Origin: a virus
IMG/VR virus record: IMGVR_UViG_3300043777_000065
Span: 1-45,943 of that record
DNA length: 45,943 nt
Reading direction: 5' to 3' (one strand)
Shown here: positions 1-45,943 of the stretch, one piece after another
Position numbering within the stretch: position 1 is the stretch's first letter
How the letters are laid out: the number at the start of each line of letters is the position of its first letter
Notes under the pieces: generated by a model
The model's input: only the letters and a program-made list of their open reading frames with translations
Told to the model about the DNA's origin: nothing
The model's database searches: none
Position numbers and translations under genes: made by a program

Positions 1-127
1 GGCGACGAGGTCAAGGCACCAGGAAAGAAAACCAAGAATCCCGAGGAGGTCGAATCGTGATTGCCAATGTCTCTCCCGGCCGCGTTGGCGACGGCGATCC
101 GAAGTCGCACGGCCGCTGGCGCCTCAA
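1..127. repeat. Left copy of 127-bp terminal direct repeat
   Basis: Bases 1-127 are identical to 45817-45943. The repeat carries the last codons of the portal gene (its stop is at 58-60) and the first codons of the protease gene (start at 57). Because it cuts through two genes and the reading frames join perfectly, it is best explained as the overlap left when a circular molecule is assembled with a 127-base word. A true short terminal repeat is possible but would not normally split coding genes this way. Confidence 0.95.
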
Positions 128-1205
128 TTCCGGCTCGGAGATGCTCCAGGCCATCAAGGGTGTCTCGGCCGAGGAGAAGGACGGTTCGCTCTCGCCGGTG
201 CGCGTCGTGCTCGATCTCGCATCAGCGCGCTTTGCGAACGATCGCATCACGGCGCTCTCGGCGCATGAGACGGGGAGCAAAGACATCATTGGCTATTGGG
301 ATCGCGGCGACATTTCCAGTCGCGGCGTCGAGATGGATTTGCATTTGATCGATACTTCCGATGACTCGAACAAGCTCCTTTTTCAGGAGGCGGCGCGTCT
401 CGGCGCGCTTATCAAAGCCGGCGTCCCGGTGGAGGTGAGCGTTTCCGCCGAGCCTGCAGATGCATCCGGATGGGAGAAGGTCGAGGCAGGCAAGTCCATC
501 CAGCTCAACGCACGGAACTACAGCGGCGACGGAGAATTGCCGCTCTATGTGCTTCGGAACGCTCGCATCTATGAAGCGAGCATCGTCACCTTCGGCGCCG
601 ACTCGCAGACCGGCAGAGTCGCCGCCACACGCAACCCGCCGGTTATGAAGGAAAAACCCATGGCAGAAACCAGTCTGTCCAAGGCGGGTTGCGAGGCTCT
701 CCAGGCCAAGTATCCCGCCCGCAAGGCCCTTGTCGCGGCGCTCTATATCGAGCACAGCGGCGATGCGGCCAAGGTCCATGACGGCGTTCGCGCCGCCGAG
801 ATGGACGAGCGCGACGACGAGATCAAGGCCCTGAAGGCTGCGATGGCCAAGCAAGACGAGGTCATCAAGTGCTTGAAGGCCGAGAAGGAATCGCAGGAGA
901 GCGAGACCGAGAAGAACGACGAGGAGGTCGAGGAGAAGGCCGGCGCGAAGGCGGCCAAGCTCCACGCGGCCAAGCTGGCCGAGCTCGTCGAGCATGTCGA
1001 GGCCGTCAACAAGGAAATCGCTGTTCTCAAGGCGGCCAAGGGTGCGGTGCAGACCATCGCGCACAAGGATCGCCAGGAGAGCGGCGATGCTCCGAAGACG
1101 GTCACGGCGGCGATGCAGGCCGAGATCGCGGCCGGCTCGACGCTGCGGGGCATCAAGCTCCGCGAGCATGTCCTGGCCAAGAACCCCAAGCTGGTGAGGG
1201 CCTAA
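57..1205 (+). CDS. Prohead protease with C-terminal scaffold domain
   Basis: 382 aa with a GTG start that overlaps the portal stop (GTGA). Residues 50-190 resemble the HK97/U35 prohead protease fold. The likely catalytic His is H70 in ALSAHETGSKDIIGY, matching the family's 'H...GR' strand. The Ser is S128 or S130 in VEVSVSAEP, matching 'LSIGF'. Residues 200-382 are highly charged and coiled-coil-like, as expected of a fused scaffold. The enzyme would cleave scaffold and capsid termini inside the prohead. It sits directly between portal and decoration protein, the usual place. It is unusual beside a lambda-family portal, which more often pairs with an S49-type protease. The catalytic assignment is from motif reading only. 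Confidence 0.75.
   Translation: MIANVSPGRVGDGDPKSHGRWRLNSGSEMLQAIKGVSAEEKDGSLSPVRVVLDLASARFANDRITALSAHETGSKDIIGYWDRGDISSRGVEMDLHLIDTSDDSNKLLFQEAARLGALIKAGVPVEVSVSAEPADASGWEKVEAGKSIQLNARNYSGDGELPLYVLRNARIYEASIVTFGADSQTGRVAATRNPPVMKEKPMAETSLSKAGCEALQAKYPARKALVAALYIEHSGDAAKVHDGVRAAEMDERDDEIKALKAAMAKQDEVIKCLKAEKESQESETEKNDEEVEEKAGAKAAKLHAAKLAELVEHVEAVNKEIAVLKAAKGAVQTIAHKDRQESGDAPKTVTAAMQAEIAAGSTLRGIKLREHVLAKNPKLVRA
660..1205 (+). CDS. Internal in-frame start for a free scaffold protein (candidate)
   Basis: The ATG at 660 lies in the frame of the protease and is preceded by GAAGGA (647-652) at ideal spacing. It falls exactly at the junction between protease and coiled-coil parts. It would yield a 181-aa scaffold beginning MAETSLSK. 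Lambda makes its scaffold Nu3 in the same nested way inside gene C. The ribosome site and position are seen; use of the start is inferred. Confidence 0.5.
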   Translation: MAETSLSKAGCEALQAKYPARKALVAALYIEHSGDAAKVHDGVRAAEMDERDDEIKALKAAMAKQDEVIKCLKAEKESQESETEKNDEEVEEKAGAKAAKLHAAKLAELVEHVEAVNKEIAVLKAAKGAVQTIAHKDRQESGDAPKTVTAAMQAEIAAGSTLRGIKLREHVLAKNPKLVRA

Positions 1206-1208
1206 CCC

Positions 1209-1592
1209 ATGACAAGCTACGGCACCAATGCGGCGCAATTCCAGGACAATCCCGGTCGCGGGTTTGTCACGGCTGGCGCCATTCTGCAATACCTGCTGGT
1301 CAAGTATCCCAACGCAGTGCTCACGCTCTGCGCGAAGGATGCGAACAACGACTGGATTGGCGCGACCATGGAGCCCCGCTCCGCGTCGGGTCAGACGGTC
1401 CCGGTACGCTTCCCGCGCGCCGGCACGTTGCTCCTGACCAGCTCCGCCACGGAGAGCATCAATCCGGGCTCGGTCGTCTACAAGCAAGCCGCAGGCCAGA
1501 TCGGCCTGGGGTCCACCGGAAGCATCGCCGTTGGCATCGCGCTCGGTTTCACGACCGTTGCGGGCCAGTACGTCGAAGTCCTCCCCTACTGA
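1209..1592 (+). CDS. Head decoration (capsid cement) protein
   Basis: 127 aa, starting 3 bases after the protease stop and followed 13 bases later by the major capsid gene. It is a small, beta-rich, Gly/Thr/Ser-rich protein. Its C-terminal part (NPGSVVYKQAAGQIGL, then alternating valines and glycines) resembles DUF2190/gpD-like decoration proteins, which stabilise expanded capsids at the three-fold axes. The position between protease and capsid protein is the classic gpD position. The family call is by resemblance and context. Confidence 0.7.
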   Translation: MTSYGTNAAQFQDNPGRGFVTAGAILQYLLVKYPNAVLTLCAKDANNDWIGATMEPRSASGQTVPVRFPRAGTLLLTSSATESINPGSVVYKQAAGQIGLGSTGSIAVGIALGFTTVAGQYVEVLPY

Positions 1593-1605
1593 AAGGCATT
1601 GACCA

Positions 1606-2637
1606 ATGATCAATACCTCCACAGCAGCATTCCGGCAGGATCTCCTCGGACCGATCCTGCAGGAAGGCTTCTCCAACGATGCGTACGTTGCGCATCGCGT
1701 CCTCCCCACCGTGCTTGTGCAGAAACGTAACGGAATCATCCCGAGCTATCTGTACAGCAATGACCAGGCCATGTCGCTACAGCGCGCGCCGAAAACGGCA
1801 TACGCTCGCATCGTCTCCGAGCTCGGACAGGCAACCTATGCCTGCGCCGAGAAGGGCCTGGAGGAGTTCCTCTCCCCGGAAGACTACGAAATACTGGGGC
1901 AGGACCGCGCCGAGATGCTCACGGGTCGTCGACTCGTCCAGAACATCCTCCGCGATCGCGACATCGCGCTCGCGGCGGCGCTGTTCAGCGCAGCCGGCGA
2001 GACGCTGTTTGCCACCAATCTTGTCACGGTGGCCGGCGGCAAGGAATGGGACAACGCCAACGGTGTTCCGCTAAATGACATCATCCTGGCCAAGGAAAAC
2101 ATCGCGCTGCAGACCGGATTGCCGGGCAATGCGATGATCATGTCGTACGCGCTGTACATCACGCTGTGCAAGAATGCGCAGATTCAGACCCTGGTGCGCA
2201 ACGTCATGGGGTACAGCGGCGCGGTGTACGAGAAGGCGATCAAGAATGAGATCCCGGTCGAGGTGCTCGCGCAGACCTTCGGTCTCGACGAGATCATCAT
2301 CGGCTACGGATCGGTCAACGCGGCGAACGAGGCGACGACCATCGCCGGCTCGCCGTCGCGCTCGTTCATCTGGCCCGACAACTACGCGCTCGTGTTCCGC
2401 AAGTCGGTCGGCGCGCAGGACTTCGTTGAGGTCGCGATCGGCCGTCTCTTTGTCTACGATCTCGCCAACGAGATCGGAAACTTGGCGACGGGCGTCATCG
2501 ATACCCTTCTCGCGTTCGCGCTTGAGGAGTATCGCCGCGAGGACATCAATGCGAATGTGTTCCGCGCACGGGAATACATCGACATGGAAATCCTCGTCCC
2601 GACCGCTGGCGCGCTCATCAAGAACACGCATAGCTGA
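1606..2637 (+). CDS. Major capsid protein
   Basis: 343 aa, HK97-fold major capsid protein in the lambda gpE-like position. Visible signs are the N-terminal TSTAAFRQDL segment and a long central helix with repeated acidic residues (GLEEFLSPEDYEIL). The P-domain-like stretch reads GLPGNAMIMSYALYITLCKN, and VPTAGALIKNT lies at the C-terminus. It follows protease and decoration genes and precedes a strong stem-loop, as expected for the most highly expressed structural gene. Any N-terminal processing by the upstream protease cannot be seen from sequence. Confidence 0.85.
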   Translation: MINTSTAAFRQDLLGPILQEGFSNDAYVAHRVLPTVLVQKRNGIIPSYLYSNDQAMSLQRAPKTAYARIVSELGQATYACAEKGLEEFLSPEDYEILGQDRAEMLTGRRLVQNILRDRDIALAAALFSAAGETLFATNLVTVAGGKEWDNANGVPLNDIILAKENIALQTGLPGNAMIMSYALYITLCKNAQIQTLVRNVMGYSGAVYEKAIKNEIPVEVLAQTFGLDEIIIGYGSVNAANEATTIAGSPSRSFIWPDNYALVFRKSVGAQDFVEVAIGRLFVYDLANEIGNLATGVIDTLLAFALEEYRREDINANVFRAREYIDMEILVPTAGALIKNTHS

Positions 2638-2656
2638 GCCCCTGGGGCTTTGTCAC

Positions 2657-2680
2657 CCCTGGATGAGCAATCATCCAGGG
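2657..2680 (+). terminator. Stem-loop after the major capsid gene (attenuator)
   Basis: A perfect 10-bp inverted repeat, CCCTGGATGA / TCATCCAGGG, encloses a four-base GCAA loop of the GNRA class. It lies 20 bases after the capsid stop and is preceded by a smaller AGCCCC/GGGGCT dyad at 2637-2649. The following TTGATATAAT is not a clean U-run, so partial termination or mRNA end protection is more likely than full termination. A TATAAT box sits at 2685-2690, just before the next start, but I see no matching -35. Confidence 0.6.
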
Positions 2681-2694
2681 TTGATATAATCCCC

Positions 2695-3120
2695 ATGAGC
2701 TTCATCCGCGCCCGAACCAACGCTTTCGGCCCTGCCTCGCTTGATTTGCAAATCGAGCAAGGGTGCGACATTTCATTCTCGATCGCGCTCGGCTCGCCAT
2801 ATCCAACCGAGCCGCTCGACATCGCCGGCTATTCGTTCTCTGCAACGCTCACGCCGGAATGGTCTCCAGGCGCGTCGCCTATCGCCATGACGGTCGCCAT
2901 TACCAATGCGTCCATGGGGATCATCTCGATTACGCTCCCCGGCTCTGCGACCAACAATCTCCCGCTCCCGGCGCCGCCGATGAAGACGGCAGGCAACCGC
3001 CGTGCGCGCAACTTCGAGCTTGGCGGGTGGCAGCTTGAAATGGTCGATACCAATGGCTTCCGTACGCGGCTCATCGCCGGCGATGTCTGCCTGCAACGCA
3101 ACTCGACGCAGGGAGGCTGA
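2695..3120 (+). CDS. Small beta-domain virion protein upstream of fibre (BppU-N-like)
   Basis: 141 aa; the ATG at 2695 is chosen because it follows the stem-loop. The order of strands (QGCDISFSIAL, then LDIAGYSFSATL, GIISITLPGSATNNLP, WQLEMVDTNGFRTRLIAGDV) matches a common phage fold. That fold is like the N-terminal domain of BppU and similar baseplate-attachment proteins: a 'polarisation' loop followed by an Ig-like sandwich. Such proteins usually precede a receptor-binding fibre, as here. It probably links the fibre to the tail. Function is inferred from fold resemblance and order. Confidence 0.5.
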   Translation: MSFIRARTNAFGPASLDLQIEQGCDISFSIALGSPYPTEPLDIAGYSFSATLTPEWSPGASPIAMTVAITNASMGIISITLPGSATNNLPLPAPPMKTAGNRRARNFELGGWQLEMVDTNGFRTRLIAGDVCLQRNSTQGG

Positions 3121-3123
3121 GCG

Positions 3124-6100
3124 ATGGCCTTTTCCCCTCCGCCCATCTCGCTCCAGGTGACGAGCCCGCAATCGATCACGCTCTCGCTCTCGAACGGGAT
3201 CGAGGAAGCGCCGGAGGATGGCGGGTACTACGCACGCCACAATGGCGCCTGGGCGGCGCTCGGGAGCATGGCGCTCCAGGCTGCGACAGCCGTCGCCATC
3301 CTCGGCGGCACGATCGATGGGACGGCGATTGGTGGGACAACTCCGGCAGCCGGGGCGTTTACGACCGTGAGCACGTCGAGTGACATCGATGGCGCTGGAG
3401 GATTGAACATCGCCGGCTCCGGGGCGCTCGGGGTCAATCTCACGGTCGGCGGCACGCTTGGAGTTTCCGGAGCGGTGACGCTTGGCGATGCGCTCACGAT
3501 GGCCGGGGCGTTCACGGTGGGCGGGGAGACCATTCTCGGCGGCGAGACGATCGTCGGCGGGCTCCTGCAGACGGCCGCGAGCTCCTCGGCCGGCGCCGGC
3601 ATCAACCTCACCCCAGGCGCGGCGCCGACATCACCGAACAACGGCGACTTGTGGTCCACGTCGACCGGGTTCTATGGCCGGGTCAACGGCGCGACGGTCG
3701 GACCATTCTCGTCGACCACTGGCACCGTGACGAGCGTCGGTCTCGCGCTGCCCTCCAGCATCCTCACCGTCTCCGGCTCGCCGGTCACGACGAGCGGCAC
3801 GCTCACGGGCACCCTAGCCACGCAGACAGCCAACTATGTATGGGCAGGCCCAACGAGCGGGAGCGCTGCAGCGCCGACGTTCCGTGCGCTGGTCACGGCC
3901 GATATTCCTTGGGCCACGCCGGGGACGATCGGGAGCGGGACACCGAACACAGGCGCGTTTACGACGATTTCAGCGACAGGTGTCATCACCTCGACGCTAT
4001 CGACGGGTACGGCACCGTTCACGGTGTCGAGCACGACAGCAGTGGCGAATCTCAACGTTTCGCTTCTCTTGGGCAATACTTGGGCAGCGCCAGGCACGAT
4101 CGGGGGAACGACGCCCGGGCTCATCACGGGCACGACGATCACGGCGAATACCGGCTTTACCGGTCCGATTGGCGGAGCGTCGGCGGCGGCCGGGGCATTT
4201 ACAACCATCTCCGCGACCGGCGTTATTACGTCAACACTAGCGATTGGTACTGCGCCGTTTTCGATCACAAGCACGACAGTCGTTCCGAATCTCAACGTAT
4301 CGCAATTGCTTGGCGGCACATGGGCGGTTCCTGGCACCATCGGGAGCACGACGCCGAGCACAGGTAAGTTTACCAGCGTCTCCACGCCAACCTTCCTCAC
4401 TACGGCAGGTTTCACATTCACGGATTCGACGAATACGACGAATCCCATTGTTTATACTGCTGGGGCTATTGGTGCCGGATATGTGACGTTTGCAAATACA
4501 CTTGACGCCACAGCGATCGGTACTGCCTCTGTAGTCATGGCCGGCGGCTTATCCGTTGCTAGTCAATTACGTGTGGGAACAACGGCGACGTTCAACGGTA
4601 CGAGCATTACGGTCGGAACGAGCACTGGCACCGGCCCGTCTATTTTTCTTAATCGGGCCGCATCTAATTCTGCACTCGTCGTATTTCAGACGGCGGGGTC
4701 CAATGTCTGGACCTTCGGGTGCAATACCTCAAACGACTTCACTCTGTACGATGCTACGAACGGCGTCAATCAATTAGTCTGCTATCCCGGAGCATTGACA
4801 GCTTCGTATATCGCATTCCAGAGCACTCTTGATGCGACAAATAGTACGACTGCCGGCATCACGGCGGCGGGCGGACTCGCCGTCGCCAAGTCTGGCTGGT
4901 TCGGCACCACCGTCACGACCGTTAATGGCCATATCCAGTGCAACACGACGAGCGGCAATGCAAATCTTGTCGCTAATGCTCCTACGGGATCGTCGGCCGT
5001 CTTGCTTTTTGAAGTCAATTCCAGCAATTTGTCGAGCATCTCGGGAAGCGCGACATACGCTTTTGAATTTTACGACCAGGTCAACAGCACGAATGTGTGC
5101 TATTATACAGCGGGCAGCATTAGCGCGGGATATTGGACGTTTGCCAACACAACCGCGAGCACAACGGCGACGACAGGAGCCGTAGTCATTACTGGTGGTC
5201 TTGGTGTTTCTGGAAACACGTTCCACCTTGGTAGTGTTAATATTCAAAACGCGCACAGCCTCGGCAACGCCATCCTCATCGGCGAGCAAGGAACCGGAAT
5301 AGGGAACGGACAATTTTGGGGGCTTGGCATCCGTCAATCTGGTCTCGGTGACCTGATGACGCTGGCGCAATCCAGCACGACCTACACGACCGGTGGAGCT
5401 CTGGCTTGGGTTGGTAATAATATCTCATATTTGTACACGCCGTCATCGTTCCGCATAGGCACGACCGTTGGCGCCAATGCCTACACCGAACACACCTCAA
5501 CGGCGCTCAATGTTGGTTCATCGCTTATTTTTACCTCGCTCAATGTGACGGATGCAAGCAATAGCACGACGGCCGGCATGGTTACTTCCGGCGGTCTTGC
5601 CGTCGCAAAGTCGCTCTGGGTCGGTACGAACATCAACACCGCCGCCGGCAACATCGAAGCGACGCAGGCGAGCGGTACGGCATCAACATTGACGCTTAAT
5701 CAATCTGGCGTGCGCGCTTGGATCATGTCGAATGTGGCGAGCACTGGCGTCCTAACATTTAATCCAGGATCAGGCGCAGTGTTCACGCTGAGCGGCACTG
5801 GTGCAGCATTGATAACCCCGCTGGTCACGACGAGCGGAACGCAATCTGCGTTCACGATCACCGCTCCGGCGAATACGACACAGACATCAGGGACTGAAAT
5901 TAATTCGGCAAACTTCAATTTTTCCCGCACGTTGCAGTGGGCTACTTCGACCCCGACGATACAGCGAGAGTTTTTAATCCAGGGACCGACGTACTCTTGC
6001 GATACTGCCGCGCAGACGATCACGACGGCGGCAACGCTGGCGATTACCAACAATCCGCAGGCTGGGACAAATGTCACTCTTACCAATAGCTACACGCTAT

Positions 6101-6750
6101 GGGTACAGAGCGGACCAAGTCTTTTCTCTGGTAACGTCTTCGTCGATGGATCATCCGGGTTGCAAATTGTACAAGCAACTGCGGCAGGCGGCACTCGTCA
6201 GGCGCTCACCATCACGCCGGCAGCCAACGTGTCGATTTTAAGCGGCACCGCATCGCCCGCCGTCTTGTTCAATGGCGTCACGCGGCAGTGGGCGACGAGC
6301 ACGCCGACGACTCAGGCAGAGTGGACGATTAACGCCCCTACATATGCATGCGACACCGCATCGCAGACGATCACGACAGCGGCAACGCTGGCTATTACGA
6401 ATACTCCGCAGGCCGGAACTAATGTAACCATCACAAATAAGTATTCGCTGTGGGTCCAGGCAGGCTACGCCAATTTTGACGGCGGCATAAGAATTGCAGC
6501 CGGTCACATTCAGACCGACACGTCGACTGGGTTACAGATTGCAACATCTGTGAGCCAAAAACTTGGCTTTTTCAATACGACCCCGGTTGTACAGCCAGGC
6601 TCTCCTTCCGGCTATGCGACGGTCATCACGGGCGGGTCGGTGAATATCGTCTATACCAACACTACGTGGAGCGGAGGTATCGGCTCGACGGCGTACACGA
6701 TCGGGGATCTTGTCATCGCCCTTAAGAATCTTGGATTGATCGCCGCATGA
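3124..6750 (+). CDS. Large modular tail fibre / receptor-binding protein
   Basis: 1208 aa, extremely rich in Thr, Ser, Gly and Ala, with several internal repeat families. GTIGSGTPNTGAFTTIS-type modules, each about 80 aa, recur around residues 260-420. DATNSTTAGITAAGGLAVAK-type modules recur around 460, 570, 690 and 815. Two modules of about 95 aa carry PTYSCDTAAQTITTAATLAI near 955 and 1075. The C-terminus (GFFNTTPVVQP..., AYTIGDLVIALKNLGLI) is the trimerising end seen in many phage fibres. No chaperone domain or hydrolase motif is visible. The middle (about 4440-6600) is visibly AT-richer than its neighbours, suggesting module exchange. It is placed among head and neck genes, away from the tail-tip genes. 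Confidence 0.75.
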   Translation: MAFSPPPISLQVTSPQSITLSLSNGIEEAPEDGGYYARHNGAWAALGSMALQAATAVAILGGTIDGTAIGGTTPAAGAFTTVSTSSDIDGAGGLNIAGSGALGVNLTVGGTLGVSGAVTLGDALTMAGAFTVGGETILGGETIVGGLLQTAASSSAGAGINLTPGAAPTSPNNGDLWSTSTGFYGRVNGATVGPFSSTTGTVTSVGLALPSSILTVSGSPVTTSGTLTGTLATQTANYVWAGPTSGSAAAPTFRALVTADIPWATPGTIGSGTPNTGAFTTISATGVITSTLSTGTAPFTVSSTTAVANLNVSLLLGNTWAAPGTIGGTTPGLITGTTITANTGFTGPIGGASAAAGAFTTISATGVITSTLAIGTAPFSITSTTVVPNLNVSQLLGGTWAVPGTIGSTTPSTGKFTSVSTPTFLTTAGFTFTDSTNTTNPIVYTAGAIGAGYVTFANTLDATAIGTASVVMAGGLSVASQLRVGTTATFNGTSITVGTSTGTGPSIFLNRAASNSALVVFQTAGSNVWTFGCNTSNDFTLYDATNGVNQLVCYPGALTASYIAFQSTLDATNSTTAGITAAGGLAVAKSGWFGTTVTTVNGHIQCNTTSGNANLVANAPTGSSAVLLFEVNSSNLSSISGSATYAFEFYDQVNSTNVCYYTAGSISAGYWTFANTTASTTATTGAVVITGGLGVSGNTFHLGSVNIQNAHSLGNAILIGEQGTGIGNGQFWGLGIRQSGLGDLMTLAQSSTTYTTGGALAWVGNNISYLYTPSSFRIGTTVGANAYTEHTSTALNVGSSLIFTSLNVTDASNSTTAGMVTSGGLAVAKSLWVGTNINTAAGNIEATQASGTASTLTLNQSGVRAWIMSNVASTGVLTFNPGSGAVFTLSGTGAALITPLVTTSGTQSAFTITAPANTTQTSGTEINSANFNFSRTLQWATSTPTIQREFLIQGPTYSCDTAAQTITTAATLAITNNPQAGTNVTLTNSYTLWVQSGPSLFSGNVFVDGSSGLQIVQATAAGGTRQALTITPAANVSILSGTASPAVLFNGVTRQWATSTPTTQAEWTINAPTYACDTASQTITTAATLAITNTPQAGTNVTITNKYSLWVQAGYANFDGGIRIAAGHIQTDTSTGLQIATSVSQKLGFFNTTPVVQPGSPSGYATVITGGSVNIVYTNTTWSGGIGSTAYTIGDLVIALKNLGLIAA

Positions 6751-7097
6751 CCCCCGACGAATACGAGATGATCGAGCGGATCAGCGAGCGCGCGGCGGAG
6801 CGCGCGTGCATGAAGGCGACGCAGCCCCTTGCGCTGCAATTCCAGTCGCTCAAGGACAGTGTTGAGAGCCTCTTGCAGGCCAACACGCCCTTTGCGGCGC
6901 ATCCGGTCGTCCATGAAACGCACCCGGTTGGCGAGGCGACCGAGAAGAAACCGCAGACGGCGAAAACGATCGCCACGCGCGTGTTTCGCAAGGTCAAAGA
7001 CAAGTTTATAGATTACTGCATCGTCTTTGTCGGGAGCGCTCTCATCTATTGGGCCATCAATCACGGCTGGCACCCCCCGGCGCCGCCGACACCCTGA
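6747..7097 (+). CDS. Small protein with one membrane segment
   Basis: 116 aa, overlapping the fibre stop by ATGA. The N-terminal half is a charged helix (YEMIERISERAAERACMK), followed by a linker. A single hydrophobic segment lies near residues 88-105 (DYCIVFVGSALIYWAI), then a Pro-rich tail. The organisation resembles small phage membrane proteins such as holin-like or spanin-like products found after fibres. No family could be assigned. With the next gene it is the best lysis-cassette candidate in the late operon. Confidence 0.6.
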   Translation: MTPDEYEMIERISERAAERACMKATQPLALQFQSLKDSVESLLQANTPFAAHPVVHETHPVGEATEKKPQTAKTIATRVFRKVKDKFIDYCIVFVGSALIYWAINHGWHPPAPPTP

Positions 7098-7105
7098 GGT
7101 ATTGC

Positions 7106-7894
7106 ATGTACAGACTCCTCTATCCTGCCTATGCCATCCTTGGCGCTGTCTTGGCGCTCCTGATGGTTGTCGCCGCATGCGAGTCGCGGGATTACGACGA
7201 CTCGAAGCATGCAGCGCCGACCACCACACAGCCGGCGCCAGCCCTCCCGGCAGCGGATGCATCGCTGGTGAATGCCAAGGCGGATCTCGCTGCGGCCGAG
7301 GAGAAGGTCAAGCTCGCGCTCGCCGGCGAGAAGACGGCGAAGGAGGAGAAAGCCAAGGCGGACCAAGCCACAGCCGTCGCGCCGCTCGCGGCCATCCTGC
7401 ATGTCGCGGAAGGCCTGGCCGTCACGGCGATCATCCTCGGAGTCGTCGAGATCATCGCATCCATGATCCTCACATCACTGCAGATCGGCAAGACCTTGGG
7501 GGAGTGCATGATTGCATCCGGCGTGGGAGTGCTCCTCACCTGCGGGCTTCTCCAGGGCGCCCTCGATCACGCCAAGCTCATCCTCTGCTGGTCGGCTGCG
7601 GCGCTCATCGTGTGGGGCATCGTCTGGCTCAAGCGCACAGGCAAGCTGGCGACCGTCCTCGGCATTGCGCACGACAGCTATGCGCTCGCCATCTCCGCCT
7701 TGCGCACTGCCGGCAAGCACGCCGAGGCGGATGCAATCGAGGCCGGGCATGCCCTCAAGGTGGCCGAGCACGATCTCGCCGGATGGGTCCATACGCTTCT
7801 CGTCAAGCTCCATGTCATCAAGACGGCGACGGCGGCTCCTGCGGCTCCCGCTGCGCCCATCCAACCCCTCGCCGCACCTGGAAAGACTCCCTAA
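7106..7894 (+). CDS. Putative lipoprotein with three membrane segments
   Basis: 262 aa. The ATG at 7106 is chosen because CTGAGG lies 6 bases upstream and it opens a signal peptide. LLMVVAAC ends in a lipobox-like Cys25. A Pro/Ala linker and an Ala/Lys/Glu coiled coil (about 48-90) follow. Three hydrophobic segments come next (about 97-122, 133-155 and 160-175), then a helical region and an Ala/Pro-rich tail. Lipidation plus transmembrane helices is unusual. Possible roles are lysis or envelope modification; neither is shown. Confidence 0.6.
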   Translation: MYRLLYPAYAILGAVLALLMVVAACESRDYDDSKHAAPTTTQPAPALPAADASLVNAKADLAAAEEKVKLALAGEKTAKEEKAKADQATAVAPLAAILHVAEGLAVTAIILGVVEIIASMILTSLQIGKTLGECMIASGVGVLLTCGLLQGALDHAKLILCWSAAALIVWGIVWLKRTGKLATVLGIAHDSYALAISALRTAGKHAEADAIEAGHALKVAEHDLAGWVHTLLVKLHVIKTATAAPAAPAAPIQPLAAPGKTP

Positions 7895-8413
7895 ATGCCG
7901 CTCGAACCTGCCAAGGATCCGATCTCCTCGAAGGGGGTCTTTCAATTCGCCTACCCGGCTGCGCTCGGCTACATGGCGATCATGGGCCGCTACTCTGCGA
8001 AGGGTGCGGTTGCGATCTATCTCTCGCGTCTGAAAAACGCGATCGCTCACGGCATCAAGGAATTCGAGGAGGCTCGCAAGGAAGTCCTCCACGATCATGC
8101 GAAGCTCAAGCCGCTTCCCTCCGAGGCGGCGGACAACGCCGAGCAAGAGATGGAACTCGACGACAAGGGCAATGTGCAATTCACGTCGCCAGAGGCGGCA
8201 AAGGCGTGCGTCGAGGAGCTCGGCCGACTGACAGACGAGCTCCCCATCGTCGTGGATCTCAACAATACCAACTTGCGCAAGGCCGCTGAGCGCGTGCTCA
8301 AGATCCTGACCAGCGATGACTGCCCGGACATCAAGAATGACGACTGGGCGCATGAGCGGCTCGTTGCCGAGCTGGAGCTCGCGCTGGCGACTGAGGAGAA
8401 GGCGGACAAGTGA
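7895..8413 (+). CDS. Hypothetical virion-region protein
   Basis: 172 aa, starting directly after the preceding stop. An N-terminal segment with aromatic and Gly residues (GVFQFAYPAALGYMAIMGRYSAKGAV) is followed by a long, acidic, mostly helical region. It lies at the head of the neck-gene group, so a head-tail joining or head-completion role is possible. I do not recognise a family. Confidence 0.65.
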   Translation: MPLEPAKDPISSKGVFQFAYPAALGYMAIMGRYSAKGAVAIYLSRLKNAIAHGIKEFEEARKEVLHDHAKLKPLPSEAADNAEQEMELDDKGNVQFTSPEAAKACVEELGRLTDELPIVVDLNNTNLRKAAERVLKILTSDDCPDIKNDDWAHERLVAELELALATEEKADK

Positions 8414-8814
8414 TGGCGAGCCGCTTCGATATCATCGAAGGCCAGTCGCGGGATGTCGTCAACGATAAGCCTTGGGCAACCTCGCAACTCTGGCAGGCTC
8501 AGCCTCTGACCAGCCAGCCCTCCGCCTATCCCCGCACGTATGGGATGGCGTTCGATATTTGGGGCCTGCCGACTGAGAAGCGGATGACGGAGCAATACGA
8601 CTCGGATCGCAATACATCCGTGCTCGTCACCGTCCAATCATTCCGCGTCTCGAACCATCAGATTGCGCTCGCGGTCGGTTGGCAGTTGATCGATCCCCAG
8701 GGCCTCTACTGGAACGTCCTGGGGATCGAGTCGAGCGGACCGGGCACGACCAAGTGGCAGATTGGCAGGGACAATGCGGTCCTCGCCACGCCGGATCGGA
8801 AAACCGGCCGATGA
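8413..8814 (+). CDS. Probable neck / head-closure protein
   Basis: 133 aa from the ATG at 8413; a GTG at 8410 overlapping the preceding stop is an equally possible start. Beta-rich segments (NTSVLVTVQSFRVSNHQIALAVGWQLIDPQG) suggest a small sandwich like head-closure or tail-terminator proteins. It is followed by an ATGA overlap with another neck-type gene and then by the tail tube gene. Function is inferred from gene order only. Confidence 0.55.
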   Translation: MASRFDIIEGQSRDVVNDKPWATSQLWQAQPLTSQPSAYPRTYGMAFDIWGLPTEKRMTEQYDSDRNTSVLVTVQSFRVSNHQIALAVGWQLIDPQGLYWNVLGIESSGPGTTKWQIGRDNAVLATPDRKTGR

Positions 8815-9314
8815 GTTGGATCAACCCCCCTGCAACCGTCATCCAGTTGCGCAATCAATTGATGGCGTGTCCGACGCTCTCGACGCCTTCGACGCCGTGG
8901 AATCTCCTCTCATCGCAGTACCACTATCCCGATTTCACGCCGTCCGTAGTCCCCAAGGACGCCGACCAGGGCGTGACGGCCGATCTCCTGCCGGCGATCC
9001 TCCTCACGCTCCAGGATCAGGACCGCGATCGATACGCCGAGGGTGCGCAATTGCTCTTTTCCGGCCGTATGATTGCGATGCTCTATGGCGATGTCGTCTC
9101 GACGCCGGATCCCGGCTACCTGGAGTCGCTTGGGGATGCGCTCGTGCTCGACATGGGTTTGCAATATTTCGGGCTCTGCATCCAGTCGATGCGGCGCGGC
9201 ATGTGCACGGATCTATCACGCGGACAGCAGGCAGCCGGTCAGGACACACCACAAGCGGCATATCGCATGCTGCGCATTGAATTTGACGTTGGCTTAAAGA
9301 GAGGCCGCACATGA
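8811..9314 (+). CDS. Probable tail terminator / neck protein
   Basis: 167 aa, ATG overlapping the preceding stop. The central stretch (LLPAILLTLQDQDRDRYAEGAQLLFSGRMIAMLYGDV) has the alternating helix-strand look of tail completion proteins. The C-terminus (RMLRIEFDVGLKRGR) looks like a closing beta strand. It directly precedes the tail tube candidate, where tail terminators are normally encoded. There is no recognised motif. Confidence 0.5.
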   Translation: MSWINPPATVIQLRNQLMACPTLSTPSTPWNLLSSQYHYPDFTPSVVPKDADQGVTADLLPAILLTLQDQDRDRYAEGAQLLFSGRMIAMLYGDVVSTPDPGYLESLGDALVLDMGLQYFGLCIQSMRRGMCTDLSRGQQAAGQDTPQAAYRMLRIEFDVGLKRGRT

Positions 9315-10246
9315 CCTTTACCCCCGCACTCATCTCCTCGCTTGCACCGCTCAAGGTCACGCCGCAGGGCGGGAGCAGTACCGTCCTGCCGTGCGAGATG
9401 GTCGGCATGACGTGGGGAATCAAGCATCAATTCTTCCACCATTCGGGCAACGTCTATGCGACGGCGAACGTCATCCCTGGCGCTGATCGGCGGGTGCGGC
9501 TCTCGATCCCGTTCTATGCCGCGTTCGAGGTCTTCGGTCTCTCGTTGACGCAGCTCTCTGCGATGGCGCTCTATCTCGCTGCATTTGCAGACTTCAACCG
9601 CGAGAGCGGCTCGAATCATCAGATGATGTCGCTCTCGGCCGCATGCGTCGCCGGCGCTGAGATCGTCGGCTGGACCGTCTCACAAGACGGCATCTTGTTT
9701 GCGACATGCGATGTCGTCTTCCTCTCCTCGGACGGCGCCACGGATCCGATCACGATCACCGACAGCCAGGCGCTGCCGAGCGTCGGTGCGACGCCGCTCC
9801 TGCACACGGTCGGTCCCGTCTCGTTCGCCGGCTCGATCATCCCCGGCGTGTCCTCGTCTGGTGGGAGCATGGGCACGTCCCCGATGCTCCTGCGCACCGA
9901 TGGTGACTTGTTCGGCCGCTCTGGCGCCCGGATCATGGCGGATCCGACGATCACGCTCATGCACTCGGATCCGAAAACGCTCATTGATAACATCACGCAA
10001 ATGGGCGCGACGATCGCGTATAACACCATCGTCTACTTCAAGAGCTACGACGCGACGACCGGGGAGAGCTCGACGGCCAACGGTCTGTCGATCTCGCTCT
10101 CGGCCGGGAACATCCTGCCGCATGGCGTCGACGCCAACCAGGGCGAGGTGGCCACGGCTGGCGTTGATCTCCTCGGCATCTCGGCCGATGGCGCCGGGAA
10201 TCCCCTTTCGGTCTCAACTGGCGTAACGGTCCCGACACCCCCATAA
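9311..10246 (+). CDS. Probable major tail tube protein
   Basis: 311 aa, ATGA overlap with the preceding gene. Strand-rich N-terminus (STVLPCEMVGMTWGIKHQ), a helical connector (FGLSLTQLSAMALYLAAFADF), then a long beta region. It ends in an Ig-like, Gly/Ser/Thr-rich domain, typical of tube proteins with a C-terminal decoration domain. It lies between neck-type genes and the tape-measure candidate. The assignment rests on size, composition and order. Confidence 0.55.
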   Translation: MTFTPALISSLAPLKVTPQGGSSTVLPCEMVGMTWGIKHQFFHHSGNVYATANVIPGADRRVRLSIPFYAAFEVFGLSLTQLSAMALYLAAFADFNRESGSNHQMMSLSAACVAGAEIVGWTVSQDGILFATCDVVFLSSDGATDPITITDSQALPSVGATPLLHTVGPVSFAGSIIPGVSSSGGSMGTSPMLLRTDGDLFGRSGARIMADPTITLMHSDPKTLIDNITQMGATIAYNTIVYFKSYDATTGESSTANGLSISLSAGNILPHGVDANQGEVATAGVDLLGISADGAGNPLSVSTGVTVPTPP

Positions 10247-10254
10247 AGGCGACC

Positions 10255-10848
10255 ATGATCCAATACTGGCACCCGACCCAAAACAGGCCACCAGTTTGGA
10301 TGCGGGGAGCTCCGTCGCTTTCGCACCGCCGCATGAAGGATGGATTTTGCTTCGGCATCGGGGAGGGCTGGTATCTCGGCATGCCCCCAACTGAGGCCGT
10401 CGAGCTCGACGATGGATGGCGATGCTGGATGAATGGCGACGGACCGGAACCGGAGGCCCTCCACCGCCCCGTTCCATGGCTGCGCGTCGGGGTCTCGGCC
10501 GACAAGCACGATCGCATGTGGGCGGCTCCGATCATCCTCCTTCCCTCTGGCAAGCGCGCATTCCGCGTCTCCTATGGCAAGGATTGGCAGGTGGCGCTCA
10601 CCGACACACAAAAAATCCTCATCAACTACGCTGAGGAGGCGACCAACTTCCTCCGCGAGTTCACAGAGGATAGCGAGCTTGCCGACCCGGCGCCCGGCTG
10701 CGCCTGGGCGGCGCGATTCCTGGAGGAGTCCAATTTCATCACGTCGGAGGTTATCCAGAAACTCGGCCTCATGGACGATATCCTGATGATTTCCACCTTG
10801 CAAAACGCCATCGGCGCAACGCTGCAGGCCAGCCATGCCGAGGGGTGA
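10255..10848 (+). CDS. Post-tube tail protein, chaperone position
   Basis: 197 aa. The N-terminal half is compact and Trp-rich (WMRGAPSL, WRCWMNGDG, VPWLRVGV). The C-terminal half is helical and acidic. It sits where siphoviruses encode the tail assembly chaperone. No slippery heptamer feeding a downstream frame was found; the next gene has its own ATG and overlaps by 14 bases. The function is therefore only suggested by position. Confidence 0.55.
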   Translation: MIQYWHPTQNRPPVWMRGAPSLSHRRMKDGFCFGIGEGWYLGMPPTEAVELDDGWRCWMNGDGPEPEALHRPVPWLRVGVSADKHDRMWAAPIILLPSGKRAFRVSYGKDWQVALTDTQKILINYAEEATNFLREFTEDSELADPAPGCAWAARFLEESNFITSEVIQKLGLMDDILMISTLQNAIGATLQASHAEG

Positions 10849-11449
10849 CGCCATCGCAGCCTTGAAGCGCGCCGTGCAGGACGCCAATGCCGAGTTCCGG
10901 GAATCCTTGGGACCTGGCTCGCAACGCGCTGTTGATAGCCTCCTCCGGCTTGCCGGCTATCGCGCTGGCATGCTCTTTGTGAATGTCTTCCTGCCGAAGC
11001 GCGGCGACCCATCCTATGCACGCGGTCCTCTCGGCTATCGCGCATCGGTAGACTACGAGAAAGCAAAACGTACGTACGCAGAGCGCAATATGTTGATGAA
11101 CGGTCGGCGTGTCATGCCGCCGCAGCCGCGACCCTTCATTATGTCCGGGGATTCGATGCGGCGAGTGCTGGAGAGCGCGCAGGTTGAAGTCCGTGCCTAT
11201 GGCTCGAAAGGCAGGATGACCATCCGTGTGCGGTGCGATGCAGGCAATATCAAATTCACGCCGCAGTGGGGCAATTTCACGCGCATTACCGACATCGAAC
11301 GCCAGCGCGTCCTGCGCGAGTTCAACGACCAGTGCGACGAGCTCTTTCTCCAGACAGGCCGCAGAGATGGCGATGTCTACACCAGCGATTTCCGTTTCAA
11401 TAACGAGCGGAAATTCCCGCAGGGCTTGGAAAGGAGCATTGGCGCATGA
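10835..11449 (+). CDS. Hypothetical tail assembly protein
   Basis: 204 aa, starting inside the last codons of the preceding gene and ending in an ATGA overlap with the tape-measure candidate. The N-terminus is helical and basic (AIAALKRAVQDANAEFRESL). The C-terminus has strands with many Arg and aromatic residues. The pair of genes between tube and tape measure fits the two-protein chaperone arrangement, but no family is recognised. Confidence 0.55.
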   Translation: MPRGDAIAALKRAVQDANAEFRESLGPGSQRAVDSLLRLAGYRAGMLFVNVFLPKRGDPSYARGPLGYRASVDYEKAKRTYAERNMLMNGRRVMPPQPRPFIMSGDSMRRVLESAQVEVRAYGSKGRMTIRVRCDAGNIKFTPQWGNFTRITDIERQRVLREFNDQCDELFLQTGRRDGDVYTSDFRFNNERKFPQGLERSIGA

Positions 11450-12636
11450 GCGATGCCACGTTCGAGTTCAACACTGACCCGGTCAAAGCGCAGCAAGACC
11501 AGGTGAAGCGGCGACAGGCGCAGGACATCGCCAAGCGCGGACTCCAGCAGGAGCTCCAATGGACGAGCGAGGCGGATCTCCTCCAGCAGGAGATTGCGCA
11601 GAAACGCAACCAGATGGAACGGCGTTCGGCCCAGCGCATGGCGCGCACCATGGCGGAGGGCTCCCGCCGCAGGCTCCTGGAATCGATCGGTTCGGAGGTT
11701 CGGCCGACCGGTCGAGGCTTCATCCCCGGCTTGAGCGACATCCCGGGCGCTCCTGGTATGCCTGGCGCCGGGTCAGAGGCGAAGGGGGTTACGGCCTTCG
11801 CAACGCAAGGGCTGAAGACCATGGTGGGCGCCGTCGAGCGCGTGACCGGTGCTCTTGGCATCCTCACCGCAGCCTCGACGGCAGCCGGCGCAGCGGTGCG
11901 CAGTGCGAACCAGACGCAAAAGGAAGGGTTCGAGACCTACGGCGATACGAATCTCGCCGTGCAGCGCGCCGCACGCGCACTGCGCATGAATCCGCACACG
12001 CTTCTCCAGCAGGTGACCAACTCTCCCGACCGAGCCGGAGCACTTGGGTATATCAACATGCTGGCGGAGCGCGCCCAGCTCACGGGGCAGCGCATCCAGC
12101 CGGGATATTTGAACGACGCTTTTTCGCAGGTCCGCGCCGGCGCCATGTCATGGAGCGCTGTGACGCGCGCGACGGGCGAGAATGCGTATTCGCGCATCGC
12201 GGCGGCGGAGGGGGTCAATCCGAACGGTAACGCCGCTCGGTATCTAGCGCTCGAATCGAAGCGGAATCGGGATCAATTCGCCGGCGTCGGCCCGACACGT
12301 GGCGGGAGCGAGGCCGAGTATGCGACTGTGTTGCGCGATCAGTGGGCGCAAGAGCATCCGTGGCGCAATGCGCTGTGGAGTTGGACGGGCATCCCTGACT
12401 TAGCTGCACGCAATACGGCGCACAGGGATTTCGATAAATGGAACAATTCTCCTTCCTACGATCAGACCGTTGCGCCAGGCACTCCACAATCCCCGGCGAT
12501 CCCTCAGGGCATCGATACGACGACCGGGGGCCGATCGCCGGCGACGGACGCGACGATTCAGCACATGGCGAATACGATCCGCAACGCCGTCCAATCTCGT
12601 AAACCGAATCCCTATGGCGGAGGTACTGAGCCATGA
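11446..12636 (+). CDS. Short tape-measure-like protein (candidate)
   Basis: 396 aa. The first 85 residues are strongly charged and helical (QQDQVKRRQAQDIAKRGL). A Gly/Pro hinge (GFIPGLSDIPGAPGMPGAG) comes next, then a hydrophobic Ala/Gly helix (ALGILTAASTAAGAAV). A long polar helical part and a disordered C-terminus complete it. This layout and the position after the tube and chaperone genes fit a tape measure, but it is far shorter than usual. If correct, the tail should be short. An internal virion or ejected protein is the alternative. Confidence 0.45.
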   Translation: MSDATFEFNTDPVKAQQDQVKRRQAQDIAKRGLQQELQWTSEADLLQQEIAQKRNQMERRSAQRMARTMAEGSRRRLLESIGSEVRPTGRGFIPGLSDIPGAPGMPGAGSEAKGVTAFATQGLKTMVGAVERVTGALGILTAASTAAGAAVRSANQTQKEGFETYGDTNLAVQRAARALRMNPHTLLQQVTNSPDRAGALGYINMLAERAQLTGQRIQPGYLNDAFSQVRAGAMSWSAVTRATGENAYSRIAAAEGVNPNGNAARYLALESKRNRDQFAGVGPTRGGSEAEYATVLRDQWAQEHPWRNALWSWTGIPDLAARNTAHRDFDKWNNSPSYDQTVAPGTPQSPAIPQGIDTTTGGRSPATDATIQHMANTIRNAVQSRKPNPYGGGTEP

Positions 12637-13085
12637 GCTCGTCTGAACTCGGCACGATCGCCATCATGGACGAGACGAATGCGAACGTCTACAACGTCGA
12701 TTTGATGAACGTTGAATTTCCTGATGGCTGGGCTTGGGATATCCTCCAGCGCATCGCAGCCCCGGTTACAGGTATGGGCGTCGACGGGACTCGGATGCGG
12801 CTCATCCGCAATGACTTTCCGCGCTTTCGCATGGTGACCTATTCCGACTTCGGGACCTTCGACGATGCCGTGACAGCCGGAGTCGCCGTCATCGGTTACG
12901 CCCGCTATCGTGCACAGCTCACCTACATATGCGCTGGAGTGACCTACACGCCGGCGGATCTCGCCTATATATGGGATGTCCAATGCCGGCCGATCCGCTG
13001 CGAGCTCGTCTCGGCCGTCGCGCCGCCTGGCCAGCAAGCGCTCTTGCGCTGCGATTGGGTCTTCCAATTCAACCAGGGGACCTGA
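12633..13085 (+). CDS. Probable tail tip protein
   Basis: 150 aa, ATGA overlap with the preceding gene and 3 bases from the next. It is beta-rich with several Tyr residues and paired Cys. The C-terminal half (CRPIRCELVSAVAPPGQQALLRC) ends in a strand (VFQFNQGT). It is encoded where distal tail proteins usually lie, just before a large hub-like protein. No sequence family is recognised. Confidence 0.5.
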   Translation: MSSSELGTIAIMDETNANVYNVDLMNVEFPDGWAWDILQRIAAPVTGMGVDGTRMRLIRNDFPRFRMVTYSDFGTFDDAVTAGVAVIGYARYRAQLTYICAGVTYTPADLAYIWDVQCRPIRCELVSAVAPPGQQALLRCDWVFQFNQGT

Positions 13086-13088
13086 GCC

Positions 13089-15485
13089 GTGGCCGTTCCG
13101 ATCCCGACGACAATCTACGATCCGCCCAAGTTTCGGGTACTCACCGCGCAATCCTTTGGAGGGACGGCCGGGGATTGCACGAAATCGACGGCGAGCTGGA
13201 CGACGCTCTCCCAACCAGACCCGACGACCTGGTCGGGAGGGTACGAGCTCCTCCGCATCACGCGCCGCGCATTCCCGGAGATCGGGGAGGCGAGTTTCCG
13301 TTTCGTCTATGGCGAGATCCCCGGCACGACCGACTCTCCCGACATCCTCCTCTACAACGAGGTGCGGCTCCAGCTCTACGACACGATCAACTCGGAATGG
13401 GTCACCGTCTTTTGGGGTCAGGTCGTCGCGCAGGAGCGGCAGGACATGCCCGGCGCTTCGGACTTCCGGGGCGTCACGGTCTATCACTGCGTTGATGGAT
13501 TCGCGCGCACGCAGAAATGGATATTGAACTATTCCGGCTATGACTCCGGGTCGACGCAAGTCCTCGGCCCAGCGCGCGGACATCCCGGCTACAATTACAT
13601 GATGGATTCAGATGGGCCGCTTCTCGGCAATATGAGCCCGTCGAAAACCTACTCTGTCGACGGCATCGCCGTGCCGTGCCACACCTGGCAGGGCGCATTC
13701 GCTGTGAATGCGAGCCATCCCGATGGCAGCGGGAACACAAATCCAGCGCTTCAAGTTAATAATAAATGGTCGGAATTGGCGATGGTCAATCATGCCTGTC
13801 TGGCGGTGAAGCCTGTTGGCGAGCCGGCATTCACGCTCGCCTACAATGCTGATCACGCGCTCTTGGTCTACTCGCCGCAGCCGGTCTACGACAACGAGTC
13901 GGTTTTCTCGGTCGTGACGCGCATCACGAACCGCCGGCGCGGGCAGGGGACGGTATGGGTCGACTGGACCGACAATCTGGACGGCTCCCTCCATGTCTTC
14001 CTCGGATTCTGCCCGCCGGTCTATGACGACCTGAGCTATACGATTCCCGGCACGATGACGAGCGTGCTCATCGAAGGCGCAGAGTCGGCCGGGACGGTCT
14101 ATCAATGGAACGGAGACGAGGTCTTGGATCTGGAGGGGGATCCCCGGAACATCGATGCGATGTTTGCCTACTCCGAGGCCGCCCTCAACGTCTATGACGA
14201 AATCGACACCATGGGGGAGCGGATCGAGGTCGCGGCGACACTCTGCATGTACGATGGCGCCGAGGACAACATGACGGATGTCTATGATGACATGAGCTAT
14301 GCGCTCTCGCCGCGCTGGTCCCCGACTGATGTCTATACCTTCGCGCGGCTCCCGCAGTGGCAGCGGACGCAACCATATTGGGATTTCATTTTCCAGACGG
14401 CAGGCCTGCCGCGCGATTGGGCAGGCTTCGCTGGGAACGGCATCAATACCGACAAGCAACGGGTGGACTTCCGCACCGATGCTGCTGGTGAGATCATCGC
14501 ACCGCACGTGAGCGACTACACCGACACCATGGCCAACATGGTCGAGCTCCTCCCCTATCTGCCGTTTTATGAGGGCTACGACTATTCAAAGAGCGTGCCG
14601 CAGAAGACGGACAGCTCGCAGCAATTCGGCCTTCCGCAGCGGCGGCAACTCGCCGTCTACATCCGGCCCTCCGGCTGGTCCCAAGCGCTCTACGTCGGAT
14701 ATGATGAAGACCGCTGGTTCCTTCCTGGTGGAGGGCTCCCCCAAGTCGTCACCAACGAGAAGGTTTATCCGCAATCGCTCGGGGACTACTTCTCGCCCTC
14801 CGTGACGGTCCAGCCGGATGGCATCATATTCAAGTCTGCGAACGCGCAGAACGCCGGAATACGCGTCATCTCGGACCCCGTCTTTGACGCAACCCTAGAG
14901 GCTAACTATCAGATCAACGCCGATCTCCCCGTGACCCGCGTCGCATTCACGATCGGTCTACGCATGCCCTGGCGCATGCAATTCACGTCCTACGGCGACG
15001 ACTTCTACGGCTCCTCATGGACCACAGCGCGCAAGCGCAAGGTGATCTACATCGAGAATGCGCACCTGTGGCTGGCCGCAGCCAACTGCATATGGGATCT
15101 CTCGCAGACGGACGTGGATATCTCTGGCGGCGCGCAAGGCTATGCCGCACGACGCAACGCGCTCGGATCATCCGATTACGCTCCTGCAGTGCTTCGAGAC
15201 GATCGCGCCATCGTTATCCGCTACCATACCTTAGCGGCCGAATGGTATCTCAATCCCCGCTCGCGCTTGTGCTTCGGTATGCAATACTGCGGGCTCCTCC
15301 CGTTCACATGGGGCAGCTACTCGCAGTCGACCGGCATGCATCCCAAGCTAGGGCAATTCATCCAGACGGCGAACGAGTCGGGCGGAGGGATCGAGGTTGA
15401 GACGGTCGTCACGCAAGTTGACTACGATCATCAAAACATGACGACCAGGTGGGAAACCGATTACTACGAGCTGGAGATGCGCTAA
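13089..15485 (+). CDS. Probable baseplate hub / tail-tip protein
   Basis: 798 aa, GTG start. The N-terminal 140 residues contain a strand pattern (GEASFRFVYGEI, NEVRLQLYDTINSEWVTVFWGQV, FRGVTVYHCVDGFAR). It is similar in style to the first domain of phage hub proteins of the gp27/gpD class, where a protein describes its local frame for the tube. The rest is beta-rich with many Tyr, Asp and Trp. No peptidase or lysozyme motif is visible. It lies between two small tail-tip genes. The role is inferred. Confidence 0.5.
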   Translation: MAVPIPTTIYDPPKFRVLTAQSFGGTAGDCTKSTASWTTLSQPDPTTWSGGYELLRITRRAFPEIGEASFRFVYGEIPGTTDSPDILLYNEVRLQLYDTINSEWVTVFWGQVVAQERQDMPGASDFRGVTVYHCVDGFARTQKWILNYSGYDSGSTQVLGPARGHPGYNYMMDSDGPLLGNMSPSKTYSVDGIAVPCHTWQGAFAVNASHPDGSGNTNPALQVNNKWSELAMVNHACLAVKPVGEPAFTLAYNADHALLVYSPQPVYDNESVFSVVTRITNRRRGQGTVWVDWTDNLDGSLHVFLGFCPPVYDDLSYTIPGTMTSVLIEGAESAGTVYQWNGDEVLDLEGDPRNIDAMFAYSEAALNVYDEIDTMGERIEVAATLCMYDGAEDNMTDVYDDMSYALSPRWSPTDVYTFARLPQWQRTQPYWDFIFQTAGLPRDWAGFAGNGINTDKQRVDFRTDAAGEIIAPHVSDYTDTMANMVELLPYLPFYEGYDYSKSVPQKTDSSQQFGLPQRRQLAVYIRPSGWSQALYVGYDEDRWFLPGGGLPQVVTNEKVYPQSLGDYFSPSVTVQPDGIIFKSANAQNAGIRVISDPVFDATLEANYQINADLPVTRVAFTIGLRMPWRMQFTSYGDDFYGSSWTTARKRKVIYIENAHLWLAAANCIWDLSQTDVDISGGAQGYAARRNALGSSDYAPAVLRDDRAIVIRYHTLAAEWYLNPRSRLCFGMQYCGLLPFTWGSYSQSTGMHPKLGQFIQTANESGGGIEVETVVTQVDYDHQNMTTRWETDYYELEMR

Positions 15486-15922
15486 TGCAAGTCGACCGGC
15501 TCGCGCTCATGCATCTGCGGCGGAATCTCCTCGATATCCGCACAGCCCACCAAGCGCGCAATGTCTTTCCGCCAATCCGGCCGGCCTATCCGCAATGGCT
15601 GACATGCAAGATCATCGGCGGCCAGGTGTCGAACGGTGTCGACATGCTCAGCTATGCTCCGTACGGAGATCTCTACAGCGGGCAAGAGCAAGCGGACATG
15701 GCCTATGATCCCGATACCGACACGGCCTATATCGCCGGCCTCGGCTATGGCGTCTTGTTCGATGCGCAAGGGCAGGAGACGGCAAATGTGTTGATTCGCC
15801 ATGATTGGCTCGGCTGGACCGACTCCTTCGGCGCCGGCTATCGCGTCGTGGTCGGCACGTCCTATCTCCTCCCGGTCTCTGGTGGAGGCACGATCTCGGT
15901 CTATCCGATCGTGAGCCTCTGA
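15485..15922 (+). CDS. Small tail-tip associated protein
   Basis: 145 aa, start overlapping the hub stop as TAATG. A basic helical N-terminus (RLALMHLRRNLLDIRTAHQARN) is followed by a compact beta domain with many Gly and Tyr. It ends VYPIVSL. It is probably part of the tail tip with its neighbours; no family was recognised. Confidence 0.6.
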   Translation: MQVDRLALMHLRRNLLDIRTAHQARNVFPPIRPAYPQWLTCKIIGGQVSNGVDMLSYAPYGDLYSGQEQADMAYDPDTDTAYIAGLGYGVLFDAQGQETANVLIRHDWLGWTDSFGAGYRVVVGTSYLLPVSGGGTISVYPIVSL

Positions 15923-15929
15923 GGCTGCC

Positions 15930-18089
15930 GTGACGGCTCCACACCCTTACTTGAATATGTTTGGCCGCGACCCGCGCGCCCGGCAAGAGAGCTTGATGAC
16001 GCCGCTCGCGCGCGGATGTGTGCCGACGATCCTGCGCGGGATCGAAGGCTCTGATATTACGCAAGTCCTGCCGTACTTCGCTTCCATCTATAATCCGTCG
16101 ACCATGGCGCCCGCCAAGGTCGTCGCCTACGTCACCGACACCGCGCCGTTTTCAGTCGACGCGCTCGGGCAGTCGTTTCCGGTCGGCACGCTGTGGATCG
16201 TCGCCATGCAAGCGAACGGAAACGCTCCCACAGAGGACGGCCCATCGACGATGGTCTATCTCGCCAACGGCATCCCGTATGGCAGCGTCGGCTCTGGCAC
16301 GATTACCAACACGGCGACCAGTGCCGTCGTGGCGACGTTCTCCGTACCTTACAACGGCCCCACGGCGACGATCATCATTCCCATTGCGAGCTATCCGGCG
16401 ACAGACGGCATTACAACGAGCGTCACCTGGACCGCTGGATATCCGGTCACCGACAATTTTATCTATGCGGATGCCGAGAATTACGAGCAATGGTACGCCG
16501 TCCCCGGCACGCTGCCCTACGAGTATACGCCGAATCCCGATACTGGTCTCTGGCGGGGCGGGACCTTCGGTTGCGTCTGGCAGGATCCGAAGCGGCCGAA
16601 GGCTGGACCGAATACGACCTATGCAAATATGGGGCTCAATCTCGCCGGGCCGTCCGCTTGGAATGACAGCTATTTTGGCGTTCCTGATTATGGCAATAAC
16701 GGCATGGTGCCCTTCAGTGTTTGGATAGGTGGAGATCTCTACGCCTACGAGCAAGGCGTCACGCCCGGCCAGGCATGGCAGCCTGTCGCGCAGGGGCAGA
16801 CAGCGCTGGCGCTGGCCGGCGAGTCGTTCATCGGCGGTATCGGTCCGGTCGGTGCGCATTCGTCGACATCGGTTGGTGCACGATATGCACAGCTTGTCAT
16901 CACCTACACGCCGTCTCCCGGCCCTCCGCCATCGTCGGATAACGTAACGATTACGGTCACGCAAGACGGAGTGACGATTTACACGGTCTCTGCGACCGGA
17001 TCCGCCATCCCCGGCCTCGCCGGAACGTTTCCGCTCTCGATCACGATTCCGACCCCGCCAACCCTGACGACTTTCGTATGCACCATCACGGGCAGCACGT
17101 CCGGGACCTTCGGTTCCTATGAGCTGAGCGCCGAAGTCGGCGGAAGTCCGCGCTGCGACATCCCGCCATTGATGACGGTCCTCGGCAAGGGGATGGCGGC
17201 ACCTGGTGGATATATCCCGTCGCTCCTCTCATCTCCGATCAATCAACAGCCGCTCCAGCGCGTCATGAGCGGGACAAGCTATTCAAGCTCGACGCCCTTT
17301 AACGTCGCATTCCTGCCGACGAGCGATGGATGGTATCAGCTCGAAGTCGGCGGCACACCAACCGCCGGCATTGGCGAGGATCCATTCGGATGGCTCGACG
17401 CTCGCACGGTCGCGCGTGGACACACAGGCCGGCCGTTCTACGGCATGGCGCCTGTTGGCGGAACGGCGACCATCGTCTCGTGGTCTCCGCCAAGCCCTAC
17501 GGCGATCAGCTCAAGCGGAACGACCGTCGCCGTCAATCAGGGCTCGAAATATGCCTTTGCCTCGATCGATCTCCCAGCGGCCGGGCTCTACGATATCAAT
17601 TTCGTCGGCTCGGAGGGTCTCGTCTATAAGTCTGGTTTCCGCGTGCAATACTCGTTTACCGATCCCACATTCGTTGATCTCGACAACCTCTCCGGCTGGT
17701 TTTCCTTCATCCCGGTATGGGAATGGGTCGCGGATCTCGCGGCCGGCTCGCCCGTCTTCGGCAATACCCCACCCTCCTCGCCCTCCGGCGGCCTCGTCTA
17801 CGCGATCGGCACAGCGCCGACCGGAGCATGGGCAGGCAAGGCCGGGATGGTGGCGCAGTGGGACACGGCATCAAACACATGGGCCTTTTTCCCTCCGCAA
17901 GTCAATTCCGCCCTCCTCGACGATTGCTGGTATGACGATCGGGAATGGCATACCAATGGCACCGACCCGAATCTCTCGCTTGCCTTGCAGGTGCCCAAGG
18001 CGACGACGGTTTATCTGTTGATTGAGCTCTACGACACGATGTTCTCGACGGGAGCGGAGGAGTGCACCGTGTCCTGGGGACTCCATTGA
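15930..18089 (+). CDS. Large beta-rich tail-tip / receptor-contact protein
   Basis: 719 aa, GTG start with GAGG upstream. It is composed of successive beta domains. Around residues 320-410 lies a Thr/Val-rich Ig-like segment (DNVTITVTQDGVTIYTVSATG). Further sandwich-like domains follow to the C-terminus. Trp, Tyr and Gly are frequent, as in adhesins. The stop overlaps the next start (TGATG). As the last large structural gene it may carry receptor binding together with the fibre at 3124-6750. No enzyme motif is seen. Confidence 0.5.
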   Translation: MTAPHPYLNMFGRDPRARQESLMTPLARGCVPTILRGIEGSDITQVLPYFASIYNPSTMAPAKVVAYVTDTAPFSVDALGQSFPVGTLWIVAMQANGNAPTEDGPSTMVYLANGIPYGSVGSGTITNTATSAVVATFSVPYNGPTATIIIPIASYPATDGITTSVTWTAGYPVTDNFIYADAENYEQWYAVPGTLPYEYTPNPDTGLWRGGTFGCVWQDPKRPKAGPNTTYANMGLNLAGPSAWNDSYFGVPDYGNNGMVPFSVWIGGDLYAYEQGVTPGQAWQPVAQGQTALALAGESFIGGIGPVGAHSSTSVGARYAQLVITYTPSPGPPPSSDNVTITVTQDGVTIYTVSATGSAIPGLAGTFPLSITIPTPPTLTTFVCTITGSTSGTFGSYELSAEVGGSPRCDIPPLMTVLGKGMAAPGGYIPSLLSSPINQQPLQRVMSGTSYSSSTPFNVAFLPTSDGWYQLEVGGTPTAGIGEDPFGWLDARTVARGHTGRPFYGMAPVGGTATIVSWSPPSPTAISSSGTTVAVNQGSKYAFASIDLPAAGLYDINFVGSEGLVYKSGFRVQYSFTDPTFVDLDNLSGWFSFIPVWEWVADLAAGSPVFGNTPPSSPSGGLVYAIGTAPTGAWAGKAGMVAQWDTASNTWAFFPPQVNSALLDDCWYDDREWHTNGTDPNLSLALQVPKATTVYLLIELYDTMFSTGAEECTVSWGLH

Positions 18090-18310
18090 TGGAACCAGAG
18101 TCGACCAAGCGCGTCCGCGCCTCGATCGCCGCGCAGCACAAGGCCAGGCTGGAGGAGCGGCTCGCGCATATGGCCGAGCGCATTGCGCTTCATGTCAAGG
18201 CAGGCCTGGCCCTCCAGCGGGATTACCTCCAATTGAAGCAAGAAATCGCCGCGTGCGATACGACGCTCCGCGCGCCTATTTTGAGGGGTGACCATGATCT
18301 ACAAAAATGA
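18089..18310 (+). CDS. Small coiled-coil protein
   Basis: 73 aa. The ATG at 18089 overlaps the preceding stop. Almost the whole chain is a charged amphipathic helix (ARLEERLAHMAERIALHVKAG, then LQRDYLQLKQEIAAC). It overlaps the glycosyltransferase start by 17 bases, so translation is probably coupled. It could be a small tail protein or a partner of the next enzyme. Confidence 0.6.
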   Translation: MEPESTKRVRASIAAQHKARLEERLAHMAERIALHVKAGLALQRDYLQLKQEIAACDTTLRAPILRGDHDLQK

Positions 18311-19769
18311 AATAGGCGACCATCTCGGAGACATGCTCGTCTATGTCTCGGCCGGGCTCATCATGAGCGAGCGGCTCAAAGCGCCCGTCACGCTCTCGAC
18401 GAAATACAACCGCAATGCGGCAATCACGAAAACGATGGTCGAGGAGCTCGCCGCACTCATCGATTCCGATGGTACCGTGATCTCGACGACCGAGGAGGGC
18501 ACCGAGTCCCTGGGGAATCTCTGGAAGGGTGGCATTGTTGGCGAAGGCATCCAACTCCTTCCGTTCAAGCCGGAGTACCGTTGGAGGGGGCTGCCCGGAA
18601 AGTACGTCGGCTATCAATTCGATGGTCGGAGCTCCCCCGGCAAGAATCCCCCCGAGCGCGAGATTGCGGATATCATCGCAGCGGCGCCCAAGGGCTTGAC
18701 GCCCCTCAAGCTCGGCTGGCCGATGACCATCCAGCAATCGGCCGAAGCGCTACACGAGTGCGGGCTTTTCGTCGGTTGCGACTCCGGGCTCGCCATGATG
18801 GCGATCGCCGCCGGCGTGCCGACCTACATCCTCCAGTACGGCATGGCCATTGATCATTGGAAAATCGGACTTGAATATACCAAGTGCATGCGGCTCCACG
18901 GCTGGAAAGCCGCCATGGATCTCTGGCCCGAGATTCCCCAGCACGACAAGCAAGACCACTACTTCCACCGACCAATTGCGGATGTCTTTGAGCGCATGAA
19001 GCTCATGCAATACCATGCCGCTGGGGCAAACGAGAATTGCATCTACTTTTGCGTCTATGGCGAGGAGTATCGCAAGATGGTTTGCCTTGCGGTCGAGTCG
19101 CTCCGCACGACCGGCAAATACACAGGCCGCATCATCATCGTGACGCCGAGCATGTGCCCGGTGCTCCAATCGCTGGAGAAGGATGTTTCCTTCATCGTCG
19201 CCAATCTCCCGTGCCATCAGCGCATGGCGCTGTGCTACGCGCTGGAGCTCATCAATCCCATCCGCTACAACAAGATCATGTACCTTGATGCCGATATCAT
19301 CGCCACCAGGGATATCAACCCGGTCCTGCGCGAGCTCGACGTGTTGACGTACTACGAGGAGCCGTGGCAGCACATGCGCGACCAGATCACCGACCCAATC
19401 TACGTCGGCTATCTGACGGACGACGAGAGGCGCCGCATGGGAGGGCTGCGGCCGATCAACGATGGGCAGTGGGGATGCTCCGGGATCCGCGCGAGCGACG
19501 TGCATCATGTCTGGAAGCGGCTCTACGAATCGAAGTCGACGACCGAGCGGGATTTCTATGGTGCGAATCAAGCCGCGTTCAATGCCATGATACGCCGCGT
19601 CCAGGTGCGCGGCCGAGCCTTCTCGAAATTCTCGGTGTGCAATGCCGGGCACACGCCCGAAGCGGAATGGTGCCAGTACGGCTTGACCCATTTTGCCGGC
19701 TACAAGGGGCGTCTGGAAAAGATGGAAGCGACCGTCGCCGCGACGCGGAAGGTCCTCGCTACGGCTTGA
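18294..19769 (+). CDS. Two-domain glycosyltransferase (GT9-like + GT8-like)
   Basis: 491 aa from the ATG at 18294, preceded by GAGGGG. Residues about 1-215 resemble the nucleotide-sugar half of heptosyltransferase-type (GT9) enzymes, with VGCDSGLAMMAIAAGVPTY near 158-176. Residues about 245-490 look like a GT8/glycogenin-type domain: FCVYGEEYRKMVCLAVESL, then the metal-binding DAD at 332-334 within MYLDADI, then WGCSGIRASDVHHVW. Substrate is unknown; targets could be virion proteins, host surface glycans or DNA. It is the last gene of the rightward structural operon and overlaps tail-to-tail with a methyltransferase gene. Confidence 0.75.
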   Translation: MIYKNEIGDHLGDMLVYVSAGLIMSERLKAPVTLSTKYNRNAAITKTMVEELAALIDSDGTVISTTEEGTESLGNLWKGGIVGEGIQLLPFKPEYRWRGLPGKYVGYQFDGRSSPGKNPPEREIADIIAAAPKGLTPLKLGWPMTIQQSAEALHECGLFVGCDSGLAMMAIAAGVPTYILQYGMAIDHWKIGLEYTKCMRLHGWKAAMDLWPEIPQHDKQDHYFHRPIADVFERMKLMQYHAAGANENCIYFCVYGEEYRKMVCLAVESLRTTGKYTGRIIIVTPSMCPVLQSLEKDVSFIVANLPCHQRMALCYALELINPIRYNKIMYLDADIIATRDINPVLRELDVLTYYEEPWQHMRDQITDPIYVGYLTDDERRRMGGLRPINDGQWGCSGIRASDVHHVWKRLYESKSTTERDFYGANQAAFNAMIRRVQVRGRAFSKFSVCNAGHTPEAEWCQYGLTHFAGYKGRLEKMEATVAATRKVLATA

Positions 19770-20442
19770 CGAGCGTCCAGACCGACCAATTGGGGTAATG
19801 CTGATAAAAATTCAGCCCGCCATTCTCGATCGGGCTGTGCGACGAGCGTGCGTATCGGTCGTAGGCTTCGACATCAAAACGAAAGCCCTCCTCATAGAAC
19901 ATCCAATCCCAATAGGCGACGGGCTTGATGTTGACATGCGTCGGATCGTCGAAAAACCCGCCCGGGTCCATGCCCTCGCGGATCGCGTCGAGGCAGAGGA
20001 AGGCGCGTCCGCCAGGACGCAGGACGCGGAATAGCTCCGCGATCGTCAGCAAGTCCTGATTCGCTGTAGCGGGAATGTGCTCCAGGACCTGCGCGCAGTG
20101 GATGAGGTCCACGCTGTCGCCGTCGAGCGGAATGCTATTCAACTTCGCCGCCATGAGATCAGTACCGAGGCCAAAATGGTCTTGTCCAAGTCCGATCGCG
20201 TAGGCGTTGATATCCACACCGATCCCGCGCACGCCTTCACGCTTGAAGCCTTGCAGGACGGATCCGCACGCGCAGCCGGCGTCGAGCACGACATTCGCAA
20301 TCCCGCGCTTCGGTAGGCAGCTATCGAGCACCATGCGCGCATAGGATTGCTGCCAATACCCATGTTCGAGATAATCAATACCCGCCGCTTTGTGCTCGTC
20401 GTAGTATTGTTTGCCAAACTCTTTCGCAGTGAACGGACTCAT
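19759..20442 (-). CDS. Class I SAM-dependent methyltransferase
   Basis: 227 aa. Motif I is VVLDAGCACG at 51-60. The acidic ribose-binding residue is D77 in GIGVDINA. Motif IV-like VDLIHCAQVLEHI lies at 111-123, and the post-motif LFRVLRPGGRAFLCLD is present. This is the Methyltransf_11/23 type that acts on small molecules or sugars rather than the NPPY type that modifies DNA bases. It lies directly against the glycosyltransferase (11-base convergent overlap), so a shared role such as methylating a transferred sugar is plausible. The substrate is unknown. Confidence 0.85.
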   Translation of the reverse strand: MSPFTAKEFGKQYYDEHKAAGIDYLEHGYWQQSYARMVLDSCLPKRGIANVVLDAGCACGSVLQGFKREGVRGIGVDINAYAIGLGQDHFGLGTDLMAAKLNSIPLDGDSVDLIHCAQVLEHIPATANQDLLTIAELFRVLRPGGRAFLCLDAIREGMDPGGFFDDPTHVNIKPVAYWDWMFYEEGFRFDVEAYDRYARSSHSPIENGGLNFYQHYPNWSVWTLVKP

Positions 20443-20654
20443 AGCGTGCTCGGCTCAACGGGTGCCTGTGTTCGGGGAATCTCGCTTGCATCGTCGTGCG
20501 GGTCAACCGTAAATTCCAGGTGATCCGTCATATGATCAAAAAGGAATTTTTGTAGTTGCGTCATCGCGTGCGCGCTGGTGTAAATGCGTCCGCTCTGTCC
20601 GATCCACAAATAGACTTTGCAGGTACGGCAAACGAGATAATTGCAAACACTCAC
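20439..20654 (-). CDS. Small Cys/His protein
   Basis: 71 aa, overlapping the methyltransferase start by ATGA and overlapped by the preceding gene. CNYLVCRTC near the N-terminus and HMTDHLEF in the middle supply Cys and His ligands that could hold a zinc ion. An aromatic stretch (YLWIGQSGRIY) lies between them. The pattern resembles small phage proteins of unknown function. Confidence 0.65.
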   Translation of the reverse strand: MSVCNYLVCRTCKVYLWIGQSGRIYTSAHAMTQLQKFLFDHMTDHLEFTVDPHDDASEIPRTQAPVEPSTL

Positions 20655-21121
20655 CGCTTCCGCCGCTTGCCCTTCGCAGGCTTCTCCAGCTTGGCGATCC
20701 GATCCCCCAGCGCGGCGACGCTGGTGGCGAGCGCTTGGAGGACTTCAATCGTCCTGTTCTTTGGCGGCGGCACGATCCGTATTTCTGCGTCGCCCGCTGG
20801 AGAGCTTTCCATCGCCGTGCCGACATACTTTGGCTCTGGCGGAGCCGCCTCCCCCGGCAATGGCGGGGCTTTCTCCAGCTTGTCTATGATCTTTTCGATG
20901 CCGTAGTTTTTCAATCGCGCAATCGCATCCTCGATCGTCTCCGGCTTGTACGCTGGCCGTTGAGGGAGCGGCTTGCCAGTCTCGCGCGCCGTCTCCTCTG
21001 CGATGATCTCGTTGACGTTGGCGAGCTGTTCGGGTGTCGCAGCATTGCGGACGTTGACGATATGACCGGAGTCATTCGTGCGGCGACCAGGCCGGCGTGC
21101 GTTGTGCGTGGAGACGCTCAT
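20651..21121 (-). CDS. Hypothetical protein with basic tail
   Basis: 156 aa. A polar N-terminus is followed by a helix (ETIEDAIARLKNYGIEKIIDKLE), a Pro/Ala linker and a second coiled-coil-like helix (IEVLQALATSVAALGDRIAKLE). It ends in a very basic tail (KPAKGKRRKR) that could touch nucleic acid. Overlaps of 4 bases on both sides show it belongs to one leftward transcript with the ribbon-helix-helix gene. Confidence 0.65.
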   Translation of the reverse strand: MSVSTHNARRPGRRTNDSGHIVNVRNAATPEQLANVNEIIAEETARETGKPLPQRPAYKPETIEDAIARLKNYGIEKIIDKLEKAPPLPGEAAPPEPKYVGTAMESSPAGDAEIRIVPPPKNRTIEVLQALATSVAALGDRIAKLEKPAKGKRRKR

Positions 21122-21267
21122 GGGGTGCCTTCAAGGATCAGGTCGAAGGCTTTCCCTTGCGACGTGTTCGCGCTTTTCGCCAGCTTGGCCAGCTTGCGTT
21201 TGGAGGTCGGCAGGACGTTGAGAAAGAGCGGCACGCGGCGCTTTTCCGTGGGGTACTTGGTCTTCAT
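21118..21267 (-). CDS. Ribbon-helix-helix-like DNA-binding protein, candidate repressor
   Basis: 49 aa, stop overlapping the next start as ATGA. The order is strand (RRVPLFLNVLP), helix (TSKRKLAKLAKSA), turn (NTSQG), helix (KAFDLILEG). This is the size and pattern of Arc/CopG-type ribbon-helix-helix dimers, whose strand pair reads the major groove of a palindromic operator. Its start lies beside the shared operators at 21297-21353, divergent from the cassette they serve. A TATTAT box ends 6 bases before the ATG, so the message is probably leaderless. Fold and role are inferred from sequence pattern and context. Confidence 0.6.
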   Translation of the reverse strand: MKTKYPTEKRRVPLFLNVLPTSKRKLAKLAKSANTSQGKAFDLILEGTP

Positions 21268-21275
21268 GCCGAGAT

Positions 21276-21312
21276 AATATCGATATCGATCGAGAAGCGA
21301 TATAGGTTTATG
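21276..21312 (-). promoter_or_regulatory. Promoter/operator of the ribbon-helix-helix gene
   Basis: On the minus strand a TATTAT -10-like box lies immediately before the 21267 start. The region 21276-21290 is a run of overlapping ATCGAT/GATATC dyads. An operator-like copy, GCGATATAGGTTTAT, occupies 21297-21311, across the expected -35 position. Binding there would repress the gene itself, as expected for autoregulation. There is no good -35 hexamer. Confidence 0.45.
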
Positions 21313-21331
21313 CGGACCTGGGAAATGGTGC

Positions 21332-21360
21332 TTGACGGTAGACCAATATTGGTTTATGGT
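21332..21360 (+). promoter_or_regulatory. Cassette promoter 1 with palindromic operator
   Basis: A sigma70-type promoter: -35 TTGACG (21332-21337), 17-bp spacer, -10 TATGGT (21355-21360). The spacer holds a perfect palindrome, ACCAATATTGGT (21342-21353), so a bound protein would block polymerase. The predicted start is near 21367, and AAGGA (21369-21373) then serves the 21381 gene. Confidence 0.7.
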
Positions 21361-21380
21361 CTGTGCATAAGGACACCACC

Positions 21381-21590
21381 ATGTCGACCATCATCACCCT
21401 GAAGGACCAGCGCGGCAACGAGGTTGACTTTTCGATCGAATTCGATTCTGAGCACCGGGGCCTAATCTCGCTCATGCTGCGAGCTCGTAAGAATCGTGCT
21501 AAGCGCGCTTTTGCCGCGTGTGGGGCCATCAAGGTCAAGATGATCGCTGAGCGGCTGGCGCCGATCGCAGTCTCGGAGGCGGTGTCATGA
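21381..21590 (+). CDS. Hypothetical small protein, cassette gene 1
   Basis: 69 aa. The ATG at 21381 follows AAGGA at good spacing and lies directly downstream of promoter 1. The N-terminal half looks like a beta hairpin (TIITLKDQRGNEVDFSIEFD). The C-terminal half is a basic helix (LMLRARKNRAKRAFAACG). The next gene overlaps by ATGA. No family recognised. Confidence 0.7.
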   Translation: MSTIITLKDQRGNEVDFSIEFDSEHRGLISLMLRARKNRAKRAFAACGAIKVKMIAERLAPIAVSEAVS

Positions 21591-21823
21591 CCCCTCTCGC
21601 CGTCCTCGACCCCAAGGCCGAGCGCGCCCGCCGGCGGCTCATCCAGGCCTACATCCGCTGGCAATTCCGCCTATGGGAAGCCAAGACCAAGACAGAGGCG
21701 TACGAGGCGGAGGGGTGCATGGAGACCCTCCGGGGCATGCTCGGCCTCTCGCATATCGGCATCATCCTCGATCATCTCCGCTGGAAAGCGGCACAGCGCG
21801 CGACGAGCGCGCAGGAGAATTGA
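21587..21823 (+). CDS. Hypothetical small helical protein, cassette gene 2
   Basis: 78 aa, ATGA overlap with gene 1. It is almost entirely helical and charged (ERARRRLIQAYIRWQFRLWEAKTKTEAYEAEG in outline). It ends in QEN followed by the stop inside a 15-base junction that is repeated after the next gene. Function unknown. Confidence 0.65.
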   Translation: MTPLAVLDPKAERARRRLIQAYIRWQFRLWEAKTKTEAYEAEGCMETLRGMLGLSHIGIILDHLRWKAAQRATSAQEN

Positions 21824-21825
21824 AC

Positions 21826-22050
21826 GTGAAGCAATATCATGCAGAGGTATGGAACAATTGCGTAGGTGTCTTTAGCGCCCGCACATGGGCCGATGCTAAA
21901 GACCAGATTGACGACTGGATTTATGCCCTTGCTCATGAAGGCAAAGGACCAAAGGATTTCCCGACAACGGGGCAGATTACGGTGCTTGTGCGGTGCAAGC
22001 ACATTCACCGAAGCTGGTCTAAATCACTCGATATGGTGCAGGAGAATTGA
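21826..22050 (+). CDS. Hypothetical small protein, cassette gene 3
   Basis: 74 aa. The GTG at 21826 is chosen because GCAGGAGAATTGAAC immediately precedes it and supplies a strong AGGAG. Aromatic N-terminus (KQYHAEVWNNCVGVFSARTW), an acidic helix, then a strand with CKHIH. It ends in QEN like gene 2. Function unknown. Confidence 0.65.
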   Translation: MKQYHAEVWNNCVGVFSARTWADAKDQIDDWIYALAHEGKGPKDFPTTGQITVLVRCKHIHRSWSKSLDMVQEN

Positions 22051-22052
22051 AC

Positions 22053-22343
22053 ATGCCGTACACGACGACTCCTTCCAAGCGCAAGCCGCATCGTGACTGG
22101 GCAGGCTATGTCACGGAACGACGGAATCCGCTCAGCGGCGGGCACAACGTCCTCGTGCGCGCCGGCCCCGCCCGGCTCGATCCCTCTGGTGGGACATGGG
22201 TCACCGTCTGCGACGTGCATGGTAGCCTCTGCAACCATCACAACCGCCAGCTCGCCTACGCCCATCTCGTCAGCTCTGAATGGTGCGAGGACTGCATGGC
22301 CATCCGCGATCGCCGGGAAAACCCCGAGGCAAACCGAAAGTAA
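22053..22343 (+). CDS. Putative zinc-binding small protein, cassette gene 4
   Basis: 96 aa, served by the second copy of the AGGAG junction. The sequence VCDVHGSLCNHHNRQ followed by WCEDC gives a Cys/His set suitable for one zinc ion, with a basic N-terminus (SKRKPHRDW). Zinc binding and a nucleic-acid or protein contact role are inferences. Confidence 0.65.
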   Translation: MPYTTTPSKRKPHRDWAGYVTERRNPLSGGHNVLVRAGPARLDPSGGTWVTVCDVHGSLCNHHNRQLAYAHLVSSEWCEDCMAIRDRRENPEANRK

Positions 22344-22354
22344 GGCTTAATACT

Positions 22355-22501
22355 ATGGGTAATCTCCTCGTCTGGCTCCTCCTCTCCCTCCTGACGCTCA
22401 TCTCAGCCGTGAGCATCATCGTTGCGATGCTCATGGTAGCTGACGCCTGGCGCGGACGACCTTGGCGGCAGAATCAGGACAAGCGGTGTGATACACTCTA
22501 A
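22355..22501 (+). CDS. Single-span membrane miniprotein, cassette gene 5
   Basis: 48 aa. The ATG at 22355 follows TAAGG. A hydrophobic helix (LLVWLLLSLLTLISAVSIIVAML) is followed by a basic, Trp-containing tail (WRGRPWRQNQDKR), so the C-terminus is probably cytoplasmic. It could act at the inner membrane, for example against superinfection, but there is no family match. Confidence 0.6.
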   Translation: MGNLLVWLLLSLLTLISAVSIIVAMLMVADAWRGRPWRQNQDKRCDTL

Positions 22502-22515
22502 ACCGATATCGGTTT
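22500..22515. promoter_or_regulatory. 16-bp palindromic operator
   Basis: AAACCGATATCGGTTT is a perfect palindrome and shows the G variant of the operator core ACCRATATNGGT. It lies 17 bases upstream of the operator copy inside the next promoter, so the two could bind dimers cooperatively. Confidence 0.6.
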
Positions 22516-22531
22516 CTGGCGATCGCCATAA

Positions 22532-22550
22532 TCCAATATAGGTTTATAGT
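22532..22550 (+). promoter_or_regulatory. Cassette promoter 2 with operator; leaderless start
   Basis: Operator copy TCCAATATAGGT (22532-22543) runs directly into -10 TATAGT (22545-22550). No good -35 is seen, so the promoter may be weak or activator-dependent. The ATG of the next gene is 6 bases after the -10 box, where transcription should start, so its message is probably leaderless. Confidence 0.6.
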
Positions 22551-22556
22551 CCTGGC

Positions 22557-22781
22557 ATGAGCAAGCGCCCCACTGCCGTCGAGCTCCTCGCCTTCATCGC
22601 GGAGGGCCGCACCGTGACCATCTACAATTCGCTCAAGGCCTGGAGCATCTCCCCCAAGACGGCCGCTGCCTGGGCTCGGAGCGGGCGCCCGGTCCTCAAG
22701 GACGGCCCCAAGGGCGAGCTCCTCCTGGCGCGCGGCAAGACCTACGATGATTGCTCCTACTGCGCGATCCGCGTCGCGTGA
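22557..22781 (+). CDS. Hypothetical small protein, cassette gene 6
   Basis: 74 aa, with its own promoter and no room for a ribosome site. The middle (NSLKAWSISPKTAAAWARSGRPVL) has a helix-turn-helix flavour. CSYC near the C-terminus is the only Cys pair. A DNA-contact role is possible but not established. Confidence 0.6.
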   Translation: MSKRPTAVELLAFIAEGRTVTIYNSLKAWSISPKTAAAWARSGRPVLKDGPKGELLLARGKTYDDCSYCAIRVA

Positions 22782-22790
22782 AAAAGAGTG

Positions 22791-22819
22791 CTGGACATAA
22801 ACCAATATAGGTTTATCCT
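22791..22819 (+). promoter_or_regulatory. Cassette promoter 3 with operator
   Basis: -35-like TGGACA followed by the operator ACCAATATAGGT (22801-22812) and -10 TATCCT (22814-22819). Flanks match the other two cassette promoters out to TC..GCAT beyond the -10 box, so the conserved unit is longer than the palindrome. AAGGA (22835-22839) serves the 22847 gene. Confidence 0.65.
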
Positions 22820-22846
22820 CTGAGCATACCCCACAAGGAACCGACC

Positions 22847-23107
22847 ATGGAATCCGCAAACCCGAATCAGACGAAAGCAATCCGCCGAGCCCTGCGCTTA
22901 CTGCGGGCCTTTGAGATGACAGGGAAATCCCTCCATAACGCAATCCTCCCCAACAACGTCCAGGATGCTCTCGCACAGTGCGGAGGGGCAATCGTGTGCC
23001 GGAAAGCGCCAGAGGGCAACGGGTGGTCCCTCATCGGTCTTCATGACCTAAAGGTATGCATGGGATCAATTCAAGGCTACCCCATCACGAAATGCTATAA
23101 AATATGA
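22847..23107 (+). CDS. Hypothetical small protein, cassette gene 7
   Basis: 86 aa under promoter 3, with AAGGA upstream. The N-terminal helix is basic (QTKAIRRALRLLRAFEMTG). The C-terminal half has strands with three Cys residues (CGGAIVCRKA, KVCMGS). The stop overlaps the next start by ATGA. No family recognised. Confidence 0.65.
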   Translation: MESANPNQTKAIRRALRLLRAFEMTGKSLHNAILPNNVQDALAQCGGAIVCRKAPEGNGWSLIGLHDLKVCMGSIQGYPITKCYKI

Positions 23108-23343
23108 GGCTCCTCCCGCTCCTCCCGCTCCTCCTTCTCCCGGCGCTCCTCTCGGCCGCTGCGACCGACCCGACTCCTGCCCAGCTCAAGCTGTGGGATG
23201 CGCAGGAGAAGGTCTTTGAAGCGCACCGCCATGGCCAGCTCCTCAACCAGGTTGAGGAGCAAGCGCTCCTCGCCTGGCGCCGGCATCATCGCCGCACGGG
23301 GCCGTTCCCGCTGTGGGCTATCGATCGGAAGGATATCCTGTGA
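23104..23343 (+). CDS. Small exported protein, cassette gene 8
   Basis: 79 aa. It begins with a clear signal peptide (MRLLPLLPLLLLPALLSAAA), probably cleaved after Ala, leaving a polar helical domain of about 60 residues (QLKLWDAQEKVFEAHRHGQL). A periplasmic location in a Gram-negative host is expected. The role may concern envelope or superinfection control; this is inference. Confidence 0.6.
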   Translation: MRLLPLLPLLLLPALLSAAATDPTPAQLKLWDAQEKVFEAHRHGQLLNQVEEQALLAWRRHHRRTGPFPLWAIDRKDIL

Positions 23344-23714
23344 GTGCTTATCCAAAATTTACCCCTGTGCCGATCAAGGATGAAGCACCATTAGGACTCG
23401 AATGGTTTGAGTTTATGGATATGTGCAGCGGCGGCTCAATCAAAGAGGAACCATACGACTATATCTATCTCCTCGCACATGACGCACTGGAGGCACGCGA
23501 CCGCTTCGAGAGCCTATTTAATCACGCTCCCGAAGCGATCGGATGCGAGACATGCGGGGAAAATTACTCAATATCCGGCGCTAAAGCCTTATCGAAATTA
23601 TGCGGATGGAAATGCAAAGAGAATGACGCAACGCTCGTTGAGTATATCAACAGCCCTCATGTACTCGTTGTATGGGATATACCTCCGCATGCACCAGCGT
23701 CTCCATCCGCATAG
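23340..23714 (+). CDS. Hypothetical protein, cassette gene 9
   Basis: 124 aa from the GTG at 23340, which overlaps the preceding stop as GTGA. Acidic helical middle (YIYLLAHDALEARDRFESLF). CETCGENYS and a later WKCKEN could be metal ligands. A short strand (HVLVVWDIPP) ends the protein. No family recognised. Confidence 0.6.
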   Translation: MSAYPKFTPVPIKDEAPLGLEWFEFMDMCSGGSIKEEPYDYIYLLAHDALEARDRFESLFNHAPEAIGCETCGENYSISGAKALSKLCGWKCKENDATLVEYINSPHVLVVWDIPPHAPASPSA

Positions 23715-23761
23715 CTTCGTGCTCATCGTCCGACCATGCCGCCTGCTGAGGAGGCTCAGTA

Positions 23762-23989
23762 ATGCCTGAATCACTACCATATGTGGTCGTGACGCCCTAT
23801 CGCCAATGGATAGACGACCGCATCAGAGAGTTATCTAAATCCATCGGCCAAGCTGCTGTCGCCATGGAGCAAGCGCAGCCGCAGAGCAAGGAATGGGTCA
23901 AGGCTAGTGCAATTATGCATGCCTATCTCCGCGAGGCGTCATGGTTAGCTGGACTGCCAATGGATGGACCGTTGCTCGATACGCCTTGA
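23762..23989 (+). CDS. Hypothetical small helical protein, cassette gene 10
   Basis: 75 aa, starting 47 bases after gene 9. Mainly helical (QWIDDRIRELSKSIGQAAVAMEQ) with a long second helix. Its last 77 bases lie antisense to the end of the helicase gene, so the two transcripts converge here with no terminator between them. Confidence 0.55.
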   Translation: MPESLPYVVVTPYRQWIDDRIRELSKSIGQAAVAMEQAQPQSKEWVKASAIMHAYLREASWLAGLPMDGPLLDTP

Positions 23990-25301
23990 GCGCTTCCAGC
24001 AATCCGTCCTGCCCCTCCAGCTTGCCCTCGACGCGCAAGACCTTGGCTTCATCGATCGTCCTCCTGGCCAGGATCCGGTGGACGATGACCGAGGCCGCAC
24101 CTTGGCCAGGCCGATGCAGCCGCTTCGGCATCTGCATGTACTGATCACCTGACCAAGGCATCGCATACCAGACGAGGATATGCCCGCCATCCTGGAGGTT
24201 GAGGCCGTGCCCGCAGGATGCGGGATGGCAGAGGAGCACTGGAATACGCCGTGCGTTCCAGTCCGCTATATCCTTCGCCCTCTTCATCGCGCGCGATTGG
24301 GGGAACGCTCTGCGGAGCCGTTCGAGCTCATGCTGGTATTGATAGCAGACGATGACCGGCGAGCCCTGCGCATCCTCGACGATCTCGACGAGCTTCGCCA
24401 GCTTCGCATCGTGACCCTCGGCCACCGATCGGCCCTTGTCATAGACGGCGCCGGATGCGAGCTGGCAGCACTTGCCCGAGAGCGCCGCCGCATTCACCGC
24501 TTCGATATTCTTGCTATCGAGCTGCATAAATAAATCCTTCTCCAGCTTCCGATAGCTCTCACGCGCTTTCGGCGGGAGCTCGACGAGATGATCACGCACC
24601 ACCAAGGGCGGCAGGTCCAGGTAGTCCTCCGACTTGAGGCAGAGGACGAGATCCGCGATTTTCGCTTCGATCTTGGCGGCGGCGCCTTGCTTGAGCCGAT
24701 AGCTCCAACCCTGCCAGTCGGCCGGCTCCATGTAGTTCGCGCGGAAATGCGAGACGAAAGCGCCGAGCCGCGCGCCATCGTCCAAGAGATAGATTTGCGA
24801 CCAGAGATCGCCGTACCCCTCCAATGCGGGAGTCCCGCTCAGGATGACGCGCCGCTCGAAATGGTGGAGCACCTTGCGCACAGAGCGCATGCGCTTGCTG
24901 GTGGGATTCTTCATCTTGGACGATTCGTCGAAGACGACGAGATCCCACGGCCATGCCGATTGCGGCATGGCGGCGCACAGGTGCATGAGGTTGTCGTAGC
25001 TGATGGCGTGGATGGCAGCGAGCGTCGAGACGGCCGAGGGGATGTTGTGGCGAAAGATGATCTCATAACGCAGCCCGAGCTCCCATTTTCTGATCTCCGC
25101 CGGCCACGTCGATTCAATCACCGCTTTCGGTCCGACCACCAGGGCGCAGAGTTCCAGTGCCTTGATTGCCGCGAGCACGCACGCCGTCTTGCCTAACCCC
25201 ATGTCGACAAAAAGCGCATTGCGCTTCCGCTCGACGAGTCGGCGGATCATGCGCTCTTGATAGGCTCTAGGCGCGAAGCGCATTGCGCGCACGCTCGTCA
25301 T
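23913..25301 (-). CDS. SNF2-type DEAD/H helicase
   Basis: 462 aa, a superfamily 2 helicase/translocase of the compact phage type. Q-like RAYQERMI (12-19); Walker A MGLGKT (34-39); DEAH-equivalent FDESSKMKN (124-132); motif III LSGTP (154-158). In the second RecA domain, CHPASCGHGLNLQ (358-370) and the arginine-finger motif KRLHRPGQ (393-400) are present. In related phages it remodels DNA during replication or recombination and lies next to a VRR-NUC gene, as here (35-base overlap). It is the last gene of the leftward operon. Confidence 0.9.
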   Translation of the reverse strand: MTSVRAMRFAPRAYQERMIRRLVERKRNALFVDMGLGKTACVLAAIKALELCALVVGPKAVIESTWPAEIRKWELGLRYEIIFRHNIPSAVSTLAAIHAISYDNLMHLCAAMPQSAWPWDLVVFDESSKMKNPTSKRMRSVRKVLHHFERRVILSGTPALEGYGDLWSQIYLLDDGARLGAFVSHFRANYMEPADWQGWSYRLKQGAAAKIEAKIADLVLCLKSEDYLDLPPLVVRDHLVELPPKARESYRKLEKDLFMQLDSKNIEAVNAAALSGKCCQLASGAVYDKGRSVAEGHDAKLAKLVEIVEDAQGSPVIVCYQYQHELERLRRAFPQSRAMKRAKDIADWNARRIPVLLCHPASCGHGLNLQDGGHILVWYAMPWSGDQYMQMPKRLHRPGQGAASVIVHRILARRTIDEAKVLRVEGKLEGQDGLLEALKAYRATVHPLAVQLTMTPRGDRHA

Positions 25302-25581
25302 GATGCATGAGCCGGGTCATCGTCGCCTCAGCCGTCGCCATGTTGGCGATCACCAGCACGACATGGTGACGCTCGCGGAGCTCCTTCCCGCGCTGCATCT
25401 GGACATTCGTGCAGCGCTGTCCCGGTGCTTTGAACTCCAGGAACCAGATGCAGCCTTGCGTGGTGATGATGATGCGATCGGGCACGCCGCGCAAGCCAGG
25501 GCTCGTGAATTTCCAGGAGAGCCATCCGAGCTCCTCGCAGCGCTGGCAGACAAAGCGTTCGATTTCTGATTCACGTATCAT
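25267..25581 (-). CDS. VRR-NUC domain nuclease
   Basis: 104 aa. The start at 25581 is chosen because MIRESEIERF begins the domain and the upstream gene overlaps only slightly. The PD-(D/E)XK core is clear: GVPDRIIITTQGCIWFLEFKAPGQR gives D in PD and the E-x-K pair. Single-domain VRR-NUC proteins are structure-specific nucleases, probably acting on junctions or flaps, and are regular partners of SNF2 helicases in phage replication modules. Confidence 0.88.
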   Translation of the reverse strand: MIRESEIERFVCQRCEELGWLSWKFTSPGLRGVPDRIIITTQGCIWFLEFKAPGQRCTNVQMQRGKELRERHHVVLVIANMATAEATMTRLMHHDERARNALRA

Positions 25582-25798
25582 ATAAATCGTGCAATTTAAG
25601 TGCATCTTTCTCCGCTGCACTAAGAGCCTCTTGTTCCTCTTTTGTGAATTGAATGCGACACGTGCCGCTTTTTCCGATGAACGAGACTCCCTCGCAATCC
25701 ATGACATGCGCAATATACCGCGTCAAAAGCGACGCCAGCCAATTGCGTTCCGCCTCTGCCCTCAAACGGGCTATAACCTCCTCTCGGGCTATATCCAT
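25571..25798 (-). CDS. Hypothetical small protein
   Basis: 75 aa, starting directly after the preceding stop and overlapping the nuclease start by 11 bases. Helical and acidic-basic alternating (DIAREEVIARLRAEAERNWLAS). One central strand (GVSFIGKSGTCRIQFT) and a C-terminal helix (EEQEALSAAEKDALKLHDLYD) follow. The C-terminal motif is echoed in the 34438-34641 product (TTAEKEALSAADWYLDDD), which suggests a shared module. Confidence 0.6.
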   Translation of the reverse strand: MDIAREEVIARLRAEAERNWLASLLTRYIAHVMDCEGVSFIGKSGTCRIQFTKEEQEALSAAEKDALKLHDLYDT

Positions 25799-26143
25799 TC
25801 AATACCGACCATGCTCGATATCCGCCAGGACATCCGGCGGCAGGACGGCGGCCTCTGCGCGCTTCAAGAGTGCTTTCGAGTGCTTCCGCTTCGTGCTCTT
25901 GCGCTTCCCCTTCGGAGATGGCTTGCCGTTCCAAGCCTCCGCTTCCACCAGCCCGGCGAGCTTCGCCGCTGAGCAATTGAGGAAGCGGCTCCAGGTCGGC
26001 AGCGTGCGGCTATTCGGCCGGTGCCATCCGTTGATGACGCTATAGCAGTGTCCATAGGACAGCTTGAGCGCTGCCGAGAGCTGGAGGATGCTGGGGATTT
26101 TCTTCGTGCGCATCTTGGCGCGCACGGCATCGATGAGGGGCAT
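25799..26143 (-). CDS. Helix-turn-helix protein (XRE/Cro-like)
   Basis: 114 aa. Residues 14-62 (KIPSILQLSAALKLSYGHCYSVINGWHRPNSRTLPTWSRFL in outline) read as a five-helix Cro/XRE domain, with the turn at LSYGH and the recognition helix CYSVINGW. The C-terminal half carries a strongly basic stretch (GKPSPKGKRKSTKRKHSK). It could regulate phage genes or act as a DNA-binding cofactor for replication, since it is embedded in that operon. Confidence 0.6.
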   Translation of the reverse strand: MPLIDAVRAKMRTKKIPSILQLSAALKLSYGHCYSVINGWHRPNSRTLPTWSRFLNCSAAKLAGLVEAEAWNGKPSPKGKRKSTKRKHSKALLKRAEAAVLPPDVLADIEHGRY

Positions 26144-26314
26144 TCATATATCCTTGTGATGGTTGAGGAGGCCTTTGCAGATCGTACACGTAACGTCATT
26201 TATAAAGGGCGTCAAGAGGATGGATTTCTCTTTCTTCCCGCAGAGTGAGCGGCGCTCGAAGCGGGTCGACGGAGCGATGCGAAGCGCATGCATCTTGGCT
26301 TGAGGGGTATTCAT
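26144..26314 (-). CDS. Zinc-finger-like miniprotein
   Basis: 56 aa, fitting exactly between the polymerase stop (4-base ATGA overlap) and the next start. Basic N-terminus, one Cys (SLCGKKEKS), then DVTCTICKGLLNHH, giving a C-x2-C...HH set for zinc. It is too tightly placed to be chance; function unknown. Confidence 0.65.
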   Translation of the reverse strand: MNTPQAKMHALRIAPSTRFERRSLCGKKEKSILLTPFINDVTCTICKGLLNHHKDI

Positions 26315-28257
26315 TTCTTGTACATCCTACTTAAAAATGCTTCGGCCTTGAGCGGCAGACCCGGTGCCCAAGCGGGAGCGGTGCTCATGATCCGTTCCAT
26401 CCGCTGGAGCTTCTCGGCCGCTCCTCCGGTCTCGATCTCGGATGCGATCTCGTCGTGCGCGTGGAGGACGATCGGAGCGAAGGGCTCGATATCGAGCATA
26501 TTCCCGGCGAGGAGATCGCGGGACATGCCTTGCACGGCATTATTGAATAGGACGCCGCCCCATATGTGCACACGCCGCATCGCTCCGGCGACATCCTGCC
26601 GCACCACCAGGGAGGGCTTTGGCCCATAGCCGGTATCGACAAACTGAATCTCGGGGCATGCGTAATAGACGGCGCGACCGGAAGGCAGCCACATGCGCAG
26701 GAAGCCTTTGATGGCCTCGAAGCGGAGGATGCCGCGATAGGAGAGGCTCTTGCCCGGATTCTGGATGGCCATGACGGCGAGCGACTCCAGCTTGCGCCAC
26801 GCACGCGGCATGCCTTGGTAGGTGTTGCGATAGACGCGGACGATGCGCTGCGCGAGCGCCAGGGAGATATGGATGCCATCATGCTTGCACTTGCTGCAGA
26901 ATGAATCCGCACCGCTGCCGTACTGGAGGGAGAGCGCCGCCGCTTTCCCGACATCATACTCGTGCGAGCCTTTGACAATCGTCTCGGCGTGGCATCCGTA
27001 GATGAGTCCTGCGGTTTGCTTATAGAGGTTCGCTCCGGTGCGGAACGCTTCGAGATATCCCGGCTCATCAGCCAGCCAGCCGGCGACGCGCGCTTCAACG
27101 GCGTTGATGTCGCATATCGCCAGCGTCTTGCCTGGTGGAGCGATGATGCAGTGCCGCAGGCAGTCGCGGAGCACAAAGCCAACGTCACCAGCCATGAGGC
27201 GGATCATCTCGGCATCCGCCTCTCGGATGGCATCGATCAAGTACGAGCGATCCGCTTTCGGCCGGGGGAAATTCTGCGGCTGCAAGCCCTTGGCCGCCCA
27301 TCGGCCGGTCACCTGCGCACCGTTGAAATGGAACGCGCCGCGTACGCGATCGTCATCGCACTTGACGACCAGCGCACGCGACAGCTTGCCTAGGGAGGTG
27401 AGCGAGCCGGCTTGGCGGAGTCGGAGGAGCTCCGCCACGGCTGGAGAGGGCTTCGCTGCGAGGCAATCCGTCACGGCCTCGGCGGTGCCATTGACCAGGT
27501 AGCAGCCTTGCGCGCGAATCCAGTTGACGACCTTCGCTACTTGCGTCGGAGCCGTGGCCCAGCCATGCGTGATCTCGGCGGTGCGCTTCGCTTTGTAGAC
27601 CTTCTCCGCCGCTTGGAGCCGGAGAGCGCCCTGGATGAAGGCGACATCCACCAGGAAGCCCCGATCGTTGATGCGATGATCGAGCTCCCACACGCGCCGC
27701 TCCGCCCTATTCAATGCCTTGACCGGGAGCGCATGGTGCACGGCGCGCTCTGCGACCACGTCTTGCATGCAGTAGGCTTCGAGCTCCTGCCGGAGCTCGG
27801 CCGAGAGCACCGGTTGCTTGCCATCCTTGTCCGGGATGCAGCACAGCTTGATGAGATCCTCGCCGCGTTTGTCTTTCTGCAGATCCGGTCGGCTTGGATG
27901 CAGGAAGGCGGCGCAGGCACCTAAGAGGAGGGGCAGCCCACAGGATGCCGCGAGCGCTTGGGAGCACGACCAATCGGAGGGCCGGAAGGGAGAGCGCAGG
28001 CCAGCTCGCTCCCAGCAGTGCGCAATGATGGCGCGCTCAAAGTTGGCATTCCAGGCCCATGTGGTATCAACTCCGTCCCGCCAGGCGCGAGCGAGCGTTT
28101 CAGGAAAATGCTGTCCAGGCCTCCAGATTGAGGGTTTATTATCGTCGATGGCCCAGGCCATGCAGAGGATCCTGGTAGAGGGGTGCCGCGCATAGGCGTG
28201 ATGGCCGACCGACTGGATATTGGCGGCGGAGTAGGTCTCGAAATCGATAAAGATCAT
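26311..28257 (-). CDS. Family A DNA polymerase with 3'-5' exonuclease
   Basis: 648 aa, complete phage replicative polymerase. Exonuclease motifs: FIDFET (3-8), WNANFERAI (69-77), YCMQDVVAE (162-170). Polymerase motif A is the variant CDINAVEAR (382-390). Motif B region KAAALSLQYG (438-447). Motif C is LHAHDEI (598-604). The AVEAR variant in place of IELR is typical of the DUF2815/DUF2800-associated phage polymerases. It overlaps its neighbours by 4 bases on both sides. Confidence 0.95.
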   Translation of the reverse strand: MIFIDFETYSAANIQSVGHHAYARHPSTRILCMAWAIDDNKPSIWRPGQHFPETLARAWRDGVDTTWAWNANFERAIIAHCWERAGLRSPFRPSDWSCSQALAASCGLPLLLGACAAFLHPSRPDLQKDKRGEDLIKLCCIPDKDGKQPVLSAELRQELEAYCMQDVVAERAVHHALPVKALNRAERRVWELDHRINDRGFLVDVAFIQGALRLQAAEKVYKAKRTAEITHGWATAPTQVAKVVNWIRAQGCYLVNGTAEAVTDCLAAKPSPAVAELLRLRQAGSLTSLGKLSRALVVKCDDDRVRGAFHFNGAQVTGRWAAKGLQPQNFPRPKADRSYLIDAIREADAEMIRLMAGDVGFVLRDCLRHCIIAPPGKTLAICDINAVEARVAGWLADEPGYLEAFRTGANLYKQTAGLIYGCHAETIVKGSHEYDVGKAAALSLQYGSGADSFCSKCKHDGIHISLALAQRIVRVYRNTYQGMPRAWRKLESLAVMAIQNPGKSLSYRGILRFEAIKGFLRMWLPSGRAVYYACPEIQFVDTGYGPKPSLVVRQDVAGAMRRVHIWGGVLFNNAVQGMSRDLLAGNMLDIEPFAPIVLHAHDEIASEIETGGAAEKLQRMERIMSTAPAWAPGLPLKAEAFLSRMYKK

Positions 28258-28532
28258 ATCGGCTCAAAACCGATCATTGAATAGCGATGATCACCGCATG
28301 AGCTGTCGTCATCGTCGAAATAGGACGAGCGATTGCAGTCGCACGAATAGTTGCCCTCTGACCATTGATGCCAGACTCCGGCGAGGTTGTGCTTTTCGTT
28401 CGCGTCCGTCCAATCCTCGACAAAGGAGAGGAGCTCCCCGGTTGCATTCTTGCGCAGCGTGATCCGGGCGCGGGCTGGAAGTTTGTCGGAGCCTTTCGGC
28501 TCGTTGACAGGATCCGGAATGGGAGTGGTCAC
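28254..28532 (-). CDS. Hypothetical small acidic protein
   Basis: 92 aa from the GTG at 28532, which overlaps the preceding stop as GTGA; a longer start at 28571 would run into the neighbour. Strand-rich (RARITLRKNATGELLSFVEDW), then a Trp/Gly motif (GVWHQWSEGNYSCDCNRSSYF) and an Asp run. The Cys trio could bind metal. It is translated just before the polymerase and resembles small polymerase-neighbour proteins of unknown role. Confidence 0.65.
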   Translation of the reverse strand: MTTPIPDPVNEPKGSDKLPARARITLRKNATGELLSFVEDWTDANEKHNLAGVWHQWSEGNYSCDCNRSSYFDDDDSSCGDHRYSMIGFEPI

Positions 28533-28792
28533 AGCTTGTCCGTATCCACTGCATCGAAATCGACGGCGCAATAATATTCCTTATTCCGCTGGAGATCCTC
28601 CAACGCTTCGCGTGCATGTCGGTGGAATCCATCGATGAAATCTGCAAAGCGATCGAGTCCTAAAGCTGTCAGTTTCGACGGGAGCAACTCTCGCGCTTTG
28701 AATTGTTCGAGAAGGAGGCAGTATTCTTCAATGATTTTCCGTACTTCGATCGTGATGTTTTTCTCTTGCTCGGGCGTGAAGTATTTGCTCAT
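28529..28792 (-). CDS. Hypothetical helical protein
   Basis: 87 aa. The ATG at 28792 is chosen: AAGG lies upstream and the preceding gene ends there as ATGA. Mostly helical and charged (EQEKNITIEVRKIIEEYCLLLEQ). No family recognised. Confidence 0.62.
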   Translation of the reverse strand: MSKYFTPEQEKNITIEVRKIIEEYCLLLEQFKARELLPSKLTALGLDRFADFIDGFHRHAREALEDLQRNKEYYCAVDFDAVDTDKL

Positions 28793-28962
28793 GCGCAGAC
28801 CTTGCATCGTTTCGTGCAGTGGACTTCCCGCTCGTCGGTATGGATGATCAAGACCACGACGACATGGTAGAACTCGCTCCGTTCAATGTCACGCCCGCAG
28901 GTGTCGCACACGTGATGGCGGCGGGCCTGCCGCTCGCCTTTGTAGAGGAGGGTGCCGCCCAT
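28789..28962 (-). CDS. Zinc-ribbon miniprotein
   Basis: 57 aa, exactly filling the space between neighbours with a 4-base overlap downstream. HHVCDTCGRDIERSEFYHVVVV holds the first C-x2-C pair. VHCTKRCKVC at the C-terminus supplies the second. This is the layout of a two-knuckle zinc ribbon and suggests a small nucleic-acid or protein-binding factor. Confidence 0.68.
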   Translation of the reverse strand: MGGTLLYKGERQARRHHVCDTCGRDIERSEFYHVVVVLIIHTDEREVHCTKRCKVCA

Positions 28963-29193
28963 TCACTTGACCGGGGCGTAGGTTGCTTTCACGTCCTGGC
29001 TCGATCGATTCCAAAAATCCGTCAGGTTGTCCGGTGTGCGCGCGTAGACTTCACGGCTGCACACCGGACAGAGCGCATAGAACCCGGCTTTCTTGCGCGG
29101 ATGCTCCGTGACCTGGTAGCACGTCGGCTGGACACCCTTCCGATTCCCGGGGCACGGACATGGATGGATAGCGGGAATCGTCGGGGCATTCAT
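28963..29193 (-). CDS. Lar-like zinc-ribbon protein (possible restriction alleviation)
   Basis: 76 aa. PCPCPGN near residue 12, then YALCPVCSREVYARTPDNLTDFWNR. The C-x2-C pair followed by a T-x-D-x-x-x-FWN helix resembles the Lar restriction-alleviation family, whose members end in 'A...WN'. Known Lar proteins help phage DNA escape type I restriction. The similarity is by eye and the role is tentative. Confidence 0.55.
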   Translation of the reverse strand: MNAPTIPAIHPCPCPGNRKGVQPTCYQVTEHPRKKAGFYALCPVCSREVYARTPDNLTDFWNRSSQDVKATYAPVK

Positions 29194-29366
29194 GGTTCGG
29201 ACAACCTATCATATGCTACTTTTGCGCATAAAATGGCTTTATCTAGATCTCGACCAACCCAAGACGCGGCATGCGCTTTCGAGATGCTCATGGCGTCTAC
29301 GATCTGGATTAATCGTCGGATGGCGAGTAAATCTTTAGCGTATGTTCTATTGCTTTTCGCATTCAT
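29190..29366 (-). CDS. Small helical protein
   Basis: 58 aa, joined to both neighbours by 4-base overlaps. Basic start (MNAKSNRTYAKDLLAIRRL) and a second helix (SISKAHAASWVGRDLDKAI) that could be a helix-turn-helix remnant. Visibly AT-richer than its neighbours. Function unknown. Confidence 0.62.
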   Translation of the reverse strand: MNAKSNRTYAKDLLAIRRLIQIVDAMSISKAHAASWVGRDLDKAILCAKVAYDRLSEP

Positions 29367-29539
29367 TGGAGCGTGTATCCATGCCGACCGAAAAGGGCGC
29401 GAAGCTCCGCCAGGAGCGGTGCGAGCTCATCTGGCGGAGGCGGGGATTGCTCGTTGCTGATCACGCGGAAGCCCTTCATGCGCGGCGAGAAGGTGATGAT
29501 GCAGAGATCCGGGATGTTCTTCGAGACGCCGTTATGCAT
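29363..29539 (-). CDS. Small hypothetical protein
   Basis: 58 aa. The ATG at 29539 follows the DUF2815 stop by one base, and no clear ribosome site is present, so translation is probably coupled. A strand-rich start (PDLCIITFSPRMKGFRVIS) is followed by a helix (DELAPLLAELRALFGRHG). No family recognised. Confidence 0.6.
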   Translation of the reverse strand: MHNGVSKNIPDLCIITFSPRMKGFRVISNEQSPPPPDELAPLLAELRALFGRHGYTLQ

Positions 29540-29540
29540 A

Positions 29541-30131
29541 TCAGAATGGCGGCTCGTCGTTCGATGCCTCGGCCGTCTCGGTCGGAGCCGTGATGTCCCC
29601 CTCGAAGTCCGAGCGGGCGTCCGAGCCTCCGCCAATGCGCTCGCCCTCATCCCACTTGAGCACGGAGTTCAAGTTGAGCGAGACGCCCTTGCCGCCGGTC
29701 TTGTGGATCCAGGCCCATGGCGAGATGCAGACCTTGTACTTGGCGCCGGAATAGAGCTCGTCGTCGGTCGTGAGATCTCCCGACTGGCGATCAACGCAGT
29801 GCGGCCGAAATCCGTTTTTGACGCTGAGGAGCCAGCGGCCGTGGAGCTCGGGCCGCTCCTCATGCTCCAACGCATCGCCATCCCCGATCGGGAAATGCTT
29901 GAGCTGGGCTTGCGGTACGACCTTGCCGAACTTGGTCTGCGTCGCCGCAGCGATCGCACCGCGCAAGCGGGTGATGAATTTCTCGACTTCCGGATGGCCT
30001 TTCTTCAAGGCATGGAGCATCCCATAGACGAGTTTCCCTCCTCCCGCAGCGGCCTTCGGCGTGACGAGGTGGACGAAATGGCCGATACCGACCGGGGACA
30101 CGAGCGAAATCTTGGCAGGCTTGTCAGCCAT
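29541..30131 (-). CDS. DUF2815 family protein (probable ssDNA-binding protein)
   Basis: 196 aa. The ATG at 30131 is chosen because CAGGAG lies 8 bases upstream. The pattern KISLVSPVGIGHFVHLVTPK..., a central DGD, and KYKVCISPWAWIHKTGGKGVSLNLNSVLKW matches DUF2815. That family has an OB-like beta fold and acts in place of a phage single-strand binding protein. An acidic tail (TAPTETAEASNDEPPF) is the usual SSB-like partner-binding end. It lies between nuclease and polymerase genes, the standard order of this replication module. Confidence 0.85.
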   Translation of the reverse strand: MADKPAKISLVSPVGIGHFVHLVTPKAAAGGGKLVYGMLHALKKGHPEVEKFITRLRGAIAAATQTKFGKVVPQAQLKHFPIGDGDALEHEERPELHGRWLLSVKNGFRPHCVDRQSGDLTTDDELYSGAKYKVCISPWAWIHKTGGKGVSLNLNSVLKWDEGERIGGGSDARSDFEGDITAPTETAEASNDEPPF

Positions 30132-30354
30132 GGTCATCTCCTGACGTGTTTTGTAAATCTCGGAAAAGTTTTGCAAGACAATTATCCCAGCGGATCGCCG
30201 CATCATGCGGGACGAGCGACAGCGGACGGTCGCGCATCTCGGCGGCCATCTCGTCGCCATGCTCGATCATCGGGACGAGCCATTCCAGGATCTCGTCCGA
30301 GCCGCTCCCGCAGATCGACCAGAGCCGCTCGCGGAGCTTGGCGATATTCCTCAT
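30124..30354 (-). CDS. Hypothetical small protein
   Basis: 76 aa from the ATG at 30354, which overlaps the preceding stop. Helical and acidic (MRNIAKLRERLWSICGSGSDEILEW). It overlaps the DUF2815 start by 8 bases. No family recognised. Confidence 0.6.
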   Translation of the reverse strand: MRNIAKLRERLWSICGSGSDEILEWLVPMIEHGDEMAAEMRDRPLSLVPHDAAIRWDNCLAKLFRDLQNTSGDDHG

Positions 30355-30584
30355 CGGCTCTTTCCGGTTCCACCAGGAGGTGGTGACGGTGGCATATCGA
30401 AAGGCTCGACTTCGATATCGCCATATGCATTGCAGACAGGGCACTTGACGTAGTGCGCATTGTCGCGTTGCTCGAAGCGCGTGTCATCACCCGTGCACTC
30501 GATTATCGTCATGCAATTGCGGCACTTGCCGCGATACTTTTGCTCTCCTGGTGGAAGCCCTCGCCGGATGATCGTAACGGCCAT
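30351..30584 (-). CDS. Zinc-ribbon protein
   Basis: 77 aa. KCRNCMTIIECTGDDT and HYVKCPVCNAYGDIEVEPFD give two C-x2-C knuckles 27 residues apart, a textbook zinc ribbon. A Pro-rich basic C-terminus follows. It may bind single-stranded DNA, RNA polymerase or another early protein; the target is unknown. Confidence 0.7.
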   Translation of the reverse strand: MAVTIIRRGLPPGEQKYRGKCRNCMTIIECTGDDTRFEQRDNAHYVKCPVCNAYGDIEVEPFDMPPSPPPGGTGKSR

Positions 30585-30814
30585 TAGGGCATCTCGAATT
30601 GGTCGACGACGCGACCTAAGGCGTTGACGATCTCGACGCGCCGCTCGCCGGCGATGCGTGCTTGATGCTCGGCATTCTCGCGGATCGCATCCCGCGCAAG
30701 GCGGTGCGGCAGTTGGACCTTCTCGCCCTTCTCGTTGTAGGCGGTGCGCGCGTGCGAGCAGAGATTAACGGCCCATTCGTCCGTCTCGGTCTTCGACATG
30801 GTATAAGTGAGCAT
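30584..30814 (-). CDS. Hypothetical small protein
   Basis: 76 aa. The ATG at 30814 has GGAGGGG upstream and overlaps the preceding stop as TGATG. Strands and short helices with many charged residues (EWAVNLCSHARTAYNEKGEKVQLPHRLARDA). No family recognised. Confidence 0.6.
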   Translation of the reverse strand: MLTYTMSKTETDEWAVNLCSHARTAYNEKGEKVQLPHRLARDAIRENAEHQARIAGERRVEIVNALGRVVDQFEMP

Positions 30815-30984
30815 CAATCCCCTCCAAGCTGGTCGACCGCTTCATTATATCGCTGACGTAGTATCGATATTTCTTGCTCCAGCTCTCGGATCTTATCGCG
30901 GAGCTTTTCGTTGCTGCGCGTCAGTCTGCGGCAATGCTCCAGCGCTTCCTCTAGCGGCGAATCCGGCTCTTGGTCAAAGCTCAT
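30814..30984 (-). CDS. Coiled-coil miniprotein
   Basis: 56 aa, exactly filling the gap after the DUF2800 gene. One long heptad-like helix (LRDKIRELEQEISILRQRYNE). It is likely a dimer and a structural or adaptor protein. Function unknown. Confidence 0.65.
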   Translation of the reverse strand: MSFDQEPDSPLEEALEHCRRLTRSNEKLRDKIRELEQEISILRQRYNEAVDQLGGD

Positions 30985-32153
30985 ACTCCGAAGTCCTTCC
31001 TGGCGTTCGAGGGCTTGAGCTCCGGCCGGCTGTCGGCCTCGTGCGCGATGGTTGGCGTGCCGGCGGCTTTGTTCACCAGCGAGGCCATCAAGCGCTCATC
31101 GTCGAGGAGAGCCTCGCCGCGCGTGATGCCGACCAGCGTGCGCGGCATGAAGTCGTCGAGCGCGATGCCGCGCCGCTTGAATGCTTGGATGACCCTCTCC
31201 GGGTCTTTCCATGCTCTGGCAGTGCGGCTCTCGACGATTTTCCACTGCGGAACGCGCTTCCCTGACATGAGCGCATGCCAGACGGCATCCGCCAGGGCCG
31301 CATAAAAGAGCTCGACGAATGGTCGGAGCGAGAGGAACCTGCCCATCTCCTCGTAGGTGAGTGCCGCTACGCTGTTTTTTATAGCAGGCTCAGCAGCCTT
31401 CGGTTTAATAGGCAGCTTTTTAACCGGTATCAACTCTCTAAAATCAGATAGAGCACGTTTTACGAGTGCTGGACAATGCCCTTTATTGACGCACCAACGG
31501 CATGCAGATTCAGAAGGGCTATACGTCGGATTCGTCATTGCGGCGTTTACGGCCGCTTGTGCTTTCTTCTCGAAGGCCGCATGCCAGCCGACTGGTGCTT
31601 TCCAATGTCTGGTCTTGAGCCCGTCGCGGATGCGGGGCTGGATGATATGGTGGTGGATGTCGAGCCGTTGATATTTCTTAGAGAGGCCGATCGCATAGAG
31701 GGCAAGTTGCGGGTTGGCCCGAGCCGGGACCGAGACCCCCTCGCCCCATTTGAGATCGAAGACATGGATGGCGGATGGCGTGACGAGCGCCATGTCGAGC
31801 GTGCCGCTCGTGAAGCCAAGGAAGACCTTGCGTTCCAGCGAGAGCTCCGCATCCGGGAGCCGGCTCTGCCAGCTCGTCGCGTAGTCGACGGCATCGCGCA
31901 TCGGTTGTCGCATCTCGACGGAGGAGAAGCCAAAGAGCTTGGGGAATTTCTCCACAGCCTTCTCGACGCTCTTGTCCTGCCGCAACATGATATGGTTAAA
32001 GAGCGCGTGCGCCGCTGAGCCTTCACGTGTGAATTCATTGCCCGTGAAGGGTTGGATCTTGCCTTCCTTGATAAGTTTTTCTTGGAGCGGGATGGCGCCG
32101 GTGCATGCGGTCCATCTTTCCGCGTCGCTTGGAGCGAATCGAGCGTGGCTCAT
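30981..32153 (-). CDS. DUF2800 / Cas4-RecB-like nuclease
   Basis: 390 aa. The ATG at 32153 is fixed by an ATGA overlap with the preceding 59-aa gene. The PD-(D/E)XK core reads GTLDMALVTPSAIHVFDLKWGEG (D in GTLDM; D-x-K in FDLKWG), followed by the conserved NPQLALYAIGL helix. CRWCVNKGHCPAL is the Cys cluster that in Cas4-type nucleases ligates an iron-sulfur cluster with an upstream Cys. It probably resects DNA ends for replication-linked recombination with the DUF2815 protein. It is in the standard neighbourhood for this family. Confidence 0.85.
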   Translation of the reverse strand: MSHARFAPSDAERWTACTGAIPLQEKLIKEGKIQPFTGNEFTREGSAAHALFNHIMLRQDKSVEKAVEKFPKLFGFSSVEMRQPMRDAVDYATSWQSRLPDAELSLERKVFLGFTSGTLDMALVTPSAIHVFDLKWGEGVSVPARANPQLALYAIGLSKKYQRLDIHHHIIQPRIRDGLKTRHWKAPVGWHAAFEKKAQAAVNAAMTNPTYSPSESACRWCVNKGHCPALVKRALSDFRELIPVKKLPIKPKAAEPAIKNSVAALTYEEMGRFLSLRPFVELFYAALADAVWHALMSGKRVPQWKIVESRTARAWKDPERVIQAFKRRGIALDDFMPRTLVGITRGEALLDDERLMASLVNKAAGTPTIAHEADSRPELKPSNARKDFGV

Positions 32154-32329
32154 AAGGCACCGAAGCGCTGCATGCGCTCCTCTCGGTTTTGTGCAGTGAT
32201 CAAAATCGCATTTTGTATCTGCCAATCGACGCGCGGACGCGCATAACCAGGTAATCTATGATACGACCAATCGTAGAGCGTCCGCGTTGCTGCAGCTCGT
32301 CGGCGTCGGAAAAATTCCTCGCGTGTCAT
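32150..32329 (-). CDS. Basic miniprotein
   Basis: 59 aa, joined by 4-base ATGA overlaps to both neighbours. Very basic start (TREEFFRRRRAAATRTLYDWSYH), aromatic middle, helical end (AILITAQNREERMQRF). The internal GAGAGGAG is only a spurious ribosome site. Function unknown, perhaps DNA-binding. Confidence 0.65.
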   Translation of the reverse strand: MTREEFFRRRRAAATRTLYDWSYHRLPGYARPRVDWQIQNAILITAQNREERMQRFGAL

Positions 32330-32553
32330 GGATGATGCTCCCCCATGCCATCCTTGATCTTGCGCTCCAGGTCGTCAGCGATGGCGCGAATCACCTGCGC
32401 TGTGGTAAGATCGCTCGGAAAGTTTCGAGAAAATTCGACGGTGAGTCGGAACTGGACATCCCTCTGGATAAGGGGGTGATCCTCCAACGCGCGGCGTATC
32501 ACATCCGGAGATATGATCTCCTCTTTCAGGAATTGAATGCGCAGCGTGCTCAT
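32326..32553 (-). CDS. Hypothetical small protein
   Basis: 75 aa. The ATG at 32553 overlaps the preceding stop as TAATG. Strand (STLRIQFLKEEI), helices, then a second strand (VQFRLTVEFSRNF) and a helix with acidic-basic alternation. No family recognised. Confidence 0.62.
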   Translation of the reverse strand: MSTLRIQFLKEEIISPDVIRRALEDHPLIQRDVQFRLTVEFSRNFPSDLTTAQVIRAIADDLERKIKDGMGEHHP

Positions 32554-32966
32554 TACTGACCCCACACAACGCTGTGCGCACAGATTGCCATCCTGCGCAC
32601 GCGATAGAGCGTCGCATTTTCTGTGCTCGTCACGATTTGCTCAGCGTATTGGCGTGCCTTTTCCTCAGTGTCGAAGAAATTGCAGCCGGTATGACCATGG
32701 ACGAGATATTCCTCGACCGCTTCAATCGCCTTCACGACTCTCGGCGCTAAGGGCGCTTCGATTGGGGTATATTCTGCCACGATATCCTGTTGAGTGATAG
32801 TCTCCGTATTAAGATACGAGCCGTCCGCCTTCCACGACAGATGGCCATCGGTAAACAGATAATCCCGTACGTTTCCTGGAGGGGCGTTCGCGCGTATATA
32901 CCATGTAATGTCACCATCGCGCATTGTGTAGCGCTTGCCGATCTCTGGCGGGATGCAGTCGCTCAT
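32553..32966 (-). CDS. Hypothetical protein
   Basis: 137 aa. The start at 32966 is chosen because it overlaps the preceding stop; the longer open frame upstream is only the shadow of that gene. A small beta domain (IGKRYTMRDGDITWYIRANAPPG, HLSWKADGSYLNTETIT) is followed by helices. FFDTEEKARQYAEQIVTSTENATLYRV resembles a helix-strand repeat common in small phage proteins. Function unknown. Confidence 0.65.
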   Translation of the reverse strand: MSDCIPPEIGKRYTMRDGDITWYIRANAPPGNVRDYLFTDGHLSWKADGSYLNTETITQQDIVAEYTPIEAPLAPRVVKAIEAVEEYLVHGHTGCNFFDTEEKARQYAEQIVTSTENATLYRVRRMAICAHSVVWGQ

Positions 32967-33388
32967 GGCTTGACGATCCCTGGATGGCGCTTGGCCAACT
33001 CGGCGGACTTGCGCGCCTGGCGCTGGTCGCGCAAGTCCTGGATGATCTTGGGTCGCCGCATGTCGCTTTCGCACTCGTCGACGGCCTGGCGCAGGTGCTT
33101 CGGCAGCGCTGCGAGCGCATCCGCCAGAGCGAGAATGAGGAGCGAGACGCTGCCGTGTTGTCCCCGCATGAGCTTGGCCTCGGGCGGCACACCGCTCGCC
33201 TGGAGGATCCACAGGCCCTCCGTCGCTTCATGCGAGGGGCCGATGCGGGCGGAAAGCTCATGCATCATGTCCTCGATCGTCGCACGATCGATCGTCGTCT
33301 CTGGCTTCGGCCGCCGGTCGGCCAGCTCTTTCACAGCGGCGAAACGGGAGACACTCTGCGGGAGCGAGGGAGGCTGGTCGGTGTTCAT
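32963..33388 (-). CDS. Hypothetical helical protein
   Basis: 141 aa, 4-base overlaps at both ends. Mainly helical. A hydrophobic stretch (GSVSLLILALADALAALP) is followed by charged helices (HLRQAVDECESDMRRPKIIQDLRDQRQARK). It could be a small regulatory or membrane-edge protein; no family recognised. Confidence 0.62.
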   Translation of the reverse strand: MNTDQPPSLPQSVSRFAAVKELADRRPKPETTIDRATIEDMMHELSARIGPSHEATEGLWILQASGVPPEAKLMRGQHGSVSLLILALADALAALPKHLRQAVDECESDMRRPKIIQDLRDQRQARKSAELAKRHPGIVKP

Positions 33389-33666
33389 CGCATCGATTCC
33401 TTGAGCTGGTGGCAGGAGTATGCGAATCGGGTGCGGAGAAAGTCGCTCGAATCGACAGCATCATGCAGCACCGCTGCATCGACCACGTGGCCGATATGAA
33501 AGACACTACCACCAATACTGGTAGCGAACCATTCAAATTCGTAAGCGTCGAATCCTTGAGCGTTGTAATTCGGCCGAAAGGCAACGCGCATCTCGCAATT
33601 CGGCGGGGCCTCTTGTTCCATCGCGGTGAAAACTTTGAGAAGCGCAACGCGGATATCGTCGCTCAT
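33385..33666 (-). CDS. Hypothetical protein
   Basis: 93 aa with overlaps on both sides. Helical start (DDIRVALLKVFTAMEQE), then strands rich in Phe and Tyr (YEFEWFATSIGGSVFHIGHVVD) and a closing helix. No family recognised. Confidence 0.62.
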   Translation of the reverse strand: MSDDIRVALLKVFTAMEQEAPPNCEMRVAFRPNYNAQGFDAYEFEWFATSIGGSVFHIGHVVDAAVLHDAVDSSDFLRTRFAYSCHQLKESMR

Positions 33667-34016
33667 CGCTGCACCAGTTTGCCGAAGGTATCGATCGCGG
33701 TGCAGAGCGATCCATGTATAAGCTTATAGCGCGTGCGGAGTTGTTCGATTTCTGCGACAAGAATGGCGTTTTGAGCCCGAAGCGCTTCGTTTTCTGAGCG
33801 CGTTTTCTCGATCTCCGCTTCACGGAGTGTAATTTGCTCACTCAGTGTCGTGAGGAGACCAGAATCCTCTGCACGCGCTTCAAGCGCCTCGACTTCCTCA
33901 GTCTTGCACCACTGACCATGCAATCGGACCGGAGGGCTCTCGTCGCAGATCATCGCGCCGCCGTCCGTAACGGCATATGCTGCAATCTCGAAGCGTTGGA
34001 TGCGTTTGCGGCTCAC
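33663..34016 (-). CDS. Coiled-coil protein
   Basis: 117 aa from a GTG at 34016 that overlaps the preceding stop as GTGA. N-terminal strands (VSRKRIQRFEIAAYAVTDGGAMI). A long coiled coil (LTTLSEQITLREAEIEKTRSENEALRAQN in outline) makes up most of the rest. It is probably dimeric. Function unknown. Confidence 0.65.
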   Translation of the reverse strand: MSRKRIQRFEIAAYAVTDGGAMICDESPPVRLHGQWCKTEEVEALEARAEDSGLLTTLSEQITLREAEIEKTRSENEALRAQNAILVAEIEQLRTRYKLIHGSLCTAIDTFGKLVQR

Positions 34017-34207
34017 GGTGCCGGCATCCCAACCGGCAGCGCCGCCTCCCTGCAAAAGCGGTGCTCGGGAGCGCCGCTCACATAGTCAATGCCGCCGCGA
34101 TCGAGCGCAGCATGTTGGCGGATCAGTGCGTAGTCCGCTGGCGTTCGCGGATTGTCGAAACATCCAGCGAGGGGGAGGAGGCACAGGGTCAGGAGGGCGA
34201 AACGCAT
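34013..34207 (-). CDS. Small lipoprotein
   Basis: 64 aa. LLTLCLLPLAGC is a good signal with lipobox and Cys16, leaving a 49-residue mature protein anchored in the envelope. It follows a two-span membrane protein in the same operon by 42 bases. Candidates are an outer-membrane spanin or a superinfection-exclusion lipoprotein. The early operon context favours exclusion, but neither is shown. Confidence 0.65.
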   Translation of the reverse strand: MRFALLTLCLLPLAGCFDNPRTPADYALIRQHAALDRGGIDYVSGAPEHRFCREAALPVGMPAP

Positions 34208-34249
34208 GCATGTTCCTTGGGTAGAGAGGATGGGGCGAAGTCGGAGTGT

Positions 34250-34441
34250 TTAGGCACGGCGGTAATGCAACTTTGCAGACAGGTCGACCCAAGCGGCATA
34301 GATGATGCAGGCCAATCCCCAATCACCATGGTGGTAATAGAGCAGCACACCGCCGAGGATGGCAAGACCAGCTGTGAAAAGAAACGTCATGAATTTGAGG
34401 AGCACCGTTGCTGCATACTCCGTCTGCGAGTTAGGCGTCAT
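34250..34441 (-). CDS. Two-span membrane protein
   Basis: 63 aa from the ATG at 34441, which overlaps the preceding stop. Hydrophobic segments at LLKFMTFLFTAGLAILGGVLLYY and WGLACIIYAAWVDLSA, separated by HHGD, and a basic tail (KLHYRRA). The size and topology fit small holin-like or exclusion proteins. Confidence 0.62.
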   Translation of the reverse strand: MTPNSQTEYAATVLLKFMTFLFTAGLAILGGVLLYYHHGDWGLACIIYAAWVDLSAKLHYRRA

Positions 34442-34641
34442 ACAAATGTCATCCATGCATTTTCGTCGCTCGCATCGTCGTCAAGGTACCAATCGGCCGC
34501 GCTGAGCGCTTCCTTCTCAGCTGTCGTCAACTCATCATTGAATTGAATACCGAGCACGTCGAGCCGCGTATACAGCTCGACATCGTGCGCTGCGGCGATC
34601 GCCATGGCGATGCCAATCTGAGCCGCCTTGTTATCCGCCAT
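34438..34641 (-). CDS. Hypothetical small acidic protein
   Basis: 67 aa, preceded by GAGGG at good spacing. Helical with an acidic end (TTAEKEALSAADWYLDDDASDEN). The EKEALSAA stretch recurs in the 25571-25798 product. Function unknown. Confidence 0.62.
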   Translation of the reverse strand: MADNKAAQIGIAMAIAAAHDVELYTRLDVLGIQFNDELTTAEKEALSAADWYLDDDASDENAWMTFV

Positions 34642-34674
34642 TGTGGTCCCTCTACCCTTTATAAAAATGAAGCG

Positions 34675-34697
34675 GCCCAGGGATTTTGCCCCTGGGC
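34675..34697 (-). terminator. Stem-loop terminator between early genes
   Basis: An 8-bp stem (GCCCAGGG / CCCTGGGC) encloses 7 bases. Read leftward it is followed after a few bases by ATTTTTA. It lies between the acidic-repeat gene and the rest of the leftward operon, so it may let the first gene be made in excess over the others. The remaining 34698-34835 shows no gene. Confidence 0.5.
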
Positions 34698-34835
34698 TGA
34701 CACTTCACGCTGAGAGTTTCTCCAGGAATTGAACTGTGTGCTCACCCTTAAAGTCTTGTCAGCTTGCTTCGGATCCGCATTCCAGCGTGTCAGACAACGA
34801 CAGTCTGCAGCATCCTCACTTGACCTTGGCCAAGG

Positions 34836-35372
34836 TCAGAGAGCCTTCACCCGCGCCAGGAACCCGGCGAGCTTCGCAGCCGGGATCTCCGAGACGTTCC
34901 CGGCTTTGTAGAGCTTGAGGAGCGCCGCGACCTTCGGCTTGGGCTTCGAGGAGATGGCCTTGAGCACGTCCTTCGCGCTCGGCGCGGCGGGAGCGGCCGG
35001 CTTGGCCGGGGCTGGGGCAGGCCGAGGAGAGGCCGCAGCGGGTCGCGGCCGGCTCTGTGCGGGCGCTGGGGCAGCCTCGGCCTCCGGATCGCTCCCATCG
35101 TCCTCCGGCGGGAGCTCGTCCGTCTCGCTCGCCGCATCGGTCTCAGGGTCTGCCGTCTCGGTTTCCGCCTCGGTCGTCTCGCTCTCGGGGTCCGCCGTCT
35201 CGGTTTCCGCCTCGGTCGTCTCGCTCTCGGGGTCTGCCGTCTCAGCGGCCGGCGTTGCATCATCTGCAACGGTCTCGGCGTCTGGCTTGAACTCGCGCAG
35301 CGAGAGCATCAAGGCGGAGAGCGCCGAGAGGAGATTGTCGAGCGCGATGGCTTGCTTGGACTTGCGACCCAT
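34836..35372 (-). CDS. Acidic tandem-repeat protein, first early gene
   Basis: 178 aa. A basic start (MGRKSKQAIALDNLLSALSAL) is followed by a strongly acidic region with tandem 14-residue units (ETADPESETTEAET twice, then a partial copy). A Pro/Ala linker and a basic, probably folded C-terminus (KDVLKAISSKPKPKVAALLKLYKAGN...) complete it. It is the first product of the leftward transcript, placed before a terminator-like hairpin, so it should be abundant early. An acidic arm on a small domain could mimic DNA or bind a host factor; this is speculation. Confidence 0.65.
   Translation of the reverse strand: MGRKSKQAIALDNLLSALSALMLSLREFKPDAETVADDATPAAETADPESETTEAETETADPESETTEAETETADPETDAASETDELPPEDDGSDPEAEAAPAPAQSRPRPAAASPRPAPAPAKPAAPAAPSAKDVLKAISSKPKPKVAALLKLYKAGNVSEIPAAKLAGFLARVKAL
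35152..35235. repeat. 42-bp tandem repeat inside the acidic-protein gene
   Basis: Two nearly identical 42-bp units (35152-35193 and 35194-35235), followed by a partial third copy. They encode the repeated 14-residue acidic unit. Near-identity at the base level shows a recent expansion, so copy number may vary between relatives. Confidence 0.8.
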
Positions 35373-35414
35373 GGAGGAGGCCTTTTTGTATAACGGGGTT
35401 GGGGTATGGGCGCC

Positions 35415-35461
35415 TTTCTAAAGCCGGAGTCCGTGAAGTCAAAAGGAAAACCGATATTGGG
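35415..35461 (-). promoter_or_regulatory. Leftward early promoter with operator copy
   Basis: On the minus strand, -35 TTGACT (35437-35442), 16-bp spacer, -10 TAGAAA (35415-35420), leading to the 35372 gene. Just upstream lies ACCGATATTGGG (35450-35461), an operator-like copy with one mismatch in the right arm. It sits between this promoter and the divergent primase-helicase gene, so one protein could control both early transcripts. For the rightward gene only a weak pair (TTGCAA 35481-35486, TAGGTT 35504-35509) is seen. Confidence 0.5.
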
Positions 35462-35524
35462 CTATCGACCATCTCAGCTCTTGCAATCCTGCTGTCCGTT
35501 GCCTAGGTTCGCCGCTTCCGCCCT

Positions 35525-37888
35525 ATGCCCGATATCCTGCTGTCCGTCTCGCCCTCCGCGACGGAACCGGTTGCCCGCACGATTGCGCTTGACGCGCTGC
35601 CGTACGCCCTCTGCGGGGCCATGGATGTCTGCGGCTCGATCGAAAAGACGAGGGCTTACCGAAGGAATCCCTGCGACCGGACCAAGCGGGCATGCGTCAT
35701 GCTTCATCCTGGGGGAACGTTCACGAGCGGCGCGATGGCATCTGCCAAGACGCTGGAGACGTGCTCGAACCTCGCCGCGATCGATATCGATCATGGCAGC
35801 GATGGACGCGCACTGATCGTCGAGGATTGCGCCGAGCTGAGGAAGCGGCTGGAGAGCGATCGGCACGTGCGATTGCTCGCCCCCTCCATGAGCGGCAAGC
35901 TGTGGGGATTGGTGGCGCTTGAGGGCGAGCGTGCCGGCGCCTGGCGAGCGGCATCGGCCTACTTCGCACAGTATTATGCGATCGATGTTGGCAGCCAAGG
36001 CGACATCAGACGGGGCCGCTTCCTGGTGGCCGACGCGGGCATTGATGATGTCGTGATGGCGGAGAGCTCCGAGCCGTTCATTGCGCAATGGGAGAAGGAG
36101 GACGAGTCGGCCCAGCCAGAGGATTGGACCCGCTCCACCAGGATCGATCTGACGCGCGAGGAGCTCGCGGCGATGCTGGCTTATATCGACCCATTTTGCG
36201 ATATGGTCGAATGGGTCCGCCGGCTCGGCTGCATCAAGGCTCAGCTCGGTGAAGATGGCGCAGCGCTCGCGGAGAAATGGTCACGCGGTGAGCTCCTGAA
36301 GGAAGGGCTCGCACGCGGCCGATCGCATTACGATGACGCACGTTTCCAATCGGCCTGGCGATCGCTCAAGCGGCAGGGCGCCACGGCCAAGACGCTCGTA
36401 ATGCTGGCGCATGCCGCAGGGTATCAGAAACACGCGCCGGATGTCGACCCCAAGACGTTGATCTGGACCGAGCGCACAGCAGTGCGGCTCAAATGGCATC
36501 ATGACTTTGTCATGCGCGACAATGGCAAGGTGGGGTTTGTCCACGTGCCAACGCGCAAGGATTATAGCTCAGAGGGCCTCGATCTCGTCTACGGCCGCTA
36601 TCTCCTGACGGACGAGCAACGGAAGAAAGGCAAGGTGCGGCCTGCCATCGCGCCATCGGATGTCATCGCCAATGTGCTGCGCGTGCCAACCATTGGCGAT
36701 GATGTCTTCCGACCCGGCATGCCGGCGTTGATCGAGGAGCACGGAAAGCGTTATCTGAATCTCTGGCAGGAGGACGGCCCGGCGCCTGTGGGGGAAGCGG
36801 ATTGGAGCGATGAGGAGCGAGCGGACGTGCAATGCATGAAGGATCATCTTGACTGGTTGCTCGGTCCTGAGCATGCCCGCATCTTGGTCGCATTCCTGGC
36901 GATGGTTGTCCAGCGTGTCGGCCGCGTGCAGTGGTGCCCGCTCCTGGTTGGGCCGGATGGATGCGGGAAAACGATCGTCGCCAAGATGATGCGGGCGATG
37001 CTCGGCCGCAATGCGACTCAGATCGATGCACCATCCGTCATGACATCGCAATTCAACGATTTTGCCGCCGGGCACGAATTCGCTGCGTTGGAGGAAGTCA
37101 AGTCGACCGACAAGCCGAGCGATCACGGCGGCGAGGTCTTGGACAAGATGAAGCCTTTGATAACGAATGAGTATGTGACGTGGCATCGGAAGGGTAAACC
37201 GGCTTTCTCGATCGAGAATATGCAAACCTATTTTGCCTCGACGAATCATACCGACGCGCTCAAGCTGACGAGCAATGATCGCCGCTGGTGCCCGCTGCGA
37301 GCGCGCTTCGGCACGCAAGCCGAGTATCGCGCAAATCTCGACGCCATGGCAACGAGCTATGGAGCATACTTCGCACGGCTGCATCTGGCGGTTGAACGCT
37401 CTCCGGCGGCAATGCGCGGCTGGCTTGCGGGCGTGCGCTTCGAGGCGGGGATGCGCTTCGATGCTCCACAGACCGAGGACCGGGCAGAGATGATTGCCAT
37501 CAACCAGAGTGACCTTGATACGGCAATCGATCGATATCTTGCCCGCACGGTGGCAGGGGGCATGCCCGCAGACCAAGGAAAACCGATTCTCGTCAATGTG
37601 ACGGAGCTCAAAAAGCACTTATCCAGCGAATTCAACGAGGACGGACAGACCGGGACGACCTATCCCAACCTTTCCGGACAGGGGTTGGCACGGCGCATCA
37701 TTGCGCGCGGATATCGAAGCCTCGGGAACTCGATTTACTGGAATGGACAGCGCAATCTGTGCTTTGCCATCCTCATGTCGCACTACGACAAAGCTGTAAG
37801 TGCCACTAACGCAATACGCTCCGTATTCGAGGAAATCAGTTTGCCTTTGCAAAAGTCAAAGCCAGACAAAGCCAGACAAAGCCAGTAA
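35525..37888 (+). CDS. Primase-helicase (VirE/BT4734-like N-terminus + SF3-type helicase)
   Basis: 787 aa. Residues about 20-185 match the BT4734-like/VirE N-terminal domain. CSNLAAIDIDHGSDGRAL holds the acidic pair, SMSGKLWGLVALEG the S-G-K loop, and RRGRFLVADAGI the end of the domain. The middle includes the linker TARSH-type region. The helicase has Walker A GPDGCGKT (476-483), Walker B-like FAALEEVKS, and sensor region YFASTNHTDALKLTSNDRRW. The protein should recognise the origin, unwind it and prime synthesis. The candidate origin begins in its last codons. Confidence 0.85.
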   Translation: MPDILLSVSPSATEPVARTIALDALPYALCGAMDVCGSIEKTRAYRRNPCDRTKRACVMLHPGGTFTSGAMASAKTLETCSNLAAIDIDHGSDGRALIVEDCAELRKRLESDRHVRLLAPSMSGKLWGLVALEGERAGAWRAASAYFAQYYAIDVGSQGDIRRGRFLVADAGIDDVVMAESSEPFIAQWEKEDESAQPEDWTRSTRIDLTREELAAMLAYIDPFCDMVEWVRRLGCIKAQLGEDGAALAEKWSRGELLKEGLARGRSHYDDARFQSAWRSLKRQGATAKTLVMLAHAAGYQKHAPDVDPKTLIWTERTAVRLKWHHDFVMRDNGKVGFVHVPTRKDYSSEGLDLVYGRYLLTDEQRKKGKVRPAIAPSDVIANVLRVPTIGDDVFRPGMPALIEEHGKRYLNLWQEDGPAPVGEADWSDEERADVQCMKDHLDWLLGPEHARILVAFLAMVVQRVGRVQWCPLLVGPDGCGKTIVAKMMRAMLGRNATQIDAPSVMTSQFNDFAAGHEFAALEEVKSTDKPSDHGGEVLDKMKPLITNEYVTWHRKGKPAFSIENMQTYFASTNHTDALKLTSNDRRWCPLRARFGTQAEYRANLDAMATSYGAYFARLHLAVERSPAAMRGWLAGVRFEAGMRFDAPQTEDRAEMIAINQSDLDTAIDRYLARTVAGGMPADQGKPILVNVTELKKHLSSEFNEDGQTGTTYPNLSGQGLARRIIARGYRSLGNSIYWNGQRNLCFAILMSHYDKAVSATNAIRSVFEEISLPLQKSKPDKARQSQ

Positions 37889-38147
37889 CTTCCAAAAAAT
37901 AAACCCGAATAGGAATAAAAAATGAAATCAAAGCCAGCAAGCCAGACACAAAGCCAGACAAAGGCAAACTCCAGCGTTTTACAGGTTGTTTTGCTTGTTT
38001 TTACTCTATTTTACTGGCTTACTGGCTTTAAAATAGAAAATTGCTCTAGGAGACAAACCGAAGCCTATTCGGGTTTATTCGCTCCGCAGCCTTGGTGGAG
38101 CGCGCGTCCAGGCTCTCAACCCAAAACAAAGCCAGTAAGCCAGTAAC
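37858..38147. other. Candidate replication origin (iterons + inverted repeats)
   Basis: This AT-rich region contains ten GCCAG iterons, usually as AAGCCAG. Eight are direct (37861, 37871, 37881, 37933, 37941, 37953, 38131, 38139) and two inverted (38014, 38022). Many are spaced 8-12 bp, near one helical turn. A perfect 19-bp inverted repeat, AAAGCCAGTAAGCCAGTAA, pairs 38011-38029 with 38128-38146. A 16-bp one, AATAAACCCGAATAGG, pairs 37899-37914 with about 38061-38076. An AT-rich stretch between the arms (37976-38040) could melt. It lies directly after the primase-helicase gene, like P4-type origins. Confidence 0.65.
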
Positions 38148-38167
38148 TTCGAGGGAAATCCGAGCTT

Positions 38168-38452
38168 ATGAACAACGAGGCAAAAGGACTTACGACGATG
38201 GCACCGATTGACCCTGTACGCGAGTCCATGTTCCCTGATGGGGGCAAAGCCCTGTCGGCCTGGCTTGATGGTGGATGGCGACCGGGCGCCCCGCCCTTCG
38301 ATCGTGTGAGCCCGCTGCATGTCTGGCAGGCTGCGCTGGGCTACAAGAGCAAGGCGGGATGGGTCCAGCTTGAAGCGATCAATCGGCAGCTCGCGCTTCT
38401 CGGTTGGAGCAAGGTCGGGAACTATTTCTATAGGCCCCTCAAGGTCTCGTGA
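38168..38452 (+). CDS. Small winged-helix-like protein next to the origin
   Basis: 94 aa from the ATG at 38168; an ATG at 38198 with AAAAGGAC upstream is a good alternative. The C-terminal half (VWQAALGYKSKAGWVQLEAINRQLALLGWSKVGNYFYRPLKV in outline) resembles the winged-helix domain that closes many phage VirE-type helicases (L..LGW...R...). It looks like a separated DNA-binding domain. Lying next to the iterons, it may help origin recognition. Confidence 0.6.
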   Translation: MNNEAKGLTTMAPIDPVRESMFPDGGKALSAWLDGGWRPGAPPFDRVSPLHVWQAALGYKSKAGWVQLEAINRQLALLGWSKVGNYFYRPLKVS

Positions 38453-38734
38453 ATGGCGATCCTCATGTATCCCGATCGGCAACCGAAGCGCGTCGAGCCG
38501 ATCGGGGATCGCTTCACGCAAGATGCGCTGGTCTTCCTCATCGGAGAGGGCTGCACTGCTGTTGAGCTCATCCCCTTGGGGGACGTGACCATGTGCCTTG
38601 TCGTCGATATGTTCGCAGCGAAAAGCGGCAAGCCGCGCAACCGCATGGCATCGTGCTCAACCCAATATCGGGAAATCCGTGGAAACGCGCTTCTTGTCAC
38701 TTACCGTGAATTAGGCCACAACCTCGGAGATTGA
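38453..38734 (+). CDS. DUF3846-like protein
   Basis: 93 aa, starting directly after the preceding stop. Pattern ILMYPDRQPKRVEPIGDRF, then GEGCTAVELIPLGDVTMCLVVDMFAAKSGKPRNRMA, then IRGNALLVTYRELG. This matches DUF3846, a family of about 100 residues found widely in phages and plasmids ('G.iE.v.l', 'glp.N..A', 'i.G.aliv'). Function is unknown. A CCCAATATCGGG sequence at 38661-38672 inside the gene resembles the phage operator but may be chance. Confidence 0.6.
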   Translation: MAILMYPDRQPKRVEPIGDRFTQDALVFLIGEGCTAVELIPLGDVTMCLVVDMFAAKSGKPRNRMASCSTQYREIRGNALLVTYRELGHNLGD

Positions 38735-38737
38735 TCC

Positions 38738-39064
38738 ATGCCTCAGCTCTCGCCATGCACGCAACACGTCCTGGGCTCCTATCGAGCGCAGACGAAATCC
38801 TTTTCGTGCGGACGCTGCGCACAGCCGCTCACGGACAAGGAAGTCCAGGAGATCAATTTCCGTATGCGCGCAGCCAAGACCAAGGCTCAAGCGCAGATCG
38901 CCGTGGAGGTTGATCGCATCATGAAGGAGGCCAAAGCGCGCGAGGCGGAGCAAGAGCGGCAGTATCAGGAATGGCTCAAGACGCAGCCGGCGGATGTGCA
39001 GGCTTTCGAGAAAGCCAAGGCGGATGCAGCCAAGGCGAAGACTGAGAGCAAGCCGAAGACATGA
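38738..39064 (+). CDS. Charged helical protein with N-terminal Cys knuckle
   Basis: 108 aa. CTQHVLGSY...FSCGRCAQPLTDKE gives C...C-x2-C near the N-terminus, possibly with His for zinc. A long Ala/Lys/Glu/Gln helix to the end follows. Ends with an ATGA overlap. Function unknown. Confidence 0.6.
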   Translation: MPQLSPCTQHVLGSYRAQTKSFSCGRCAQPLTDKEVQEINFRMRAAKTKAQAQIAVEVDRIMKEAKAREAEQERQYQEWLKTQPADVQAFEKAKADAAKAKTESKPKT

Positions 39065-39306
39065 GCGAACCAGATACTATCTACGTTTTTGCACAGCCGC
39101 TCATGCTTGATGGCCACGATTCGCCGCATCCGAAGTGGACTCCTGCGCGCATTCTCGCTCACCTTGCCGAGATAGGTGCACCGCTGCGTTTGCGTTTTTA
39201 CTTTTGGTGCAAGTGGAAGCTGTATGGCGATCATCGGGCGTTCACCACGTCCTATCTACCTTGGTTTGTCGGCCGACCGTTTTGTGTGGTTCACTACATT
39301 CCATGA
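39061..39306 (+). CDS. Small aromatic-rich protein
   Basis: 81 aa, overlapping both neighbours by 4 bases. Rich in Phe, Tyr and Trp in the C-terminal half (LRFYFWCKWKLYGDHRAFTTSYLPWFVGRPFCVVHYIP in outline), with a helical middle. Function unknown; a membrane-edge role is possible. Confidence 0.55.
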   Translation: MSEPDTIYVFAQPLMLDGHDSPHPKWTPARILAHLAEIGAPLRLRFYFWCKWKLYGDHRAFTTSYLPWFVGRPFCVVHYIP

Positions 39307-39830
39307 AGCTCGCTGCGCTCCTCTGTCCTGGTCCATCGCTGCGCAAGGGGTTGAAGTATCCCTACTTCATGCCATGGCTCGGCGGACACGATCCGCTGGT
39401 CTTGTGCGTCAACAAGGCGCGGCATGCGATCGATCGCCACGACTGGTGGATTGCAGGGGATGCAGGTCGCAATGCTGAACCCGAGTCCATCACCGATGCG
39501 CGCACCTATCAATCTGCATTCTGCAATCGAGCGGTGCCAGGCGGCAGGACTAAGCTCTGGTCGTCGCTCGGCATCCCGCCCGAACAGTACAGCGCTGTGG
39601 CTGCACTGCACCTTGCGGCGCATCTCCTCTGCACGCATGTCGTGGTCGAGGGGGCGGACATGCATGGTGATCGGTACTATGATGGATCAACAAGCGACAA
39701 TTTGAACAACGAGCGGTGGGCGCGTGAACGATATGAATGGAATATGACTGTCGGCGCATTGAAATTCAGAGGCATTGACGTAGTGCAATTGAACAATGCC
39801 GAAGCGAGTCGGGGAAGGCTAGTGATATGA
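39303..39830 (+). CDS. CPGPSL-motif protein (sialyltransferase / DUF115-like fold)
   Basis: 175 aa from the ATG at 39303, which overlaps the preceding stop. It opens MKLAALLCPGPSLRKG; a G-x-G-P-S-L loop after a first strand is the nucleotide-sugar loop of DUF115/GT42-type proteins common in phages. WWIAGDAGRNAEPES and CTHVVVEGADMHGDRYYDG follow as later strands with acidic loops. It could modify a sugar or nucleotide. The family call is by motif only. Confidence 0.5.
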   Translation: MKLAALLCPGPSLRKGLKYPYFMPWLGGHDPLVLCVNKARHAIDRHDWWIAGDAGRNAEPESITDARTYQSAFCNRAVPGGRTKLWSSLGIPPEQYSAVAALHLAAHLLCTHVVVEGADMHGDRYYDGSTSDNLNNERWARERYEWNMTVGALKFRGIDVVQLNNAEASRGRLVI

Positions 39831-40264
39831 ATGAGCGATGGAAGCCAATACCAGGATGGCCAGAGAATGAAGCGAGTTCGCTTGGGCGTATTCGGTATAG
39901 AGGCAAACTCCGTAAGCTCAGCGTGCATAGATCAGGGTATAACAAGATTACTCTTAACACTAGAGGCTTGACAAAAAGAAACACATATAAGGTGCATTCT
40001 TTGATAGCTTTAGCGTTTCTAGGTAAGCGCCCACAAGGTTATGATGTTATGCATATAGATGGTACTCGCACTAATAACAAATTGAATAATTTAAAATATG
40101 GTACCCGCTCTGAGAATATGCTGCATGCGGCTGCACAGCGCAGAGTAGGCAGTGCGCGCATTGTATCTGATCACATAGACCATGTGCGTGCGCGGCATTA
40201 CTACAGGACGACAGCTATTAAGTATAATAAAAAGAATCATCGTAAGACTAGAGGCGCTGCATGA
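39827..40264 (+). CDS. NUMOD4-HNH homing endonuclease
   Basis: 145 aa. The NUMOD4 start (MNERWKPIPGWPENEASSLGRIRY in outline) is followed by an HNH_3 core: YKVHSLIALAFLGKRP and VMHIDGTRTNNKLNNLKYGTRSEN, giving H57, H76/D78 and Asn 83-88. A basic C-terminus recognises DNA. The gene is clearly AT-richer than both sides and uses codons such as ATA, TTA and AGA that are rare in neighbours, so it was probably acquired. It overlaps the preceding stop by ATGA and is intact. Confidence 0.9.
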   Translation: MNERWKPIPGWPENEASSLGRIRYRGKLRKLSVHRSGYNKITLNTRGLTKRNTYKVHSLIALAFLGKRPQGYDVMHIDGTRTNNKLNNLKYGTRSENMLHAAAQRRVGSARIVSDHIDHVRARHYYRTTAIKYNKKNHRKTRGAA

Positions 40265-40465
40265 TGCGAAGTCCTTTATTGTATCATGTTCCCTTCGATA
40301 ATTCAATATTTAATTTATCGATTCAACTATTGAACAAAGATTACGGGTCCTTGGGGCGCAGTTGCGAGCCGATTGGACCGCGGCGCGGATCACGTCAAAA
40401 TATGCCGGGTAAAAGTTGCGAATTGATAAAGCACATTGAACATACGAAACATAAGGCTAACTTAT
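40265..40465. other. Intergenic AT-rich stretch after the HNH gene
   Basis: About 200 bases with no convincing gene. The first 80 bases share the AT-rich composition of the HNH gene. A GC-rich patch (GGACCGCGGCGCGGATC, 40376-40392) in the middle could form a weak hairpin. The rest is AT-rich again up to TAAGGCTAAC before the 40466 start. A promoter is possible but no clear -35/-10 pair stands out. Confidence 0.4.
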
Positions 40466-40663
40466 ATGCAAAACGCTGACTCAATCGACCAGCGCGACAC
40501 GCTCTATCTCGCGGAGACCTTGCGCGAGCTGTATGCGCTTTACAAAGATGGTCATTCCAGCAGTCTCAACAACGACCTACTTCCGTGCATGAAAACGATC
40601 ATCGAAACCATCCGTTTGCGCGCGTCGCTCGTCTCGGTTGCGACCGAGGATGCCAAGCCATGA
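40466..40663 (+). CDS. Hypothetical small helical protein
   Basis: 65 aa. The ATG at 40466 (MQNADSIDQRD) is preferred over one 30 bases upstream because TAAGG lies before it and the earlier codons look non-coding. Helical (TLYLAETLRELYALYKDG and CMKTIIETIRLRASL). The stop overlaps the next start. Function unknown. Confidence 0.6.
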   Translation: MQNADSIDQRDTLYLAETLRELYALYKDGHSSSLNNDLLPCMKTIIETIRLRASLVSVATEDAKP

Positions 40664-40893
40664 CGAATCCCAGTCAACCGATCGCTGCCTATCGCCGCGA
40701 TATCGGCCCCGTCTTTGTCACGGTCGACACGAAACAGTGGCTGTACGGCAAGCTCGCGCGCCGCTTCAATCGCGTTGTCCTCGCCCGGCTCGGTGACGAT
40801 GATGCGTGGGAAGCGTGCGAGAGCGGCGAGATGCTGGAGCTCGCCGGTTCGCGTGTGGTCTCCTTCCGCGTGCCGGATTATCAACCGCGATGA
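40660..40893 (+). CDS. Hypothetical small protein
   Basis: 77 aa with ATGA overlaps on both sides. Strands and a helix (VFVTVDTKQWLYGKLARRFNRVVLARL), ending SRVVSFRVPDYQPR. It lies in the small-gene group leading to terminase. No family recognised. Confidence 0.62.
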   Translation: MTNPSQPIAAYRRDIGPVFVTVDTKQWLYGKLARRFNRVVLARLGDDDAWEACESGEMLELAGSRVVSFRVPDYQPR

Positions 40894-41126
40894 GCTCCAC
40901 GCTTGCCACCGTCTACCGAGATGCGCGCACGATTCTCCGCCTCTGCGCGCCAGGCTCGCTCACCTGGTCCCAGATTCGTAGGATCATGTCCGACAACGGC
41001 GATCGCGCCGTTGATGCTGTGGATTACTGCCTACGACATGAATGGATCATGCGCCGCACGGTGCAGCTCGATCCGCTGACTCAATCAACCGACTATGTCG
41101 TTACCAGGCATGGATTGCGCATATGA
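40890..41126 (+). CDS. Small winged-helix-like protein
   Basis: 78 aa, ATGA overlaps on both sides. SLTWSQIRRIMSDNGDRAVDAVDYCLRHEWIMRRTVQLD in outline reads as helix-turn-helix plus wing, like many phage MarR-style or dissociation-type proteins. It ends DYVVTRHGLRI, a typical closing strand. It may regulate late genes, since it directly precedes terminase. Inference only. Confidence 0.55.
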   Translation: MSSTLATVYRDARTILRLCAPGSLTWSQIRRIMSDNGDRAVDAVDYCLRHEWIMRRTVQLDPLTQSTDYVVTRHGLRI

Positions 41127-41773
41127 TCAAGCGGCGCGGACCTGGCAGGCCGAAAGGCTCGAAGAATCGCAACCCCGGTGCGGTGCGGGTCAAGCCGCAC
41201 ATTGACGGCATCCCCGAGCGCAAGGTCAAGGGCGCGCTGCGCTTCCCAGGCGTCTCGGAGGAGGAGAAGCGGCGCCGCTGTGCTGAGATCGCACGCAAGG
41301 GTGCCGCTGCCCGCTGGGGGAAGCCTCCTCCCCCGCCGAAACCGATCGAGGAGCAATACCAGGACGCCAAGGCGGAAGCGAAAGCGAACCGTGAGCCGGA
41401 GCTCACCGTCACCGACTTTCAAAAACTGGAGAAAGCTAAGGTCGATATCGAGCGCGGCATTGCATTGAAGCTCGCCAACGAGGAGCGGCTGCGCATGCTC
41501 ATCCCGGCGCAGGAAGTCGAGGAGACCTATAACCGTCTCATCGATACGATGGAGCGCGTCCTGCGCGAGCTTCCCGCGACGATCGAGGCGGACGAGACCT
41601 TGGACGAGGTCCAAGCGGCGCATGCGCGCAAGCTCGTCGCGTCGAATCTGACCAACATACGCGAACGGCTCTCGGAAGGAGCGGTCTATGGATTCGACGA
41701 CACTGGAGGAGCCGCTCCACAAGGAAACGCTCCGGATGATCATCCGGACGGCCCTGTCGAGGCTCAAGCCTAA
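41123..41773 (+). CDS. Terminase small subunit
   Basis: 216 aa. It begins with an AT-hook (RRGPGRPKGSKN) that can grip AT-rich DNA. A basic region with HARKGAAARW-like sequence and a Pro run follow. A long coiled coil (DFQKLEKAKVDIERGIALKLANEERL in outline) plus EVEETYNRLIDTMERVLRELPATIEA follows, the Nu1-like part that assembles and contacts the large subunit. The gene overlaps the large subunit gene by 86 bases. The AT-hook in place of a classic winged helix is notable. Confidence 0.75.
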   Translation: MIKRRGPGRPKGSKNRNPGAVRVKPHIDGIPERKVKGALRFPGVSEEEKRRRCAEIARKGAAARWGKPPPPPKPIEEQYQDAKAEAKANREPELTVTDFQKLEKAKVDIERGIALKLANEERLRMLIPAQEVEETYNRLIDTMERVLRELPATIEADETLDEVQAAHARKLVASNLTNIRERLSEGAVYGFDDTGGAAPQGNAPDDHPDGPVEAQA

Positions 41774-43805
41774 GGCCCGCGAGACCCATTATCAATTTGC
41801 TACGAGAGTCAAGCTCCCGGACGGTCGTCGTGAGGGCGATCCCTACAACCCGAAATCGCATCAGGTCCAGGATGCCATCCTGCAGGAGACCCTCCGGGGT
41901 TACGTCAAGCTGACGATCGTCAAGCCGGTGCAGGATGGCGGGACGCTCGTCGCTTTGATCATCCTCTTTTACCGAGCGATCGCGCTTCATCAATTCGTGG
42001 TCGTCGCCTTTCCGACCATGAAGCTCGCGCAGGACATATGGACAACGAAAATCCTCCCAGTGCTGCGCGCCTTTGGTGGGCAGGAGCCGGTCTCGGGTGG
42101 CGTCTCTGGAGCCGATCGCATCATCGTGCTTCCCGGCGGCGGCAAGTTTGCCCTGCGTACCTCTGGCGGAACGGGCGAGAGCGGACAAGCGGCGATCTCG
42201 GCTGATGTGATGATGATCGATGAGTTTGACGACTGGCCATCGCTCGATCGTACGCGAGCGATTGCACAACGCATCGAGGAGGCGGCGGACCCGTTCATCA
42301 TTCAACCGTCCACCGTCAAGAAAATATCGGAGTCGATTCTCCTCGGGGAGTACCAAGCTGGCACCGCATCACGGATGCACTACCCATGCCCGCATTGCGG
42401 CGAGTTCCAGACGCTCGATTGGAAATGCATGAAATGGGATGAGGATGACGGCAGGCTGAAGGAGAATACCGAGCGCATCGTGTGCCAGAAAAACGGCTGC
42501 GTCATCGCTCCAGCGCTGCGGCGCGGCATGTTATTCAAAGGCAAACTCCTGCATAAGAATCAGACCATCGCAAAAGATGGGGCGATCACGGGCGAGTGTC
42601 CGAACAAAAAGCACTTGTCCGTCATGTGGAACCGGCTCGAAAGCCCCCGCAAGACGCTCGCCACGACCGTCGAGGCCTATCTGGAAGCGCGCTTCACGCT
42701 CGAAGCGCAGGGCGATCACGGCCCCATGAAGCGTTTCTATCATGACTATCTGTCGGTCCCCTACACAGGCGAGCTGGAGGAGCTCGAATCCTCACCAGTT
42801 TTGAAGCCTCAATTACTCGCGCAAAAGTCGCAGCGTTCGACCTTCTCGGAATCTGAGCATACCTCCGACACGATCCGCAACGGCGATCAAATGTACGGCC
42901 TCTTTGTGCGCAACCTGGTCAAGCAAATGCCGACCGATGCGGAGGGCATCATCGCGGCAATCGACGTGCAGCATAACCGCGTCTATTGGGGGATGACCGC
43001 CGTAGCGGCAAACACGACCGAGTACGATGTCGGGTGGGGGATCGAGTACGCTCGGGCGGACCAGACGCCGGGGACGGACGATGAAATGTGGTTGTTGTTC
43101 AATCGAACGGCGGAGCTCATCTTTTCCAAGTGCGGCGGGCTGCCGTGGATCGTGGGAGGGATTGACTGCGGCGACCAGCGCGACCTGGTGCGCAAATGGG
43201 CGGACACCTATCACAACCGGGGGTGGCGGGCTGTGCGCGGCGACGTGTTGTTCAAAGCCGAAGGCCCGCCGGATATCGACGGCATCAGTTGCGTCCGCGA
43301 GGGACAGATATTCCTGCATACCGACCATCTCCGCGATTTATTCCATCAATCGATCCGGCGACCGGAGAATGCACCCGGTGCCGTCATCTTTCCGCGCGGA
43401 CTCACGACGCAGTCGACGCAGTACTTCAAGCACTTATGCAAACGGCAAACGATCGTTGTCCTCGCATCCGATCGCAAGACCAAGCGCACGGACACTCTGG
43501 TGCAGTCGGGTCGAGAAGACTGGTTGGACATCCGGGCCTACATCCGAGGATTGCATATCGGCTGGCGCGCACAGATGGGGCAGCTTGACCGGAGCGCATT
43601 CGCGGCCAAGGCAGCGGCGGCGGCGGCGGCCACCGATGCGGCGCGGCAAAGCCTCGGGATCAAGCCTGGAGCCTTCCACGTTCCGCAGGGAGAGGACGAG
43701 GAGGAGCCCCGCCGCGTGGGGTCCAGGATCCGATTTATTCCGGCAAACGGAGCGGGCCGGCAACGTAACCTCTTGCAGGGACGGCGTCAGCGGTGGCGAA
43801 CCTAG
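41688..43805 (+). CDS. Terminase large subunit (GpA family)
   Basis: 705 aa; the ATG at 41688 follows AAGGAG at 8 bases, inside the small-subunit gene. The ATPase domain has KPVQDGGTLVA (79-89), the deviant Walker A of the GpA group, and Walker B VMMIDEFDD (174-182). A Cys pair YPCPHCGEF (232-240) and CQKNGC form a zinc site. In the nuclease half, IAAIDVQHNRVYW and GGIDCGDQRDLV carry the metal-binding Asp residues. GpA-type packaging usually makes cohesive ends. The cos site could not be located. Confidence 0.93.
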   Translation: MDSTTLEEPLHKETLRMIIRTALSRLKPKARETHYQFATRVKLPDGRREGDPYNPKSHQVQDAILQETLRGYVKLTIVKPVQDGGTLVALIILFYRAIALHQFVVVAFPTMKLAQDIWTTKILPVLRAFGGQEPVSGGVSGADRIIVLPGGGKFALRTSGGTGESGQAAISADVMMIDEFDDWPSLDRTRAIAQRIEEAADPFIIQPSTVKKISESILLGEYQAGTASRMHYPCPHCGEFQTLDWKCMKWDEDDGRLKENTERIVCQKNGCVIAPALRRGMLFKGKLLHKNQTIAKDGAITGECPNKKHLSVMWNRLESPRKTLATTVEAYLEARFTLEAQGDHGPMKRFYHDYLSVPYTGELEELESSPVLKPQLLAQKSQRSTFSESEHTSDTIRNGDQMYGLFVRNLVKQMPTDAEGIIAAIDVQHNRVYWGMTAVAANTTEYDVGWGIEYARADQTPGTDDEMWLLFNRTAELIFSKCGGLPWIVGGIDCGDQRDLVRKWADTYHNRGWRAVRGDVLFKAEGPPDIDGISCVREGQIFLHTDHLRDLFHQSIRRPENAPGAVIFPRGLTTQSTQYFKHLCKRQTIVVLASDRKTKRTDTLVQSGREDWLDIRAYIRGLHIGWRAQMGQLDRSAFAAKAAAAAAATDAARQSLGIKPGAFHVPQGEDEEEPRRVGSRIRFIPANGAGRQRNLLQGRRQRWRT

Positions 43806-43876
43806 CCAATTGAACCATGCTTAATCGAGGGGGGACTTGACAGGGGTGTAGGATTGCAGGTAGGAGCGGCCTGCAC

Positions 43877-44188
43877 TTGAGCACCGGATATACCGACTAC
43901 TTCCAGTATTTTTATACAAATCCTCAGCTCTCGCTGCAGCGTGCGTATGCGCATCTCCAAGCGCTTTTCGATATGCAAGGTCCGCGCACGGCGGCGGATG
44001 GTGTGCAATACGATCCGGAAGTCGTCGAAGCGGCCATCATCCGCACTGAGCGGCATATCAAGGATCTCAACCAGCGCTTGAACGGCGTTGGCATGCCGCG
44101 TCTCATTCCGACTCGGCGGGTCGACCCCGGCCCGAATGTCGGCATTTCCGGCTCTGGCAGCATCCCGAATAGCGGGAGCGGTCCGTGA
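43877..44188 (+). CDS. gpW-position head-tail connector protein (candidate)
   Basis: 103 aa from a TTG at 43877 preceded by TAGGAG (43861-43866). A helical N-terminal half (DPEVVEAAIIRTERHIKDLNQRL) and a Gly/Ser/Pro-rich C-terminus. It lies between terminase and portal genes, the place of lambda gpW, which closes the filled head. The size fits but sequence similarity is not obvious. Bases 43856-43874 can fold GCAGG/CCTGC with the ribosome site in the loop, which might tune translation. Confidence 0.55.
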   Translation: MSTGYTDYFQYFYTNPQLSLQRAYAHLQALFDMQGPRTAADGVQYDPEVVEAAIIRTERHIKDLNQRLNGVGMPRLIPTRRVDPGPNVGISGSGSIPNSGSGP

Positions 44189-45876
44189 GCAAGCGTAAGA
44201 AAGCGGCGAAGGTCGTTGTTGCACAGCGCGTGCGCGAGCCGCGCCGCGATCTCGTCTCGACGATGCGCGTCATCATCCCTGGCGCGAACGGCTCTCGGAT
44301 GGTCTTCGCCGCGCCGCGCATCGCGCCCTCCGGCATTCAAGCCCGGCGGGGATCGTATCGTGGCGCGAACAATCCGCGCACCCGCACACAGACCCCGTTC
44401 GGCGGATCCGGCGACCAGCACGCCGACCCGTGGACGCGCCGCATCATGCGCGAGATCAGCCGCGACATGGAGCGCAATGCCGGCGCCTACTCGACGATGC
44501 TCGACGAGTACGCCCGCGTCATGGTGGGGGATGGCGTGCGTGCGCTCTGCCGTTCAAAAGACGAGAATTGGAACAAGCTCGCCGGCGATTGGCTGCATCG
44601 CAAGTGCCTGTTGACCGGCGTCGGCTCGATCGATAGCCGGCAGCGGCAGAGCCACTACGCGCAACAGGCGGAGTTTGTCCGCTCGACGGCGCGCGATGGC
44701 GACTGCCTCATGATCCGCCGTGCAGACTTCCGCATTCAGATGGTCGAGGCGGACCAGGTGACGAGCGGCCCGGCGGCGCTCCTGGTGGGCGGCACGACGA
44801 ATGGGATGCTGAGCTATGCGGACGGCGTCCATATGGACGACGATGGCGCGACGATCTTCTACACGGTGTGTCCCTACGACGAGCGCACGGGATCGATCGC
44901 GCTTGGGCAGCCGATCAACTATCCGGCGGACGTGTGCTCCTTCGCTGCGATCAAGACGCGCATCTCGCAGACGCGCGGCATTCCGCTCCTCGTCTCCGGC
45001 ATGGTCTCCTTCGAGCGGCTCGATTCCTTCATGGAGTCGGAGGTCATTGCCGCCGAGCAAGGTTCGCAGATCTATGGCGCTGTTGAATACCCTGAGGGGA
45101 ACATGGGGTACGCCGGCACCTACGGGGCCCAATCCCCGTCGACCGGGAATGATTCGCAGCCTCCGACCCCTGGCTTTTCTGGCGGCCTCGTCAATGCACC
45201 GCAGGGGAATATTGACTGGCATGAGACCGTTGCCGGCGCCGTGATCGAGCTCCCGGACGGCAAGAAATACGTACCGATCAACCCGCAGCGGCCGAACCGC
45301 GATGCGGCGCCCTTCATGATCGAGCTCTTGCGGCAATTCAATGCCAATGGCGGATTGCCCTACGAGATCACCTACAACGACCTGCGCGGACTCTCCTGGA
45401 ACGTCCAGCGCGGCATGGTCCAGGCGGCGCGGGACAAGATCGTCGTTCCGCAAAATCTGATCTATGCGCCAGTCTTCCGCGACAACTTCCGCTGGATGCT
45501 GGCGAACGCCATCGCATCCGGCGAGCTGCCGATGGTCGAGGGCTGGGACCAGCTCGACTTGCTTTTCCCTCGCATCTCCTGGCCGGATGAGGGCAAGGAA
45601 TTCGAGGCGCAGAAAGCGGGGCTCCGGGGCGGGCTCACGACGCGCCATCGCATCTTTGGACCCGACTGGCGTTCGATGATCGATGAGCAGATGATCGAGC
45701 TGGAGTACGCGACCGAGAAGGTTGTGCAATACAACAAGCGATTCCCGGACTTCAAGATGAAGCCCCAGGAGCTCCTCGGTCTCGTCGACCATGGCGACGA
45801 GTCGACCATGGATGGCGGCGACGAGGTCAAGGCACCAGGAAAGAAAACCAAGAATCCCGAGGAGGTCGAATCGTGA
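44185..45876 (+). CDS. Portal protein (lambda family)
   Basis: 563 aa, GTG start overlapping the preceding stop as GTGA. Lambda gpB-like portal: GGSGDQHADPWTRRIMREISRDMERN is followed by the conserved helix YSTMLDEYARVMVGDGVRAL. Then come VRSTARDGDCLMIRRADFRIQMVEADQV and GGLPYEITYNDLRGLSW with the wing and stem regions. Basic N-terminus and acidic, Lys-rich C-terminus. It forms the ring through which DNA enters and leaves the head. The stop (45874-45876) lies in the terminal repeat and overlaps the protease start. Confidence 0.93.
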   Translation: MSKRKKAAKVVVAQRVREPRRDLVSTMRVIIPGANGSRMVFAAPRIAPSGIQARRGSYRGANNPRTRTQTPFGGSGDQHADPWTRRIMREISRDMERNAGAYSTMLDEYARVMVGDGVRALCRSKDENWNKLAGDWLHRKCLLTGVGSIDSRQRQSHYAQQAEFVRSTARDGDCLMIRRADFRIQMVEADQVTSGPAALLVGGTTNGMLSYADGVHMDDDGATIFYTVCPYDERTGSIALGQPINYPADVCSFAAIKTRISQTRGIPLLVSGMVSFERLDSFMESEVIAAEQGSQIYGAVEYPEGNMGYAGTYGAQSPSTGNDSQPPTPGFSGGLVNAPQGNIDWHETVAGAVIELPDGKKYVPINPQRPNRDAAPFMIELLRQFNANGGLPYEITYNDLRGLSWNVQRGMVQAARDKIVVPQNLIYAPVFRDNFRWMLANAIASGELPMVEGWDQLDLLFPRISWPDEGKEFEAQKAGLRGGLTTRHRIFGPDWRSMIDEQMIELEYATEKVVQYNKRFPDFKMKPQELLGLVDHGDESTMDGGDEVKAPGKKTKNPEEVES

Positions 45877-45943
45877 TTGCCAATGTCTCTCCCGGCCGCG
45901 TTGGCGACGGCGATCCGAAGTCGCACGGCCGCTGGCGCCTCAA
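45817..45943. repeat. Right copy of 127-bp terminal direct repeat
   Basis: Identical to bases 1-127; it carries the end of the portal gene and a partial copy (from 45873) of the start of the protease gene whose full version begins at 57. Joining the copies gives one continuous circle with intact genes. Confidence 0.95.

Follow-up and report, generated by a model that had tools for sequence, protein, structure and literature searches.

A 290-bp segment (37858-38147) adjoining the primase-helicase gene of this phage is very probably the cis-acting replication origin of that primase-helicase, organized like the crr (cis required region for replication) of P4 and the origins of SaPI elements, with iterons that the protein's own winged helix would bind and with initiator and origin apparently forming a matched pair. 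As in those two systems, a D5/SF3-type initiator helicase gene is adjacent, short iterons in both orientations lie downstream, and the segment is AT-rich.

The window, by which we mean the whole 45,943-nt stretch analyzed, is IMG/VR record IMGVR_UViG_3300043777_000065. Its first and last 127 bp (1-127 and 45817-45943) are a direct terminal repeat, indicating that the phage genome is probably complete, circular or circularly permuted, and about 45.8 kb long. Other genes of the phage specify a DNA polymerase, a helicase, and a single-strand binding protein of its own. Rfam and PADLOC searches gave no matches. The relevant features, in window coordinates, are as follows.

35525-37888, + strand: primase-helicase gene, 787 aa, with Pfam and PHROG matches (PriCT_2, DUF5906 AAA+/SF3-type helicase, C-terminal winged helix)
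37577-37780, + strand: C-terminal winged helix (aa 685-752), proposed iteron-binding domain with wing positions 737 and 743, based on the predicted structure and on co-change of the wing with the iteron word
37858-37885, + strand: R-type iterons 1-3 (AAAGCCAG, spaced 10 bp apart), lying within the primase gene at its 3′ end
37898-37913, + strand: left arm of a 16-bp inverted repeat, AATAAACCCGAATAGG, not iteron-derived
37930-37957, + strand: R-type iterons 4-6
37977-38013, no strand assigned: T-rich tract between the R iterons and the FF doublet, proposed unwinding element, based on the sequence and on relatives with a tract in the same position
38011-38029, − strand: FF iteron doublet, CTGGCTTACTGGCTTT on the + strand, first arm of a perfect 19-bp inverted repeat
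38064-38079, − strand: right arm of the 16-bp inverted repeat
38128-38146, + strand: RR iteron doublet, AAAGCCAGTAAGCCAG, which lies 114 bp from FF and provides the second arm of the 19-bp inverted repeat

The initial annotation had described ten GCCAG iterons in this segment, and all ten were present, each within the heptamer AAGCCAG. Eight are on the + strand (37859, 37869, 37879, 37931, 37939, 37951, 38129, and 38137) and two on the − strand (38014 and 38022). Only eight further copies of AAGCCAG occur elsewhere in the 46-kb window, and in 1000 dinucleotide shuffles of the 290 bp its count never exceeded 2. The change of iteron orientation within an AT-rich stretch was likewise confirmed, the segment having 43% GC compared with 55-65% in most 1-kb windows of the genome, as was the overlap of the array with the end of the initiator gene, of which the last codons hold the first three iterons and the stop codon occupies 37886-37888.

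Gene 35525-37888 matched PHROG primase families. A profile built from 36 relatives detected the C-terminal region (CTR) of NrS-1 polymerase in the PDB (hmmsearch E 2.6e-28), and the same CTR was the first fold match of the AlphaFold2 model (Foldseek E 2.9e-19) and thus the nearest solved structure; ASFV PrimPol, monkeypox virus (MPXV) E5, and the SaPI5 primase-helicase (7ola) were further fold matches. At the N terminus, where model confidence was low, a candidate AEP domain was matched by BT4734-like_N at E 0.057, below the cut-off. Judging from its sequence and predicted fold, the adjacent gene is a D5/NrS-1-type primase-helicase with a weakly supported AEP catalytic domain. At the C terminus, the predicted elements E688-691, H692-705, H718-727, E737-739, and E742-749 followed the strand-helix-helix-strand-strand order of a winged helix, with moderate confidence (block mean pLDDT about 64-87). 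A profile search with this domain found no solved homologue and no match to the NrS-1 tail.

Arrays of this kind recur after related primase genes. A primase search of the viral collection for close relatives of the locus returned none, whereas primases 22-34% identical were common. With an array defined as one 8-mer present four or more times, over both strands, in the 500 bp that follow the primase stop, and with recurrence measured across this primase family rather than within the window's own lineage, arrays were found at 36 of 71 non-redundant loci compared with 34 of 919 control windows taken from their contigs (odds ratio 27, P 7e-27). Upstream windows reached the same threshold in 3 of 64 cases, and those three carry an array of the same type upstream of the gene. 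In about half of the relatives, no such array was visible near the gene. Short repeats on both strands, with a different word in each phage, follow the primase gene in Burkholderia phage AH2, Achromobacter phage AXY1, Serratia phage JS26, Pseudomonas phage SS2019XI, Vibrio phage 1.017.O, and Stenotrophomonas phage Silvanus; BPP-1, considered as a further example, lacks iterons. As a positive control, the crr downstream of alpha was recovered in P4, with five exact copies of GGTGAACA.

Other searches gave a few separate observations. Four loci (L172, L190, L207, and L210) carry their array, with CTGGGACA / CTGTCCCA words, upstream of the primase gene and not downstream. An iteron pattern scan of IMG/VR returned, among the matches listed and inspected, mainly repeats of period 8 to 12 located elsewhere and none with the two-orientation layout of the window; a stricter scan for facing doublets gave no matches, and a profile search of genome contigs with a primase alignment smaller than the over-diverse nine-sequence one found no relatives. 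A terminase search identified L123 (IMGVR_UViG_3300043788_000064), whose terminase is 99% identical, indicating that a near relative of the phage exists; its contig ends before the origin region. At 11900-11965 of L034, a contig of an unrelated phage, an AT-rich intergenic region contains six tandem copies of an imperfect 10-bp repeat, among them CTGGCTTTGC and CCGGTTGCAC.

The iteron word differs among lineages, whereas the layout recurs. Many arrays follow one plan, in which one or more R iterons are followed by a T-rich tract, a tandem FF doublet facing the opposite way, and then R or RR. A strict automatic geometry test recognized this plan in 20 of 37 arrays, whereas 1000 orientation shuffles averaged 7.6 and never gave more than 15; the R/FF/R(R) geometry had first been noticed in the same loci that were later counted. 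In fitting arrays, start-to-start spacings were 31-69 bp from R to FF and 76-135 bp from FF to R; the window fits with R, 64, FF, 114, RR (offsets 61/125/239), and the offsets of NrS-1 in this test were 131/200/319. GAATAGG was tried as a second conserved box and discarded as weak, since it occurred in 9 of 36 arrays against about 1.7 expected and was confounded with CCGAAT iterons.

Comparison of relatives with different words connected the array to the C-terminal domain of the initiator. Four sequences of the AH2 group share GGTCCGAAT, and in L138, whose helicase region is 82-85% identical to those of its AH2-group sisters, nearly all copies are changed to ATGCCGAAT. Between L138 (ATGCCGAA) and every sister (GGTCCGAA), the wing positions always differed (R737F and Y743A). 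Between sisters sharing a word, 737 and 743 were constant while 16-17 other positions of the domain differed in the pairs examined, and the more distant L142 and L164, also with GGTCCGAA, have R and Y at these positions too. Similarly, L189 (CCATACAA) and L196 (GGTTACAA) differ at the same wing positions, and seven loci with GGTTACA-type words have the wing K-W-x-G-[KRQ]-[TA]. Over 595 pairs, winged-helix identity correlated with iteron similarity given helicase identity, with a partial rho of 0.19 (permutation P 0.008), a small effect in which phylogeny is accounted for only through helicase identity. Since the lineage-specific iteron word changes together with the wing, initiator and origin appear to be a matched pair, and the predicted winged helix and this co-change support the C-terminal domain as the putative iteron binder. 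We consider it an even call whether the pattern goes further, such that NrS-1-type primase-helicase phages share an origin plan whose word is swapped in step with two wing residues as a specificity code; the driving force might be incompatibility of co-infecting phages, or satellites copying origins.

NrS-1 itself, which provides the closest solved structure to the window's protein, carries 11 GGTTACAC-type iterons beginning 10 bp past the polymerase stop, in the same R/FF/R(R) geometry. It differs from the window in its iteron word (GGTTACAC versus AAAGCCAG) and in its Tail domain, whose fold was reported to be novel (PMC7102993) and which had no match to the family profile. The annotated hypothetical gene NRS1_29 (17055-17456 of NrS-1, L215) overlaps the entire array and was possibly called in error. 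NrS-1 polymerase needs no primer to start DNA synthesis on TTTGGTTA as the template (PMC8718748), and this sequence occurs once in the 37.0 kb of NrS-1 searched, inside the iteron array. This location would be expected if iterons were sequence-specific start templates for primers, read in single-stranded form by the primase half, rather than duplex sites for the C-terminal domain. We regard this reading as unlikely, because the iterons lie on both strands in a spaced layout as expected for duplex binding, because their changes track the C-terminal wing, and because exact TTTGGTTA is present only once among 11 NrS-1 iterons. The two roles may nevertheless coexist.

On the duplex-binding interpretation, the mechanism proposed for the window is modelled on P4 alpha and SaPI Rep, whose winged-helix or C-terminal domain recognizes the iterons (PMC4234260, PMC7581432). 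The C-terminal winged helix would bind the AAAGCCAG iterons as duplex DNA. The R and FF groups diverge, with the T-rich tract between them, and the FF doublet faces the RR doublet 114 bp away; helicase rings might then assemble on the R/FF and FF/RR groups, and the assembled protein would melt the tract, be loaded onto the two strands, and prime DNA, after which synthesis would be handed over to the phage's own DNA polymerase.

The same segment contains long inverted repeats, and the initial annotation had suggested that it could form a large cruciform or looped complex. Both perfect repeats that it reported exist, one of 19 bp (38011-38029 / 38128-38146) and one of 16 bp, and they are unmatched in length elsewhere in the genome, where no other 290-bp window exceeds 12 bp; 1000 shuffles reached 13 bp at most. 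They are not nested as had been described, since their arms are interleaved (37898, 38011, 38064, 38128), which means that simple hairpins could not form from both in a single strand; the pair that does nest within the 16-bp repeat, 37930-37945 / 38014-38029, is imperfect (15/16). A separation of more than 100 bp between arms held for one repeat (150 nt) and not for the other (98 nt). A further perfect 12-bp inverted repeat, AGTTTGCCTTTG (37838-37849 / 37959-37970), brackets the R iterons.

A functional stem-loop or cruciform built from these repeats has a precedent in plasmid pRN1, where a stem-loop of about 100 nt is required downstream of the replication gene (PMC4234260), and the region did fold better than shuffles (DNA z −3.2; RNA z −3.2 and −4.2). 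The likeness to pRN1 extends to its ORF904, which combines an AEP primase, an SF3 helicase, and a C-terminal winged helix with an origin just 3′ of the gene (PMC4234260); the pRN1 origin differs in using a stem-loop without iterons. Against such an element in the window stand the wide gaps between arms, the interleaving, and the fact that the 19-bp repeat amounts to no more than a pair of iteron doublets facing each other, as follows from the fit of the window to the R/FF/RR layout. When iterons were masked, only the window among 36 arrays retained an inverted repeat of 16 bp, so we rejected this repeat as a family feature; within the window AATAAACCCGAATAGG occurs only at this site, apart from one match with three mismatches. 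The 16-bp repeat thus lies outside the shared origin plan. A pRN1-type stem-loop origin was rejected because iterons are present and the family does not conserve long inverted repeats other than those made of iterons, and we consider a large stem-loop as the functional element highly improbable. A cruciform is not needed for the segment to act as an origin.

The position of the array, between the primase gene and a run of small genes, with a short ORF beginning about 20 bp after the last doublet, would also suit an operator at which the primase-helicase or a regulator controls transcription of the genes downstream of 38168. This is very doubtful, because in relatives the following genes differ or point the opposite way while the array still adjoins the primase gene, and because no promoter-like site was found within the segment. 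The short ORF (38168-38452, 94 aa) has a C terminus, INRQLALLGWSKVGNYFYRP, that slightly resembles the primase winged helix (hhalign E 0.0059, probability only 6%). Examined as a detached copy of that winged helix, it gave an ambiguous profile match and a predicted structure of poor quality; it could be a free-standing origin regulator. Finally, a chromosome-like bidirectional origin with a skew switch was dismissed, since cumulative GC skew, which had been expected to signal an origin near 38 kb, has no turning point at the array and its extremes at 25.9 and 1.1 kb; this skew profile also counts against the origin reading of the segment, and the cruciform gains no support from it either.

Taken as a replication origin, the segment finds its closest parallel in P4, and the earlier view of it as typical of P4-like replicons was borne out by its position, its family-wide recurrence, and the analogy to crr. 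In P4, the alpha primase-helicase gene is immediately followed by the annotated crr, whose type-1 iterons point in both directions and which, relative to alpha, reads R, FF, RR, present twice; alpha binds these repeats with a winged helix (PMC4234260). P4 differs in the bacterial-type (Toprim) primase of alpha, in a second iteron site about 5 kb away, and in the shorter spacings and other iteron word of its crr. In SaPI/PICI elements, an iteron origin lies directly downstream of the self-loading initiator helicase Rep and is recognized through the C-terminal domain of Rep (PMC7581432), and the fold match to 7ola adds to this likeness; these elements are satellite islands, whereas the window belongs to a phage with its own DNA polymerase. 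The D5-family helicase Cch2 of SCCmec similarly has a C-terminal domain that binds short repeats downstream of its own gene (PMC7581432), but with only three 5-nt iterons, a separate polymerase, and an integrated element.

An iteron origin adjacent to its initiator gene is thus known from the satellites P4 and SaPI, and here it recurs as a plan among phages that have NrS-1-type primase-helicases, the word being specific to the lineage; no earlier description of such a plan was found in the limited set of open-licence papers searched. From sequence alone, these results indicate the replication origin of a whole phage group, including Casjensviridae and NrS-1. The word changes between sister phages provide natural specificity switches with which the reading of the origin by the primase-helicase can be tested, and the known initiation template of NrS-1 now falls within a defined array, making the start of NrS-1 replication directly testable.
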